54,438 bases of DNA, from positions 340,270-394,707 of the forward strand of contig NZ_JMIY01000007.1 of the NCBI RefSeq assembly GCF_000685155.1, written 5' to 3'. The stretch's first letter is position 1; each line of letters begins with the position of its first letter. This DNA comes from Candidatus Methanoperedens nitratireducens. GTDB taxonomy: Archaea; Halobacteriota; Methanosarcinia; Methanosarcinales; Methanoperedenaceae. Of this stretch, positions 1-54,438 are shown one piece after another. A program made the translations under genes and the position numbers. The notes beneath the pieces are model-generated. The model did not search any database. It was not told the origin of the DNA and saw only the letters and a list, made by a program, of their open reading frames with translations.

Positions 1-62
1 CCCCATTTAATAATCTGCTTGATGGTTCTTAAAAATTACGGAGAACTTAGAATCATGCTATA
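1..62 (-). mobile_element. Terminal end of an IS630-like element (left copy)
   Basis: The first 62 bases are the reverse complement of 54040-54101 with only two mismatches. In the right-hand copy this segment runs from the IS tip to just upstream of the transposase start codon, so here the transposase would lie outside the window to the left on the minus strand. The repeat stops exactly at a TATA tetranucleotide (59-62), consistent with the TA target duplication typical of IS630/Tc1-type elements. The tip lies only about 118 bp upstream of the cytochrome start codon. Confidence 0.8.
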
Positions 63-71
63 GGATGTAAG

Positions 72-133
72 GGTATCATACCTTTCTACATTCTTATGCC
101 AGAAAAACGGCATAGGTGCAGACTTGGCATAAG
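72..133 (+). promoter_or_regulatory. Leader region with inverted repeats upstream of the cytochrome gene
   Basis: GGTAT-C-ATACC (72-82) is an odd palindrome. TATGCC (95-100) can pair with GGCATA (109-114) across an 8-nt loop, and CTTATGCC (93-100) can alternatively pair with GGCATAAG (126-133). Mutually exclusive pairings in a short leader suggest RNA structure or an operator, but no known riboswitch class was recognised. A good ribosome binding site, GAGGTG at 167-172, sits 7 nt before the ATG. Confidence 0.35.
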
Positions 134-179
134 CTAGGGATGCATTTTCGCCTTGAATATAGGATAGAGGTGAATAGAA

Positions 180-1151
180 ATGGGAAACACTAAATATTTA
201 ATGGTGCTTGCCATAGCTGCAGTTGGGCTTTTTGCGATGCCTAACCTGCTTGCTACATATGCAGGCACACACACGGTTGAATATAACGATCCCAACATAG
301 CTTCGGGATCAAGTGGTAAGGCTCTTGATTGCAGAGAATGCCACCAGTACATTTTTGATGCTGCGGCTTTAGCAAGTGCTAATGCTGGAAGTATATGGGT
401 CAAGCATGGTCAGGCAGCAGATGATACGAATTACACCACATATGTTGCATACTATGGAACTGACATGAATAACGACTCGGCAAACATCTCAGCATATCCA
501 GGATATAACCTCTTCTTCACTGCAAATGCACAGCAGTCAAGCGGTAAGGTTAAACCCGGCGATATACTGGGCCGAAACGCAACTGGTGCCTGGATAGTAG
601 TTAGCAATGCTGGAGGAGGCGTGATTGGCCAGGTTGCAACCGACAGTTACGGCGGCAAGGAATGGAGTGCTTGCTTGGTCTGCCACAGAGCAGCATACTT
701 CTACGGCGGCACGCACACCAGGGTTCAGGTAAGAGGCTGTACCAATGAATGGTGCCACGGTGCAAACACCACTGTTAGCAATCCTTCCACTGGCAGGGAC
801 GCCGGAGTATCGTACATGGCTGACATATCCAAGTTTGCCTCCTCAAAGGCTGCACAGACAGGCAAGCAGTTGAACAGGAGCGTGGATGCACACAACAAGT
901 GGTTCAGAGCTTCAGCAGAACAGCCGGACTATTACAAGAATGCTTTAACAGGGGAACAACTTAACCAGGACTACTATACCTGTATGGGGTGCCATACACA
1001 TGCAAACGTCCAGCTTAATATAGAGAAGTCGACAGGCTTCGATGCAAATCTGACATCTATGGGAACTGGCGCAATAACAGTAGATTATACAGTCAATACA
1101 ACCAACACAACAGTACTGACATCCACAAAGTATGGTGGAGCCTTCAAGTAA
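180..1151 (+). CDS. Secreted tetrahaem c-type cytochrome, candidate extracellular cytochrome nanowire subunit
   Basis: The 323-residue protein starts with a Sec signal peptide (residues 1 to about 28, ending LATYA). It carries four haem-attachment sites: CRECH (51-55), CLVCH (165-169), the unusual CX4CH site CTNEWCH (187-193) and CMGCH (268-272). At least five further His residues could serve as distal ligands, so all four haems could be bis-His. The mature chain is rich in Gly, Ala, Thr, Asn and Tyr with no membrane anchor, as expected of a structural extracellular protein. Archaeal extracellular cytochrome nanowires (Pyrobaculum, Archaeoglobus) are built from small secreted multihaem subunits, so a filament subunit is a reasonable inference, not proven. 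The start codon has a strong GAGGTG site. A signal peptidase and a membrane-anchored cytochrome follow, and a terminator after the gene would allow it to be expressed at a higher level than they are. Confidence 0.85.
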   Translation: MGNTKYLMVLAIAAVGLFAMPNLLATYAGTHTVEYNDPNIASGSSGKALDCRECHQYIFDAAALASANAGSIWVKHGQAADDTNYTTYVAYYGTDMNNDSANISAYPGYNLFFTANAQQSSGKVKPGDILGRNATGAWIVVSNAGGGVIGQVATDSYGGKEWSACLVCHRAAYFYGGTHTRVQVRGCTNEWCHGANTTVSNPSTGRDAGVSYMADISKFASSKAAQTGKQLNRSVDAHNKWFRASAEQPDYYKNALTGEQLNQDYYTCMGCHTHANVQLNIEKSTGFDANLTSMGTGAITVDYTVNTTNTTVLTSTKYGGAFK

Positions 1152-1160
1152 ATAATCAAT

Positions 1161-1192
1161 ATGAGGTTTTAAAACCTCATCTTTTCTTTTTT
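1161..1192 (+). terminator. Terminator after the tetrahaem cytochrome
   Basis: A perfect 20-bp palindrome, ATGAGGTTTTAAAACCTCAT, is followed by a pyrimidine/T-rich run. It lies 10 bp after the cytochrome stop and 51 bp before the signal peptidase gene, so it probably separates the abundant structural transcript from the genes that follow. Confidence 0.75.
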
Positions 1193-1242
1193 GACTTTGT
1201 GGGGAAAACATTTAAGCTTGAGCTTAAAATAAGATATTAAGC

Positions 1243-2031
1243 ATGGTACTTGACCAGATAATCCCGGAGAGCATAATATCCATATTGAAGGACCTGACAG
1301 AGACCAGGGCATTTTACTTAACAATGGTCTATCCTGCTGCAACATCAATAATTGCGGGGATCACATTCTATCTTCTAATAACAAGGCAGAAATTCACCTA
1401 TCCTGAGGCAGCTAAGGCAATAAAGTTACTAACTAAAACCTGGGAATACCTGAAGAGGAGACAAAACGAGGCAAAAATCAGATACATCTCTAAATCTATG
1501 GAAAAGAAAAGGATACTCCGCAACACTGTGTTCTTCGAGATGGGAAGCCTGGTGCTAAGCGGAACCTTAATAATCCTGATACTCACCAAGACTCTCTTCC
1601 TCGCCATGGTTACCACCCAGTCCATGGCACCTCTTATAATGCCCGGTGATCTCATTGTGACAGAGGCGCTGACTAAGAACATAACAGTGGGAGATGTTAT
1701 AGTCTTCATTCCACCGGATAACGATATGATGTACGTACACCGGGTCACCAGTGTCTCAGAGAATGAGATAAGGACAAAGGGGGATAACGCATTACCAGAT
1801 ACCTGGAGACTCACTAAAGATAACATAAAAGGTAAAGCAATATCTCTAAACCAGAAACCAATAGTTATAAAAGGCTTAGGCTACTACTTCATGCCTATCG
1901 ATAACCCTATCAGGGCTCAGGACCCTACCTTAAAAGCGATCAGAGGTAACATTCAAACGATGCAGACCTACGGGCCTTTGATATCAATAATGATAATCTT
2001 ATTTGTACTTCTGACCATGATTAAAAAATGA
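1243..2031 (+). CDS. Signal peptidase I, archaeal/SipW type (S26B)
   Basis: This 262-residue membrane protease should remove signal peptides outside the membrane. Ser127 lies in TTQSMAPLIMPGD (the SxMxP box), His166 in VHRV, and a GDN motif covers 180-182 with Asp181. The Ser/His pair, rather than Ser/Lys, is the archaeal/ER arrangement. The protein is longer than a minimal archaeal enzyme: it has an N-terminal membrane segment (about 26-47), a basic cytoplasmic stretch (50-93), a second segment (about 101-122) and a C-terminal segment (about 245-261). It overlaps the hexahaem gene by 4 nt (ATGA), so the two are probably co-translated. Its place between two exported cytochromes suggests it may be dedicated to their maturation. 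Confidence 0.85.
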   Translation: MVLDQIIPESIISILKDLTETRAFYLTMVYPAATSIIAGITFYLLITRQKFTYPEAAKAIKLLTKTWEYLKRRQNEAKIRYISKSMEKKRILRNTVFFEMGSLVLSGTLIILILTKTLFLAMVTTQSMAPLIMPGDLIVTEALTKNITVGDVIVFIPPDNDMMYVHRVTSVSENEIRTKGDNALPDTWRLTKDNIKGKAISLNQKPIVIKGLGYYFMPIDNPIRAQDPTLKAIRGNIQTMQTYGPLISIMIILFVLLTMIKK

Positions 2032-2684
2032 TAAAAAAAATAATCATCATGACCCTTCTCATCTTTATCTGGGCAGATATAGCTACCGCACCTTCGATGA
2101 GTGATTATGATTTTGGTAGAGACCACACAGGAAGGTATTGCGCTGAATGCCACACGATAGGGGCATGCTCAGGTAACTGCCATATCTCAGACGACAGCGT
2201 AAGCTATACAGGTGTCCATATTAACCCGACTATATGCAGCAGATGCCACGGGGAACAGGTCAAGAACCCGGATCTCCATGCAATCCACGGGAAAAAAAAC
2301 TGCACCACCTGTCACTCATCAGGAGGATGGAATTCCACGATTGCAAAGATACCTCCAGGTGGAAGCGGTGACTCAATGGTGATACCAAAAAGCAAAGAGT
2401 GCAGCTACTGCCACAGCTTCAATAACGATAGAAGACTCCACGGTATCCACAGGCCTTTTCTGGTTGAGGAAAAATGCCCCAGATGCCACGGCGACGTTTC
2501 GCCTTCAAGAGAGGAGATACTAAGAGTAACAGGCAAAGAACCCAGAGCATCAACTGCACTGCCTGATAGCCTGAACAGTGTAGTAAATCCTGAGATCAGG
2601 GAGGCGGTCATGGCGCCTATAAACGTCATTATAGATTTATTCAACAGTATTGCCAGTATCTGGATGAAGATACTTGGAGTATAA
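2028..2684 (+). CDS. Hexahaem c-type cytochrome with C-terminal hydrophobic anchor
   Basis: The 218-residue protein has an N-terminal signal segment (1 to about 21) and six haem sites: CAECH (38-42), the spaced CX3CH site CSGNCH (47-52), CSRCH (70-74), CTTCH (92-96), CSYCH (125-129) and CPRCH (150-154). Several extra His residues could act as axial ligands. The last 25 residues are hydrophobic to amphipathic and could anchor the protein at the membrane. The layout suits an electron carrier between the membrane and the tetrahaem protein encoded upstream. It is translationally coupled to the signal peptidase. The family was not identified beyond multihaem cytochrome c. Confidence 0.8.
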   Translation: MIKKIIIMTLLIFIWADIATAPSMSDYDFGRDHTGRYCAECHTIGACSGNCHISDDSVSYTGVHINPTICSRCHGEQVKNPDLHAIHGKKNCTTCHSSGGWNSTIAKIPPGGSGDSMVIPKSKECSYCHSFNNDRRLHGIHRPFLVEEKCPRCHGDVSPSREEILRVTGKEPRASTALPDSLNSVVNPEIREAVMAPINVIIDLFNSIASIWMKILGV

Positions 2685-2690
2685 CTATAA

Positions 2691-3398
2691 TTAACCTCCT
2701 TTATTTTTCCTGTACTTGCTTCGTCGAGACTCAATCCCGAATCTAACAAGGGCAGCCTCAAAATCAGAAAAACGATAGGGAAGGTTCGCCTGATCCCAGA
2801 GCTCTTCAAGCTCAAGGAGAATCTTCTTTTTCTCCTCATCATTCCCTCCCTCCAGTTCTGTAAGCCCTAAACTTCGGGCTGCAGTAATAACAGGATCACC
2901 GGGCAGCGGGTCGGCTTTTTTCCAGATTCCTCGAAGCTCACGGAGGAATATATTCACAGTTACATGACCCACACCTTTGAACTCCATGAGTTTTGATTCC
3001 AGATCCCGTGGGTCGCTTGCTTCTTCATGGAGTAAATTCAAATCGCCATTATACTGTTTGTTCAGCATCTGTGCAATACCAAGCAGTTTTGTCGCTGTCT
3101 TAAAGTCATAGCGCGCATACCCGCCTTCGTCCAGAATTTTTACAAGACTATCCCAGCCTGTACTGAGAATTGCTTCAGGCGTGAGCACATTTTGCTTCTC
3201 AAACTCATGGTATGTCTTTATTGCCGCATCCTTCCTTATCCTGGCGCCAAAAAGAATCGAGGCCAGGAACCACTTGAATATCTCTTCTGAGCTGCCTGAC
3301 TCTATATCAATGCCAAGTTCATCAGAGAACCTGCCGCCCCGCTCCTCCATGAGTCGCCTGAGGATTTCTCTCTTGCTCTCATGCTCATGTATACCCAT
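2691..3398 (-). CDS. HhH-GPD DNA glycosylase (endonuclease III-like, no Fe-S cluster)
   Basis: The 235-residue protein resembles the endonuclease III superfamily. A helix-hairpin-helix FKGVGHVTVNIFLRELRG lies at about 139-156 and is followed by the ADPLPGDP segment, where the family carries its catalytic Asp region. Two features differ from classic Nth: there is no C-terminal four-Cys iron-sulfur motif, and the position after GVG is His, not the lyase Lys. It may therefore be a monofunctional glycosylase acting on damaged bases, with substrate unknown. It is convergent with the cytochrome operon, with a 6-bp gap, and is probably not functionally linked to it. Confidence 0.7.
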   Translation of the reverse strand: MGIHEHESKREILRRLMEERGGRFSDELGIDIESGSSEEIFKWFLASILFGARIRKDAAIKTYHEFEKQNVLTPEAILSTGWDSLVKILDEGGYARYDFKTATKLLGIAQMLNKQYNGDLNLLHEEASDPRDLESKLMEFKGVGHVTVNIFLRELRGIWKKADPLPGDPVITAARSLGLTELEGGNDEEKKKILLELEELWDQANLPYRFSDFEAALVRFGIESRRSKYRKNKGG

Positions 3399-3491
3399 AA
3401 CACTCTTCCATATGCATAGAAGGATTATATAAGGGCAAAGTAATATATGCTAGTTCGGATCGATTGACTTATTAAAATAAATTGAGGTTTC

Positions 3492-5036
3492 GTGGCACAG
3501 GATGCAGGTTCATACTTTAAATCAGGATACCACCAGCTTAAGTACGCTCCAGGACTCATAATTCCTTTCCTGATCTCTGAGGCATTGTTTTATGCATTAG
3601 CATGGACAATCATATTCACCTTTGCATTATTTGCATTACCTATTTTAGAAAAAGTTCTACCCATTATTGAGAAAAACCAGGATCTACTCTCTGAGATTAT
3701 GATGGATAACAGGGTTGGGAATGTTGTAAATTATACCGATCCGCGAATACAGGAATTAGAGAGAGAATTTTCCAGCCTGTTTCCTGAGATGGCATATATT
3801 TTAATCGTTTTTTTTGTTTTACTTTTTATATTTATGATCCTGTCCTTTGTTTTATATGCATGGGCAAGGGCAGGAACTATAGGATATATCTGGCAGGGGA
3901 TCACTACTTCACTGGATTTCAAAAACTTCCGGTATTATGCTAAACAAAATCTATATCGTATAGCAGGACTGTGGGTCTTAATAATCGTATTTTCTGTTAT
4001 ACTCTTTTTTATGCCGTTTTTCACGTTTGTAATCATTCCTTCACCTGTAAATGTTATTATATTTATACTCCTGATGCTGGTATTTTTTATTATATGGATC
4101 ATAGCAATGATATTATTGTTTTTTGCTGAGGAATCCATTGTAATCGAGAATAAAGGTATAATAGAGGCGATTAGACGAAGCAAAGAGATAGTCGCTGGAG
4201 ATATCGGATCTATCTTACTTTTCATTTTTATTCTGATCAGCGTTGTTGCAATATACACTATTACATCCGGTGTATTTAATCTGATAGCAGTGATATTTAA
4301 TTCCAGTCTTTCAGAATTTTTCAATCTTCTTTTCCTGGTTTTTCTGAATCCATTGCTGCAGTTAGCCAAGCTAAATTTCTTCCTCGATAAAACCGGGAGA
4401 ACCGTCAGGGTAATGGAAAAGGAGATTGAGTTTATTAAGGCAGCGAAAGAATTTATAATAGAGTCACCCCGGATTTTAGTTAATTTTGCTAAAAAGAATA
4501 TTAGCTATATTCTTCTATCTCTTTATTTTTATGTGATAGGATTCGGTATAGGGTATTACATAGGGAACTCGTTTTCTTTTCTAAGTGAAGGGTTTATGAA
4601 ACTCATATCAACAGGATATACAGAGAGCAGGTTAATCGGTCCTTACATTTCAATGCCATTCATTGACTTAGTATATTATTTCTCAAATAATAGCATGGTA
4701 GCATTAAATCAGGGGTTAAGTGGTCTCTTTTTTGTAATACCATCTGTACTGGGCATAGCAGTTACTGGAATTATAATTGGATTATTTTATGGAGTATTAC
4801 CTGCAGAAACAGCATCAGCTTTTATTGCTGTGCATGGCGTCTTTGAGATAACGGCATTCGTGATTGCTACAGCCGCTGGTATAAGGCTGGGAGTAAAATT
4901 CATAAAAGGTTTAGAAAACGAAAATGAGATTATCGATGAGGCCCTTAAGGTCGTGCTTGCTGCATTATTGTTGATAGGCATTGCTGCATTTCTTGAAGCT
5001 TTTATTAGCCCGATCGTGGCTTTATTAGTGGTCTAA
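3492..5036 (+). CDS. Large integral membrane protein of unknown function
   Basis: This 514-residue protein starts at GTG 3492, with GAGGT at 3484-3488. It has roughly nine or ten hydrophobic segments, including pairs at about 22-45 and 103-130. The segment AKEFIIESPRILVNFAKKN resembles the beginning SYFKSGYHQLKYAPGLI, hinting at two related halves (an internal duplication of the type seen in archaeal DUF7847-like proteins). No catalytic motif or transporter signature was recognised. It stands 23 bp upstream of the lipoate ligase and may be cotranscribed with it. Confidence 0.6.
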   Translation: MAQDAGSYFKSGYHQLKYAPGLIIPFLISEALFYALAWTIIFTFALFALPILEKVLPIIEKNQDLLSEIMMDNRVGNVVNYTDPRIQELEREFSSLFPEMAYILIVFFVLLFIFMILSFVLYAWARAGTIGYIWQGITTSLDFKNFRYYAKQNLYRIAGLWVLIIVFSVILFFMPFFTFVIIPSPVNVIIFILLMLVFFIIWIIAMILLFFAEESIVIENKGIIEAIRRSKEIVAGDIGSILLFIFILISVVAIYTITSGVFNLIAVIFNSSLSEFFNLLFLVFLNPLLQLAKLNFFLDKTGRTVRVMEKEIEFIKAAKEFIIESPRILVNFAKKNISYILLSLYFYVIGFGIGYYIGNSFSFLSEGFMKLISTGYTESRLIGPYISMPFIDLVYYFSNNSMVALNQGLSGLFFVIPSVLGIAVTGIIIGLFYGVLPAETASAFIAVHGVFEITAFVIATAAGIRLGVKFIKGLENENEIIDEALKVVLAALLLIGIAAFLEAFISPIVALLVV

Positions 5037-5059
5037 GCAAAAAGGAGAAAAAAAGTTAA

Positions 5060-5872
5060 ATGGAAAACGAATCGTGGCGCTTCCTTGACCCTGATAGGAT
5101 CGATGGCTTCTGTAGCGCAGCACTTTTTGAATCCATTGCCAGACATGTCGGTGCAGGCCTGGTTCCTGAAACCATCCTTTTCTGGCGCGTGCGCTCACCT
5201 GTTGTATATCTTGGCTATCACCAGTGTGTTGAGGATGAGGTTAACGCTGATTTTTGCAGACAGAGCAATATCGGGATAGTGCGCAGGACACTGGGTGGGG
5301 GGTGCGGTTTCTGCGATGAGAAACAGATACTTTACTCTGTGATCGGCAGGGAGGAGGGCGTTATACCCGGGGATATCCAGGCCGCATATATAAAAGTTCT
5401 GGGCGGTGTAGTCACAGCGCTTGAGGTCATCGGGCCGGGAGGGGAGATCGAACCTGCCCGCAATGCTGTTTATTCAAGGGGCAGAAAGATCTCCGGGAAT
5501 GCGCAGGGGCGTTTTGATGGTGCTGTACTGGTAAACGGCAGCATGTTGGTGGATTTTGATTTTGAGCTAATGGATAAGGTCCTTAAAAATCCGACAAAGA
5601 ACCTGCGCCCTGTTGAGCGCGCAAGTGATGGGATGATAACCCTGAAGGAGACAGGCATTACTGATATCGAAACTATTAAAAAAGCACTGAGACATGGATT
5701 TGAGGAGGCACTTGGAATAACATTGAAAAATGGCATATTAACAGATGGTGAAGTAAATATGGCAAATCAGTTACTGGATAAGTACCTGAGGCATGACTGG
5801 GTATACAGGATGGATATCAAACGCGCGCTCAGGAAACGGTCTTCCGCGCCTCCTCCTCTGCAATCCGAATAA
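5060..5872 (+). CDS. lplA: Lipoate-protein ligase A family protein
   Basis: This 270-residue BPL/LplA/LipB-fold enzyme would attach lipoate, through an adenylate, to a Lys of carriers such as GcvH or 2-oxoacid dehydrogenase E2. The family signatures are present: RRTLGGG (75-81) and RKISGNAQ with Lys143, the residue that contacts the lipoyl-adenylate, followed by VNGSMLVDFD. The C-terminal accessory domain is short and no separate LplB subunit is adjacent. An octanoyltransferase-like or two-subunit archaeal enzyme is therefore an alternative. The last 44 bp overlap the 3' end of larC on the opposite strand. Confidence 0.75.
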   Translation: MENESWRFLDPDRIDGFCSAALFESIARHVGAGLVPETILFWRVRSPVVYLGYHQCVEDEVNADFCRQSNIGIVRRTLGGGCGFCDEKQILYSVIGREEGVIPGDIQAAYIKVLGGVVTALEVIGPGGEIEPARNAVYSRGRKISGNAQGRFDGAVLVNGSMLVDFDFELMDKVLKNPTKNLRPVERASDGMITLKETGITDIETIKKALRHGFEEALGITLKNGILTDGEVNMANQLLDKYLRHDWVYRMDIKRALRKRSSAPPPLQSE

Positions 5873-7019
5873 CATCCCTTACAGGAATACCGGACTCATG
5901 CGCCGCCCTTTTACAGTCCTCAAATTCAGCCGAGATATTAAGTAGAACCCCGCGCAGATCCCTGGCAATCTTGATGGATATTGGAAAAATTTTGTTATCT
6001 ATAGCGATCTCCACTTTGCCAATCTCCCTATGGGCGATCAATCTGTGTTTTATCGGGATTATCCTGACGCCCAGAGAACCTGTCTCTTCTATTATCCTAC
6101 GCACAAGCTTCTCAGAGTCACCTGGTTTTGCAACTACCTGGATGATATGGCCGCTTCGTCCTTTTTTCATGGTAGCGGGTATTATGGCAACATCCAGAGC
6201 CCCTGCCCTGAGCAATTCATCAATAAGGTTCCCAAGCACCTGACCTGTGACATCATCAACATTTGTTTCAAGCACCTCGATCCTATCCGAGATGAGCGCT
6301 TCATCGATCTCACCAGAGATCACGCGAAGGACATTTGGCACAGCAGTATCCCTGCTCCCTGCTCCATAACCGATCAGTTCTGTCCTCACTGGAGGATATG
6401 TCCCGGCCTCATTGACAAAATGGGCAAGCAGCGCTGCGCCTGTGGGTGTGAGCAATTCTCCTTCTACTGGCCCGTGCTGCCACGGCAGTGAGTATTCCTT
6501 CAAAATCTCAAGCGCAGCAGGTGCAGGCACAGGAAATTTCCCATGCGAGAACTCAATAAATCCCATTCCAACAGATATGGGTGTGCAGTAGATCCTGTGC
6601 TGTTTTAGTCCGAGCTCATGAAAGGCAGTACATGCTCCAATAATATCAGCAATAGCATCCTCCTGCCCGAGCTCATGGAAATGTAATTCATCAAGGGCTA
6701 CACCGTGGATTTTAGCTTCTGCTTTTCCCAGGATGTTAAAGACCGAGATCGCATCCGATATGATCTCCTGAGGAAGGCCCAGGGGTTTGATACGCTCCAG
6801 GATTTGCGCAAGTGTTAGACTACCTTCTTTTTTTGTTGCTACATTAACCGAGTGTGCCGAGATTCCTTTCCTGGTGGTTTTAGAGATCTCAACATCCACG
6901 CAGGCGGCCAGTTCCATGGCTTCTCTGATTTTGTCGGCATCTGCTCCAAGATCAATCAGGCTGCTGATTATCATATCGCCTGAGGCGCCGGAGAATGGGT
7001 CGAACAGGATTGCTTTCAT
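5829..7019 (-). CDS. larC: LarC-type nickel insertion protein (nickel-pincer cofactor synthesis)
   Basis: LarC inserts Ni into the pyridinium-dithiocarboxylate nucleotide to make the nickel-pincer cofactor used by lactate racemase and related isomerases. The start MKAILFDPFSGASGDM at 7019 is the characteristic DUF111/LarC N terminus. An upstream in-frame Met at 7109 would add about 30 unrelated residues and is rejected. The 396-residue length fits the family. The conserved central stretch ELHFHELG and the C-terminal ETNVDDVTGQVLG segment are visible. No larB, larE or lar racemase is present in the window, so the client is not visible here. Confidence 0.85.
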   Translation of the reverse strand: MKAILFDPFSGASGDMIISSLIDLGADADKIREAMELAACVDVEISKTTRKGISAHSVNVATKKEGSLTLAQILERIKPLGLPQEIISDAISVFNILGKAEAKIHGVALDELHFHELGQEDAIADIIGACTAFHELGLKQHRIYCTPISVGMGFIEFSHGKFPVPAPAALEILKEYSLPWQHGPVEGELLTPTGAALLAHFVNEAGTYPPVRTELIGYGAGSRDTAVPNVLRVISGEIDEALISDRIEVLETNVDDVTGQVLGNLIDELLRAGALDVAIIPATMKKGRSGHIIQVVAKPGDSEKLVRRIIEETGSLGVRIIPIKHRLIAHREIGKVEIAIDNKIFPISIKIARDLRGVLLNISAEFEDCKRAAHESGIPVRDVIRIAEEEARKTVS

Positions 7020-7094
7020 GTTATCAGTAGTTACTATAGTCCTGTTGTTATAAAAATTCACCCGACAGGTTGTAGGGATGGGATTTCTTGAATT

Positions 7095-7183
7095 ACCCCG
7101 CTCCCTCAACCTGAATATAGCATGACTGGCATTTCAAGCAAAAAACCCGACTGACAGAGGAACAGATTCTTTTAATCCGCCCC
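7095..7183. repeat. 89-bp direct repeat, left copy
   Basis: This segment matches 8471-8559 at about 82 of 89 positions in the same orientation. The two copies bracket exactly the block of four small toxin-antitoxin genes. It does not fold like a tRNA and encodes no recognisable protein. The left copy sits 75 bp upstream of the larC start codon, so it may also have added or replaced regulatory sequence. It fills much of the otherwise gene-free stretch 7020-7360. Confidence 0.75.
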
Positions 7184-7275
7184 AGTCTAACAAGAGTTAT
7201 AATGCAACTCACGGATAGACAGCTTATACAGGCATTGCGCATTTGTATGGGGATACCGTGACTGCCTGAAGGGCT

Positions 7276-7302
7276 AATTCTCATGCTCCCATAATGAGAA
7301 TT
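7276..7302. promoter_or_regulatory. Inverted repeat upstream of the toxin-antitoxin genes
   Basis: AATTCTCAT (7276-7284) and ATGAGAATT (7294-7302) are perfect 9-bp arms around a 9-nt spacer, 58 bp before the first toxin start. The position suits an operator for autoregulation or a transcription boundary. No T-run follows, which argues against a classical terminator. Confidence 0.4.
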
Positions 7303-7360
7303 GAGAGATGAACCAAGAAGCAGAGAAAAAAATTAATACTGCGAAAGAAATTGGGAGAAT

Positions 7361-7666
7361 ATGGATGTGGTCAAATCTAAAAATGATGTATCAATCAGAT
7401 TAACAGAAGAGAGGTGGTTTCATGTCACAGAGGAACACTCAGAGATGGCAGGCTATTATTTTGAGGTTCTAGAAACGGTAGAGGAGCCGGATGCAATTTA
7501 TGAAGGCAAAGCGGGAGAGTGTATAGCCATTAGAGAGATAGAAGACGGTAAAAATATAGTAGTAGTATATAGAGAGCTAAGTAAAGAAGATGGATTTGTT
7601 ATTACTGCCTTTCTGACGAAACGGAAAAAGCAATTTGAAAGGAGGCGAAAGATATGGAAGCAGTAG
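7361..7666 (+). CDS. DUF4258/BECR-like toxin of a type II toxin-antitoxin pair
   Basis: This 101-residue protein follows the pattern of small RelE/barnase-like RNases of the DUF4258 or PBECR type: RWFHVTEEHSEM near the N terminus, a central acidic EEPDAIYEG segment, then VVVYREL and GFVITAFLTKR strands. The His in FHVTEEH and the late Arg/Lys residues are candidate active-site residues. It ends inside the DUF2283 gene (13-nt overlap), the usual arrangement for this pair. GGGAG at 7352-7356 serves as ribosome binding site. RNase activity is inferred from family behaviour only. Confidence 0.65.
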   Translation: MDVVKSKNDVSIRLTEERWFHVTEEHSEMAGYYFEVLETVEEPDAIYEGKAGECIAIREIEDGKNIVVVYRELSKEDGFVITAFLTKRKKQFERRRKIWKQ

Positions 7667-7917
7667 AGGTAAAAAAAATATTACCAATTATACCAGAACT
7701 ATTGGAGGTTCCCCATTCAAGAATCTGGACATCCTACGATAAGGACGCAGATGTTTTGTATATTAATTTTAAAAAGCCAAGTCATGCAGATGATTCCGAG
7801 CTTACCGATGATGATATCATAATTCGATACGAAAAAGGAGAAATTATAGGAATCACCATACTTAATGCGAGTAAAAGAAAGATAGAACATAGACACTATA
7901 CCTGCGCGCCTGAATAA
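7654..7917 (+). CDS. DUF2283 protein, probable antitoxin
   Basis: The 87-residue protein contains the full DUF2283 signature: YDKDADVLYINF (about 29-40), followed by DDIIIRYEKGEIIGITILNAS. DUF2283 proteins commonly accompany DUF4258 or RelE-like toxins and are regarded as their antitoxins. It overlaps the upstream toxin by 13 nt and has a strong AGGAGG upstream (7639-7644), so it can be made in excess of the toxin. Confidence 0.75.
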   Translation: MEAVEVKKILPIIPELLEVPHSRIWTSYDKDADVLYINFKKPSHADDSELTDDDIIIRYEKGEIIGITILNASKRKIEHRHYTCAPE

Positions 7918-7976
7918 AATAAAGTATAAGACAAATTAGTACCTATAAATCAATCTGATATTACCGAGGTTTACAA

Positions 7977-8198
7977 ATGCCTACAATAACTGCATATATC
8001 GAAAAAGATCCAGAAACTGGCTTATACGTGGCAATAGTTCCGGGAATTCGTGGCGCCCATACGCAGGCAGAAACCCTCGATGAGCTTCAAAACAATCTTA
8101 AGGAGGTATTGGAGCTGTGCCTTGAAGAAATGGAGCCTGAGACCAAACAACATTTACCTCAATTTGTCGGAATCCAGCAAGTTGAGGTGAGTGGTTAA
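7977..8198 (+). CDS. hicB: HicB-family antitoxin
   Basis: The 73-residue protein has the HicB partial RNase H-like fold pattern: an N-terminal ITAYIEKDPETGLYVAIVPGIRGAHTQAETLDELQNNL segment (too long to be chance) and a helical end. No ribbon-helix-helix DNA-binding tail is attached, as in many short HicB antitoxins. It precedes hicA, and the two form a second toxin-antitoxin pair inside the 89-bp repeats. Confidence 0.8.
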   Translation: MPTITAYIEKDPETGLYVAIVPGIRGAHTQAETLDELQNNLKEVLELCLEEMEPETKQHLPQFVGIQQVEVSG

Positions 8199-8227
8199 GC
8201 AGGCTTCAAATAATTGATGCCAGAAAA

Positions 8228-8428
8228 ATGGAAAAATTGCTGCTTAAACTGAGTTTTGAGAGGGCTCGCCAGAAGGGGAGTCATGTGTTCTACAGGCATC
8301 CTGATGGAAGAACCACCACAGTCCCGCATCACAGGGGAAGGGATTTAGCACGCCCATTAATAAAAGAGATTTTAAAGGAGATAGAACTCAGTGATGGGGA
8401 ATATGAAGAGTATATGAAGAAGTTGTGA
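8228..8428 (+). CDS. hicA: HicA-family mRNA interferase toxin, N terminus apparently shortened
   Basis: HicA toxins are small dsRBD-like RNases. The signature RQKGSHVFYRHPDG with its catalytic His is intact, followed by TTVPHH and a helical end (66 residues). Codons directly upstream of ATG 8228 encode SRLQIIDARK, which looks like the usual HicA N terminus. No ATG, GTG or TTG precedes it before a stop at 8183; where the family Met is expected there is TTA (8195-8197). Either translation starts at 8228 with a truncated first strand, or the original start has been lost. No clear ribosome binding site precedes 8228. Confidence 0.7.
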   Translation: MEKLLLKLSFERARQKGSHVFYRHPDGRTTTVPHHRGRDLARPLIKEILKEIELSDGEYEEYMKKL

Positions 8429-8470
8429 TACCCTTTCATTATCGCCAGTAAATCAGAAATGATTACTCAC

Positions 8471-8559
8471 ACCCCGCTCTCTCAACACAAATATAGCATG
8501 ACTGGCATTTCAAGAAAAAAACCCGACTGCCAGAGGAACAGATTCTTTTAATCCACCCC
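8471..8559. repeat. 89-bp direct repeat, right copy
   Basis: This is the partner of 7095-7183 (about 92% identical, same orientation). It closes the toxin-antitoxin block 42 bp after hicA. The rest of the gene-free stretch 8429-8769 holds only a short open frame (8683-8742, 19 codons) and the GGAAGG ribosome binding site of the next gene. Confidence 0.75.
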
Positions 8560-8769
8560 GACCTGAAAATCAGGTGCATATCTTGCAGGAAGATTAAAAA
8601 GTACCTGGATATCGTGCGCCCTAAATAATCAGGATAACATATAGAAATACTTAACTCTGATTGAAGACTAAAAGAATACTGCATGAACAAAAGATTTTTC
8701 GCGAAGGTTCTGGCAGATGATAGCAGGAAGCAAGATGCCTAGAAAGACTTCTGGGAAGGAAGGAATAAA

Positions 8770-9540
8770 ATGATACAAATTGTTCTCACACCAGCAGCAG
8801 GGAAAAGATTGATTGCAAAAGCAATTGCAACACTTCCTGCAATACAAGCAGCTCTTCAATCAGGTACGATTGTAATTGTTGCAGGAACGACAAATGGTTA
8901 TGTTGCCGAGGAGATTCTGGCACTAATCGATCAATCCAATGGTTTTAATCGAAAACGGTTCTTTCGCGGTATAACACTCCCACCATCCAAACCGACAACT
9001 GAAACAGGAAGACTTCCAGATGAAATGGGATTCCCAGGAGATGTAGTTATTGTTAAGGGTAAATGGCAGCAGGGTAAGACGATTTTTGATGTTGTAGACG
9101 ATCTGAAGCAGGGAGACGTTATTTTGAAAGGTGCTAATGCCATCGACATATCGCAGAGGCGAGCAGCAATTCTAATCGGCCATCCCAAAGGTGGTACGAT
9201 CGCAGTTGCTTTACAGGCTGTGATCGGCAGGCGGGTACACCTGATTCTTCCGGTTGGACTGGAAAAGCGAATCTCTGGTAATCTTGATGAAATAGCTTTA
9301 AGGCTTAATGCTCCTGAGGCTTCTGGACCACGGCTTTTGCCTGTTCCAGGAGAGATTTTTACTGAAATCGAAGCAATAACACTACTTTCAGGAGCAACCG
9401 CAGAACTCGTTGCAGGTGGTGGCGTTTCTGGGGCTGAAGGCTCAATCTGGCTTGCTATCAGTGGAGGGACGTCAAAGGAGACTTCTATAAAAGAGATAAT
9501 TGCATCTCTTTTGAACGAACCATCTTTTGAGTTGATTTAA
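8770..9540 (+). CDS. Conserved hypothetical protein, glycine/alanine-rich
   Basis: The 256-residue soluble protein starts at an ATG with a GGAAGGAAGG-like ribosome binding site. The N terminus [14 protein letters not shown], the stretch [17 protein letters not shown] (about 34-50), [17 protein letters not shown] (about 136-144) and a Gly-rich [21 protein letters not shown] end suggest a nucleotide- or small-molecule-binding alpha/beta fold. I could not assign a family. There is no signal peptide and no obvious functional partner; codon use looks ordinary for the window. Confidence 0.55.
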
Positions 9541-9718
9541 ATTCCATAAAAACTTGAGTTCTCGCTGCCGAAAGGGATATACGACTGCTGTTTTGAGGGA
9601 GTATATGAAGGGATAGCACTCCGATTAGTTTTCTTCATCCGAAAGACCTGGTAGATACTGAATAAAAGGAAGCGTGATTATAATTATTATAGTTATAATT
9701 ATAATTATGCTAATGACT

Positions 9719-9729
9719 AATATTATATA
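9719..9729 (+). promoter_or_regulatory. TATA-box-like element for the secreted PT-linker protein gene
   Basis: The segment 9680-9730 is almost pure A/T, with several ATAATTAT repeats ending in AATATTATATA. Its centre lies about 30 bp upstream of ATG 9755, which has no ribosome binding site, so transcription may start at or beside the start codon (a leaderless mRNA, common in archaea). The rest of 9541-9718 shows no gene. Confidence 0.45.
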
Positions 9730-9754
9730 GCTAAACAGTCTAAACTTGCCAGGT

Positions 9755-11146
9755 ATGGCAGACAAAGTAAAAATCATCATATTATGTATGCTCTCAGTAC
9801 AACTTTTAATATCGCCTTCGAACGCCGAAATTTCACAAAGCAGCGATCCTTCTTATACCCTTATGGCAACCGGGAAGAACTATACAGCCTATTTCAGCCA
9901 CATGAACACGAACGGCTTTAAATTCGTAATCAATGACCACAGTTTCTTATTCCTCCCAAGAGACATATCCTATACGAACGATTCAGGCGAAACATCCATG
10001 CTTCTCGGTTCTGCCCGGAATACACAGATACAGAATACAAGCGATATGGTCTATTTTGATAATGCATACGGCATGGGCAGTCAATTACGGTATCTTTTGA
10101 ACCCGCTTATGGTTAAAGAAGTATATGTGTTGAATGAACTGCCCTCGCCTGTAAGCAGAAGCGACTGGATGACTCTATCATCAATAGCCATATATAATAA
10201 CGATTTAAAATTAAAGTATATCGATGAAAACGGCATTGAAAACGGCTGGAACGGGACGAAAACAAAAACGAATGAAATAAAGTTCTATGATAGTTCAGAT
10301 ATGTTCCAGTTCGAGCTCCCGCAGCCTCTTGCCAGGGACGCATCAAATAACACAGTATCCGGGCATTATTTGATTTACAAAAGAGACGGGATACTTTACA
10401 TTTCTGCAAGATTTTCTTATGCATCCCTGGCGAACATGACCCTGCCGATATACCTTGATCTGAGTTTAGCTGAAGGTCAGGTTGCTTTTGGTAAGGCTGA
10501 ATATATACTTGGGGAAACCCTTGACATATGGGACAGGGGATTTACATGGTCAGATGAAAGGACGCTGCTCTACAATCCATCAAACCAGGTGGTTGCGACT
10601 TTCGACTTGCCAAATTACGTCGATGGATGGACATCAAAATACACATATACAGCCGATGCAGTGGGCTGGTGGAAGGCTGAACTCCAGACAAAGCCGTTCC
10701 TGTGGGGAGACTGGACGGGACAGGACACTGATTACACTTATGTTAAAGCGGCACCGACACCTACCCCAACGCCGCTGCCTACTCCCACTCCGACGCCGAC
10801 ACCTGTGCCAACAACACCGCCGGGTCCGTCAGGAGTGCTGCACGGTACTATCTACGATACCTCGGGGAATACTATTCGCGGGGCGACCATAACAATTGAT
10901 ACGGGACAAACATATAATAACCCGAGCAGTTACAATTATGCTCTTTCCGTGCCCAGCGGTGTCAGGGCAGTAACCGTTACGGCAAGCGGCTATGTTTCTC
11001 AAACGCAGACTATAAATGTAGTAGCGGACAGCTTTAACCAGCTGGACTTCAATCTCCGTCCTGTAGTGACTCCCACGCCAACACCACAGCCCCTTCCAGA
11101 CCTTTCCATAGCACCGATTGATATCATTTTCGAAAAGGTGATCTAA
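9755..11146 (+). CDS. Secreted protein with PT-rich linkers and a carboxypeptidase-regulatory-like domain; C terminus cut at a CARDB start
   Basis: ATG 9755 (MADKVK) is preferred over the upstream in-frame TTG 9746. A signal peptide (to about NAE) leads into a roughly 300-residue beta-rich exported region with many N-glycosylation sequons, then a PTPTP linker. Next is a carboxypeptidase-regulatory-like beta-sandwich (HGTIYDTSGNTIRGATITID onward) and a second PTPTP linker. The chain stops after LPDLSIAPIDIIFEKVI, which looks like the first strand of a CARDB domain. The next scaffold gene begins only 2 nt later. A C-terminal deletion that brought the toxin scaffold close behind it is a plausible reading. 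Role unknown; cell-surface or adhesin-like. Confidence 0.7.
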   Translation: MADKVKIIILCMLSVQLLISPSNAEISQSSDPSYTLMATGKNYTAYFSHMNTNGFKFVINDHSFLFLPRDISYTNDSGETSMLLGSARNTQIQNTSDMVYFDNAYGMGSQLRYLLNPLMVKEVYVLNELPSPVSRSDWMTLSSIAIYNNDLKLKYIDENGIENGWNGTKTKTNEIKFYDSSDMFQFELPQPLARDASNNTVSGHYLIYKRDGILYISARFSYASLANMTLPIYLDLSLAEGQVAFGKAEYILGETLDIWDRGFTWSDERTLLYNPSNQVVATFDLPNYVDGWTSKYTYTADAVGWWKAELQTKPFLWGDWTGQDTDYTYVKAAPTPTPTPLPTPTPTPTPVPTTPPGPSGVLHGTIYDTSGNTIRGATITIDTGQTYNNPSSYNYALSVPSGVRAVTVTASGYVSQTQTINVVADSFNQLDFNLRPVVTPTPTPQPLPDLSIAPIDIIFEKVI

Positions 11147-11148
11147 CC

Positions 11149-14100
11149 ATGGGCAATATGCGGATTTTAAGCAAATTACTATCTATCCTGCTTATAATAA
11201 TCCTCATTACAGCCCCAATAGGCAGTGCTCTATCTGCCGGATATACCCGGAATGATAATGACGAAAAACCGCATAAGAGTCTAAAAGACCATCTGAGCTC
11301 GCTTCAGCCTGATCCTGCCTCTCCTTTGACCTTGAAGCAGCAGGCATACAGGAACCTCATATCGATAGCGCCTCCTGAAAATAAAAACAACAAAGACATA
11401 ATCAAAAAACTGGATAACGCTAAACTCTACATAACAAAAAGTATTGACAGCGGATTATGGTACGATAAAAATCATCTAAAACCTGTGCAGAAGCCAGATG
11501 ATGACAGCGCAGATAAGGACGAAGATGACGAGGAGCCTGAATTTGATATTAAGACGACTGTATTCAAATCTGAGAAGACAGCAGCCCAGAACATCCTGGA
11601 GGTTATTTCAAAGAACAAAGAAAATGCCACTTACAATGATGTACTTATAGAAGCCCTCATAAATCTCGTACAGGCTGACAGGAACATAGCGCAGACGGCT
11701 ATCACGGACGCGCAGCGCGCAGCTTCATACCATGATGCTTACCCGCAAAATAATGAAAAAGAAAAGCACAGGGATCTTGAAAAGGCACAAAAAGAGTTCG
11801 ACAAAGCTATTGAGAAGATACAGAAAGGCGAGCCCATCGATGCAATCGAGCATTTTGAAAAAGCATGGAAGTACGCTACTGCTGAACTTCTCAGGCTGGA
11901 TGAGGCAACAACTCCTGTGATCGTATTTGATTCAATTCACAGCAGGTATGTAAACCGCACGAATATAATCCTATCAGGGCATGTGGAGGATGCAGCGGTC
12001 TATACAATACCTGACATTACCCTTATGGTAAACGGCGTTTCCTCCACGCTTAACCTGACAGATGGCATGTTCCAATTAACCCTGATACTGAATGAAGGTG
12101 AAAACTACATTAATGCGACCACTATTGATCACTTCGGCAATACAGGTACAAATAACATTACCCTTATTGCGGATACTACCCCGCCTGAAGTGGCAATCAT
12201 CTCGCCTGTGAACAGAAGCTTAGTCAGAAGTATAATCAACATAGCTGCGGATATTTATGATCTCAACCTTGCAAATACCACCCTTGCTATTAACGGCATA
12301 TTCGTCTCAAATAATTACTCGTATGCCTGGAATACCACAGGCTATCAAGACGGGTGGTACAGGATAACGGCAAATGCTATGGATCTGGCAGGGAACGCGG
12401 CGCAGAAGGAGGTATGGGTGGAAGTGGATAATACGCCGCCTATATTGATAGTTAATGAACTTACTGAAAATCCAACACTTGACAATCCAGAGTATTCATT
12501 ATTTATCCTGACTGACATAGGCGCTAATGTAACAGTTAATGGACAACCCATAAGCCTCACGGATGGCTCAACCATATACGACAGAAATATTACAGAAGGT
12601 CGTAATTCTTTTGAAATTACTGCTTCAGACACCATCGGAAATCTAGCTACATGGAATATTACCCGACTTATAGATTCTGATTCACTGCCGGATTACTATG
12701 AGATAAACGTAACAGGAACCGATCCTCTGAACGGGGATTCAGATTCCTCTATAACTGCTGTGAATGAAGCTCACAACGGTATCCCTGACGATAAAGAGGA
12801 TTTCGATGGAGATTTATTACCTAACAATATTGAAATGAGGCTTGGAACTAATCCCTTCTCAGATGATACTGATGGGGATGGACTTGTCGATTTGTTCGAA
12901 GTATATTTCTCAGGAACAAACCCAACTATTGTTGATACAGACGGCGATGGCATTAAAGACGGAGATGAAGATATCGATCTGGATGGTCTGACCAATCTCG
13001 AAGAGCAAAATTTCGGGACAAATCCTGATGATAGAGATACTGATGGTGATAATCTGTTTGATGGGAAAGAAATCGCTCTAGGAACAAATCCACTTAATCC
13101 AGATTCTGATGGTGACGGACTCCAAGATGGCATGGAGGTAGATACAGGAAGTAACCCTCTTTTGAAAGATTCTGATCAGGACGGCATTCCAGATGGAAAA
13201 GAGACCATTACCCAGGAAATAGTAAGAGGAGAGGTAAATTTAACTATAACAGGCGAAGGAGAGATTTTCAACACTCTCAGGGTTTATAATCTTTCAAGAC
13301 TTGAGGTGTTTTCAGGAATGTCTGGAAACATTGGCAAAGTCTTTGAAATTAGAACAAATTCTTCATTTGAATCTGCCACAATAAAGATACCTTACGATGA
13401 ATCTGCTCTTGGTGATATACCTGAAAACGATTTAAGGATTTTCACGGTAAATGAGACCACCCATAGGGTTGATTTCCTCCCTACAATTGTAAACACGACA
13501 AATAACTATGTTCAGGCCACTACAAATCACTTCAGCTTTTATGGAGTAGCAGGGTATACGAAGTGGTTAACCACATGGAGTTCTGGTAGCAATCCCACGA
13601 CCCCAGAATTCAAGATGGGTGATAAAATAAATATCAAAGCAATGGTTCACAATACAGGTGACGCCTCAGTCACAAGCAGTGTCCCCGTCTATTTCTACGA
13701 AGGCGATCCAGATGCCGGAGGAAATTACATTGGCAGTGCCACGATAACTGGCGGCATCGCCCAGGGTAGTTCAAAAGTTGCTATACTCTACGGGTATGCC
13801 ATTAAATCTTCCTCAATTGATATTTATGTCAAAGTTGATCCGCTGAACAGCATAGCCGAAAAAAGTGAATTGAACAACAAGGCATTTAAGACACTAAGTA
13901 TCGGTCCGCAGAATTTCGACTCGGATGGCGATGGTCTCACTGACTGGGATGAGGTTAACGGTATGAGAACATACCTTGGAATAATCAAAACCGATCCGTA
14001 TAACAACGATACCGATGGCGATGGATTAACAGATGGGATTGAGATGGGAATGAGATTCACTGATTTCTATCTGTTATACTCCAACCCGAATATAAAAGAT

Positions 14101-15264
14101 AGCGATAATGATGGTCTCAACGACTATGAAGAGTATTCCCTGAACACTGAACCGCTATTCGATAAAGACTCTGACAATGACGGTCTGTGGGATGGAGAAG
14201 AGGTTCATGTAACAAAAACAAGTCCTACGAGTAGAGATACAGATGGAGATGGTATCTGGGACGGAACCGAATATCTCTATTCCCTTGGGTACACACCGCA
14301 GAATAATAAAATCTTTATCAACGGCAACGCAAACAATCTGCTTCCAGCAGGTTCAGAAGCGCCAGTAACGGTTGAAGATATAGATATGGATTGGCGGCCT
14401 ACCCTTGAGATGGCTTATAGCCTTGGGTTTGAGGGTGTGAAGCTATTCTGTCTAGGAGATTTCGCTGAAGGGGAGATCACTGTAAGCGGAGCTATTGATA
14501 CGGGTTTATGTGCAGTCGATGTTGGCGCTATAATTATTCCGGCAGACGGTCCGTTTGGAGAGGCTGCTATTACCTCGGTAAAGACAGCCCGATTTATCCA
14601 CGGAGTTAAGACATGGTTCAATTTCCAGAGGGTTCCAAATGTTTTATACAAGCTTCAAAAGGCTAACAAAGCCCTGCTCAGGTTCAAATATGTTGTAAAA
14701 GGCAAAACAGAATCTATATCAAAGGAACTTTCAAAAGGAGCAATTCAAGGAGCTTCGGATTTGGGTATAATCTGGCAGAAGGGAGCACATGGTGAAATAT
14801 TGGATGCCTACGGCAACCTGCTGAAGAATTACGCTGATGATAGCGGCACTATCTACTATAAGATCAGGGAACTTGCCAGTAAAAAAGTTCTCGTCAAAGA
14901 TATGGAACGGGTTTACGAGAATGGAGGCGACCTGAAAAAGACGATGAATGTTGTTGAGAGAACTGAGGATGGCAAGAGCGTTATAAGATGGCTGGAAGAA
15001 GGGACTGATACCTCTGGATGGCTTCATATACTAAAGAAACATATTACAGGAGAAATTCCAGGTGGCTCAAAATTCCCCAGTTCGATGAACGTGGATCAAG
15101 TTAAAGAATTAATATACAATTCTATTAAGAAAGGAACTAAGACGGAAACAACAGATATAACAGGACGAAAAACTATTTTATATGAGTATATTGATGAGAT
15201 GGGGCTTAAGGTTAAAACAATTGTAGGAGATAATGGGTATATAGTAACATCTTATCCTATATAG
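11149..15264 (+). CDS. Secreted polymorphic toxin: Ig-like/TSP3/CARDB scaffold with C-terminal BECR-like toxin tip
   Basis: This 1371-residue protein is the one intact scaffold of the locus. It has a signal peptide (1 to about 29), a Lys/Glu-rich helical part with an acidic run (about 120-136), and Ig-like repeats (about 254-508). Thrombospondin type-3 DxDxDGxxD calcium repeats follow (about 509-685), then a beta-sandwich, a CARDB domain (about 812-919) and a second set of TSP3 repeats (about 924-1050). A hydrophobic pre-toxin region (about 1098-1150) precedes a linker, ELSKGAIQGASDLGIIWQKG (about 1193-1212). The tip (about 1285-1371) carries SGWLHILKKH (Trp1291, His1293, His1298) and ends NGYIVTSYPI, a pattern like BECR/EndoU-type RNase toxins. 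The putative immunity gene starts 8 bp downstream. Toxicity and RNase activity are inferred from architecture. Confidence 0.8.
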   Translation: MGNMRILSKLLSILLIIILITAPIGSALSAGYTRNDNDEKPHKSLKDHLSSLQPDPASPLTLKQQAYRNLISIAPPENKNNKDIIKKLDNAKLYITKSIDSGLWYDKNHLKPVQKPDDDSADKDEDDEEPEFDIKTTVFKSEKTAAQNILEVISKNKENATYNDVLIEALINLVQADRNIAQTAITDAQRAASYHDAYPQNNEKEKHRDLEKAQKEFDKAIEKIQKGEPIDAIEHFEKAWKYATAELLRLDEATTPVIVFDSIHSRYVNRTNIILSGHVEDAAVYTIPDITLMVNGVSSTLNLTDGMFQLTLILNEGENYINATTIDHFGNTGTNNITLIADTTPPEVAIISPVNRSLVRSIINIAADIYDLNLANTTLAINGIFVSNNYSYAWNTTGYQDGWYRITANAMDLAGNAAQKEVWVEVDNTPPILIVNELTENPTLDNPEYSLFILTDIGANVTVNGQPISLTDGSTIYDRNITEGRNSFEITASDTIGNLATWNITRLIDSDSLPDYYEINVTGTDPLNGDSDSSITAVNEAHNGIPDDKEDFDGDLLPNNIEMRLGTNPFSDDTDGDGLVDLFEVYFSGTNPTIVDTDGDGIKDGDEDIDLDGLTNLEEQNFGTNPDDRDTDGDNLFDGKEIALGTNPLNPDSDGDGLQDGMEVDTGSNPLLKDSDQDGIPDGKETITQEIVRGEVNLTITGEGEIFNTLRVYNLSRLEVFSGMSGNIGKVFEIRTNSSFESATIKIPYDESALGDIPENDLRIFTVNETTHRVDFLPTIVNTTNNYVQATTNHFSFYGVAGYTKWLTTWSSGSNPTTPEFKMGDKINIKAMVHNTGDASVTSSVPVYFYEGDPDAGGNYIGSATITGGIAQGSSKVAILYGYAIKSSSIDIYVKVDPLNSIAEKSELNNKAFKTLSIGPQNFDSDGDGLTDWDEVNGMRTYLGIIKTDPYNNDTDGDGLTDGIEMGMRFTDFYLLYSNPNIKDSDNDGLNDYEEYSLNTEPLFDKDSDNDGLWDGEEVHVTKTSPTSRDTDGDGIWDGTEYLYSLGYTPQNNKIFINGNANNLLPAGSEAPVTVEDIDMDWRPTLEMAYSLGFEGVKLFCLGDFAEGEITVSGAIDTGLCAVDVGAIIIPADGPFGEAAITSVKTARFIHGVKTWFNFQRVPNVLYKLQKANKALLRFKYVVKGKTESISKELSKGAIQGASDLGIIWQKGAHGEILDAYGNLLKNYADDSGTIYYKIRELASKKVLVKDMERVYENGGDLKKTMNVVERTEDGKSVIRWLEEGTDTSGWLHILKKHITGEIPGGSKFPSSMNVDQVKELIYNSIKKGTKTETTDITGRKTILYEYIDEMGLKVKTIVGDNGYIVTSYPI
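14726..14789 (+). repeat. Toxin-tip anchor repeat, in the intact scaffold
   Basis: These 64 bp match 15831-15894 at about 59 positions and encode LSKGAIQGASDLGIIWQKGA at the scaffold/tip boundary. The copy outside the scaffold directly precedes a spare toxin tip in the same reading frame. A crossover here would therefore replace the native tip plus its immunity gene with the downstream tip. Confidence 0.75.
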
Positions 15265-15272
15265 GTGAAAAT

Positions 15273-15827
15273 ATGCATGATTTTAAATTTAATATGGAAA
15301 CTAATTTATCCAACTATGTTAAATCTGATAGCACTATCAAAAGGTATCCAAATATTTCAGATCAAGAGGCAGAATTAATTAATTGGGATATTTTTGGTGA
15401 CATTTGTATCTCGTATGACAACATAATACTTACAAGTGCAATAGATTCTACATCGGATTGTATAAATGAGTACATATGGCAGTTTATAACGAGTCTTCAT
15501 ATGCAAATACCAAAGTTATTAAAGGGAGATGAGGTTGAACAAACTTTCTTTGATAATCCCGATACTCTGGTATTCGTACCTGAAGGTAAACAGATTAAAA
15601 TCATATTCAAATGTGGGTGTAAAAATCATCGACCATGGCAAGAACTTAAAGTACCTATTTTAGAAGTGTTTTCTGCTTTACTTAGAGTAACAAAACAACT
15701 TACGGATCAACTACTTTTTTTAAATCCAGAACTGGAAAAAAGTAGAGAAGTGATAGCTCTAATTGAATCCCACAATAAAACGAAAAACTTACTTATAAAA
15801 CATGGTTATAATATCTCATCAGTTTAG
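15273..15827 (+). CDS. Putative immunity protein for the first toxin tip
   Basis: This 184-residue soluble protein starts 8 bp after the toxin stop, preceded by AGGTGAAA. It has no signal peptide and no recognised family; Trp, Tyr and Asp residues are frequent, and a KCGCKNHRPW segment lies at about 113-122. Position is the main argument: in polymorphic toxin loci the gene immediately after each toxin tip encodes its cytoplasmic inhibitor. Its low GC and Lys/Asn/Ile richness compared with flanking housekeeping genes fit exchangeable immunity genes. Confidence 0.6.
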   Translation: MHDFKFNMETNLSNYVKSDSTIKRYPNISDQEAELINWDIFGDICISYDNIILTSAIDSTSDCINEYIWQFITSLHMQIPKLLKGDEVEQTFFDNPDTLVFVPEGKQIKIIFKCGCKNHRPWQELKVPILEVFSALLRVTKQLTDQLLFLNPELEKSREVIALIESHNKTKNLLIKHGYNISSV

Positions 15828-15830
15828 GCT

Positions 15831-16216
15831 AACTTTCAAAAGGAACAATTCAAGGAGCTTTAGATTTGGGTGTCATCTGGCAGAAGGGAGCACAGCTTGA
15901 AAATGGAAAACTTGGTAGCGCTTCAAATAGTAATGTGTGGATAGAAGATGTAGGTGGGTCCGGTTGGGAGCATATAAGGCATAATCATGTAATACACCCA
16001 AGAGGCAATCAGTTTTTAAGATACGGAGAAAAATATGCTGATGAAGCAGAGATACAAAATTTAATTATGGATTCTACGAAAAATGGTGAAAAGATAATTA
16101 AAGATGGAGATATGTGGTACATCTATGAGGTTCCTAACTCAGGCGGAAAGAAATTATCAACTTTGGTTGGAAGTAATGGCTATGTAGTTACTAGTATACC
16201 TGAGAGCATAATTTAA
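15831..16216 (+). pseudogene. Spare (displaced) toxin-tip cassette without its own start
   Basis: An in-frame stop (TAA 15830-15832) is followed at once by a frame encoding LSKGTIQGALDLGVIWQKG, nearly the same as the scaffold linker, then a toxin tip. The tip contains SGWEHIRHNH and ends NGYVVTSIPESII, aligning with the native tip's SGWLHILKKH and NGYIVTSYPI. The first possible start is only TTG 15866, inside the anchor and without a ribosome binding site. The cassette is therefore probably silent until recombination joins it to the scaffold. Its own immunity gene follows immediately. Alternative: an independently translated small toxin of 116 residues starting at 15866. Confidence 0.75.
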
Positions 16217-16227
16217 TGGAGGAATCA

Positions 16228-16671
16228 ATGAAAAATTTTTTCCTAAAAGGTAAAATAGCTGGAATAACGCCCGTATCAGTTTATGAAAATAAAGTTTATA
16301 CACAGAATATTACAGTTGAATTAGAGGATGGTACTAAAATTGAAGTATACGATCCACTTAAACGATGCAAAAAAGATATGGAGGGGAAAATAAAAAATAT
16401 TCGTATACGTGCTTCTACAGTTCAGCCCATAATCAAAAATGAAAAAAGAGAGATGAAGATAATTCCTTTTAACAAAGCCTCTCACGCTGATATTTATGGG
16501 TATATTGAGAAAATATTACCTAACAAGCCTGAAAATCTTGTAATTTTAAAATTTGGGTTAGGAGAAATTGTACTTTTTGCTGATGATAAACAAATTGAGA
16601 GTTTATCTGAAAAAGATTATGTTGTTACCAGTGCTAATTTATACTTGGATGAGATAAACGATGCAAAATGA
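16228..16671 (+). CDS. Putative immunity protein for the spare toxin tip
   Basis: ATG 16228 (MKNFFLKG) is preferred because GGAGG lies at 16218-16222 with 5-nt spacing; an earlier ATG at 16216 overlaps the toxin stop and would place the ribosome site inside the gene. The 147-residue protein is mostly beta-strand in character, with repeated short hydrophobic strands and many Lys and Glu residues, and has no signal peptide. No family was recognised. It is assigned as immunity protein solely from its position after the spare tip. Having its own ribosome site would allow protection while the cassette is silent. Confidence 0.55.
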   Translation: MKNFFLKGKIAGITPVSVYENKVYTQNITVELEDGTKIEVYDPLKRCKKDMEGKIKNIRIRASTVQPIIKNEKREMKIIPFNKASHADIYGYIEKILPNKPENLVILKFGLGEIVLFADDKQIESLSEKDYVVTSANLYLDEINDAK

Positions 16672-16816
16672 TTTTTTTGAGGGAATTGCCTGTATTCCAG
16701 CGAGATTTTCAGCGATATCTCGATATAAAACTGTAATTGATGATGATGGAACACTTGGATTCTCTAGCAAAACGATGCGTGCAGTGAGAGATGAAACGCC
16801 TATGGCAACCTGCTGA
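16661..16816 (+). pseudogene. Broken 5' part of a further immunity-like gene
   Basis: A 51-codon frame starts at ATG 16661, overlapping the preceding gene by 11 nt, and reads MQNDFFEGIACIPARF onward before stopping at 16814-16816. Coding character ends at about 16797, where the DNA changes abruptly into a copy of scaffold/tip sequence. It is best read as the N-terminal remnant of another immunity or cassette gene cut by recombination. It was judged from start position, overlap and junction, not from family similarity. Confidence 0.5.
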
Positions 16817-17107
16817 AAAATTATGCTGATGACAGCGGCACTATCTACTATAAGATCAGGGAACTTGCCAGTAAAAAAGTTCTTGTCAAGGATATGGAAC
16901 GGGTTTACGAGAATGGAGGTGACCTGAAGAAGACGATAAATGCGATTGAGAAGTCCGAGGATGGCAAGAGCGTTATAAGATGGCTGGAGGAAGGGACTGA
17001 TACCTCTGGATGGCTTCATATACTAAAGAAACATATTACAGGAGAAATTCCAGGTGGCTAGAAATTCCCAGATCGATTAACGTAGATCAAGTTAAAGAAT
17101 TAATATT
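16798..17107 (+). pseudogene. Toxin-linker debris, degenerate copy of 14806-15115
   Basis: This segment follows the intact scaffold closely, from GCCTA(T/C)GGCAACCTGCTG through the SGWLHILKKH codons and into the VDQVKELI region. It has in-frame stops (CTGA at 16812 in one frame; GGCTAG at 17056 instead of GGCTCA) and small deletions. At 17107/17108 it is fused to sequence equivalent to the Ig-like part of the scaffold (compare 12241 onward). It records an earlier tip or recombination event and removed the 5' end of the second scaffold. Confidence 0.75.
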
Positions 17108-17209
17108 ACAGCCGATGCCAATGATATCCACCTTGCAGATACGACTTTAGCCATCAACGGTACGTATATCTCCAATACTACATCATACACATGGAATACT
17201 ACGGGCTAT

Positions 17210-20023
17210 GTGGATGGGTGGTACGATATCACAGCAGTGGCTGTAGATATGGCCATGAATACAGGCCATGACAAAGTACAGGTAGAAGTTGACAATACAC
17301 CTCCTGCTCTCTATGTTTCTGAATTAAATCTTTACCCAACTATTAATAATCCAGAGTACACACTTTTAGTTAACACAGAAGCAAGTGCAGTAGTCACTGT
17401 AAACAATGAGCCTGTTGCTCTGGATAGCGGCTCGGTGATATACAAAACGAACGTGAGCCTGGGAGCCAACAACTTTGTTGTGACTGCTGTTGACCGTGCA
17501 GGTAATCCTTCTGTATGGAATAAGATAATCCTTGTGGATGAGGACAGCCTGCCGGATTGGTACGAGGTCAATGTTACTGGCACAGATCCCCTTGATGCTG
17601 ATTCTGATTCAATAAAAACATCACTGAATGAAGCTGCAAACGGTATTCCCGACGATCAGGAGGATTTTGATAACGACGGCCTGACCAATCTCCAGGAGTT
17701 CAGGCTCGGCACCGATCCGTTCTCAAACGATACTGATAACGACGGTCTCACCGATGAATTCGAGGTGTTCAGGACAGGTACCTATCCAACATCGAAAGAT
17801 TCTGATGGTGATGGTATCTCTGATGCAGACTCAGACCCTGACAATGATGACCTGACCAACTTACAAGAACAAGAAATGGGTACAGACCCGCTTATTGCGG
17901 ATACAGATGGTGACGGTCTAAATGACGGCTATGAGATCAACGTTTTACATACAAATCCTTTGAGCAAGGATACGGATAACGATGGGCTTACCGATGATAG
18001 CGAAATCAGGCTTGGCACAGATCCCCTTAATCCGGACTCTAACGGTAACGGAATACCTGATGGGAACGAGAGCTACACGCAGACATTTAAGAATGAGACT
18101 GCCGGTGTTGAAGCAACCATAAATGGTATTGGGGATGTGGGTAAGGACATCGTACTTGCTAAGGATAATTCATCAGTTTTGATGTCCAGCCTGCCCGGAA
18201 TGGTTAATACTGTTAGTATTACCAGCAGTTCAAAGGTGAATTCGGCAAACCTCAAAATTTACTATAATGAATCTAATCTCGGCGGGATTCCTGAATCCGA
18301 ACTGAAATTGTTCTACTACAATGAGACCAGTAATTCTATTGAGCTTGTCACAGACCAGGGAGTCAACACAACTGAGAACTATGTCTGGGGCAACACTGAT
18401 CACCTCTCCATATTCGGAATTGCCACACCCAGAGAGTGGTTCAACAACTGGTATGTTGACTGGAAGAAGCCTGAGCAGGTCTTCAAGATCGGCGACAGGA
18501 TGAGAATTAAAGCAAATGTCAGGAACGTAGGCGCAGGCTCAGCTTCGAATGTGCAGGTCGAGTTCAGGGAAAGCACCCAGGGCGGCACGTTGATAGGTAC
18601 GACTACAATCCCGAGCATTGCTGCCGGAAGTTCAGCTTTGACCTCGATTGAGTGGACTGTCAGATCGGGCGTAAACCGGATTTGTGTGAACGTGGACCCA
18701 GCTAATTTAATAGCAGAGGTAAGTGAAGGAAATAACAACGCATGTGGCGATTTCTCCCGCCTGCTGGACAGCGATGGAGATGGTTTGACTGACGATGAAG
18801 AGACAAGAGGTATGCGTGTGATTTTCCCTTATGCTCCTATCAAGTCGTACCCGATGAATATGCACTCTGATAATGATGGGCTGACTGACGGGCAGGAGAT
18901 GGGAGAAGTCGTTTACGACCCTGGGAACAAGCTTCTTTACGATTCTCTTGCGACAGTGTACGGCTGGGATAAGTCGCTTTATGACGGCTATCACTACGAG
19001 TACAGGGCACATCCGATGATGACGGATACGGATAACGATGGACTGAATGATAAAGAAGAACTTGAACTTGGATTGGATACATTTGTTTACAGTCCATATA
19101 ACCTGGTAGAGGCGGGATATGGGTTTACTTGCGGCGATTTCTGCTTTAGCGACCCAAGACATGGAAATCTTGCATATCTCGGTGGCTGGCTAGTGAGCGG
19201 GTACTTAGTATTTGGGGATATCCGAGACCTGCCAAGTACAGCTTTGCGTGGAGATGCTTTTGATTTTACTACGACATTAGTCGGTCTATTGCTACCAGTA
19301 ATTGGAGATACAGGGCTGACAGTAAGTAAATTTGTCACGTTTGCCAGGAAATTCCCTGATAAAATATTGGATGTCGCCAAGCTAATAATAAAAACTTTCC
19401 CAAGCGAATCAGTGCGAATCTCAGCTTTAGATGAAATTTATGAAGGTGCTGCAAGCGCGCTCAAGGGTAAAGGAGTCTCTGCAGCAAGGATAGATGAGCT
19501 TGTTGATAAAGGGATAAATCTACTTAGACATAATAAAGCTATCGACCTAGTGAAGAGTTGGTGGGGCAGGAGAGCTATAAAGGGAGCAGATGATGTTGCT
19601 GAGATTCTGGGAGATGAAATTATTAGAACAAGATATCCTGCTTCACAGGGATATGTGGTAAAGTATAGAGTTAAACTATTAGATAATATTGGAAACACAA
19701 AAGCGGAACTTGATACCATTGTATTGAATAATGAAGGAAAGCTAATAGCATTTGGTCAGACAAAGAGTACTACTACACAGACCGCTTTTCAAAACGCTGG
19801 GGAGCAGATTGCAAATAATATAAGGACTATAAGCCTCAGAGATTTTACCAGAGTCAAAGCAGGTGATGGAAGTGAAATCGATATTTCTAAAGTACATATA
19901 GACTATATTCAAGAAACATTTAAGATTGGTCCTGCAGATTCTACATATGCTTACGAATATAAGTTAGCTGAGACTTCTACAGAGCTGAAGGAGATTTACA
20001 ATACATTCTTAGCAATCAAATAG
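17210..20023 (+). CDS. 5'-truncated second toxin scaffold with PD-(D/E)XK-like tip
   Basis: The frame is open from about 17096, but the first usual start is GTG 17210, within an Ig-like domain. Signal peptide and N-terminal half are absent, so the gene is probably silent or a donor. The rest parallels the intact scaffold: Ig-like domain, TSP3 repeats, beta-sandwich, CARDB, TSP3, then a hydrophobic pre-toxin region (from about 635). The tip differs completely. Around Glu833-Leu-Asp835 and Gln850-Thr-Lys852 (AELDTIVLNNEGKLIAFGQTK) it has the spacing of a PD-(D/E)XK nuclease with a QxK variant. Two small immunity-like genes follow. Expression could still occur from an internal start. Confidence 0.7.
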   Translation: MDGWYDITAVAVDMAMNTGHDKVQVEVDNTPPALYVSELNLYPTINNPEYTLLVNTEASAVVTVNNEPVALDSGSVIYKTNVSLGANNFVVTAVDRAGNPSVWNKIILVDEDSLPDWYEVNVTGTDPLDADSDSIKTSLNEAANGIPDDQEDFDNDGLTNLQEFRLGTDPFSNDTDNDGLTDEFEVFRTGTYPTSKDSDGDGISDADSDPDNDDLTNLQEQEMGTDPLIADTDGDGLNDGYEINVLHTNPLSKDTDNDGLTDDSEIRLGTDPLNPDSNGNGIPDGNESYTQTFKNETAGVEATINGIGDVGKDIVLAKDNSSVLMSSLPGMVNTVSITSSSKVNSANLKIYYNESNLGGIPESELKLFYYNETSNSIELVTDQGVNTTENYVWGNTDHLSIFGIATPREWFNNWYVDWKKPEQVFKIGDRMRIKANVRNVGAGSASNVQVEFRESTQGGTLIGTTTIPSIAAGSSALTSIEWTVRSGVNRICVNVDPANLIAEVSEGNNNACGDFSRLLDSDGDGLTDDEETRGMRVIFPYAPIKSYPMNMHSDNDGLTDGQEMGEVVYDPGNKLLYDSLATVYGWDKSLYDGYHYEYRAHPMMTDTDNDGLNDKEELELGLDTFVYSPYNLVEAGYGFTCGDFCFSDPRHGNLAYLGGWLVSGYLVFGDIRDLPSTALRGDAFDFTTTLVGLLLPVIGDTGLTVSKFVTFARKFPDKILDVAKLIIKTFPSESVRISALDEIYEGAASALKGKGVSAARIDELVDKGINLLRHNKAIDLVKSWWGRRAIKGADDVAEILGDEIIRTRYPASQGYVVKYRVKLLDNIGNTKAELDTIVLNNEGKLIAFGQTKSTTTQTAFQNAGEQIANNIRTISLRDFTRVKAGDGSEIDISKVHIDYIQETFKIGPADSTYAYEYKLAETSTELKEIYNTFLAIK

Positions 20024-20031
20024 GTACAAAG

Positions 20032-20520
20032 ATGAGTAAAGATTTGTGGCTTTATGGCGTGGATCCAGAAAATGCATATGTTGATTTAAACGGTTCGAGA
20101 ATTTATAGTGTTAGTGTAAAATCAAGTAATATTTATGAAATTTCTGAAACACTGAAAAAGCTAGGCTTAGAAACCGAGAAGTTTTTAAGAATATTTAGAG
20201 TGTATGAGTTCGATTATTTGAGGAGCTTAAGCCCTGAAGAAAGGAGTAAATTAATTAGCGAGGCTTCAGAATTTATTTTAGAACAAGATGAAATTAAAAA
20301 AATAAGGGATTTTTGCAGGAAAGCCATTGCAAAAATAGAAGAAGCTGTAGACACAGAAGATATCTGGAAAAGGATGAAACAAGTACCTCCCGGGGGGAAC
20401 TTTTACGATTATATCGATAGATTCGAAATGGATTGCTTTGATGCACGGGGAACTCTAAAACCTATGCTCGCCATGTGCGAGAAGGCATTAGAGCTTGGAG
20501 TAAAACTTCAGGTCGTATAA
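20032..20520 (+). CDS. Putative immunity protein (first after the second tip)
   Basis: The 162-residue, mostly helical acidic protein begins 8 bp after the toxin frame. The last stretch, KPMLAMCEKALELGVKLQV, resembles the end of the next gene product (TQVIALCEFALENNFGIRL), and both contain a preceding Lys/Glu-rich helix pair. The two genes are therefore probably distant relatives rather than unrelated. No family was assigned; the role is inferred from position. Confidence 0.55.
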   Translation: MSKDLWLYGVDPENAYVDLNGSRIYSVSVKSSNIYEISETLKKLGLETEKFLRIFRVYEFDYLRSLSPEERSKLISEASEFILEQDEIKKIRDFCRKAIAKIEEAVDTEDIWKRMKQVPPGGNFYDYIDRFEMDCFDARGTLKPMLAMCEKALELGVKLQVV

Positions 20521-20568
20521 GGGACTCAAAACATTATATGGTACACATTCAATGAGGGAATATAAGCT

Positions 20569-21036
20569 ATGGGAGCAGATTTTGCATTAGTCATCCCTGA
20601 AAATAGAAAGAATGATAAAAAAGTAATAGATGATTATTATTCTTTTGTTCTTAGTAAAGAGAAGAAGTTTAGACCCGATATTCCCAAAGAAAAATTACCC
20701 ACAAATTTTAACCACAAGTATAATTTGGATTGGCTTAAGGAGAAGGGATATATTCTGATATTGGAGAGGATTTACAGCGATATAAGCAGTGTTTTAGACT
20801 GGCAACGGATATATGAACTCTTTGGAGGCTTATACGAATCAGATAAAACCATAATCTATGGAGATAAAATTAAAGAACTTATTAGGTTATTAAGAGAAGC
20901 CGAAGATAAATTGGTCAAAAGCCAGAAAAAAGGAGATCTGGATTGGACGGATTGGGAGGGAACTATGGAAACACAAGTTATTGCTTTATGCGAGTTCGCA
21001 CTGGAGAATAATTTTGGGATACGGCTGAGCGAGTAA
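20569..21036 (+). CDS. Putative immunity protein (second after the second tip)
   Basis: This 155-residue soluble protein opens with GADFALVIPENRKNDKKV, has a Trp/Tyr-rich middle and a helical end similar to that of the preceding gene product. A GAGGGAATA stretch precedes the start. Stacks of several immunity genes behind one tip are common in bacterial polymorphic toxin loci, where extra copies protect against other strains. No catalytic motif was seen. Immediately after it, at about 21050, the third truncated scaffold begins. Confidence 0.55.
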   Translation: MGADFALVIPENRKNDKKVIDDYYSFVLSKEKKFRPDIPKEKLPTNFNHKYNLDWLKEKGYILILERIYSDISSVLDWQRIYELFGGLYESDKTIIYGDKIKELIRLLREAEDKLVKSQKKGDLDWTDWEGTMETQVIALCEFALENNFGIRLSE

Positions 21037-21141
21037 TATCTTTTTATAAATAAACCGATGACTCTCCTTGGTATCGCCGCCGGAAGTTCGGCAATGACTT
21101 CTCTCGAATGAACTGTCAGCTCAGGCATAACCCAGATCTGC

Positions 21142-22473
21142 GTGAATGTTGATCCCGCCAATTTGATAGCAGAGGTCAGCGAGGAAAATAACAACGCATG
21201 CGGTGATTTCTCACGTTTGCTGGACAGCGATGGAGACGGTTTGACTGACTATGAGGAGACAAGAGGTATGCGTGTTGCATTCTCCAACGCCTATGTAAGG
21301 ACTTACGCGGGCAATGCACATTCTGATTACGACGGATTGACAGATGGACAGGAAATGGGACGGATTGTTTATGATGCTGACAACAAGCGCCTCTACGATA
21401 CTCTGGCAACACTTTATGGCTGGGACAAGTCGCTCTATGACGGCTATCACTACGAGTACATAGCAGACCCGATGAAAACAGATACGGATGACGACGGATT
21501 AGATGACAAACAGGAGCTTGATGCCGGAACGAATCCACTTGTATCAGAGTATTCATTCCTTATGGAAGCTTCTCTTGGATATGTCTTAGGGGACTTCGGA
21601 TTAACAAACCCCGCCCACGATAACATGGCATACCTAATAGGCACAGTTGCCTCAGGTCTTACGCCCCTTGTTGAGTGGGTCGCAACAGTCAGGGATGTAG
21701 TAGCGAACGCTTGGAACCGCGACTGGTTCAATACTGGCATTACAGCAGGGACAGGGTTATTATCCGTCTTACCGGTTACAGTAGTTGCAGATGAAGTGCC
21801 AGAGATTGCCGCAAAGATGTTGAAATTTGTAAGGGCATTCCCGCATAAGATAACAGAAGTAGGAAAATACATTGTAAACGTCATACCCGATCATGCCATA
21901 CGCCTGCTGGATGAGATTTACCAGGGAGCGGTGACGATACTCAAAGGCTCCTATGGATTTTCAGATGAAATTGTTAAGAAGTATGCACATGAGGGAATCG
22001 ATCTTGGAGACCTTAGGAAGGGCTTGGATAATCAGCTCACCCTCCATAACCAGGGAGATAGTTATTTAAATCAAAGGACTTTAGGTAAAATAGCAGAATT
22101 TGAGTTACCATTAAAAAAGATTGAAGTTACAGGTTCTGGTAAAGGTGGAGATGTTATTGCTACTACCTTTGATGGAAGGACTATAGGAAGAGAAATAAAA
22201 ACAATAAATAAAGGTGGAGAAACCCTTTTAGGATTTAAGGGTAAAGTAGGTGACGCAGTCGATACAGCAAGAGGACAGATAGCAAATAGTAATATAAGAG
22301 AGGTACATATTCAAGTAAATAGTGGCACAGAATTTACAAATAATGCCGTACTACGTGAAATAATGGACTCGTTCCCGATAAACTATATGGGAGATCCCGA
22401 AGCGATTGTTCCTCTGGAAAGAGTTATGTTGTATGATTCAGCAGGAAATATATTGGCACAATGGGTAAGGTAG
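21142..22473 (+). CDS. 5'-truncated third toxin scaffold with D-E-K nuclease-like tip
   Basis: Homology to the second scaffold begins at about 21054 within CARDB, but an in-frame TGA stands where scaffold 2 has TGG (about 21110). The first usable start is GTG 21142. The 443-residue frame covers the end of CARDB, TSP3 repeats, the hydrophobic pre-toxin region (about 140-230) and a distinct tip. In the tip, GGDVIATTFDGRTIGREIKT places Asp337, Glu351 and Lys353 as a textbook D-Xn-ExK nuclease core. Lacking signal peptide and N-terminal half, it is probably a silent donor. The immunity gene starts inside or just after its 3' end. Confidence 0.7.
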   Translation: MNVDPANLIAEVSEENNNACGDFSRLLDSDGDGLTDYEETRGMRVAFSNAYVRTYAGNAHSDYDGLTDGQEMGRIVYDADNKRLYDTLATLYGWDKSLYDGYHYEYIADPMKTDTDDDGLDDKQELDAGTNPLVSEYSFLMEASLGYVLGDFGLTNPAHDNMAYLIGTVASGLTPLVEWVATVRDVVANAWNRDWFNTGITAGTGLLSVLPVTVVADEVPEIAAKMLKFVRAFPHKITEVGKYIVNVIPDHAIRLLDEIYQGAVTILKGSYGFSDEIVKKYAHEGIDLGDLRKGLDNQLTLHNQGDSYLNQRTLGKIAEFELPLKKIEVTGSGKGGDVIATTFDGRTIGREIKTINKGGETLLGFKGKVGDAVDTARGQIANSNIREVHIQVNSGTEFTNNAVLREIMDSFPINYMGDPEAIVPLERVMLYDSAGNILAQWVR

Positions 22474-22478
22474 TAAAG

Positions 22479-23225
22479 ATGGGTGAGCATTTTTCAATTA
22501 ACTTGATATTTAGTGATAAACTGGATACGACAGAGGCGCTACCTCATCTTTTTGGTAATTGTTTAAAAGGTTTTTTTAATCCTGCTAGCGTATTCTATGG
22601 GTTCGTTGATAAAAATGGAGAATATTTCAAAGGAGTTCTAGGAGAAGAGCCGGAAACTTTAAGTTTTAACAGCCCTATATTAGAAAAAGAGGAGCTAGTA
22701 GAGGATTTATACCTCACAAAGTACAATGGTAGCGGTTGCTTAGATGATCTATTAAAAATTATTTCTTCAAAAAACATTGATAAAGGCATCCTGAAGGCCT
22801 ATGGTACTGCAAACATATTTTACCAAAAAAATTCAGAAATATTTAAAGACTGGTACTTACGAGAAAAGAAGTTAAGTAAGACTTATATAATCGAAGCCTT
22901 TAAAAAAGGAAGAATAGAATATACAGAATATCTTTCACCTATACTTGAGATTGGATTGACGAATCCAGAAAAATTTAGAATTTTACATTTTTATCCTCAT
23001 GGTGATGTATTTTTGAAAAATCGAGAAGCTGTTCCAATTAGTAACATCAAAGCGGGAGAATTAAATTTTAGTGAATTAACTGAGAGAGTTTCAAAATTTT
23101 GTAACAGACGTGTTGAATACCTGCAAACTGCTGAGTACACATTTGAAGGGGAGAAATATTCAAAAGAGAGAGACTGGATAGAAGAGAAGTTAAAATCGAT
23201 CCCTAAATTTAGCGGCTTTGTTTGA
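22479..23225 (+). CDS. Putative immunity protein for the third tip
   Basis: ATG 22479 has AAGG 8 nt upstream; an earlier in-frame ATG at 22461 overlaps the toxin and is a weaker choice. The 249-residue protein is soluble, AT-rich in DNA and Lys/Phe/Tyr-rich, with ILHFYPHGDVFLKN near residue 172. I recognise no family. Immunity function is inferred from its position right behind a nuclease-like tip. It is the last gene of the toxin locus; the next 160 bp carry no gene and lead to queA. Confidence 0.55.
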   Translation: MGEHFSINLIFSDKLDTTEALPHLFGNCLKGFFNPASVFYGFVDKNGEYFKGVLGEEPETLSFNSPILEKEELVEDLYLTKYNGSGCLDDLLKIISSKNIDKGILKAYGTANIFYQKNSEIFKDWYLREKKLSKTYIIEAFKKGRIEYTEYLSPILEIGLTNPEKFRILHFYPHGDVFLKNREAVPISNIKAGELNFSELTERVSKFCNRRVEYLQTAEYTFEGEKYSKERDWIEEKLKSIPKFSGFV

Positions 23226-23391
23226 TAGAAAATGGTGTATGTTAGAAATAGGATGATATCATGGCAGTACCACTCCTTGTACAGATGCCGTGGTTGTTTC
23301 AATATCCCTTATGATGCCATAATCAACATCTGATTTTGAATGGAATTTACATTAGAAAAATTACTTAAGCCCTGCTGCTGATTTGGCAGCA

Positions 23392-25495
<2,104 letters not shown>

Positions 25496-25518
25496 AACAG
25501 GCCTGATCGCACTTCGAT

Positions 25519-25540
25519 CCAGATTATCTGGTAATTTATT
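25519..25540 (+). terminator. Weak terminator after tgt
   Basis: CCAGAT-T-ATCTGG (25519-25531) is a short perfect hairpin followed by TAATTTATTT. It lies 24 bp after the tgt stop. The hairpin is AT-rich with a tiny loop, so the assignment is tentative. Confidence 0.4.
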
Positions 25541-25655
25541 TATATTATGCAATGGTATTTTAAGAGGATTTATGGTAAATAGAATATAGATATTATATAG
25601 GGTGTTGAACGCCAGCAGAGGAGGTTAGAGTATCGAAACCAGAAAGATATGTTTT

Positions 25656-26900
25656 GTGAGCGACTGGTATTATCCAAAGATCGGGGGTGTGGAGAGCCAT
25701 ATAGATTACCTGTCCGAACTTATGGCCAGGCGCGGTAACGAAGTGCATATATTGACCCACAGGCACAAGGATCTGAAGGGCAAAGTCGCAGAACATGATG
25801 CACAGAAGAGGCAGAGAGGAATAACGATTCACAGGATAAAAGGCCATGCTGTCAGAAGATGGGGTGCAGTAGTTGATCCGAGAACTCCATGGATTGTAAA
25901 CGATGTTATAAGAAGAGAGAAGTTTGAGCTTATACATGCCCACAGTATCTATTCGCCAATAGCTATGGTGACGGCATATGCTGGCAAGACCCTGAGGAAT
26001 ATACCGACACTTGCCACGAACCATTCACTATGGGGGGATGATGTGCATATGGGCAATCTGCTCACGCACCTGCTGCGTGAGGAGTTTACAAGATTGGATG
26101 CATTGATTGCGGTAAGCAATGCAGTGAAAAAAGATACAGAGCGTTTTTGCATGGATAAACCTGTATTTGTTATTCCAAATGGTGTAGATTGCGATAAGTT
26201 CTACCCTGATGCAAAAAATAGACGGGATATCCGCAGATCATTCGGATTCAGTGATGACGATATTGTGATCATCACAGTAGGCAGACTGGTGCACAGGAAA
26301 AGGATGCATGAGCTGATACAGATAATGCCTGATCTAACTAAAAGATATGATGTTAAATTGCTAGTCGTGGGCGATGGTCCAGAAAAAGATAAACTGATTG
26401 ATCTCTCAAAATCGTTGAACTTGAATGGACATATAACTTTTACAGGTTATGTATCAGACCCCCGCGATTATCTGAACGCATCCGATATCTTCGCTCTATG
26501 TTCTGTGGACGAGGCACTTGGAATATCCATACTCGAAGCTATGGCATGTGAACTTCCTGTAGTTGTAAAGGATGTAAATGGCATACGTGATATATTGAAC
26601 GGCAACAGCAGCCTTCCACCAGCCAGAGATGCGGTTGATATAAAGAATAATATCGAGCTTTTGATCCAGAACGAGGAGATCAGATCAAAACTGGCAAAAA
26701 ATAACAGGAAACATGTCCTCTCAAATTTTGCCTGGGACATTGTCTGTGAGAAGACACTCGATGTTTATGAATTTATAGAGCAGGTGGCTCAAGCTGATGC
26801 ACATAAATATTATGATATGAAGCTTGCAAAAATGGGAAGGATTGTCAAAAGGTTATCGCCCGGCTATGAAAAGAACCATAACCATAACGGTAGATGTTGA
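25656..26900 (+). CDS. Family 4 glycosyltransferase (PIG-A-like)
   Basis: This GT-B enzyme would transfer a sugar from a nucleotide-sugar donor, probably in glycan or glycolipid assembly. It shows YYPKIGGVESHI near the start, VIPNGVDCDKFYP at the domain boundary, VGRLVHRKRM, VVGDGPEKDKL and the donor-site DEALGISILEAMA. The first usual start is GTG 25656, but codons upstream encode KICFV, the expected first strand of the fold. A strong GAGGAGGT (25618-25625) lies 6 nt before an in-frame ATC (25632), so translation may really begin at a non-standard ATC codon. Its 3' end overlaps the deacetylase gene by 35 bp. Confidence 0.85.
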   Translation: MSDWYYPKIGGVESHIDYLSELMARRGNEVHILTHRHKDLKGKVAEHDAQKRQRGITIHRIKGHAVRRWGAVVDPRTPWIVNDVIRREKFELIHAHSIYSPIAMVTAYAGKTLRNIPTLATNHSLWGDDVHMGNLLTHLLREEFTRLDALIAVSNAVKKDTERFCMDKPVFVIPNGVDCDKFYPDAKNRRDIRRSFGFSDDDIVIITVGRLVHRKRMHELIQIMPDLTKRYDVKLLVVGDGPEKDKLIDLSKSLNLNGHITFTGYVSDPRDYLNASDIFALCSVDEALGISILEAMACELPVVVKDVNGIRDILNGNSSLPPARDAVDIKNNIELLIQNEEIRSKLAKNNRKHVLSNFAWDIVCEKTLDVYEFIEQVAQADAHKYYDMKLAKMGRIVKRLSPGYEKNHNHNGRC

Positions 26901-27585
26901 GCCTGACTGCCCTCCATACCTTCGAACATACAGAGGTATAGAATCAGGGCTTCCAGAGCTACTTCAGGTTCTGGAAAAATATGGCATAGAAGCGACATTT
27001 TTTATAACAGGGGAAGTGGCCTCAAAATACCCGATGCAGATAAAAGAGATAGCAAAGCATCATGAGATCGGATGTCACGGTTACTCTCATACACGTTTTG
27101 ACAGGATGACCTATAGAGAAGCCGTGTATGAGATAGAGAAAAGTACCGAGGTATTGTGCAGGCTCACAGGTCAGGAGAGTATAACCTCTTTCAGAGCGCC
27201 TAACCTCATATTTCCTGAGAGGTTTCTGGGGATCTTGAAAGATAATGGATATCTAATTGATTCATCTATTGCTGGATATAAAATTGGTGATTTATACAGG
27301 GCAAAGATGAGCAATTTAAGTAATGGACTGTTAAGAATCCCGGCATCCGCCACCTCATCCCTGCTGCGTTTGCCTTTTGGCAATGAAATAATCAGGCGTA
27401 TGCGACCGCCGATAGTCCTGTTTTTCCATCCCTGGGAGTTCGTGGAAATGTATGGCGAGCCTGTCAGGTGGGACTGCAAAGTTAACACTGGAAAAAGAGC
27501 GCTGCAGAACCTTGAGTTATTGATCAAGATATTTAAAAACAAGCACTATCGATTCTGTACGATATCCAGCTTTCTGGCTCATTGA
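26866..27585 (+). CDS. Polysaccharide deacetylase (CE4/NodB-like)
   Basis: ATG 26866 (MKRTITITVDVEPD) is the natural start; an earlier Met would add unrelated residues inside the upstream gene. NodB-type motifs are visible: TVDVE with Asp10, GCHGYSH with metal ligands His71 and His75, SFRAPN, and a late FFHPWEF. At 240 residues it is a single catalytic domain with no signal peptide, so it acts on a cytoplasmic or membrane-associated glycan intermediate. Overlap with the glycosyltransferase suggests one pathway, for instance removal of an N-acetyl group from the sugar added. Confidence 0.8.
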   Translation: MKRTITITVDVEPDCPPYLRTYRGIESGLPELLQVLEKYGIEATFFITGEVASKYPMQIKEIAKHHEIGCHGYSHTRFDRMTYREAVYEIEKSTEVLCRLTGQESITSFRAPNLIFPERFLGILKDNGYLIDSSIAGYKIGDLYRAKMSNLSNGLLRIPASATSSLLRLPFGNEIIRRMRPPIVLFFHPWEFVEMYGEPVRWDCKVNTGKRALQNLELLIKIFKNKHYRFCTISSFLAH

Positions 27586-27664
27586 GAAGATATAGTATTT
27601 TGTCGAGATCGATGCAAGGGATTAAATACGTTTGACGCCATCCAAAATATGGGAGGTGAGAGGA

Positions 27665-27949
27665 ATGGAGATATCCAGTATTGCCAGTTGCGATATGACC
27701 GCTTGTTCTTACAATATGAAAAACCAGTGTCATACTTTTGCCATAACAGTGGGCGCACATGCAGAGTGTGATACCCTCTACTACAGGGCAAAGAGGCAGG
27801 GCGGAATTGAGGAAACCGAAGGGAAAATAGGAGCATGCATTGCGTCAGAATGCAAATTCAACGAACGCCTGGAGTGCCAGGCCGGCAGGATAGACGTAGG
27901 CTCACATGAGGCCCATGCTGACTGCAAGACATTTGAGCCGAGAGCCTGA
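27665..27949 (+). CDS. DUF1540 protein with two Cys-rich repeats
   Basis: ATG 27665 follows GGAGGTG (27652-27658) at 6 nt. The 94-residue protein has two copies of the DUF1540 pattern: CDMTACSYNMKNQCHTF with ITVGAHAECDT, and CIASECKFNERLECQAG with IDVGSHEAHADC. Each repeat has four Cys plus nearby His, suggesting a small metal-binding module. DUF1540 has no established function. It is a single gene followed by a GC hairpin near its stop (27944-27956) and a T-rich run. Confidence 0.8.
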   Translation: MEISSIASCDMTACSYNMKNQCHTFAITVGAHAECDTLYYRAKRQGGIEETEGKIGACIASECKFNERLECQAGRIDVGSHEAHADCKTFEPRA

Positions 27950-28040
27950 GACAGGCCCCCGGCCATCTTTTATTTTTTAACGTATAGGAAAGTATAAACG
28001 CATTTCTTCCTCCTCATCTTGAAATCTGATAGTCTAAAAA

Positions 28041-28104
28041 CAACGAACATAAACGAACTGGAACGAACTCCAAGAGTTCGTTTTGAGTTAGTATAAGTTC
28101 GTTG
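28041..28104. repeat. Nested inverted/direct AACGAAC repeats
   Basis: Within the gene-free stretch 27950-28152, AACGAAC occurs three times (28042, 28052, 28062) and its complement GTTCGTT twice (28076, 28097). AACGAACTC (28062-28070) and GAGTTCGTT (28074-28082) form a 9-bp hairpin with 3-nt loop, enclosed by CAACGAAC (28041-28048) and GTTCGTTG (28097-28104). It could be a structured 3' end or a multi-site operator. Nothing known was matched. Confidence 0.55.
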
Positions 28105-28115
28105 TTAATAATTTT

Positions 28116-28135
28116 GCCCCCGCAGGGGCTTTCTT
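28116..28135 (+). terminator. GC hairpin terminator
   Basis: GCCCC (28116-28120) and GGGGC (28125-28129) form a 5-bp GC stem with a CGCA tetraloop, with T-rich sequence on both sides. It sits between the DUF1540 gene and the convergent small gene ending at 28153, so it could stop transcription from either side. Confidence 0.5.
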
Positions 28136-28152
28136 GATGCAGGGAATGTTCA

Positions 28153-28323
28153 TCAGTCCACAAAGATACGAACCACTGTAGTTCTGGGGTTATATTTAAA
28201 GAGTTCTTCCATAATCTCAACACTTTTAGCCTTATCATCACGATTTATCTGGGCGAGTATTCTTCCGATTACAAGCTCTGCATCCTTTTCACTCCTCAGA
28301 TTTATTCTCACTGCTTCTATCAT
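28153..28323 (-). CDS. Small protein of unknown function under the metal-type operator
   Basis: The 56-residue frame begins MIEAVRINLRSEKDAEL and ends TTVVRIFVD; an upstream in-frame Met at 28356 is less likely. It is charged, with a beta-alpha-alpha-beta look. Two operator-like palindromes lie 64-99 bp upstream, so it probably belongs to the same regulon as the neighbouring transporter. A 14-codon frame at 31414-31458 keeps only its first and last parts (MMEVPRITL and HIFMD), suggesting a shortened duplicate. A regulatory or chaperone role is possible; none can be assigned. Confidence 0.5.
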   Translation of the reverse strand: MIEAVRINLRSEKDAELVIGRILAQINRDDKAKSVEIMEELFKYNPRTTVVRIFVD

Positions 28324-28386
28324 ACTATCATCCCGTAATAAGATCAGATCTAACAAACAGTATTCATCCTTTCACCATATAAAATC

Positions 28387-28422
28387 TTCGGTTATCCGAA
28401 TTTATAAATTAGATTAACCTAA
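28387..28422. promoter_or_regulatory. Pair of metal-regulator-type operators
   Basis: TTCGGTTATCCGAA (28387-28400) and TTAGATTAACCTAA (28409-28422) share the form TT(A/C)G(G/A)-N4-CC(T/G)AA and start 22 bp apart. They stand upstream of the small gene at 28323; the second overlaps the end of the transporter permease gene. The same element recurs at 30880, 30925, 31475, 31576, 31598, 35996 and 36042. The shape resembles DtxR/IdeR-type iron boxes. Confidence 0.65.
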
Positions 28423-29192
28423 TAAGATGAACGTGTTAAAAATCTGTCCCTTATCCTGGCGCTTACAGAGTCTATAATCAATACCACTGCAAGCGTGAGC
28501 AGTACAGCAGTTGTGAGCCTCTGGTACTGGAAAAGCTGGATATAGTTAATCATATAGAATCCGATTCCACCCGCACCCACAAAACCCAGTATGGCAGAAG
28601 ACCTGACATTGTACTCAAACATGAAGAACAACTGGCTCAGGATATGGTTCATGGATTCCGGAAGCACCACAAAGCGTATCTCCTTAAGGCGCGATATGCC
28701 AATCGCTCTCACAGCATCGAGAATCTCCTGATCTACTGCCTCAAAGGCCTCATAGTAGAGCTTGCTCAGGTAGCCAACAGAGTATATAGCCAGTCCCAGC
28801 GTTCCGGGCAGGGGTCCAAGGCCGAAGGCAACCACAAATATAATAGCCCAGAGAAGGGCAGGTATAGTCCTGATACCCCCCAGGAAGAGGCGAGTGACCG
28901 CACTTATATTCCTTCCCGATATGTTCCTTGCTCCAAGAAGCCCGAGCGGCAGGGCGGCAATAAATCCCAGGATTGTTCCCATAAGTGCCATCTGGATAGT
29001 TTCTAATATTGAGTATAGAAGCGTCTCAGTGACACTCAGATCAGGTGGAAAAAGGTCAGCAGCAAAGATAAAGAGATTGCTCACTCCGCGGGTGAGCCTA
29101 TCAATATCAAAAAAACCAATTGAATTGGCCAGGTATAGTATTATTCCTGAAAAAATCACGGCTTGAAGAAAGCCTTCTCTTGAATGATTCAT
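28419..29192 (-). CDS. PhnE-type ABC transporter permease
   Basis: This 257-residue membrane protein has about six hydrophobic segments and the permease EAA loop EAVDQEILDAVRAIGISRLKEIRFVVLPE (beginning near residue 158), which contacts the ATPase. The closest general family is the phosphonate/phosphite permease PhnE. It overlaps the ATPase gene by 1 nt (TAATG). The operator setting upstream of phnD suggests metal-dependent expression, so the substrate may not be a phosphonate. Confidence 0.85.
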   Translation of the reverse strand: MNHSREGFLQAVIFSGIILYLANSIGFFDIDRLTRGVSNLFIFAADLFPPDLSVTETLLYSILETIQMALMGTILGFIAALPLGLLGARNISGRNISAVTRLFLGGIRTIPALLWAIIFVVAFGLGPLPGTLGLAIYSVGYLSKLYYEAFEAVDQEILDAVRAIGISRLKEIRFVVLPESMNHILSQLFFMFEYNVRSSAILGFVGAGGIGFYMINYIQLFQYQRLTTAVLLTLAVVLIIDSVSARIRDRFLTRSSY

Positions 29193-29908
29193 TATGTAAA
29201 TATGTCCCTTACCCTGTCATAATCAAGCTCATATGAGCATATCTCATCGATCTTGACTCCATTCTTTATGATCACGGTCATATCACAGTAGTCGCGGGCC
29301 AGGCTGATATCATGTGTTGCAATAACCAGGGTGGTGTCTTTTTCTTTTATTTTTTTCATCATATCCATGATCTCCTTTGCAGTTACAATATCGAGGTTGG
29401 ATACGAACTCATCTGCAAGGATGATCTCAGGCTCCTGCATCAATGCCCTTGCTATCGCTACCCTCTGCCTCTCTCCACCGCTTAAGGTATACACTTTCTT
29501 ATCTGCCTTACCTGCTATACCTGCCATATCCAGGTACTTCATAGCAAGCTCAATCTCTTTTTCCGGGAATACTCCAAGCAGAGTACCTGCGAACCCTATT
29601 CTGGAATGTGCGCCGACAAGTACATTCTCAAGAGCCGTCAGGCCGCGCACCAGGCCGAGCTGCTGCGGGATATATCCCACCTCATGCCTCTCAAGATCAC
29701 CGTTGCTGCCTCTGATACTTATCGAGCCACTGCACGGTCTTATCAGGCGGCAGATGATCTTTAATAGCGTTGTCTTGCCCGAGCCGCTTGGCCCTATAAG
29801 TGCCAGTAAAGCGCCGCGCTTAACCTTAAGGTCAATGTCTTTTAAAATGTGGTTACTCCCGTTATGGGAATACCACACATTATGAAGCTCAACCGCGTAC
29901 TCAGCCAC
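29192..29908 (-). CDS. PhnC-type ABC transporter ATP-binding protein
   Basis: The 238-residue ATPase has Walker A GPSGSGKTT (39-47), the ABC signature LSGGERQRVAIARAL, Walker B IILADE and a switch His in ATHD. It is encoded between the binding protein (4-bp gap) and the permease (1-nt overlap), forming one phnDCE-like operon. It powers uptake by the complex at the inner face of the membrane. Family resemblance is to PhnC, but ATPases do not reveal substrate. Confidence 0.88.
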   Translation of the reverse strand: MAEYAVELHNVWYSHNGSNHILKDIDLKVKRGALLALIGPSGSGKTTLLKIICRLIRPCSGSISIRGSNGDLERHEVGYIPQQLGLVRGLTALENVLVGAHSRIGFAGTLLGVFPEKEIELAMKYLDMAGIAGKADKKVYTLSGGERQRVAIARALMQEPEIILADEFVSNLDIVTAKEIMDMMKKIKEKDTTLVIATHDISLARDYCDMTVIIKNGVKIDEICSYELDYDRVRDIFT

Positions 29909-29912
29909 AGCC

Positions 29913-30863
29913 TCACCCGAGTTTTTCTGTGAATTTGTAGCCTGTGGTATTCAGGGTAGTTGTTAGACCTGCAAGATGCTCCTCGTTGCTTGTCCTCTTG
30001 AATCCCACGAAAATCGCTGAGACTAATTTTCGCATCAGGTCCTGATGCTCTGGCTCATTCAGTTCAAGGAAAGCATCTATTAGCTCAGATCGAAGAGGTT
30101 CCTTGAGATCTTTACTGAATACTACACCGTGGGATGGGATCGGTCCCTGGGTTTCTATTATCCGCGTATTATCCATTACCTCATTGAATAGTTTCTCTGA
30201 CACATCACCTGCTATTACCCCTGCATCAGCCTGCCCCCGCTTCAGGGCATCCCACGCAGTACCGTATCCGCCAGGAGTCGCCACCGTGCCAAAGAACTCC
30301 TTTGGATCAGCTTCCTTACCCGGGGCTGGTGTTGATATCAGGCCTTTATCAATAAGTTTCGCTACAGGGAACAGGTAGCCTGAAGTAGAGGTCAGGCTTG
30401 CGTATGCCATTCTTTTTCCTCTCAGATCCTCAAGTTCAGTATAACTTGAGTTCTTCATAACAATATAGTGAGAATAATAATATGTTTCATTGGTTTTTTT
30501 CCCGTCGATCATGACCTCCCTTACCTCGGCTAATACGACATCGGTTCCGGCAAGTTCTGCAGAGACAGCGGAAGGCCATGCGCTCATCAAGCCCACCTGC
30601 GAATGCCCAAATCTGAGAGATTCAACAACCGCAGAATAGCTCATCGGCACATAGATCTCAATATCTGCATTTACCCTTTTTTCTAAGAAAGCTTCAAGCT
30701 CCTTTGCACTTGATATTATCTCATCTGCCTGCTGGGTGGGCTGAATAGCGATCGTTATTTTAGGTCTGGTTGCCTGATCTGCTGGTGCCTGTGACTGGAG
30801 ACATCCTGATAAAAACACAGCAGCTATCAGTATCAGTACAGTAATTACAATAGTTTTTTTCAT
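29913..30863 (-). CDS. PhnD-type substrate-binding lipoprotein
   Basis: The 316-residue protein has a lipoprotein signal ending LSGCLQSQ, so the Cys is the likely lipid anchor. The body follows the phosphate/phosphite/phosphonate-binding protein fold: ITIAIQPTQQADEI at the start of the mature part, FGHSQVGLMSAWPSAV, YSHYIVMKNSSY, and GYGTAWDALKRGQADAGVIAGD in the second lobe. It captures substrate outside the membrane and feeds the permease. Two operator-like palindromes lie 16 and 61 bp upstream of the start. Members of this superfamily also bind non-phosphorus ligands, so in this setting a metal complex or tetrapyrrole-related ligand is an open alternative. Confidence 0.8.
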   Translation of the reverse strand: MKKTIVITVLILIAAVFLSGCLQSQAPADQATRPKITIAIQPTQQADEIISSAKELEAFLEKRVNADIEIYVPMSYSAVVESLRFGHSQVGLMSAWPSAVSAELAGTDVVLAEVREVMIDGKKTNETYYYSHYIVMKNSSYTELEDLRGKRMAYASLTSTSGYLFPVAKLIDKGLISTPAPGKEADPKEFFGTVATPGGYGTAWDALKRGQADAGVIAGDVSEKLFNEVMDNTRIIETQGPIPSHGVVFSKDLKEPLRSELIDAFLELNEPEHQDLMRKLVSAIFVGFKRTSNEEHLAGLTTTLNTTGYKFTEKLG

Positions 30864-30879
30864 CTTTTACCTCCTTTTA

Positions 30880-30938
30880 TAAGGTTAACCTAATAACTTA
30901 TACCGTAAAGTTTATATTAAAGCTTTCGGTCATCCGAA
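30880..30938. promoter_or_regulatory. Metal-regulator-type operators upstream of the phnDCE-like operon
   Basis: TAAGGTTAACCTAA (30880-30893) lies directly behind the ribosome binding site of the binding-protein gene, and TTCGGTCATCCGAA (30925-30938) lies 45 bp further upstream. The AT-rich segment between them is a likely core promoter, so binding would block transcription of the transporter. Confidence 0.65.
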
Positions 30939-30946
30939 TAAATAAT

Positions 30947-31408
30947 TTAGGATTTCCTGAGCATTTCCAGGGATTTGATAGTTACCTCAACTAACTTAGA
31001 GGAAAGGCTGGGTCTTTTTAAGTTCTGCACAAGACGGTATCCCTCAATAAAAGCTCTTTTTCTCGGACATTTCTCACAAATGTTTCCATCCCAGCATATC
31101 ACCTCATAATTGATTCCATCAAACTCGATGACTTCTTTCTTTGAGGTTCTCAAAAAAAGAAGCTCATTTATTCCTTGGATCTTTAAAACAAAGCTTCCGC
31201 GGCAGGGTTTTAAATAAGGGAGTACTATATTCTCAGCATCCACGCCAACAGGTATGGGTGGAATCCCAATTAAATGCAGATCGAATATCCGATAACCAGG
31301 CATAACATAATAAATTTCATTGAAGTTTGCTTTTATATAATCCGCACATTCCCTGTAGGAACTGTTTCCCAATAGTATCTCGTAATTTAATTCCTCAATA
31401 CATGCCAT
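30947..31408 (-). CDS. Cys-containing protein of unknown function
   Basis: ATG 31408 (MACIEELNYEILL) is preferred to an in-frame TTG at 31417. The 153-residue protein has a beta-rich middle (PPIPVGVDAENIVLPYLKP) and a CxxC-type cluster, CWDGNICEKCPRKRAF (three Cys), in the C-terminal third, with three further Cys in the N-terminal two thirds. A metal- or Fe-S-binding role is suggested by these residues and by its place between operator sites, but no family was recognised. It lies in the same direction as the phnDCE-like operon, upstream of it. Confidence 0.5.
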   Translation of the reverse strand: MACIEELNYEILLGNSSYRECADYIKANFNEIYYVMPGYRIFDLHLIGIPPIPVGVDAENIVLPYLKPCRGSFVLKIQGINELLFLRTSKKEVIEFDGINYEVICWDGNICEKCPRKRAFIEGYRLVQNLKRPSLSSKLVEVTIKSLEMLRKS

Positions 31409-31413
31409 GTATA

Positions 31414-31458
31414 TCAATCCATGAAGATGTGAAGTGTTATTCTTGGTACTTCCATCAT
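31414..31458 (-). CDS. Possible 14-codon leader peptide, shortened relative of the 28153-28323 gene
   Basis: The frame MMEVPRITLHIFMD ends 5 bp before ATG 31408. Its start and finish resemble the first and last residues of the small protein at 28153-28323 (MIEAVRINL and VRIFVD), and the bases just upstream (CTATCA-type stretch) are similar too. It therefore looks like an internally deleted copy. Whether it is translated, for example as a leader for the next gene, is unknown. Confidence 0.3.
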   Translation of the reverse strand: MMEVPRITLHIFMD

Positions 31459-31474
31459 GCTATCACCCTGTGAT

Positions 31475-31488
31475 AGGGGTATACCTAA
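31475..31488. promoter_or_regulatory. Degenerate metal-regulator-type operator
   Basis: AGGGGTATACCTAA keeps one perfect half-site (CCTAA) and a GGTATACC core. It is 17 bp upstream of the 14-codon frame on the minus strand, a position matching the operators of neighbouring transcription units. Confidence 0.4.
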
Positions 31489-31575
31489 TCCCAAAGAATA
31501 GTTCATGAATCAGGATCAGATAGGAGTGGGAATCAGGCATACTAAACAATCATTGTCTTCCTGACATATAAATCC

Positions 31576-31611
31576 TTCGGATATCCTAATAATTATGTTC
31601 GGTTATCCGAA
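31576..31611. promoter_or_regulatory. Pair of metal-regulator-type operators before the secreted chelatase
   Basis: TTCGGATATCCTAA (31576-31589) and TTCGGTTATCCGAA (31598-31611) start 22 bp apart, the same spacing as the pair at 28387/28409. They end 44 bp before the start codon of the chelatase-like gene. The first site combines one TTCGG and one CCTAA half, showing that the two half-site types belong to one motif. Confidence 0.65.
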
Positions 31612-31655
31612 ATGTTTATGTAGCAAAAGTACAATCTCGGTGGTGGAGGAAAATT

Positions 31656-32864
31656 ATGGTAAATGTTAAAAAACCCACTTTGTTGAGGGTCACTGCTCTA
31701 ATAGTGGTTTCCACACTATTTGTAGTGGCTCTTCAACTGCCGTATTTCGCATCTGCACAGCATATGAAAGGAGATATGGAAGAGGAAGAAATAATCCGCG
31801 AAGCAAGAAAAGCGGAGATAATAAGCAGCGACATAACTGACATGTCAAGTTCAGTAAGAAAGGTTGAAAACACTCGTAAGACGATACCAGAACCCCAGAT
31901 AATAAATCAAAGCGTAACTGGCGTTCTTGTATATACCCATGCAGTACCGAACGATCCACTTGGATTTGAACCTGGTAATGACAAGATCACTGCTATCGAG
32001 AATGACCTGGAAAAACTCCAAATACGATCTGAAAAGATTTTACACATGCCCTATACATGGAACTTTGGATTAATGAGCCTTGGTAAAAGCGGAGTAAAGT
32101 ACTCTATTTTCCTGTACACTGACATGTTCGGTCCGAATTCAACAGTCATACATAATGTCACCCGCATCTTCGCAGGTATAGATGACGTTGATACATGCCC
32201 GGGTTTACTCATAAACGAATCCAATGCCGGAAGGTTTAATTATACAAGAATCGTGCAAAAGTACGGCCCTATATGCTCATACATGGGAGCAATCACAATA
32301 CCAGCGCCAACATTCAGTGATTCCACGATTGTACTGGCAGAGCCAGCCAGACCAGATCACCCCATACTGAGGGAGATATTTGTAAAGCAGGTAAAATCAG
32401 TAAGTCAGGATCCGAAGAATGAGATCATAGTGCTAGTGGGTCATGGAGCAAGGAATGATTTCAATGACGAAGCTCAGAAAAAGGAACTTTCAAATGCAGC
32501 AAGCTATGTTAAAAGTAAGATGGGATTTGCAGGTTCTACAGGAGTAACTGCCAGGGAAGACTGGCCCGATTTATATAAAATCGCAGTCCCAGAAGCTGTC
32601 TCAACAATAAAATCTCTGTTGAACGATACTGGAGCTAAAAAGGTGATACTTGTACCTGCAACCGGCGGTCATGGTTTCGATATGATTGCAGAGGCACTCG
32701 ACAGCGAAGGTATCAATTATGTCAGTGCACCGGAAACGCTTCCAATAGGAGAAAAGGAATTCAGAGACTGGGCGCTTAAAACAGTAAGAGAAACAATAGA
32801 CTTTATCAAAAAAGAAAGGCCGACAGAATCCACCATCACTCCTTACTGGAACAGGACGTATTGA
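31656..32864 (+). CDS. Secreted CbiX-like chelatase-fold protein
   Basis: This 402-residue protein has a signal peptide (about 1-34, ending ASAQ) and a helical stretch. Its C-terminal region (about 255-390) resembles sirohydrochlorin cobaltochelatase/ferrochelatase of the CbiX/CfbA group: IIVLVGHGARNDFND with His263, then KKVILVPATGGHGFDMI with His339. The N-terminal half may be a diverged second chelatase domain. CbiX and CfbA are cytoplasmic enzymes that insert Co, Ni or Fe into tetrapyrroles, so export is unusual. A role as extracytoplasmic metal or tetrapyrrole binder working with the operator-linked transporter is an inference. AGGAAAA near the ATG serves as ribosome site. Confidence 0.7.
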   Translation: MVNVKKPTLLRVTALIVVSTLFVVALQLPYFASAQHMKGDMEEEEIIREARKAEIISSDITDMSSSVRKVENTRKTIPEPQIINQSVTGVLVYTHAVPNDPLGFEPGNDKITAIENDLEKLQIRSEKILHMPYTWNFGLMSLGKSGVKYSIFLYTDMFGPNSTVIHNVTRIFAGIDDVDTCPGLLINESNAGRFNYTRIVQKYGPICSYMGAITIPAPTFSDSTIVLAEPARPDHPILREIFVKQVKSVSQDPKNEIIVLVGHGARNDFNDEAQKKELSNAASYVKSKMGFAGSTGVTAREDWPDLYKIAVPEAVSTIKSLLNDTGAKKVILVPATGGHGFDMIAEALDSEGINYVSAPETLPIGEKEFRDWALKTVRETIDFIKKERPTESTITPYWNRTY

Positions 32865-32904
32865 CACCTTCGACACTCGACTGAATGAACCAATCCAATA
32901 AATA

Positions 32905-32974
32905 GACGGGATAACAGGATTAACAGGATGAAGTGCAAAAAATCTATCCTGTCAATTCTGTTAATCCTGTCCAT
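32905..32974. repeat. REP-like hairpin between convergent genes
   Basis: ACAGGATTAACAGGAT on the left arm is complementary to the ATCCTGT and TTAATCCTGT segments of the right arm (32946-32970), around an A-rich loop. It lies between the ends of two convergent genes, where it may stop transcription from both. The AACAGGAT-type unit is short and internally repeated, like dispersed repeats seen in many genomes. Confidence 0.6.
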
Positions 32975-33016
32975 CGGCTGAATTTTAACTTTAAAACAAT
33001 ACTTCAAGTTTGAGAT

Positions 33017-33868
33017 TTATCCAGATGCAACATCAAGTACCATCATTATTGCAAAACCTACCATAGCACCCATGGTTGCCAGATCCGCATTACCATTGTT
33101 CTGAGATTCAGGGATCACTTCCTCAACAACAACAAAGATCATGGCTCCTGCTGCAAAGCCCAGGGCATAGGGCAGAACAGGTTTTGCAATATTAACGGCG
33201 ATAGCACCAAGAACAGCAGCGATAGGCTCAACAATTGCGGATAACTGTCCATACCAGAAGCTCTTCAAACTGGACATTCCATCACGTTTAAGAGGCATTG
33301 AAACCGCAAGTCCTTCAGGAAAGTTCTGTATCCCGATGCCGACAGCAAGAGCTATAGCTGCAGGTAAAGTGGCAGAAGGAAAACCAGTGGCAACTGCTCC
33401 AAAAGCAACCCCTATCGCAAGACCTTCGGGTATGTTATGCAGCGTTATGGCGAGAATTAGCAGAGTACTGCGCTTCCATGTGGTCTTGATGCCTTCAGCC
33501 TTTTCTATTGGAGAGCCAAAATGGAGATGCGGAAGTACTTTATCAATACCACCCAAGAAAATACCGCCGACGAGAAAACCTACAACAGCAGGAAACCAGG
33601 CGGGAATATCTTTGCCTTCTGACATCTCAATAGCTGGAGCAAGCAAGGAGAAGAAGCTTGCAGATATCATAACTCCGCCTGCAAAACCAAGCATTCCATC
33701 AAGCGCCCTCTTGCTTATGTCCTTAGACATGAACACAGCAGATGCGCCAAGTGCAGTCATGCCCCAGGTAAATACTGTACCAAGTAGAGCCTGTGTAACA
33801 GGCTCAAGGTTTTGAAAAAAATCAATCATTTTTTTAGAGCTACCAGAAAAATAATCGATAACCTCCAT
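33017..33868 (-). CDS. ZIP-family divalent metal transporter
   Basis: The 283-residue membrane protein has about eight hydrophobic segments. It carries both ZIP metal-site helices: [12 protein letters not shown] and [12 protein letters not shown]. The short loop containing HLHFGS adds His residues that may gather metal. GufA/ZupT-like members take up Zn, Fe or Mn. No operator of the local type lies directly upstream, but its place between the chelatase-like and ferritin-like genes fits metal homeostasis. Confidence 0.88.
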
Positions 33869-33904
33869 GCTTTAGCCGCAGAGAGGTTTAGCATTGTCAA
33901 CAAG

Positions 33905-34465
33905 CTATTCAATATGCCTGAATCTTTGGGTGTATGGTCCTTCCCCTGGCACTCGTCTCCTGAAATGACCAGATGGTCCCTCACCCAGCAGCTCCTCAAA
34001 CCAAGACTCGTGCTCTACCTCCTCATGCAGGATAGCTAGCGAGATGTCATATGTTCTGGGGTCTTTACCCTGTGTGTAATTACAGATATCGGTATAGATC
34101 CGGACAGCGCATCTTTCAGCTCCTACAAGAACTTTGAGTATTGCTTTGATATCAGTTACATCTTCTGGCAGATAGGCTGCCGCACATGCTGCATCATCAT
34201 GCAATTCTTTTAGGTCTCTGTAAAGCTCTCCCCCAAGCTCATAGATTCTTGGAACAAGCGTCTCGAAGTGGAGACGGTCTTCCAGGCGTGCATCCTCAGC
34301 AATCTCCTTGAAAGCTTCTCCTTCGGGACCGGTAAGGTGCATCCTTAGAAGCGTGTAATAGTAGTAAGTGGTGAGTTCAGCAGCCGCCGCCTTCTTTAAT
34401 TTGTCGATCAGGACATTTATGTCGATTCCTGCATTCTGTATTAGTTCTCTGTTTACTTTAGCCAT
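33905..34465 (-). CDS. Dps-like ferritin-fold protein
   Basis: ATG 34465 ([13 protein letters not shown]) has GGGGAGTGAT just upstream and is preferred over 34480. The 186-residue four-helix protein has diiron-type residues: [34 protein letters not shown] and [15 protein letters not shown] with ExxH. Three Cys (CAAAY, ERCAVR, DICNY) recall the thiol pair of archaeal Dps-like proteins. These use H2O2 to oxidise Fe(II) and store the product, protecting DNA. It is cotranscribed in direction with the ZIP gene 37 bp downstream. Confidence 0.8.
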
Positions 34466-34646
34466 TCTATCACTCCCCAATTACTTGTTTTTTAAAAATT
34501 CTATTTAATTCTTTGCTTGCTACTACTCACTTTTATATCTCATTCAGTATTTTTTTCCAGCACTATTAGCTGAAACATGAGATATCGATAGAACTCAGTG
34601 TCGCGCTGTAATACATGAGGCGAATAAAGGAAATCGTGGGAGGAAT

Positions 34647-34674
34647 ATGATAAGTCAATAAGTTGACTTATCAT
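34647..34674. other. Perfect 12-bp hairpin downstream of the iron permease
   Basis: ATGATAAGTCAA and TTGACTTATCAT pair perfectly around a TAAG loop. A T-rich run follows only on the plus strand, so it is not an obvious terminator for the minus-strand permease ending at 34691. The surrounding stretch 34481-34690 otherwise holds only AT-rich promoter-like sequence for the Dps-like gene. Confidence 0.55.
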
Positions 34675-34690
34675 CCTCTTTTAATTTTGT

Positions 34691-35980
34691 TTAATTCTTG
34701 AACAGATCAGCTTTCTCTCCAATATCTTCAGTCTTTATTACAATCTCATTTCCCTCAACTATATACGGAAGCACGATCGGATTGCATCCCCCTCCCAGAT
34801 CTATTGTATTCGGATCGATAGGTGCCCCGCACCGCTTGCATATGAGCAGATCACCTTCCTGTACGTAGCCTGCAGCGCCGCACAGGGCGCAGGCATCGTA
34901 AGCGACTGCAACACCTCCATCAGTTTTCTGTATTGCAAGAATCCTGACATCAGCCCTGCCATCGCTGCCGTGCATGGGACAGTCTGCAGGATGGTTCTGT
35001 GCATCACAGATGTATTTATGAAGATCGCCATCAGCAGCGCTCGCCACCGGAATCCTTACCTCTTCTCCTGTCACGCTTATTTTTTCAGGCTTTGGATCCA
35101 CGCCCTGCGGCAGTGCTGATATCTGGGCGCTCACAAAAGCAAGTATTAAAAATGCGGCTACGATGCCTGTTGTGATTTTCCTGTTTCTCTCTTTGCGCAC
35201 AGCAGCGAGCGCTTTTCTTTTTTCAATGCCTTCAATACCCTCGGTGTTAATATGCTTCCACGGAACCATTACAAACAGCAGCACAAGGAAACTGAGCATG
35301 ATGCCTGTAAAAACGATGGATGCGGATTCCTTCACAAGCGGGCCTATGATCGCCATCCCTGTCTGGCTCAGGTTTATAATCCCGACCTCAGACCATTCGT
35401 GGATTCCGCCAACTATCAACTGGAATATTATTACGGCCAGCATCATCCCTGTTATCTTGAAGAACCTTCCAAGGTTCATCTTCATGCTGCCTTTAATGAA
35501 CAGGTAGCCGAACAATACTGCCAGTATAAGGCCTGCTGCTCCTTCCAGTGCAATAAACGGGCTTGCCTCTTTTACAGTTGCAGAGAGGAACAGTACTATT
35601 TCTGCCCCCTCTCTGAAAATCATAAAAAAGGTAAGCGCCAGTACCCCGAGTGCCTGCCACTTACTGAATGCGCTCTCAACACCCTGCTCGATATCCTGCC
35701 TGATATGCTTTGAGGTGCGGTGCATCCAGAAGAGCATCGTAGCCAGGAAAAATGCAGCTATGAAGAACATCAGGCCCTCCATGAACTCGCTCCATTCTGC
35801 CATGAGCATCTGGATTGCTACAGCAGTCGCGAGGCTTCCTGCTATAGCAGCGATCATGCCTGCATATACATATTTTTTCATCTCTGGCTTATTGGTCTTG
35901 CCAAGGTATGCAAGTATAATACCAATAACAAGAGCAGCTTCTATTCCTTCCCTTAAAGTAATCGTTAAAGTTTCAAACAT
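34691..35980 (-). CDS. FTR1-type iron permease fused to a DUF2318 domain
   Basis: The N-terminal part (about 1-245) is an FTR1/EfeU permease with seven hydrophobic segments and two REGxE iron-site motifs, REGIE (10-14) and REGAE (123-127). After a further membrane segment the C-terminal exported part matches DUF2318: YDACALCGAAGY, ICKRCGAPI and GGGCNPI provide five Cys. DUF2318 proteins are thought to assist iron handling or oxidation, often as separate genes; here both are in one 429-residue chain. An operator, TTAGGTTTACCTAA, lies 16 bp upstream of the ATG, placing the gene under metal control. Residues and operator make Fe the likely substrate. Confidence 0.88.
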   Translation of the reverse strand: MFETLTITLREGIEAALVIGIILAYLGKTNKPEMKKYVYAGMIAAIAGSLATAVAIQMLMAEWSEFMEGLMFFIAAFFLATMLFWMHRTSKHIRQDIEQGVESAFSKWQALGVLALTFFMIFREGAEIVLFLSATVKEASPFIALEGAAGLILAVLFGYLFIKGSMKMNLGRFFKITGMMLAVIIFQLIVGGIHEWSEVGIINLSQTGMAIIGPLVKESASIVFTGIMLSFLVLLFVMVPWKHINTEGIEGIEKRKALAAVRKERNRKITTGIVAAFLILAFVSAQISALPQGVDPKPEKISVTGEEVRIPVASAADGDLHKYICDAQNHPADCPMHGSDGRADVRILAIQKTDGGVAVAYDACALCGAAGYVQEGDLLICKRCGAPIDPNTIDLGGGCNPIVLPYIVEGNEIVIKTEDIGEKADLFKN

Positions 35981-35995
35981 ACTTTCTGCCTCTTA

Positions 35996-36055
35996 TTAGG
36001 TTTACCTAAGGTATTATAATACAATAACATATATTAAACATTTCGGTTATCCGAA
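35996..36055. promoter_or_regulatory. Metal-regulator-type operators of the iron permease
   Basis: TTAGGTTTACCTAA (35996-36009) and TTCGGTTATCCGAA (36042-36055) start 46 bp apart, close to the 45-bp spacing before the phnDCE-like operon. The stretch between is AT-rich with a likely TATA element. The near site would cover the transcription start or ribosome binding region. Confidence 0.7.
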
Positions 36056-36134
36056 TATTATAGTTCTATTGACCTTATTATAGCATTTTTGGCTCGGGTG
36101 AGACCATCCGCTAATTCAAAAGCTTAAAAAGGGT

Positions 36135-36266
36135 GTGGTCATAACGGAGACAAAGGTTGCTTCACTGATACAGAAAATAATCAAAATGGTATCTGAGCAA
36201 TCTCAAGATATTTATTTAATGTTACGCAACATTTATCATGCTTTGCATACTACTCATGTCCAATGA
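36135..36266 (+). CDS. Possible 43-codon ORF overlapping the beta-propeller gene
   Basis: A frame from GTG 36135 encodes VVITETKVASLIQKIIKM and more, ending in a TGA that overlaps the next ATG (ATGA). Helical character and the 4-nt overlap are suggestive of a real small gene. The ribosome site is weak and no family was recognised, so it could be chance. Confidence 0.25.
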   Translation: MVITETKVASLIQKIIKMVSEQSQDIYLMLRNIYHALHTTHVQ

Positions 36267-37408
36267 GTAAAGTACCCTTGCTTATCAGCCTTATTCTATT
36301 ACTTACCTCGATCAGTGCAGCAGGTGCAATTTCAGTAGAGAACGTGATAAAACTCAATGTCACTGAAACAGAACTATGGGACCCGGTTATCAGCCCGGAT
36401 GGAACAAAGGTCGCCTATATTGCATATGATGATCAACACATCCAGCAGGTATTTGTAATAAACACGGACGGCACAGAGAGAACAAAGCTTACCAGCGATG
36501 GATTTAAAAAATGGGGACTCGCGTGGGAACCTGATAAGATCGCATATGTTTCATTCGGGAAAGACGGGCTGGAGAAGATATTTGTTATAAACCCTGATGG
36601 CACTGAGAACAAACAGCTCATTCCTGATAACACAAGGCAGGGAAATTCGATCGAAAGACCAGTATGGGCTGCTCCATCATGGAGTCCCGATGGGGAATTC
36701 CTGGTGTACACGTCACTGGATGAGATGGCAAATCCGAAGATGTACATAGTCAACGCAGATGGCACAGGAAAGAGACTGGTTTTTAACGACACATTCAAGC
36801 AATGGAGCCCTTCAATAAGCCAGGATGGAAAAAGTATAGTATATGTATCATACAATGATAGACTTAGAGAAGAGCTTTTTATAGTAGATATAGTGGACGA
36901 AGCAGGAACCGGGAGAAGACAGCTCACCTTTGATGAGATAAAAAAGAACAATCCGGTCTGGGGGCCGGCTGGCACAATAACATATGTCTCCTACGAAGAT
37001 GTGACTTCATCCGCTGAGAAGATCTTTGCAATCAACACTGATGGGACCAGCAGGAGATTGTTCATTGATTCGGATTATAGACAGATAAGCCCGGCATTTA
37101 GCCATGATGGTGAAAAATTCTCATATGCAGCGATAGACAGCTCTGGTACAGTGAGAATTGCAGTGGGAGATATTGCTGGTATAACAGCTGCTGTACCAAT
37201 TGCTACTCCTGCTGAAACCGCTCAGGCAGTAACAACACAGACTGTAGCCCCGACTGCACCTGCTATTGAGACCCCGATACTGGAAGGAATCAAAGAGAAG
37301 CAAGAAGAAGAAGGGGGCGTTTTATGGACTATGTTTATGGTACTGGCTGTAATAATCATAGTACTGCTTGTTCTTCTGGTGGTCTCGGATATCCTCTCTA
37401 AGAACTGA
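36263..37408 (+). CDS. Exported TolB-like beta-propeller protein with C-terminal membrane anchor
   Basis: The 381-residue protein has a signal peptide (about 1-22) and six to seven PD40/TolB-type blades with the repeated pattern SPDGTKVAYI and IFVINPDGTE. A Thr/Ala/Pro-rich linker (about 310-340) follows, then a charged spacer and a membrane segment (about 350-376). It should display a propeller on the outer face of the membrane, for binding proteins or glycans. No enzymatic residues were seen. Its 3' end abuts the CorA-like gene on the other strand with no gap. Confidence 0.8.
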   Translation: MSKVPLLISLILLLTSISAAGAISVENVIKLNVTETELWDPVISPDGTKVAYIAYDDQHIQQVFVINTDGTERTKLTSDGFKKWGLAWEPDKIAYVSFGKDGLEKIFVINPDGTENKQLIPDNTRQGNSIERPVWAAPSWSPDGEFLVYTSLDEMANPKMYIVNADGTGKRLVFNDTFKQWSPSISQDGKSIVYVSYNDRLREELFIVDIVDEAGTGRRQLTFDEIKKNNPVWGPAGTITYVSYEDVTSSAEKIFAINTDGTSRRLFIDSDYRQISPAFSHDGEKFSYAAIDSSGTVRIAVGDIAGITAAVPIATPAETAQAVTTQTVAPTAPAIETPILEGIKEKQEEEGGVLWTMFMVLAVIIIVLLVLLVVSDILSKN

Positions 37409-38524
37409 TCAATCCACTTCGAAGGGCATCAGACCCTTCTTTTTTACCCACCAGTAGGCAGCCCATGTTGAAAGGATCGTTGATACAACAAGGAGGGCTG
37501 AATACCATATCCTGTCCTCAGGCCCAAGATCAAAAGCCGAATTACTGAGAATAGTTGCAAGGGTGTTTGGTACAAGCACTGCTGTCCCTATTATAGTAAG
37601 CCAGGTCAGGACAAGAGCAAGCCTGTTGTTCACGATCTGGAGCTGGTTGTTGTAGATGCTCTGCAGCACCTCCAGTCCTGAGGCCAGTACCTCGGACATG
37701 TGCTCGCTAAGGGATATATGCCTGTTGACATCATCAGATAGTATACCCACGCGGGCAAGCAGCTTGCTGTTGTCCGTCATAAGTTCAGCATCGCCATGCC
37801 GGAGTGAGTTCACGACATCAAGTGTGGCCCACAGCGTATCCAGATAGCTTATAAGGGCATGTTTCATATTGTATATCTCTGGAGCGATCATTCCCCTTGG
37901 TGTCATGGGGTCCATCAGGATCTTGCTGAGTTCATCTCCCCTGGATTCTATCTCACGCAGATGGTCAAAATTCCTGGTAATATTTACATCAATAATTCTT
38001 GTAAGAATGATTGTCAATTTATCCTGCTGCAGGAGGTTAGGTTTGATCTTTCTCATAAAAGCATCTGCATACCTTGAGAAACGCACCAGGCGGCTCACGG
38101 TTTGATTATGAATCGTGAGAATCAGGTCCTTTCTTATTAGAATTAATATCGGGCTGACATTAACTTCAAATTCCTTTACTGATACAGCAGGGAGCATTAA
38201 TCCCAGTTCAGTATCGCGGTCCTCATAAGCAGATAGATAATTTGAGAGGATAATGGGTACAAGGGTAGAACTAAATCCAAGATTAATTGCAATGACCTCT
38301 GCATCTTTCTCTATATCCTGTACAGGGAAATTCAACCATGCAATAGAAGACTCTTTAAGGAACGGTATAAACTCATGCGGACTATCTCCTATAAATTTTA
38401 ACGGCTTGCCCCCAGAGACCGGAAGCGCCACGCAAAGCGCGCGTGAACCGTTATTTTGAGGGACAGTATTCTGTTCTTTATTCCCTTCAATAAGTATCGT
38501 GTTTGCCTGTTTTTCCTCGTTCAT
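37409..38524 (-). CDS. CorA-like membrane protein lacking the GMN motif
   Basis: The 371-residue protein follows the CorA plan: a cytoplasmic alpha/beta domain, a long helical funnel (about 165-305) and two C-terminal membrane helices. The selectivity loop that normally reads GMN is replaced; the end of the first membrane helix reads GTAVLVPNTLATI, and the next helix begins near WYSALLVV. It may therefore transport a different ion, or have a ZntB-like role. The C-terminal tail is basic, as usual. It is a single gene, with 386 bp of non-coding DNA upstream. Confidence 0.7.
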   Translation of the reverse strand: MNEEKQANTILIEGNKEQNTVPQNNGSRALCVALPVSGGKPLKFIGDSPHEFIPFLKESSIAWLNFPVQDIEKDAEVIAINLGFSSTLVPIILSNYLSAYEDRDTELGLMLPAVSVKEFEVNVSPILILIRKDLILTIHNQTVSRLVRFSRYADAFMRKIKPNLLQQDKLTIILTRIIDVNITRNFDHLREIESRGDELSKILMDPMTPRGMIAPEIYNMKHALISYLDTLWATLDVVNSLRHGDAELMTDNSKLLARVGILSDDVNRHISLSEHMSEVLASGLEVLQSIYNNQLQIVNNRLALVLTWLTIIGTAVLVPNTLATILSNSAFDLGPEDRIWYSALLVVSTILSTWAAYWWVKKKGLMPFEVD

Positions 38525-38910
38525 ACCGTCTCCTTAATAAACCTGATCCGCAGGATTATCTCTTGTATTAATCTATTCTATTGTTATAAAATATTATTTT
38601 AAATAAATTGTTGTACCTGTTTTTGTATAAAGAACCTATTCCGTCCATATATGTAGATAATACCTAAAATACGTTCGCTCGATAGGTTCTAAGTAAGTCC
38701 GCACGATAGTTAAGGGGAAGCTATTCAGGAAATTATAAATCTCTTGAATACTATGTATTAGAGAGGAGTATCTGTAATTATAAGGGGAGGACAGGATGAA
38801 TAATGGATAGGATAACGCATATCGCCAATCGGTTACCCGGAATTGGTAGACTTAATGAGATGGAATCTAAATGAATATCGTTTGCTAACATCGCACTCTT
38901 TTCAATTGCA
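38525..38910. other. Gene-free region with an inverted repeat
   Basis: No convincing frame or RNA was found. AGAACCTAT (38631-38639) and ATAGGTTCT (38682-38690) form 9-bp arms 42 nt apart, and CGATAG occurs twice near the right arm. GAGAGGAG and GGGGAGGA purine runs near 38760-38790 resemble ribosome sites without a following gene, possibly remains of a lost one. Confidence 0.4.
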
Positions 38911-39954
38911 GTGAGTATGAGTGCAGAGAACCTCATGAGAGGGTTCAAAACACGAAATATATGGTTTGTATTTGTAGTCGGTGCTGCTATTTTTGTAATT
39001 TTTATAAACGAAATAGGGTATGGGAGGCTTCTGCTTTTAATAAGTAATGCCAATAAACAGCTTGTGCCTCTTGTAATTCTGCTGAATATACTCAATCTCA
39101 CAGCCTTCACAATGAGCTGGAAATACCTGATACCTGTGGATATCAGTTTCTATAAATTGTTTAAATTTTATACAGCAGGAACATTTATAAACAATATAAC
39201 CCCCACATTCGGGGTAGGCGGTGAACCAGTAAAGGCGATACTTCTTGGAAAGGAGATCGGTGCCAGTAAATCATTCTGCTTTGCGAGTGTTGTATCCCAG
39301 AGGATGTTGAACATGTTCACGTTTTTGGTCATCGAGCTTATGGGTATAACGCTCCTGTTCTACAGCCCGGAACTCAGGCTCGGGATATGGCAGATACTGG
39401 CATTGCTCTTCTCTATTGAGCTTGGTTTTATCGCTTTTGGTTTACTCGTTTATTTCTATATCAGGAAAGACAGATTCTCCTCATTTATCCACTCAATAAT
39501 CCGGTTCTCTGCACCTTTTATAAGGCTGGTGAGAAGGGGTTTTGATCACAGGGCGCACGCTGATGCCGTGGAGAGATCTATTGATTCTTTTCATATCGGT
39601 CTTAAGGATATACGTCGGAATAGAAGCGGTCTTGCCAATACAATAATCTTCTCTTCTCTTGGCTGGACTTTTGATATTATGGCAATATATGTTGTATTTC
39701 TTTCCCTGGGAGAAGCGCATATAGGCATCAGCGTACTGATAATCACCTATACCATCTCTATGATCAGCGGATGGCTTCCTCTTTTTCTTCCAGGCGGCCT
39801 TGGTATCGTGGACGGTACTATGGCTGCCCTTTTCATACTAAGCGGGGTGCCGACTGATGTTGCACTGCTTGCAACACTGTTCTACAGGCTCGGATCCTAC
39901 TGGTTTAACACAGTGTTCGGAGCCTTTTACTTCATGGGGGCATTGAGGTTATGA
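38911..39954 (+). CDS. Flippase-like membrane protein (LPG_synthase_TM/UPF0104 family)
   Basis: This 347-residue protein has about eight hydrophobic segments. The family pattern is visible in YTAGTFINNITPTFGVGGEPVKAILLGKE (about 90-118) and in the late PLFLPGGLGIVDGTMAALF. The domain is homologous to the membrane half of lysylphosphatidylglycerol synthase and is found alone in archaea, often with glycosyltransferases. Here it could move a lipid or lipid-linked sugar. Start is GTG 38911 or ATG 38917. It overlaps the adenosyltransferase gene by 4 nt. Confidence 0.78.
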   Translation: MSMSAENLMRGFKTRNIWFVFVVGAAIFVIFINEIGYGRLLLLISNANKQLVPLVILLNILNLTAFTMSWKYLIPVDISFYKLFKFYTAGTFINNITPTFGVGGEPVKAILLGKEIGASKSFCFASVVSQRMLNMFTFLVIELMGITLLFYSPELRLGIWQILALLFSIELGFIAFGLLVYFYIRKDRFSSFIHSIIRFSAPFIRLVRRGFDHRAHADAVERSIDSFHIGLKDIRRNRSGLANTIIFSSLGWTFDIMAIYVVFLSLGEAHIGISVLIITYTISMISGWLPLFLPGGLGIVDGTMAALFILSGVPTDVALLATLFYRLGSYWFNTVFGAFYFMGALRL

Positions 39955-40490
39955 AGCTCTATACAGGAAGGGGAGATAAAGGAGAAACAGATCTTCTTGA
40001 AGGCGGGAGAATCAAGAAGAGCGCTTTGAGAGTAGAGGCCTATGGTACGGTTGATGAGCTGAATTCATTAGTGGGTCTTTCAAGGCTGTACGTGGAAGAT
40101 AAAGAGATTAACAATTTGCTCTTCCAGATACAGGAGAAACTGTTCATCCTGGGCTCTGACCTGGCAGTAGCTAAAGGGGAAAATACTCCCCGCTTAACAG
40201 AGAAGGACAAAAAATGGATCGAGAGGATAATAGATGAAATTTCACACGAACTTAAGCCGATAGACCGGCTCGTTTTCCCCGGCGCAAGTCTGGCATCGGC
40301 ATATCTGCAACTCTGCAGAGCCGTATCCCGGAGAATGGAGAGGCGGATCCAGGCGCTTTCGATGAGCGAGCCGATAAATGAATATGCATACGTCTTCACT
40401 AACCGCCTCTCAAGCCTGCTGTACGGGTTAGCATTGATGGTGAACCAGAGGCTGGGAGTGGAAGAGGTGGAATGGGTATATAAGGGATAG
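39951..40490 (+). CDS. PduO-type cob(I)alamin adenosyltransferase
   Basis: This enzyme adenosylates Co(I) corrinoids with ATP. The 179-residue protein has the family's N-terminal ATP site KLYTGRGDKGETDLL, the YGTVDELNS motif and the C-terminal LQLCRAVSRRMERR helix with its conserved Arg, followed by YVFTNRLSSLLYGLA. It overlaps the flippase-like gene by 4 nt (ATGA), so the two are translated together. Function in corrinoid assimilation fits a lineage that depends heavily on B12-type cofactors. Confidence 0.92.
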   Translation: MKLYTGRGDKGETDLLEGGRIKKSALRVEAYGTVDELNSLVGLSRLYVEDKEINNLLFQIQEKLFILGSDLAVAKGENTPRLTEKDKKWIERIIDEISHELKPIDRLVFPGASLASAYLQLCRAVSRRMERRIQALSMSEPINEYAYVFTNRLSSLLYGLALMVNQRLGVEEVEWVYKG

Positions 40491-40575
40491 AAGGATTTTG
40501 AAAAATTATAAACTCGATAAAACCTTTAAGTACATGATAATCAATTCTTATTTACCGTGATAAACTTTAAAATAT

Positions 40576-40935
40576 ATGCAAGAAAAAAATCGAATTTATA
40601 GGGCAAGAAAAGCGCTTGATAATATCGTAAACAGGCTCGAGCAGGACTATGACCCTGAGCAGATAATCCTTTTTGGTTCGTATGCATACGGTAATCCGAC
40701 CGAAGAAAGCGATCTTGACCTGCTGATAGTAAAAGATACCGCTGAACCTGTTCTTGCGCGCTGGACAAGGGTTAGAAAGCTAGTCTCGGATCTAAGGAAG
40801 GGTATAGCCTTCTCACCGGTTATTATTACTCCCTCTGAGCTTAAGAATAGACTTGAAAAAAGAGATCCATTTTTTGAAGAGATTATCAGAAGAGGCAAGA
40901 AGCTTTATGTCAGACAAGGAATCAAGCCTGCCTGA
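40576..40935 (+). CDS. MNT-type nucleotidyltransferase (antitoxin of HEPN/MNT pair)
   Basis: The 119-residue protein has the minimal nucleotidyltransferase core GSYAYGNPTEESDLDLLIV, with metal-binding Asp residues. In HEPN-MNT systems the MNT protein inactivates the HEPN RNase, in known cases by adding AMP to a Tyr. It overlaps the HEPN gene by 29 bp, in the usual MNT-HEPN order. The pair stands directly ahead of the TIR-WD40 gene and forms part of a defence block. Confidence 0.85.
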   Translation: MQEKNRIYRARKALDNIVNRLEQDYDPEQIILFGSYAYGNPTEESDLDLLIVKDTAEPVLARWTRVRKLVSDLRKGIAFSPVIITPSELKNRLEKRDPFFEEIIRRGKKLYVRQGIKPA

Positions 40936-41326
40936 GGACTGGTTTAAAAAAGGGGCTGAGGATAATCAGGCTGTTAGGATTCTGTTAAAGCATGGAGGAA
41001 GCAGCTCTGTAGCAGCCTATCTCATACAGCAGATGTTAGAGAAATACATGAAGGGGTTTTTACTATCGAAAGGTTGGAGGCTCAAACGAACCCATGACCT
41101 TGAGGAGCTCCTTGATGTGTCGGTTGAGTTTGATCAATCCTTTGAAGAATTCAGGGAACTTTCTCAAAAAGCCACTGCATTTTATTTTTTGGAGCGGTAT
41201 CCGTTCTTTGCCGGAGAACTCAGCAGGGAAGAGGTCAAGAGCGCTTATCTTGAGTCTCAAAAGTTAATCGAGAAGATAGAAAAATCATATAGGCAAAGTA
41301 AAAGAGATTCTCAAAATAGCCCTTAG
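40907..41326 (+). CDS. HEPN-domain protein (toxin of HEPN/MNT pair)
   Basis: ATG 40907 (MSDKESSLPEDWF) is chosen; an earlier in-frame Met lies deep within the MNT gene. The 139-residue protein shows the HEPN helix ending LIQQMLEKYMKGFLL, followed by GWRLKRTHDLEEL, giving the R-x4-H RNase motif. A Tyr-rich YFLERYPFF stretch in the later half is the kind of region modified by MNT partners. Predicted RNase or abortive-infection toxin. Confidence 0.82.
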   Translation: MSDKESSLPEDWFKKGAEDNQAVRILLKHGGSSSVAAYLIQQMLEKYMKGFLLSKGWRLKRTHDLEELLDVSVEFDQSFEEFRELSQKATAFYFLERYPFFAGELSREEVKSAYLESQKLIEKIEKSYRQSKRDSQNSP

Positions 41327-41390
41327 AAAAGATTAAGTGCATTGCAGAAGATTTGTTGGATGTATCAGATTGAGGTGGTAAAAACTAAAA

Positions 41391-44300
41391 ATGACCGAGA
41401 CTTTCACCTATGACGTTTTCATAAGCCACAGTTCCAGGGACAAGCTGGTCGTGCGCGAACTGGCGCAGCAGTTGAAGATGGACGGCCTGCGCGTCTGGTT
41501 CGATGAATGGGAAATCAAGCCCGGCGATATGATCGGTCTCAGGATAGAGCAGGGGCTGGAGCAGTCACGCTGCCTGATACTTGTAATGTCGAGCAATGCC
41601 TTTGCATCCGAGTGGGTGGCGCTTGAGCGACATACGGCATTGTTCCGCGATCCCACAAATGCCCGGCGCCGCTTCATTCCTTTGCGATTGGATGATGCAG
41701 AGATCAAGGACATCCTGAAGCAGTTTGCGTATGTGGACTGGCGGCAGAGATCCGACGAGCAGTATGTGAAATTGCTTGAAGCGTGCAGGCCGCCTGTGGT
41801 CGCGACCAAACCTACAGGAATACAAAAACAGCAATCTATCAAAACCCTCAAAGGGCATACCAGGGGGGTATGGGAAGTGGCAGTGACACCGGATTGTCGA
41901 CTGGCTGTCTCTGCTTCTGCTGATACTACCGTGCGGGTATGGAACCTGGATTCCGGGAAGTGCACAGCCACACTCAAAGGACATACCGGGCCGGTATTTG
42001 GAGTGGCGGTGACGGCTGATGGCCGACTGGCCGTCTCTGCTTCTGCTGATACTACCGTGCGGGTATGGAACCTGGATTCCGGGAAGTGCACAGCCACACT
42101 CATAGGGTATTCCGGACCGGTAGTTGGAGTGGCGGTGACCGCAGACGGCCGACTGGCCGTCTCTGCTTCTGCTGATACTACCGTGCGGGTATGGAACCTG
42201 GATTCCGGGAAGTGCACAGCCACACTCAAAGGGCATACCGGGCCGGTAGTGGGAGTGGCGGTGACGGCTGATGGCCGACTGGCCGTCTCTGCTTCATATG
42301 ATTCTACCATGCGGGTATGGAACCTGAATTCCGGGGAGTGCACAGCCATACTCAAAGGGCATACCGGGCCGGTAGTTGGAGTGGCGGTGACCGCAGACGG
42401 CCGACTGGCCGTCTCTGCTTCTGCTGATAAAACTGTGCGGGTATGGAACTTGGATTCCGGGAAGTGCACAGCCACACTCGAAGGACATACCGGGCTGATA
42501 GTGAGAGTAGCGGTGACCGCAGACGGCCGGCTGGCCGTCTCTGCTTCTGCTGATAAAACTGTGCGGGTATGGAACCTGGATTCCGGAGAATGTATAGCTA
42601 CACTCAAAGGGCATACAGGGGAGGTATGGGGAGTGGCGGTGACGGCTGATTGCCGGCTGGCAGTTTCTGCTTCTGCTGATAATACCATGCGGGTATGGAA
42701 CATTCCACTTATTGAAAAGTCTATCAAAGTATCCGAATCAACCCGCTACGCCAATGCCAAGGTCGTACTGTTAGGCGAAACGGGTGTGGGAAAAACTGGT
42801 CTTGCCCTGCGCCTGTGCGAGAACCGCTGGGAACCCACCGAATCTACCCACGGTATGCTTGTTTCGCAGCTCAAGCTGCCTCCGGGCAATGGGTCATCAG
42901 GTATCGAGCGCGAGGTATGGCTGTGGGATTTTGCAGGTCAACCCGATTACAGGCTGATCCACCAGCTTTACATGGATGAAACCGCGCTGGGCCTGCTGGT
43001 GTTTGATCCCCAGGATGACAACCCCTTTGAAGACCTGGGACACTGGGAGAAAGCCCTGCATGCCGCTGCAAAACATAATCCTGCAAAGCTTCTTGTCGCT
43101 GCCCGGTGCGACCGCGGCGGGATCACGATCAGCAATAAGCGGTTCGAGCAGTTCTGCAAAGAGCACGATTTCTCTGGCTTCCTGACCACAGGCGCCAAGA
43201 TCGGTGAAGGCTGCGAGGAACTCAAGGAGGCAATCGCCAGGCATATTCCCTGGGATCGGCTGCAGTGGACTTCGACCACGCGGCTGTTCAAGACGCTAAA
43301 AGATGCCATTCTTAAGCTCAAAGAAGAGGGAGCGCCGCTGGTGCGGCTAGCTGAGTTAAATCAGCGTTTGCAGCTAATGCTGCCTGGTGAGACAATAGGT
43401 GAGAAGGAACTTCGCGCCGTTGTTGGATTGATGCAGGGACAGGGCGTGGTGCAAATGCTGAATTTCGGTGATTTTGTGCTCCTGCAGCCCGAGCAGATCA
43501 ACCGCTACGCATCTGTGGTCGTGCGTATGGCGCGCGAGCATGTGGATGAGATGGGAATCGTGCCTGAGCATCAGGTGCTTGATGGGGGGCTGGACTACAA
43601 GGACATGAAGCGCCTGGCCGAGGCGGATGAAAAGATTCTCCTTCGTGCCATGGTGCAGACGTTCCTTGACCGGGCGCTGTGCCTGCGCGAACAGACCCCG
43701 AAGGGAACTATGCTTGTATTCCCGTCATATTTCCGGCGTGACAAGCCGGATTTACTGGAGCATCCGAACGTATTTGTGACCTACGGCTTTGCCGGGCCTC
43801 TGGATGAGATATATGCAACGCTTGTGGTGAAGCTGAGCTACTCGGATAATTTCAGGAATGATCAACTGTGGAAGAACGCTGCTGACTTCAAGACCCACGG
43901 AGGTAAACGCGTGGGACTGGCTATGAAGAAGAAGGCCGAGGGGGCGGCAGAGATCGTGGTATATTTCGAAGGTGGAGTGCCTGACGACACAAAAGTCACA
44001 TTCATCAAGTACGTACATGAGCATCTGTTACAGCGGGCGCAGGATGTGACCCGGGTACGGACATACGTGTGCCCTCACTGCGACACGCCTGTAGAGAACC
44101 GCAAGGCGATCCAGATCAGACTACAAAAAGGTTTTAAAGATATCGTCTGTGCAATCTGCGAGGAGCGCGTGGTATTGCTCGATCTGATCGAAGATAAGTT
44201 CGCCTCAGATGAGTTCCTGCTACGGGTACGTGAGATGGATAAGAAGGCGAAGATCAACCTGGACAACGAGAGCCGGGAACTGATATTGATCGGGCACGCG

Positions 44301-44714
44301 ACCGCTATCGCGGGTGAGGCTGGGCAGATCTTCCGGCCGACTCCCAACTCCGACTGGGGTATCGATGGCGAGATCGAGTTCAAGGATTATGCCGGAAATG
44401 CCAGCGGCAAGCGCGTCTACTTGCAGCTTAAATCGGGCGATTCGTACCTGTATAAGCGAAAGAAGGATGGGGTCGAAGTGTTCGCGATCAAGAACCTCCG
44501 CCACGCCGAATACTGGCAGCAGCAGGCCTATCCCGTGATGCTCGTGGTCCGCACTTCTGACGGCTCCATACGCTGGATGGATATCAGCGCATATCTCAAA
44601 GAGCAGAGCAAAGGAAGAACAACGCCAGTCAAGCAGATAATCTTCAAGGGCGAACTGTTCACTGCCCTCAATCTTCAGCGCCTGCGGGATAAACTGATCC
44701 CGCCACCAATATAA
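41391..44714 (+). CDS. TIR-WD40-Roc/COR-zinc ribbon-DUF4365 defence protein
   Basis: The 1107-residue protein joins a TIR domain (about 7-140; GLRVWFDEWEIKPGD and candidate catalytic Glu79 in SSNAFASEWVALE) to seven WD40 repeats of 42 residues (about 149-442). Next is a Roc-type GTPase: Walker A GETGVGKT (462-469), DFAGQ (513-517) and ARCDRG. A COR-like region follows, then a zinc ribbon with CPHC (894-897) and CAIC (920-923). The C-terminal DUF4365 nuclease (about 960-1070) has Asp992 and Gln1012-Leu-Lys1014. Sensing would lie in the WD40 propeller, switching in the GTPase, and two possible effectors (NAD-degrading TIR and nuclease) sit at the ends. It follows an MNT-HEPN pair by 64 bp. Antiviral function is inferred from architecture. 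Confidence 0.85.
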   Translation: MTETFTYDVFISHSSRDKLVVRELAQQLKMDGLRVWFDEWEIKPGDMIGLRIEQGLEQSRCLILVMSSNAFASEWVALERHTALFRDPTNARRRFIPLRLDDAEIKDILKQFAYVDWRQRSDEQYVKLLEACRPPVVATKPTGIQKQQSIKTLKGHTRGVWEVAVTPDCRLAVSASADTTVRVWNLDSGKCTATLKGHTGPVFGVAVTADGRLAVSASADTTVRVWNLDSGKCTATLIGYSGPVVGVAVTADGRLAVSASADTTVRVWNLDSGKCTATLKGHTGPVVGVAVTADGRLAVSASYDSTMRVWNLNSGECTAILKGHTGPVVGVAVTADGRLAVSASADKTVRVWNLDSGKCTATLEGHTGLIVRVAVTADGRLAVSASADKTVRVWNLDSGECIATLKGHTGEVWGVAVTADCRLAVSASADNTMRVWNIPLIEKSIKVSESTRYANAKVVLLGETGVGKTGLALRLCENRWEPTESTHGMLVSQLKLPPGNGSSGIEREVWLWDFAGQPDYRLIHQLYMDETALGLLVFDPQDDNPFEDLGHWEKALHAAAKHNPAKLLVAARCDRGGITISNKRFEQFCKEHDFSGFLTTGAKIGEGCEELKEAIARHIPWDRLQWTSTTRLFKTLKDAILKLKEEGAPLVRLAELNQRLQLMLPGETIGEKELRAVVGLMQGQGVVQMLNFGDFVLLQPEQINRYASVVVRMAREHVDEMGIVPEHQVLDGGLDYKDMKRLAEADEKILLRAMVQTFLDRALCLREQTPKGTMLVFPSYFRRDKPDLLEHPNVFVTYGFAGPLDEIYATLVVKLSYSDNFRNDQLWKNAADFKTHGGKRVGLAMKKKAEGAAEIVVYFEGGVPDDTKVTFIKYVHEHLLQRAQDVTRVRTYVCPHCDTPVENRKAIQIRLQKGFKDIVCAICEERVVLLDLIEDKFASDEFLLRVREMDKKAKINLDNESRELILIGHATAIAGEAGQIFRPTPNSDWGIDGEIEFKDYAGNASGKRVYLQLKSGDSYLYKRKKDGVEVFAIKNLRHAEYWQQQAYPVMLVVRTSDGSIRWMDISAYLKEQSKGRTTPVKQIIFKGELFTALNLQRLRDKLIPPPI
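41848..42717 (+). repeat. Near-identical 126-bp tandem repeats encoding WD40 blades
   Basis: Seven units of about 126 bp lie in frame inside the TIR-WD40 gene. Adjacent units share long identical runs such as GCCGTCTCTGCTTCTGCTGA and differ mainly in a few codons on the loop preceding VGVAVTADGRL. Such DNA-level identity means recent duplication or gene conversion, the usual mark of a fast-changing recognition surface. Confidence 0.85.
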
Positions 44715-44724
44715 AGCGCTGATT

Positions 44725-45033
44725 CTAGCCTGAACTTCCACCATTGGCCGGCAATACACTTGCTAACATCGCCAGAACTGGCCCCACCAGTAGACCGGCC
44801 CACGCAAAAAGAGCAATGAGCCCAAGGATAGCCAGGTATGCTCTCTTTCGAATATTGATTTTTTCTTTGCTTTTCAATACAAGACGAAGGACAGCAGCGC
44901 CTAACAGAATCTGCACCGTGGCAAGAGTAATGGTGACTGCAACCTCCGGCACAAGCGGTGAATGGGCCTGAGCTTCTGGCAGCAGGCAGATGATAGCGAT
45001 AGTCAGGATTAAAATAATACTCATAGATTGCAT
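44725..45033 (-). CDS. Small membrane protein of unknown function
   Basis: ATG 45033 (MQSMSIILIL) is chosen; a TTG at 45057 is in frame but weaker. The 102-residue protein has an N-terminal signal-like segment (to QAHS) and two further hydrophobic segments (about 27-51 and 65-93), separated by a basic KSKEKINIRKR loop. No family was recognised. It lies convergent to the TIR-WD40 gene, with a 10-bp gap. Confidence 0.5.
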   Translation of the reverse strand: MQSMSIILILTIAIICLLPEAQAHSPLVPEVAVTITLATVQILLGAAVLRLVLKSKEKINIRKRAYLAILGLIALFAWAGLLVGPVLAMLASVLPANGGSSG

Positions 45034-45152
45034 AATATATGCGCAGGATCTGCTCAATCAGTTATTCACCCCTACTTTTCGATTCTATTTGCCCTGCATA
45101 AACATATCACCCGCGAGTCTATAAAGATGAGGGTCAATTTGATTGGGCTTAT

Positions 45153-45362
45153 ATGAACTGGCTTATCTTTGCGCTCATCGGTACGGCCTCATTCGCTGCG
45201 ACAGGCATACTTGATAAATTCATCCTGAACCGCTACATCGAGAATTCGGCAGCATACCTAGTCGCTTTAATCATCATACAGCAGATCTTCGCTATCCTTA
45301 TTCTCATCTTCAAATTCGCCGCTGCTATACTTGTGGTTATAGGAATGTACATTATAACTTGA
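45153..45362 (+). pseudogene. Remnant of an EamA/DMT-family transporter
   Basis: The 69-codon frame begins like a complete EamA transporter (MNWLIFALIGTASFAATGILDKFIL) and then, after IFAILILI, jumps to FKFAAAILVVIGMYIIT, which is the typical last helix of the same family. About 200 central codons are missing without loss of frame. An intact transporter has about 290 residues, so this is probably an internally deleted gene. Confidence 0.6.
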
Positions 45363-45446
45363 TTTTTGTGGTCGGATCTGGGTTGCTTATAATTGGTTTT
45401 TCACATCGCAAGCCTTTTCTATACGGTTTCCATCTAACTACTTATC

Positions 45447-46784
45447 ATGCATCTTGAATTTAACAGGGGTACTATCATTATCCGGGGCAATGCCAGGGTC
45501 CCCAACTCCACATGGGATGAACGCTCAAGAAGCTTCAGGGCTATGGCCCTGTACTACAAAGACATTATTGATTATCTCAGGTCATCCGGCCTTGAATTCA
45601 TAGATAACGTTCTTGATCTTATGCCGTGCCCTGAGCTTAAAAGCGGAATGGTACTGAGGGATTACCAGGAGCAGGCACTCGATGCCTGGATTGCCAATGA
45701 TAAACGCGGCGTTGTTGTTCTTCCTACAGGAAGCGGCAAGACAATACTTGGAATAAGGGCTATATCCCTGCTGAATACACCGGCGATCGTAGTAGCACCG
45801 ACCATTGATCTTATGAACCAGTGGCGCACAAGGCTAAAAGAAGAGTTTAAAATAGATATCGGAATCCTTGGTGGAGGTGAGCAGGAGATCAGGGCGATAA
45901 CCGTATCCACGTACGACTCTGCGTATATCCATGCTGAGAGGCTGGGGAACAGATTCGGCCTCATAATCTTTGATGAGGTGCACCATCTCCCTGCTGAGGG
46001 CTACAGGCACATAGCCCTGATGTTTGCCTCTCCTTTTCGAATGGGCCTGACAGCCACATACGAGCGCGAGGACGGATTACATACAGAGCTTAACAGGCTT
46101 GTGGGTGGAAAGGTCTTTGAGAAAAAGGTAAAAGAGCTTGCAGGAGAACATCTCTCACCCTACAGGCTTGAGAAGATTTCTGTTGAGCTTATCAGGGAAG
46201 AGAAAGAGGAATATAACCTGAACCATGGGATATTCTCGGAATATCTTAAGAAAAATAACATCATGATCAGGAATCCTTCTGATTTCCAGGAACTTGTGAT
46301 CAGAAGCGGAAGAGACCCTGGCGCAAGAGCCGCCCTGCTTGCAAGAAATACGGCAAGGGATATCGCCCTGAACAGCGCATCGAAAGTAGAGAAGCTTGCT
46401 GAGATCCTGAAAAAGCACGGAGAGGGCAGAGTATTCATTTTCACAGAGCACAATAAGCTGGTTTACAGAATATCCAGGGAGTTCCTGATACCTGCCATTA
46501 CATACAGGACAGCAAGCAAAGAGAGAAATGAGATCCTGGAGCGGTTCAAATCTGGCATTTATAAAGCAGTTGTTACATCAAAAGTCCTGGATGAGGGCAT
46601 AGATGTCCCGGATGCCGATGTGGGCATAATCATAAGCGGGACAGGCAGCGAACGGGCCTTTGTACAGAGGCTTGGGAGGATCCTCAGAAAGAAGAGAGGA
46701 AAGGAGGCTATCCTGTATGAGATCGTATCATCAGAGACAAGCGAGATCGGTACTGCAAGAAGGAGAACAAAATCCATGAGGTAA
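45447..46784 (+). CDS. XPB/Rad25-like DNA repair helicase
   Basis: Archaeal XPB is a superfamily 2 DNA translocase thought to work in nucleotide excision repair. Visible motifs are LRDYQEQAL (Q-motif region), Walker A PTGSGKT (93-99), the box DEVHH, GLTATY and the motif VI region QRLGRILRKKRGK. An N-terminal damage-recognition-type domain (1-65) and an RED-like RSGRD segment are present. The 445-residue length fits archaeal XPB. The bax1 gene starts 2 bp downstream, confirming the XPB-Bax1 unit. Confidence 0.93.
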   Translation: MHLEFNRGTIIIRGNARVPNSTWDERSRSFRAMALYYKDIIDYLRSSGLEFIDNVLDLMPCPELKSGMVLRDYQEQALDAWIANDKRGVVVLPTGSGKTILGIRAISLLNTPAIVVAPTIDLMNQWRTRLKEEFKIDIGILGGGEQEIRAITVSTYDSAYIHAERLGNRFGLIIFDEVHHLPAEGYRHIALMFASPFRMGLTATYEREDGLHTELNRLVGGKVFEKKVKELAGEHLSPYRLEKISVELIREEKEEYNLNHGIFSEYLKKNNIMIRNPSDFQELVIRSGRDPGARAALLARNTARDIALNSASKVEKLAEILKKHGEGRVFIFTEHNKLVYRISREFLIPAITYRTASKERNEILERFKSGIYKAVVTSKVLDEGIDVPDADVGIIISGTGSERAFVQRLGRILRKKRGKEAILYEIVSSETSEIGTARRRTKSMR

Positions 46785-46786
46785 TA

Positions 46787-48271
46787 ATGCTGACAGGCGA
46801 CCTGCTCGTTACAAGAATACATAAGGGAAAGATAGAGCCTGTTTATGCTGCTCTTGATCAGGAGTACATTGAGATTGCAGGCTCGGTTATTGATATATTC
46901 CAGAGGCATGTTGGAGAAACCTATGGGGAACTGCTTGAGGAAATAGGGGACTTTGAAGAGATCAACTACCGCCTGGTGAGAGGACTTGCTGCACTTCTTG
47001 AGAGAAGATGTGTAATTGATACAGATGCAGCCATTGATCCCATCATTGCCAGGAGAGCGGTTTTTGAGGAGTGCAAAGAGATTGTCACAGCCCCGGAAGA
47101 GAGACAGAAAATCCTGTCCAGGACAGCAGATAAACTCTCGATCAGACCGGAGCATTTAGAGAAAGCTCTCTGGGCAGATCAGGAAGAAAATCTACTGATC
47201 AGGGAATTTCAAACAATCACTCCAGAGAACCTGCTCATGCAGTATAACCTATCCCTTACCCAGACGCTCCTGTTTCGGGCCGTGGGAATGGAGATCCAGA
47301 TCGAGGATAACTACCAGCATGTGTTCAGGAAGATAAAGCAGCTCGGGCTCATGTACTCTATTGAGCAGGGTAAAATATACCTTGATGGGCCTATCTCTTT
47401 ATTCAAATTGACTGAGAGGTATGGTACATCCCTTGCAAAACTTCTTCCGGCTATTATAAGATCAAGCAGATGGAGCCTGAGTGCAAGCATATTGAAGAAA
47501 ACCATGCAGGGAAAAAGAATTTTTGATTTTGTTCTGGATCATACCAGGCAGGTATTCAATACTGATATCTTTGAGGAAGCATTTGACAGCGCCATTGAGA
47601 AGGAGTTCTCCCTGCTTAGTTTCAATGACTGGTCTATCAGGCGGGAGCCTGCGGTACTGAAGGCAGGCCAGTACGCCTTTATCCCCGATTTCTCACTTGA
47701 GCGAAACGCAAGCAGGGTATATGTTGAGATCGTCGGCTTCTGGACACCTGAGTATCTTAAAAATAAAACACAGAAGATCAATCAGCTAAAAGAAAGTATT
47801 ATTCTTCTGGTGGACAGGAACCTTGCATGCTCAGGCTCAGAATTCAAAACTGATAACCTGATCTTCTATGATAAAAAGATCCCGTATCTTGAGATAATAA
47901 GAATACTGAGAAAATACGAAGAAGAACAATTGCTGGAAGAATCTACAAAGCTTGAGAATATAGAAATTTCTTTAGACGGCGATGTTATCAACATAGATGA
48001 AGTGGCCAGAAGATACAGCGTGAGTGCAGAGGCTCTGAAGAGAATAATAACTCACAGCAGCAGGGATTATCTACTTTTTGGAGATCAGCTTGTTAATAGT
48101 AAGATCATAAAGGAGATCAGGAGTGAACTGAATAGCGTGAAAAAACATAACGATGCAATCAAAATTTTTGAGAAATACGGGCTGAAAGGACACTGCCAGA
48201 TACTTGAATTCCTTGGTTATAGAGTAAAATGGAGCGGGCTTGATCCGGATAATGCAGAGATAGTAGCATAA
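46787..48271 (+). CDS. bax1: Bax1 nuclease (DUF790), partner of archaeal XPB
   Basis: Bax1 binds archaeal XPB and cuts DNA 3' of the bubble edge. The 494-residue protein has the DUF790 plan: an N-terminal region that contacts XPB and a central PD-(D/E)XK-type core, FIPDFSLERNASRVYVEIVG followed by FWTPEYLKNK. There Asp, Glu and Lys are placed as in Holliday-junction-resolvase-like nucleases. The C-terminal part has a helix-turn-helix-like IDEVARRYSVSAEALKRII. Its start lies 2 bp after the helicase stop. Confidence 0.92.
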   Translation: MLTGDLLVTRIHKGKIEPVYAALDQEYIEIAGSVIDIFQRHVGETYGELLEEIGDFEEINYRLVRGLAALLERRCVIDTDAAIDPIIARRAVFEECKEIVTAPEERQKILSRTADKLSIRPEHLEKALWADQEENLLIREFQTITPENLLMQYNLSLTQTLLFRAVGMEIQIEDNYQHVFRKIKQLGLMYSIEQGKIYLDGPISLFKLTERYGTSLAKLLPAIIRSSRWSLSASILKKTMQGKRIFDFVLDHTRQVFNTDIFEEAFDSAIEKEFSLLSFNDWSIRREPAVLKAGQYAFIPDFSLERNASRVYVEIVGFWTPEYLKNKTQKINQLKESIILLVDRNLACSGSEFKTDNLIFYDKKIPYLEIIRILRKYEEEQLLEESTKLENIEISLDGDVINIDEVARRYSVSAEALKRIITHSSRDYLLFGDQLVNSKIIKEIRSELNSVKKHNDAIKIFEKYGLKGHCQILEFLGYRVKWSGLDPDNAEIVA

Positions 48272-48376
48272 ATTCTGGTCCGCAAATGTATATCGTAAGC
48301 TATCTTATTAGCACATGTATCATGTTCGAAACCTTAATTACCCTACCAGATAGAAACCTATACCTGTGAGGGTCAG

Positions 48377-49051
48377 ATGTCCAGTATATTCTACTCAAGA
48401 CTTGCCGCATCAGTTATAGCCGTATTATTCTTCATTCTCTTTGTGCTTTTTCTCCTTGTAGGCCTGGGTCTAATAGGTATTGCCTTCAATAAGCTGGGTT
48501 TTCCTCCAGGGTACGCTATACTTATACTTTTCTTATCTCTGCTTGGTAGCTATGTGAACATACCTATTAAGCAGATAGTATCCCGGACTACCGTAGTCTC
48601 AGGTATAGAGATCGATTCTTACTGGTTCAGGTATGTGGTCCCTCTTGTGAAAGAGCAGCGTACAGTCATAGCTGTCAATCTGGGAGGTGCCGTGATCCCT
48701 GTAATAATATCCGGTCTTCTGATCTTCAGGGCTAACCCGGTCGAAGTACTGCTCGGGGTCTCTGTCATGACGCTTATGATCCATATGATTGCGCGACCCA
48801 TAAAAGGGCTTGGTATCGCTGTCCCTGCGCTTCTCCCCCCTGTAATGTCAGCAGCAGTGGCGCTCATAATCTCACCACAGAATGCTCCCATCATTGCATA
48901 TATCTCAGGTACACTTGGCAGTCTGATCGGCGCTGATCTTCTCAACCTGAAAAAAATTCCGGATCTGGGTGCTCCGGTTGCTTCTATCGGAGGGGCCGGG
49001 ACATTTGATGGGATATTCCTTACCGGGATAATATCAGTACTGCTCGCATAG
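48377..49051 (+). CDS. DUF1614 integral membrane protein
   Basis: The 224-residue protein has about six hydrophobic segments and the DUF1614 motifs: GSYVNIPI (about 56-63), VNLGGAVIPVIIS, and the late GGAGTFDGIFLTGI. The Asn, Pro and Gly residues inside membrane segments suggest a channel or transporter, but the family has no assigned role. It ends 5 bp from the convergent sulfite-reductase-like gene. Confidence 0.8.
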   Translation: MSSIFYSRLAASVIAVLFFILFVLFLLVGLGLIGIAFNKLGFPPGYAILILFLSLLGSYVNIPIKQIVSRTTVVSGIEIDSYWFRYVVPLVKEQRTVIAVNLGGAVIPVIISGLLIFRANPVEVLLGVSVMTLMIHMIARPIKGLGIAVPALLPPVMSAAVALIISPQNAPIIAYISGTLGSLIGADLLNLKKIPDLGAPVASIGGAGTFDGIFLTGIISVLLA

Positions 49052-49056
49052 CCTGA

Positions 49057-49686
49057 TCAGAACACATCAAGCCCGAGTCGTTCAATTACCTGATAGAGAT
49101 GTTCACCGTCTTTTCCATAAGTGTTAAATTTATCCACTATCTCTTTCACCACGCTTACTGCATCCTCTTTCGACACATTTTTCAATTTTTGCCCTATACG
49201 CGGGTTTCTGCCCGCATCGCCTCCTATATAAACATCATACCCATCTTTGGTTCCAACTAATCCTATATCCACGACCTTGCTCCATGCACATGAGTTCTGG
49301 CATCCACTCACTCCGATCTTTACCTGCCTGGGAGCTTTTGTACCTGCATGTGCGGCAATTGCGATTGCATCTGCAAGAGCATCCTGCCTTGCGTACTTAC
49401 ACAGTGCGCCCGTGCATCCCATAGGGTTCCAGACCTCCCTTTTTCCGACAACACCGATCTTCATATCCACCCCAGCAAGTTCGTCTCTAACTGAATCGAT
49501 CTGCTCTTTTTTCACAAGTATAGCCATTCTCTGCATGGATGTGAGTTTTACAAGCCCTGCACCATCATTTGCGATTTTTGCTATTTTTTCAAGCTGCTTT
49601 GATGTAATCAATCCTGCAGGTGTGGCAGGTAATATCGCTACTACTCCATTTGTTTGCTCTGCTATTGCATCAACCATTTCTTTCAC
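49057..49686 (-). CDS. Small sirohaem sulfite/nitrite reductase-like protein
   Basis: This 209-residue protein corresponds to one ferredoxin-like half plus the sirohaem-[4Fe-4S] half of the sulfite reductase family: VAILPATPAGLITSKQLEKI, then LTSMQRMAIL, then cluster ligands Cys91, Cys96, Cys129 and Cys133. The first pair is C-x4-C (GCTGALC), one residue shorter than the usual C-x5-C; the second is the normal C-x3-C (GCQNSC). Methanogens carry such low-molecular-weight homologues, thought to detoxify sulfite or act in assimilation. It lies 2 bp downstream of the rubrerythrin gene and is probably cotranscribed, suggesting a redox-stress role. Confidence 0.82.
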   Translation of the reverse strand: MKEMVDAIAEQTNGVVAILPATPAGLITSKQLEKIAKIANDGAGLVKLTSMQRMAILVKKEQIDSVRDELAGVDMKIGVVGKREVWNPMGCTGALCKYARQDALADAIAIAAHAGTKAPRQVKIGVSGCQNSCAWSKVVDIGLVGTKDGYDVYIGGDAGRNPRIGQKLKNVSKEDAVSVVKEIVDKFNTYGKDGEHLYQVIERLGLDVF

Positions 49687-49688
49687 CT

Positions 49689-50108
49689 CTATTTGAAATA
49701 CCTGTCCAGCATGCCTTTTATGGCTCTTGCATGTCTTGCCTCATCCCGCGCCGAGACATCAAAGAAGTCGTGGGCTTCATCAATTCCTGCTTCTTTTGAC
49801 CTCACAGCCGATTCTCGCTTGTATCTATTCGCGCCCTCCTCACCTTTGAGCATCCTCTGGAGATTCTCTTTTGTGCTGCTTGAAATCCTGCCTGTAAGCT
49901 CAGCATATCCTGCTGCGTGCCATGCTTCTTCTATAGCTATTGTTTTTAGCACTTCTGCTATCTCAGGGTAACCTTCACGCTGAGCCTGTCTTGCCATCGC
50001 AAGATACAGCCCGACTTCACCGGTCTCACCTTTGAAGTTGCTCTCAGCAGCTTCTTCCACAACCGTTCCTTTGACAATCCCGATTTTGTTCTCGCTTATC
50101 AAATCCAT
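49689..50108 (-). CDS. Rubrerythrin-like diiron protein (no rubredoxin domain)
   Basis: The 139-residue ferritin-like protein has the two diiron half-sites: [18 protein letters not shown] with later AIEEAWHA, and [12 protein letters not shown] with ARDEARHA. The rubredoxin-type Cys tail of full rubrerythrins is missing, so electrons must come from another protein. Rubrerythrins reduce H2O2 in anaerobes. It is divergent from an MsvR-like regulator, sharing a 91-bp intergenic region with a palindrome, and is upstream of the sulfite-reductase-like gene in the same direction. Confidence 0.88.
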
Positions 50109-50122
50109 ATTCTCATCCTTTA

Positions 50123-50140
50123 GTTAGATCTAAATCTAAC
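50123..50140. promoter_or_regulatory. Palindromic operator between rubrerythrin and its MsvR-like regulator
   Basis: GTTAGAT (50123-50129) and ATCTAAC (50134-50140) are perfect arms around CTAA. It is 15 bp upstream of the rubrerythrin start and about 60 bp upstream of the regulator start, with ATATATAA-type TATA elements between. It is well placed for autoregulation and control of the divergent operon. Confidence 0.6.
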
Positions 50141-50199
50141 TGTTAGGTTCATATATAACCATTTCCATATATAAGATTTACCCTGAGGATTGCAGGAAT

Positions 50200-50967
50200 A
50201 TGAAGTATATACTAAAACCAGATTTTACTATTGCAAAATTATTTTCTGATAAAACAAGACAGAGAATAATAGAACTCCTCTCTGAGAGAGAGATGACTAA
50301 CGCACAATTAGCCAGCCAGATGCAGCTTAGCAAGCCAACATTATCACATCATTTAAAACTTCTGTCAGATAATAAAATCATCAAAGTTTCAAGGATAGAA
50401 CATGAGGTTCACGGCATACCTATGAAATATTACTCACTCAACCCAGAGATGATAACAATCTCTGATGATAGACAGATCAATGAAGATGTTAAAAAAGAGC
50501 TTTTCAAGAGCCTGTTTGGTGGACAGACAAGAGAAGAGCTCGGTGATAAGGTATCCCTTGTTTTTTTGCGTCTGTTGAAATCTTCGATCATTGAGTCCGG
50601 GATCGAGCTTGACAGGCCGATGTATCACGCGGGCTATAACCTGGGAAAGAATGTTTTCTCAAAACAGATTAAAACATCTGAATTTGATTCAGTTATCAAG
50701 GAGATCGCTGATATCTGGAGTGAGCTAAAATTAGGTAAAGTTGAGCAGATCGGGAAGGATAGGATCCGTGTCAGGGATTGCTACCAGTGCCATAAAATGC
50801 CTGATGTCGGAAAACCCTTATGCCCGAGTGATGAGGGAATAATCGCCGGAATACTGGACACCGTTCTTGGGAAATCCCATTACGTAAGAGAGGTAAAATG
50901 CTGGGGTACAGGTTACGATTATTGTGAATTCGAAATTCGGGTGGATTCCCATGCATATGATCGCTAA
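50200..50967 (+). CDS. ArsR-type regulator with V4R domain (MsvR-like redox sensor)
   Basis: The 255-residue protein has an N-terminal winged helix (about 8-82; MTNAQLASQMQLSKPTLSHHLKLL is the recognition region) and a C-terminal V4R domain (about 135-247). Cys194, Cys197, Cys208, Cys234 and Cys242 are placed for redox or metal sensing. This is the plan of MsvR, which in methanogens represses oxidative-stress genes when reduced. The divergent rubrerythrin gene is the natural target. The CYQCH string looks like a haem site but the protein has no signal peptide. Confidence 0.85.
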   Translation: MKYILKPDFTIAKLFSDKTRQRIIELLSEREMTNAQLASQMQLSKPTLSHHLKLLSDNKIIKVSRIEHEVHGIPMKYYSLNPEMITISDDRQINEDVKKELFKSLFGGQTREELGDKVSLVFLRLLKSSIIESGIELDRPMYHAGYNLGKNVFSKQIKTSEFDSVIKEIADIWSELKLGKVEQIGKDRIRVRDCYQCHKMPDVGKPLCPSDEGIIAGILDTVLGKSHYVREVKCWGTGYDYCEFEIRVDSHAYDR

Positions 50968-50993
50968 GTGCATACATGAGTCCCGCCAGACTT

Positions 50994-52145
50994 TCAAATA
51001 GACTTTTGTTCTTTGTAACTCTTATAGTAACCATATGCAGTCAATACGATAGCTCCGAGCCCAAGAACAATAACTATGAAATGAATAAATATTCCGAGAA
51101 TCGGTAAGTTAATCCCGATAAAGACTATCAATAGCCCGATGGCAAAGGATAATATCCTATAGCTTGTCTTTTTTTCCGATGCTTTAAATATATACTGCCC
51201 AACCCAGAGCCCGACAAAAATCCTACTAATATATAAACTAATTATATAGATTACCATCAATATCAGGCCAAGAGGGATACCGATTATAGTTATTAAAAGT
51301 ATTACTGCCAGGATAGGTGTTACTATCAGGAACAGGATCCCCCACAAGAGATTTTTTAACGGGTTAGCAGAGATATTATCAGTGATCCTCTGAGATACCA
51401 CGGGGGCGATAACAAGGAACAATATCCCGACCAATAAGAGCCAGAGATACCCTATTATTCCACCTATTATCCCGAATACATCCCTTCGTTCATCAGGTGG
51501 CTCTCGATGGATTATCTCTCCGGAAACGACATCTTCAGCAATCTCAGCCGGTCTGGGTGCTGTATACTCCAGATTTCCGCCTATTCTTGCACCCGGCAGT
51601 ATCCTCATGTTATCTCCTATATCCATGGTGACATTGCCCATGGCTGTACCCCTCATTTCCATACTCGAGGCCCCTCCGTTGATATCCCTGTTTACAGTTC
51701 CATCAATTACAGCGCTGCCAGCACCAACAGTCAAATCTCTGTTTATACTTGCGTTTCTTCCTAAAATGAAGTTCCCACCAAAGACAAGAGCATTATCCCC
51801 CACATTACCATTGATTGTAATGGTACCGCCAGCAGCCCTGATATCATCTGTGATATTACCATTGACTGAAATTGATCCCCCTGCTGCCGCAAGACTCCCA
51901 TTTATAATCCCGTTTACCCTGATCTCGCCCCCAGCAGCGATGAGATCACCATTAATAATGCCGTCTACGGTTATTGAATTCCCTGTAAAGTAAAGATCAT
52001 CATTTATTATCTCGCCTTCAGCGATTACCAGCCTTTCCTCAGCCCTGAAGTCAGAAGCACCTGCCGCTGATGAAAAGATCAGGAGAAGAGCGAACAAAAT
52101 AATAATAAACCTAACGGAATATTTCACTGACATAACACTCGCCAT
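50994..52145 (-). CDS. Exported bactofilin-like beta-helix protein with membrane domain
   Basis: The 383-residue protein has a signal peptide (about 1-30; start at 52145 or the Met at 52133). About ten short repeats follow, such as ITVDGIINGDLIAAGGEIRV and VNGNITDDIRAAGG, forming a right-handed beta-helix like polymer-forming cytoskeletal proteins (about 40-185). After a proline-rich hinge (PRPAEIAEDV) come four hydrophobic segments (about 222-372). Such fusions may scaffold the cell surface. No enzymatic motif was seen; gene direction differs from its neighbour upstream. Confidence 0.75.
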   Translation of the reverse strand: MASVMSVKYSVRFIIILFALLLIFSSAAGASDFRAEERLVIAEGEIINDDLYFTGNSITVDGIINGDLIAAGGEIRVNGIINGSLAAAGGSISVNGNITDDIRAAGGTITINGNVGDNALVFGGNFILGRNASINRDLTVGAGSAVIDGTVNRDINGGASSMEMRGTAMGNVTMDIGDNMRILPGARIGGNLEYTAPRPAEIAEDVVSGEIIHREPPDERRDVFGIIGGIIGYLWLLLVGILFLVIAPVVSQRITDNISANPLKNLLWGILFLIVTPILAVILLITIIGIPLGLILMVIYIISLYISRIFVGLWVGQYIFKASEKKTSYRILSFAIGLLIVFIGINLPILGIFIHFIVIVLGLGAIVLTAYGYYKSYKEQKSI

Positions 52146-52198
52146 TAAAAAATTGGTGTCTGCTATATTAAACGTTTTGATATATATAAGGGCTCGAT

Positions 52199-52609
52199 CT
52201 ACACTGTAATCCTCTTAAGCCTCATACTGAACTCTTTTCTGTGCCGTTTCTCCTCATCAAGGATATGCTTCAGGACTCCTGCCACTTCAGGATCATCTAT
52301 GATCTCGATCTGCTTTTTGTACCTCTCAATAGCCCCTGTTTCAAGAGCTTTTTGCAGCTCTAACTGGCTTTTCAGGTCATCTCCTCCGAAAACAAGTTCT
52401 CTGTGCTCCATACTCGGCTTTCCTCCTCTTTTGACGATCAGGTCTGCAAGCCAGTTCATATGCCTCATCTCATCAATGGATATGGCCTCTGTAACTCTGC
52501 TTGAATCGCATTCTGACATAACAAAAGCATTTCGAACATATACCATTGTGGCTTCTATCTCATGCACAAAGTCTTCATTCAATAGGCGGATTATTTCTTC
52601 AGGGTTCAA
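52199..52609 (-). CDS. Bacterioferritin-like/ferritin-like diiron protein
   Basis: The 136-residue four-helix protein has NEDFVHEIEATMVYVRNAF with Glu residues of the first half-site, SIDEMRHMNWLADLI with ExxH, TGAIERYKKQI, and ILDEEKRHRKEFSMRL with the second ExxRH. This is the third ferritin-fold protein in the window. The length is short compared with bacterioferritin, and the conserved haem-ligand Met cannot be assigned. A role in iron storage or peroxide removal is likely. Confidence 0.82.
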   Translation of the reverse strand: MNPEEIIRLLNEDFVHEIEATMVYVRNAFVMSECDSSRVTEAISIDEMRHMNWLADLIVKRGGKPSMEHRELVFGGDDLKSQLELQKALETGAIERYKKQIEIIDDPEVAGVLKHILDEEKRHRKEFSMRLKRITV

Positions 52610-52683
52610 ATATTATTCCTCCATCTGATACGAATTAAGTACATGACTATTTATCTTTGATTGAATGCTATAAGAGCCATTCT

Positions 52684-53139
52684 ATGTTAGAACCCCTTGA
52701 AGGCGTATTATCGAGTTATGGCTACCCCGGCCTGTTTACTGTAAGTTTTTTAGCTTCAACAATACTTCCCCTTGGCAGTGAGGGGTTTGTAGTGTTTCTT
52801 ATCTCACGGGGATTTAATCTCAGCGCTGTTGTTCTTGTAGCCTCTATTGGCAACTTCCTTGGCGCCTGCACCAGTTATTATATAGGTTTTAAGGGGCGGG
52901 ATTATATAGAGAAATATCTTCGGATTGAACCTGGACAGATCGAGAGGGCTGAGAGATACTTTTCAAAATACGGCTCTTACGTGCTGCTGTTCACATGGCT
53001 TCCCCTGATAGGGGATGCTCTCACGGTAGTCAGCGGAATCCTGCGCCTCAAGTTCCTTATATTCTCGGTCTTTGTATTCACAGGCAAGTTCTTGAGATAC
53101 CTGGCTGTAGCATACATGACAGGAGCTATTTTATTATAG
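52684..53139 (+). CDS. DedA/YqaA-family membrane protein
   Basis: ATG 52684 (MLEPLEGVLSSYGYPGLF) is preferred to a TTG at 52657. The 151-residue protein has the YqaA-type DedA plan: EGFVVFLISRGF with Gly/Glu in a re-entrant loop, GNFLGACTSYYIGFKGRDYIEK, then TWLPLIGDALTVVSGILRL and two late helices. DedA proteins translocate lipids. It overlaps the convergent DUF166 gene by 14 bp. Confidence 0.82.
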   Translation: MLEPLEGVLSSYGYPGLFTVSFLASTILPLGSEGFVVFLISRGFNLSAVVLVASIGNFLGACTSYYIGFKGRDYIEKYLRIEPGQIERAERYFSKYGSYVLLFTWLPLIGDALTVVSGILRLKFLIFSVFVFTGKFLRYLAVAYMTGAILL

Positions 53140-53872
53140 CATCATGAACCGCTTCTCTTATAATATATCCCGCTTTATGCAGGATTGTATCTTTTAGTTC
53201 TGCATCCCTTTCCATACCCGCAGTGCAGGGATATGCATGGTGCGCTTTTGATATTACCTCGTCCAGTCTATCATCTACAGGAACATTCTTAAGTTTCTGT
53301 GCTACATAATAGGCACATCCGCATGGCTGGCTGCATAAAATCTGTACTGTTATAATATTGTTATCTTTAACCCCGATTTTAAATTCAGGGAAACCTATCT
53401 TGAAATACTCTATAAAATGATCTATTAATGGATCTTCCCCTCTTTTGAGAGAGCAGAATGGTTTCGGGGCAGTAAAAACAATACCAAGCTTTTCGCATTT
53501 CTCCTTGATCTGGTTTTTTAATCCCCCTGACAGCCAGCCAGGCTCTTCAATGGGAGCTATAATCAAACGAGTGCCTGAATCCTTTGCAAGGCCAGGAAGT
53601 TCGCTTATAATATCGGGATGCAGATTTATAGCTAACAATACATCGTTCTCTGGCAGGTCAGGAGGCATGTATTTTGCCGGTTCTTCTATATACACAGGCA
53701 GACTCGAAGGCTGGGTATAGATTCCCGTAATGTTATCTGCAAAATTAAGTGTTTTATCATCCCTGCAAAAGATACACAATTTATCACAGGAGGTGCAGAA
53801 ATTCCTGTAATTTATCAGGTTCCCTATTACGCGTTCTCCAAATTTGCCGTTATATGCCACATATGTTCGCAT
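53126..53872 (-). CDS. DUF166 protein with Cys-rich N terminus
   Basis: ATG 53872 (MRTYVAYNGKFGERVIGNL) fits the family start better than the Met at 53893. The 248-residue protein has a Cys cluster CTSCDKLCIFC (about 26-36), a central IIAPIEEPGWLSGGL, and a C-terminal segment ILCSQPCGCAYYVAQKL with YPCTAGMERD. DUF166 occurs in methanogens and related archaea; older labels as thymidylate synthase are not supported. The eight or more Cys suggest an Fe-S or Zn site. The next 167 bp up to the IS tip contain no gene. Confidence 0.8.
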   Translation of the reverse strand: MRTYVAYNGKFGERVIGNLINYRNFCTSCDKLCIFCRDDKTLNFADNITGIYTQPSSLPVYIEEPAKYMPPDLPENDVLLAINLHPDIISELPGLAKDSGTRLIIAPIEEPGWLSGGLKNQIKEKCEKLGIVFTAPKPFCSLKRGEDPLIDHFIEYFKIGFPEFKIGVKDNNIITVQILCSQPCGCAYYVAQKLKNVPVDDRLDEVISKAHHAYPCTAGMERDAELKDTILHKAGYIIREAVHDAIIK

Positions 53873-54039
53873 TATGAGATTATCCTCTTTCATTCTGTTC
53901 TTTCGTATTCTCTCTCAAAACACTGCGTGAAGATCCTGGTATTAATATGTGGGTGTATCCTGGCTTTGTCATAGCTCTATTATTTATACCATAACTTAAG
54001 AATATTGCCTCTATAACTCAATTCCAACTTTGATATTCT

Positions 54040-54101
54040 TATAGCATGATTCTAAGTTCTCCGTAAATTTTAAGAACCATCAAGCAGATTATTTAATGGG
54101 G
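54040..54101 (+). mobile_element. Terminal end of an IS630-like element (right copy)
   Basis: This inverted copy of bases 1-62 begins at TATAGCATGATT and runs to the purine-rich sequence just before the transposase ATG. The TATA at the boundary suits TA-targeted insertion. Together with the left copy it frames the whole 54-kb window in opposite orientation. Confidence 0.8.
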
Positions 54102-54111
54102 GAGTGTTTAG

Positions 54112-54438
54112 ATGACAATAACTCCAAGAGGTGAATCATTTCTTCCAAACATTTCTATAGATGAGTTGAACGACCTTTATCAAAAAGAGGGAGATCCAAA
54201 AGCTAAAATAAGGCTTCTTGCAGCGATTTTACGCAAGGAGGGTAGGACTCTTGAAGAAGTAAGCTTTACTATAAAACATCCACTAACAACCGTTGGCGAC
54301 TGGCTACGCCGTCTGCACACAGAGGGGATTTCAAGAAAGAATAATAAAAAGCAATCTGGAAGACCAAAAAGATTGGCAGATAAACAGATAGAAAATCTAA
54401 AGCCAATTCTTTTCAAATCTCCCCAGGAGCAGGGCTTT
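54112..54438 (+). CDS. IS630-family transposase, N-terminal part (cut by window end)
   Basis: 109 codons are present before the sequence ends. They encode a helix-turn-helix region: AKIRLLAAILRKEGRTLEEV, then TIKHPLTTVGDWLRRL with the recognition helix, and the linker SGRPKRLADKQI, as in IS630/Tc1-mariner transposases. The DDE catalytic domain would lie beyond the window. GGGGGAG at 54098-54104 serves as ribosome site 7 nt upstream of the ATG. The TA boundary of the IS tip supports the family. Confidence 0.78.
   Translation, partial: MTITPRGESFLPNISIDELNDLYQKEGDPKAKIRLLAAILRKEGRTLEEVSFTIKHPLTTVGDWLRRLHTEGISRKNNKKQSGRPKRLADKQIENLKPILFKSPQEQGF

Follow-up and report, generated by a model that had tools for sequence, protein, structure and literature searches.

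We favour, with moderate confidence, the reading that three genes near the start of the analysed DNA form a divergent, AvECN-type variant of the archaeal extracellular cytochrome nanowire (ECN) module that includes a signal peptidase of its own and a partner cytochrome. The DNA, called the window below, is a stretch of 54,438 nucleotides of Candidatus Methanoperedens nitratireducens (G000:C7:340270-394707), and the three genes lie at positions 180-2684. The basis of this reading is the homology of the encoded proteins, the conservation of haem sites and histidines, the association of the genes, the covariation of peptidase and substrate, and the recurrence of a hairpin after the subunit gene.

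For the processing, assembly and membrane wiring of archaeal cytochrome nanowires, this locus and those related to it point to two partners that recur: a cytochrome of five or six haems and a specific signal peptidase. The precursor motif predicts the mature N-terminus of nanowire-type subunits. In the methane-oxidising Methanoperedens, such a module bears on the route by which electrons from methane leave the cell.

Gene arrangement of the locus

The open reading frames were verified at 180-1151 (tetrahaem cytochrome, 323 aa), 1243-2031 (signal peptidase, 262 aa) and 2028-2684 (hexahaem cytochrome, 218 aa), all on the + strand. The frames of peptidase and hexahaem cytochrome overlap by 4 bases (ATGA), so that the term "coupled", used for them in the original prediction, is fair. 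The order tetrahaem - peptidase - hexahaem is repeated in G001 (Mnv1) and G002, and G026 contains the reordered set tetrahaem - hexahaem - peptidase - tetrahaem. Because of this recurrence the triad is not regarded as a chance arrangement. The neighbourhoods around the triads differ among these three genomes.

Several other genes were observed around the triad. Upstream of the window lies a multihaem cluster of ~40 kb (C7:300528-335412; L033, L034), containing GQH-type pentahaems, proteins of 11-13 haems, a second peptidase, a second CX4CH tetrahaem (C7:327842-328663), an AvECN-like tetrahaem gene (C7:306084) and two giant cytochromes of 3539 aa (8 haems) and 2106 aa (5 haems), both rich in carboxypeptidase-regulatory-like and Ig-like domains. 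An HTH_20-type regulator located 5' of the triad is kept in both genomes compared (G000:C7:339554-339913 and L067:6359-6742) and is a possible regulator of the module. A 481-aa protein with ~10 predicted membrane segments and without a Pfam match (L034:17662-19107, - strand) is also kept upstream of the G002 triad. Outside the module, a weakly HhH-GPD glycosylase-like protein (window 2691-3398, - strand) and a SpoIIM-domain membrane protein (3492-5036, + strand) are syntenic with L067. Window positions 11149-15264 encode a 1371-aa secreted protein with a hydrophobic start and many calcium-binding-like DxDxDG repeats.

Between the subunit gene and the next gene, a perfect 20-base palindrome, ATGAGGTTTTAAAACCTCAT (1161-1180), is followed by a T-rich pyrimidine tract, and together they make up a hairpin at a conserved position (1161-1192, + strand). 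A hairpin with a pyrimidine tract was found after the subunit gene at 8 sampled loci (z -1.5 to -5.4); only the window and Mnv1 share its exact sequence. No clear hairpin is present at a ninth junction, which follows the AvECN-like gene of the upstream cluster (C7:306668). The element had been predicted as a strong terminator; the palindrome and the T-rich tract are present, but the folding energy is not exceptional (z -1.5). Termination in archaea depends mainly on U-tracts, and for this reason a bacterial-type terminator was not accepted for 1161-1180. The hairpin may act in termination or protect the 3' end, and a role in setting the expression ratio is plausible.

The tetrahaem protein and its kinship with AvECN

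The tetrahaem c-type cytochrome precursor carries a predicted signal peptide (180-254) with a conserved Pro21. Its cleavage is predicted between A25 and T26, with Ala at P1 and the aromatic Tyr27 at P2', following a motif drawn from 76 distinct precursors. The haem sites are CRECH (330-344), CLVCH (672-686), CTNEWCH (738-758), which is the CX4CH site at haem 3, and CMGCH (981-995), the last followed by THANV (CHTY/CHTH in the AvECN family). No second membrane segment was found, and the protein has the signal peptide, the CX4CH site and the lack of an anchor that had been claimed for it.

Full-length homologues with this pattern of three CX2CH sites and one CX4CH site number 16-23, nearly all in Methanoperedenaceae. 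Four extra histidines are conserved among them: His31 (270-272), placed at residue 6 of the predicted mature N-terminus, His76 (405-407) and His238 (891-893) are invariant, and His179 (714-716) is nearly so. These four residues could supply the distal ligands of all four haems. The closest named tetrahaem relatives are Candidatus Methanoperedens records with 67% and 40% identity. Beyond Methanoperedenaceae, members of the CX4CH family are rare, with a presence in 4 of ~390 sampled Halobacteriota genomes besides its own; two scans of IMG/VR viral and Borg contigs, and plasmid records, gave no relatives.

AvECN (F2KMU8, PDB 8E5G) is the extracellular cytochrome nanowire of Archaeoglobus veneficus solved by cryo-EM (Baquero et al. 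2023, Cell, as cited in PMC12954529, PMC11936953 and PMC11176372). A PDB search with the window tetrahaem as a single sequence found nothing, and profiles alone gave matches. The profile of 16 tetrahaem homologues, searched against the whole PDB, matched 8E5G at E=1.4e-8; this match shows composition bias and lies mainly in the signal peptide and at haem 1. The sister family with four CX2CH sites and the same signal motif gave a full-length match to 8E5G (E=4.7e-44). Since the CX4CH match rested mostly on the signal peptide and haem 1, these were cut out before realigning. The remaining profile still aligned with Archaeoglobi-type AvECN homologues over 127 columns in a profile-profile comparison (probability 97%, E 5e-11, score 77), and two other small multihaem families used as controls scored 24-26. 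This alignment matches haem 2 with haem 2 and haem 4 with haem 4, and it places the CX4CH site over the CX2CH site of haem 3, with two residues added. The two histidines between the haem sites fall on EAH positions of AvECN, His179 on EAH and His238 on EAHQTF. Such a haem-for-haem correspondence, scoring above the controls, places the window tetrahaem, as judged from sequence, as a divergent member of the AvECN family with the same order of putative ligand histidines and haems. The kinship with archaeal nanowire subunits suggested in the original prediction is thereby borne out.

AvECN itself matched proteins in 61 of the 393 sampled Halobacteriota genomes. Its all-CX2CH property is absent from the window protein; this property is a trait of AvECN itself and is not known as obligatory for the family. 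PcECN (Pyrobaculum, 8E5F), OmcS, OmcE and OmcZ were not among the PDB matches of either profile, and a direct relation to PcECN was rejected because no profile match appeared. AlphaFold gave poor models for the window tetrahaem (pLDDT 40) and for a compact paralogue (23 sequences; pLDDT 62, pTM 0.64). A Foldseek search of the PDB with the paralogue model returned no meaningful match and did not return 8E5G; no claim on the fold is therefore made.

It is less probable, though a serious alternative, that the tetrahaem does not polymerise or plays a minor part, for example as a soluble or S-layer-associated electron shuttle, or as a cap or adaptor that joins an AvECN-type filament, encoded at another place in the genome, to other cytochromes. 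CX4CH genes often adjoin AvECN-type genes (G025, G022, G015, G027, G011, G001:C233 and G059/G098), and the genome studied here also has the AvECN-like gene in the upstream cluster. Because they lie beside an AvECN-type gene in several genomes, the CX4CH proteins may have an accessory role instead of forming the main subunit. In all four triads of the window type (G000, G001, G002, G026), however, the tetrahaems are of the CX4CH kind only, which leaves these loci without an AvECN-type partner close by, and the pattern of haems and ligands is the same as in AvECN. Both observations speak against this alternative.

The signal peptidase and its linkage to nanowire-type genes

The second gene encodes an intact archaeal/ER-type signal peptidase I (S26B) with Ser127-His166-Asp181 in the active-site motifs QSMAP, VHR and GDN, an extra N-terminal segment and a C-terminal transmembrane segment. 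It scores 58 bits against TIGR02228 (sigpep_I_arch, cut-off 51.85) and is also above the cut-off of PF10502; NCBIfam and Pfam gave no match to the SipW signal-domain or TasA-CalY models.

Of the 96 peptidase genes found in 34 Methanoperedenaceae genomes, 33 have an ECN-type gene at a distance of up to 5 kb, in most cases 200-1200 bases. The same linkage was found in Archaeoglobaceae (G057, G076 and G165, and at 8 kb in G067), the family being assigned through the label f8 that these genomes share with G108, and beyond them in f9 (G091, G048, G146, G097), f4 (G419) and f20 (G059, G098). In the two f20 genomes the genes form an operon of the order AvECN-type - peptidase - CX4CH type. A signal peptidase beside multihaem genes of ANME archaea, assigned to signal cleavage, had been reported in 2022 (PMC9012536). 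A dedicated peptidase within a cytochrome cluster had been called unusual in the original prediction; this view was rejected because the linkage recurs across Halobacteriota and had in part been reported before.

Two further observations concern the surroundings of linked peptidases. A protein of ~255 aa with six predicted membrane segments lies beside the ECN-linked peptidases of four Archaeoglobaceae (L111:5843-6619, L113:11556-12320, L114:4864-5625, L115:15966-16739) and may be a further part of the module. In Mnv1, a second and different signal peptidase directly 3' of the triad (L066:6044-6769) falls on a long branch with the clade of the non-aromatic motif described below.

Another explanation is that the enzyme is a general export peptidase placed in the cluster by happenstance and not tied to the tetrahaem in particular. 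Enzymes of this kind are commonplace and essential, and the orthologue is unlinked to ECN genes in some genomes, among them A. veneficus (G108, identified by a 100% match to AvECN), in which no peptidase adjoins AvECN and the orthologue of the linked Archaeoglobi peptidases is found elsewhere (C1:1646550). This explanation is nevertheless unlikely, as two generic peptidases are already present elsewhere in the genome of the window. A tree built from 62 sequences groups the generic peptidases in one clade of 13 (support 100/100), and all ECN-linked peptidases fall outside it. A non-generic peptidase is present in 29 of 29 ECN-bearing Methanoperedenaceae genomes, classed by tree placement where the sequence was included and otherwise by frame length and model coverage. 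The five Methanoperedenaceae genomes without ECN have generic peptidases only (classed by tree placement, one match by active-site motif). The chance of this split is ~4e-6 if genomes are independent; as they are related, the co-occurrence is taken as supportive only. The linked peptidases thus form separate lineages in the tree, are missing from genomes that lack ECNs, and also track the motif of their substrates, which favours a dedicated enzyme.

The predicted signal-cleavage motif and its covariation with the peptidase

Alignment of the 76 precursors on the first His gave the pattern P(-10), T/V/I(-8), S/A(-6), aromatic(-4), G(-2), H(0), with an aromatic residue at -4 in 66 of the 76. Under the -3,-1 rule for signal cleavage, the cut would fall after S/A; the aromatic residue would then be P2' and the His would be mature residue 6. 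For AvECN the motif predicts a cut at S26|LFLGQH, with Leu27 as the first mature residue and the histidine at His32, and for the window tetrahaem a mature chain beginning TYAGTH. The precursors without the aromatic residue are of the V-G-x-G-Q-H and S-Y-S-G-S-M-H types; they accompany one clade of peptidases, either as neighbours or within one genome. In these genomes both the CX4CH and the CX2CH subunits have switched motif. Window-type peptidases are paired with A|[TS][FY]xx[TSG]H, and G026 contains two clusters with two peptidases, each with its own motif; G012 likewise.

Distances between peptidases and between signal motifs are correlated (Mantel r 0.79, p 5e-5), and the nearest peptidase neighbours are of the same motif class in 22 of 22 cases, against 8.2 expected. 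Such tracking is as expected for dedicated processing enzymes, and the peptidase probably trims exactly the neighbouring tetrahaem subunit. Shared descent of whole clusters confounds the covariation, for which co-inheritance is an alternative cause.

The hexahaem partner cytochrome

The third gene encodes a hexahaem cytochrome with five CX2CH sites and one CX3CH site (CSGNCH, 2166-2183), at which relatives have CX3CH or CX4CH. The protein starts with a signal peptide, and its C-terminal tail is hydrophobic. The original prediction of an anchored hexahaem protein holds for the tail and the CX3CH site, and the anchor is doubtful: the tail of the Mnv1 orthologue falls below the hydropathy threshold of 1.3, and in eight relatives the C-terminus forms an amphipathic helix (hydrophobic moment 0.5-0.64), the helix at 2610-2681 being common to the partner family. 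Since the tail is amphipathic and not a typical transmembrane helix, the proposal of a transmembrane membrane anchor was downgraded.

Homology links the family of the window hexahaem to the pentahaem gene located two genes downstream of AvECN in A. veneficus (probability 98.7%, score 105). Also homologous are the partners of five or six haems in the AvECN-type clusters of Methanoperedens and the Archaeoglobaceae hexahaems beside ECN-linked peptidases. Pairs within this family gave probabilities of 98.5-99.9% and scores of 100-196, against 41-53 for unrelated cytochromes, and its Methanoperedens and Archaeoglobi members have a C-terminal hydrophobic or amphipathic segment. That this family occurs next to an established nanowire gene is the strongest argument for the triad being a nanowire-type unit.

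The position of the large multihaem cluster immediately upstream of the window might suggest that the hexahaem is the functional core, a conduit at the membrane surface, with the tetrahaem as a periplasmic carrier to other acceptors in that cluster. We consider this unlikely, since the partner family accompanies ECN genes from Archaeoglobus to Methanoperedens and its role is therefore tied to ECN-type proteins. As a partner of the nanowire-type subunit, the hexahaem probably links that subunit to the cell surface and would act as an electron feeder.

A proposed model of the module

In the proposed model, the tetrahaem would be exported by Sec, and the adjacent ER-type peptidase, specialised for the subunit family, would cut between [A/S] and x-[F/Y]-x-G-x-H. 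The freed N-terminus would present a His at about residue 6 as a distal haem ligand, to its own or to the next subunit. The resulting subunit, with four bis-His haems, would probably polymerise into a haem-stacked filament or chain. The amphipathic helix at the C-terminus of the hexahaem or pentahaem partner would keep this protein on the membrane surface, where it would take up electrons from the membrane and deliver them to the base of the filament. The hairpin would probably cause more subunit to be made than peptidase and partner. The parts of this model that we infer are the cleavage site, the specificity of the peptidase, polymerisation, the electron route and the expression ratio. Against it stand the facts that a filament is known for no CX4CH member, that the AlphaFold models are poor, and that A. 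veneficus has no peptidase next to AvECN.

More tentative, and somewhat short of probable, is the wider proposal that dedicated ER-type peptidases mature archaeal nanowires and have co-evolved with each subunit lineage, as an independent parallel to SipW-TasA, the cut placing an interface or ligand His at mature residue 6 and so acting as a polymerisation switch. In a limited literature search, with the original AvECN structure paper outside it, no report was found that tied peptidase lineages to ECN subunits or described the partner cytochrome beside AvECN or the CX4CH branch.

Comparison with known systems

Like AvECN, the window protein is a tetrahaem with a signal-peptide motif of the kind ending in LFxGQH, the same order of distal histidines and haem sites, and a companion penta- or hexahaem gene nearby. 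It differs in its CX4CH haem 3, in a long insert between haems 1 and 2, and in having ~17% identity to AvECN after haem 1; its peptidase is adjacent whereas that of A. veneficus is unlinked. AvECN homologues in Methanoperedens were reported previously (PMC12246660, PMC11176372). Those with four CX2CH sites, such as the ECN of BLZ2 (PMC12246660), and MmcX of Met12 (PMC11176372) belong to the same superfamily, share the signal motif and in many cases have a similar peptidase in their cluster, but the four-CX2CH proteins analysed here are nearer to AvECN, and the window protein represents a separate CX4CH branch.

In the CcmF2 / ANME MHC-B clusters (Chadwick et al. 2022, PMC9012536), an archaeal signal peptidase also lies in a multihaem cluster, with a proposed role in signal processing. 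Giant S-layer cytochromes and CcmF2 accompany it there, while nanowire-type tetrahaems and covariation with the substrate motif were found here. The OmcZ-OzpA nanowire clusters of Methanoperedens and Borgs (PMC10874420, PMC11208441) likewise encode a nanowire subunit alongside its own processing protease; OmcZ, however, is an octahaem protein, and OzpA is a serine protease of the subtilisin type.

In Bacillus, TasA has an aromatic P2' residue and is cut by the dedicated archaeal-type peptidase SipW (PMC10269814). The window locus resembles SipW-TasA in having an ER-type peptidase adjoining the gene of a secreted subunit and a link between peptidase and putative fibre subunit; an aromatic P2' residue, Tyr27 in the window protein, is predicted. 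It differs in that the putative substrate is a multihaem cytochrome rather than TasA/CalY and that the peptidase lacks a match to the SipW signal domain.
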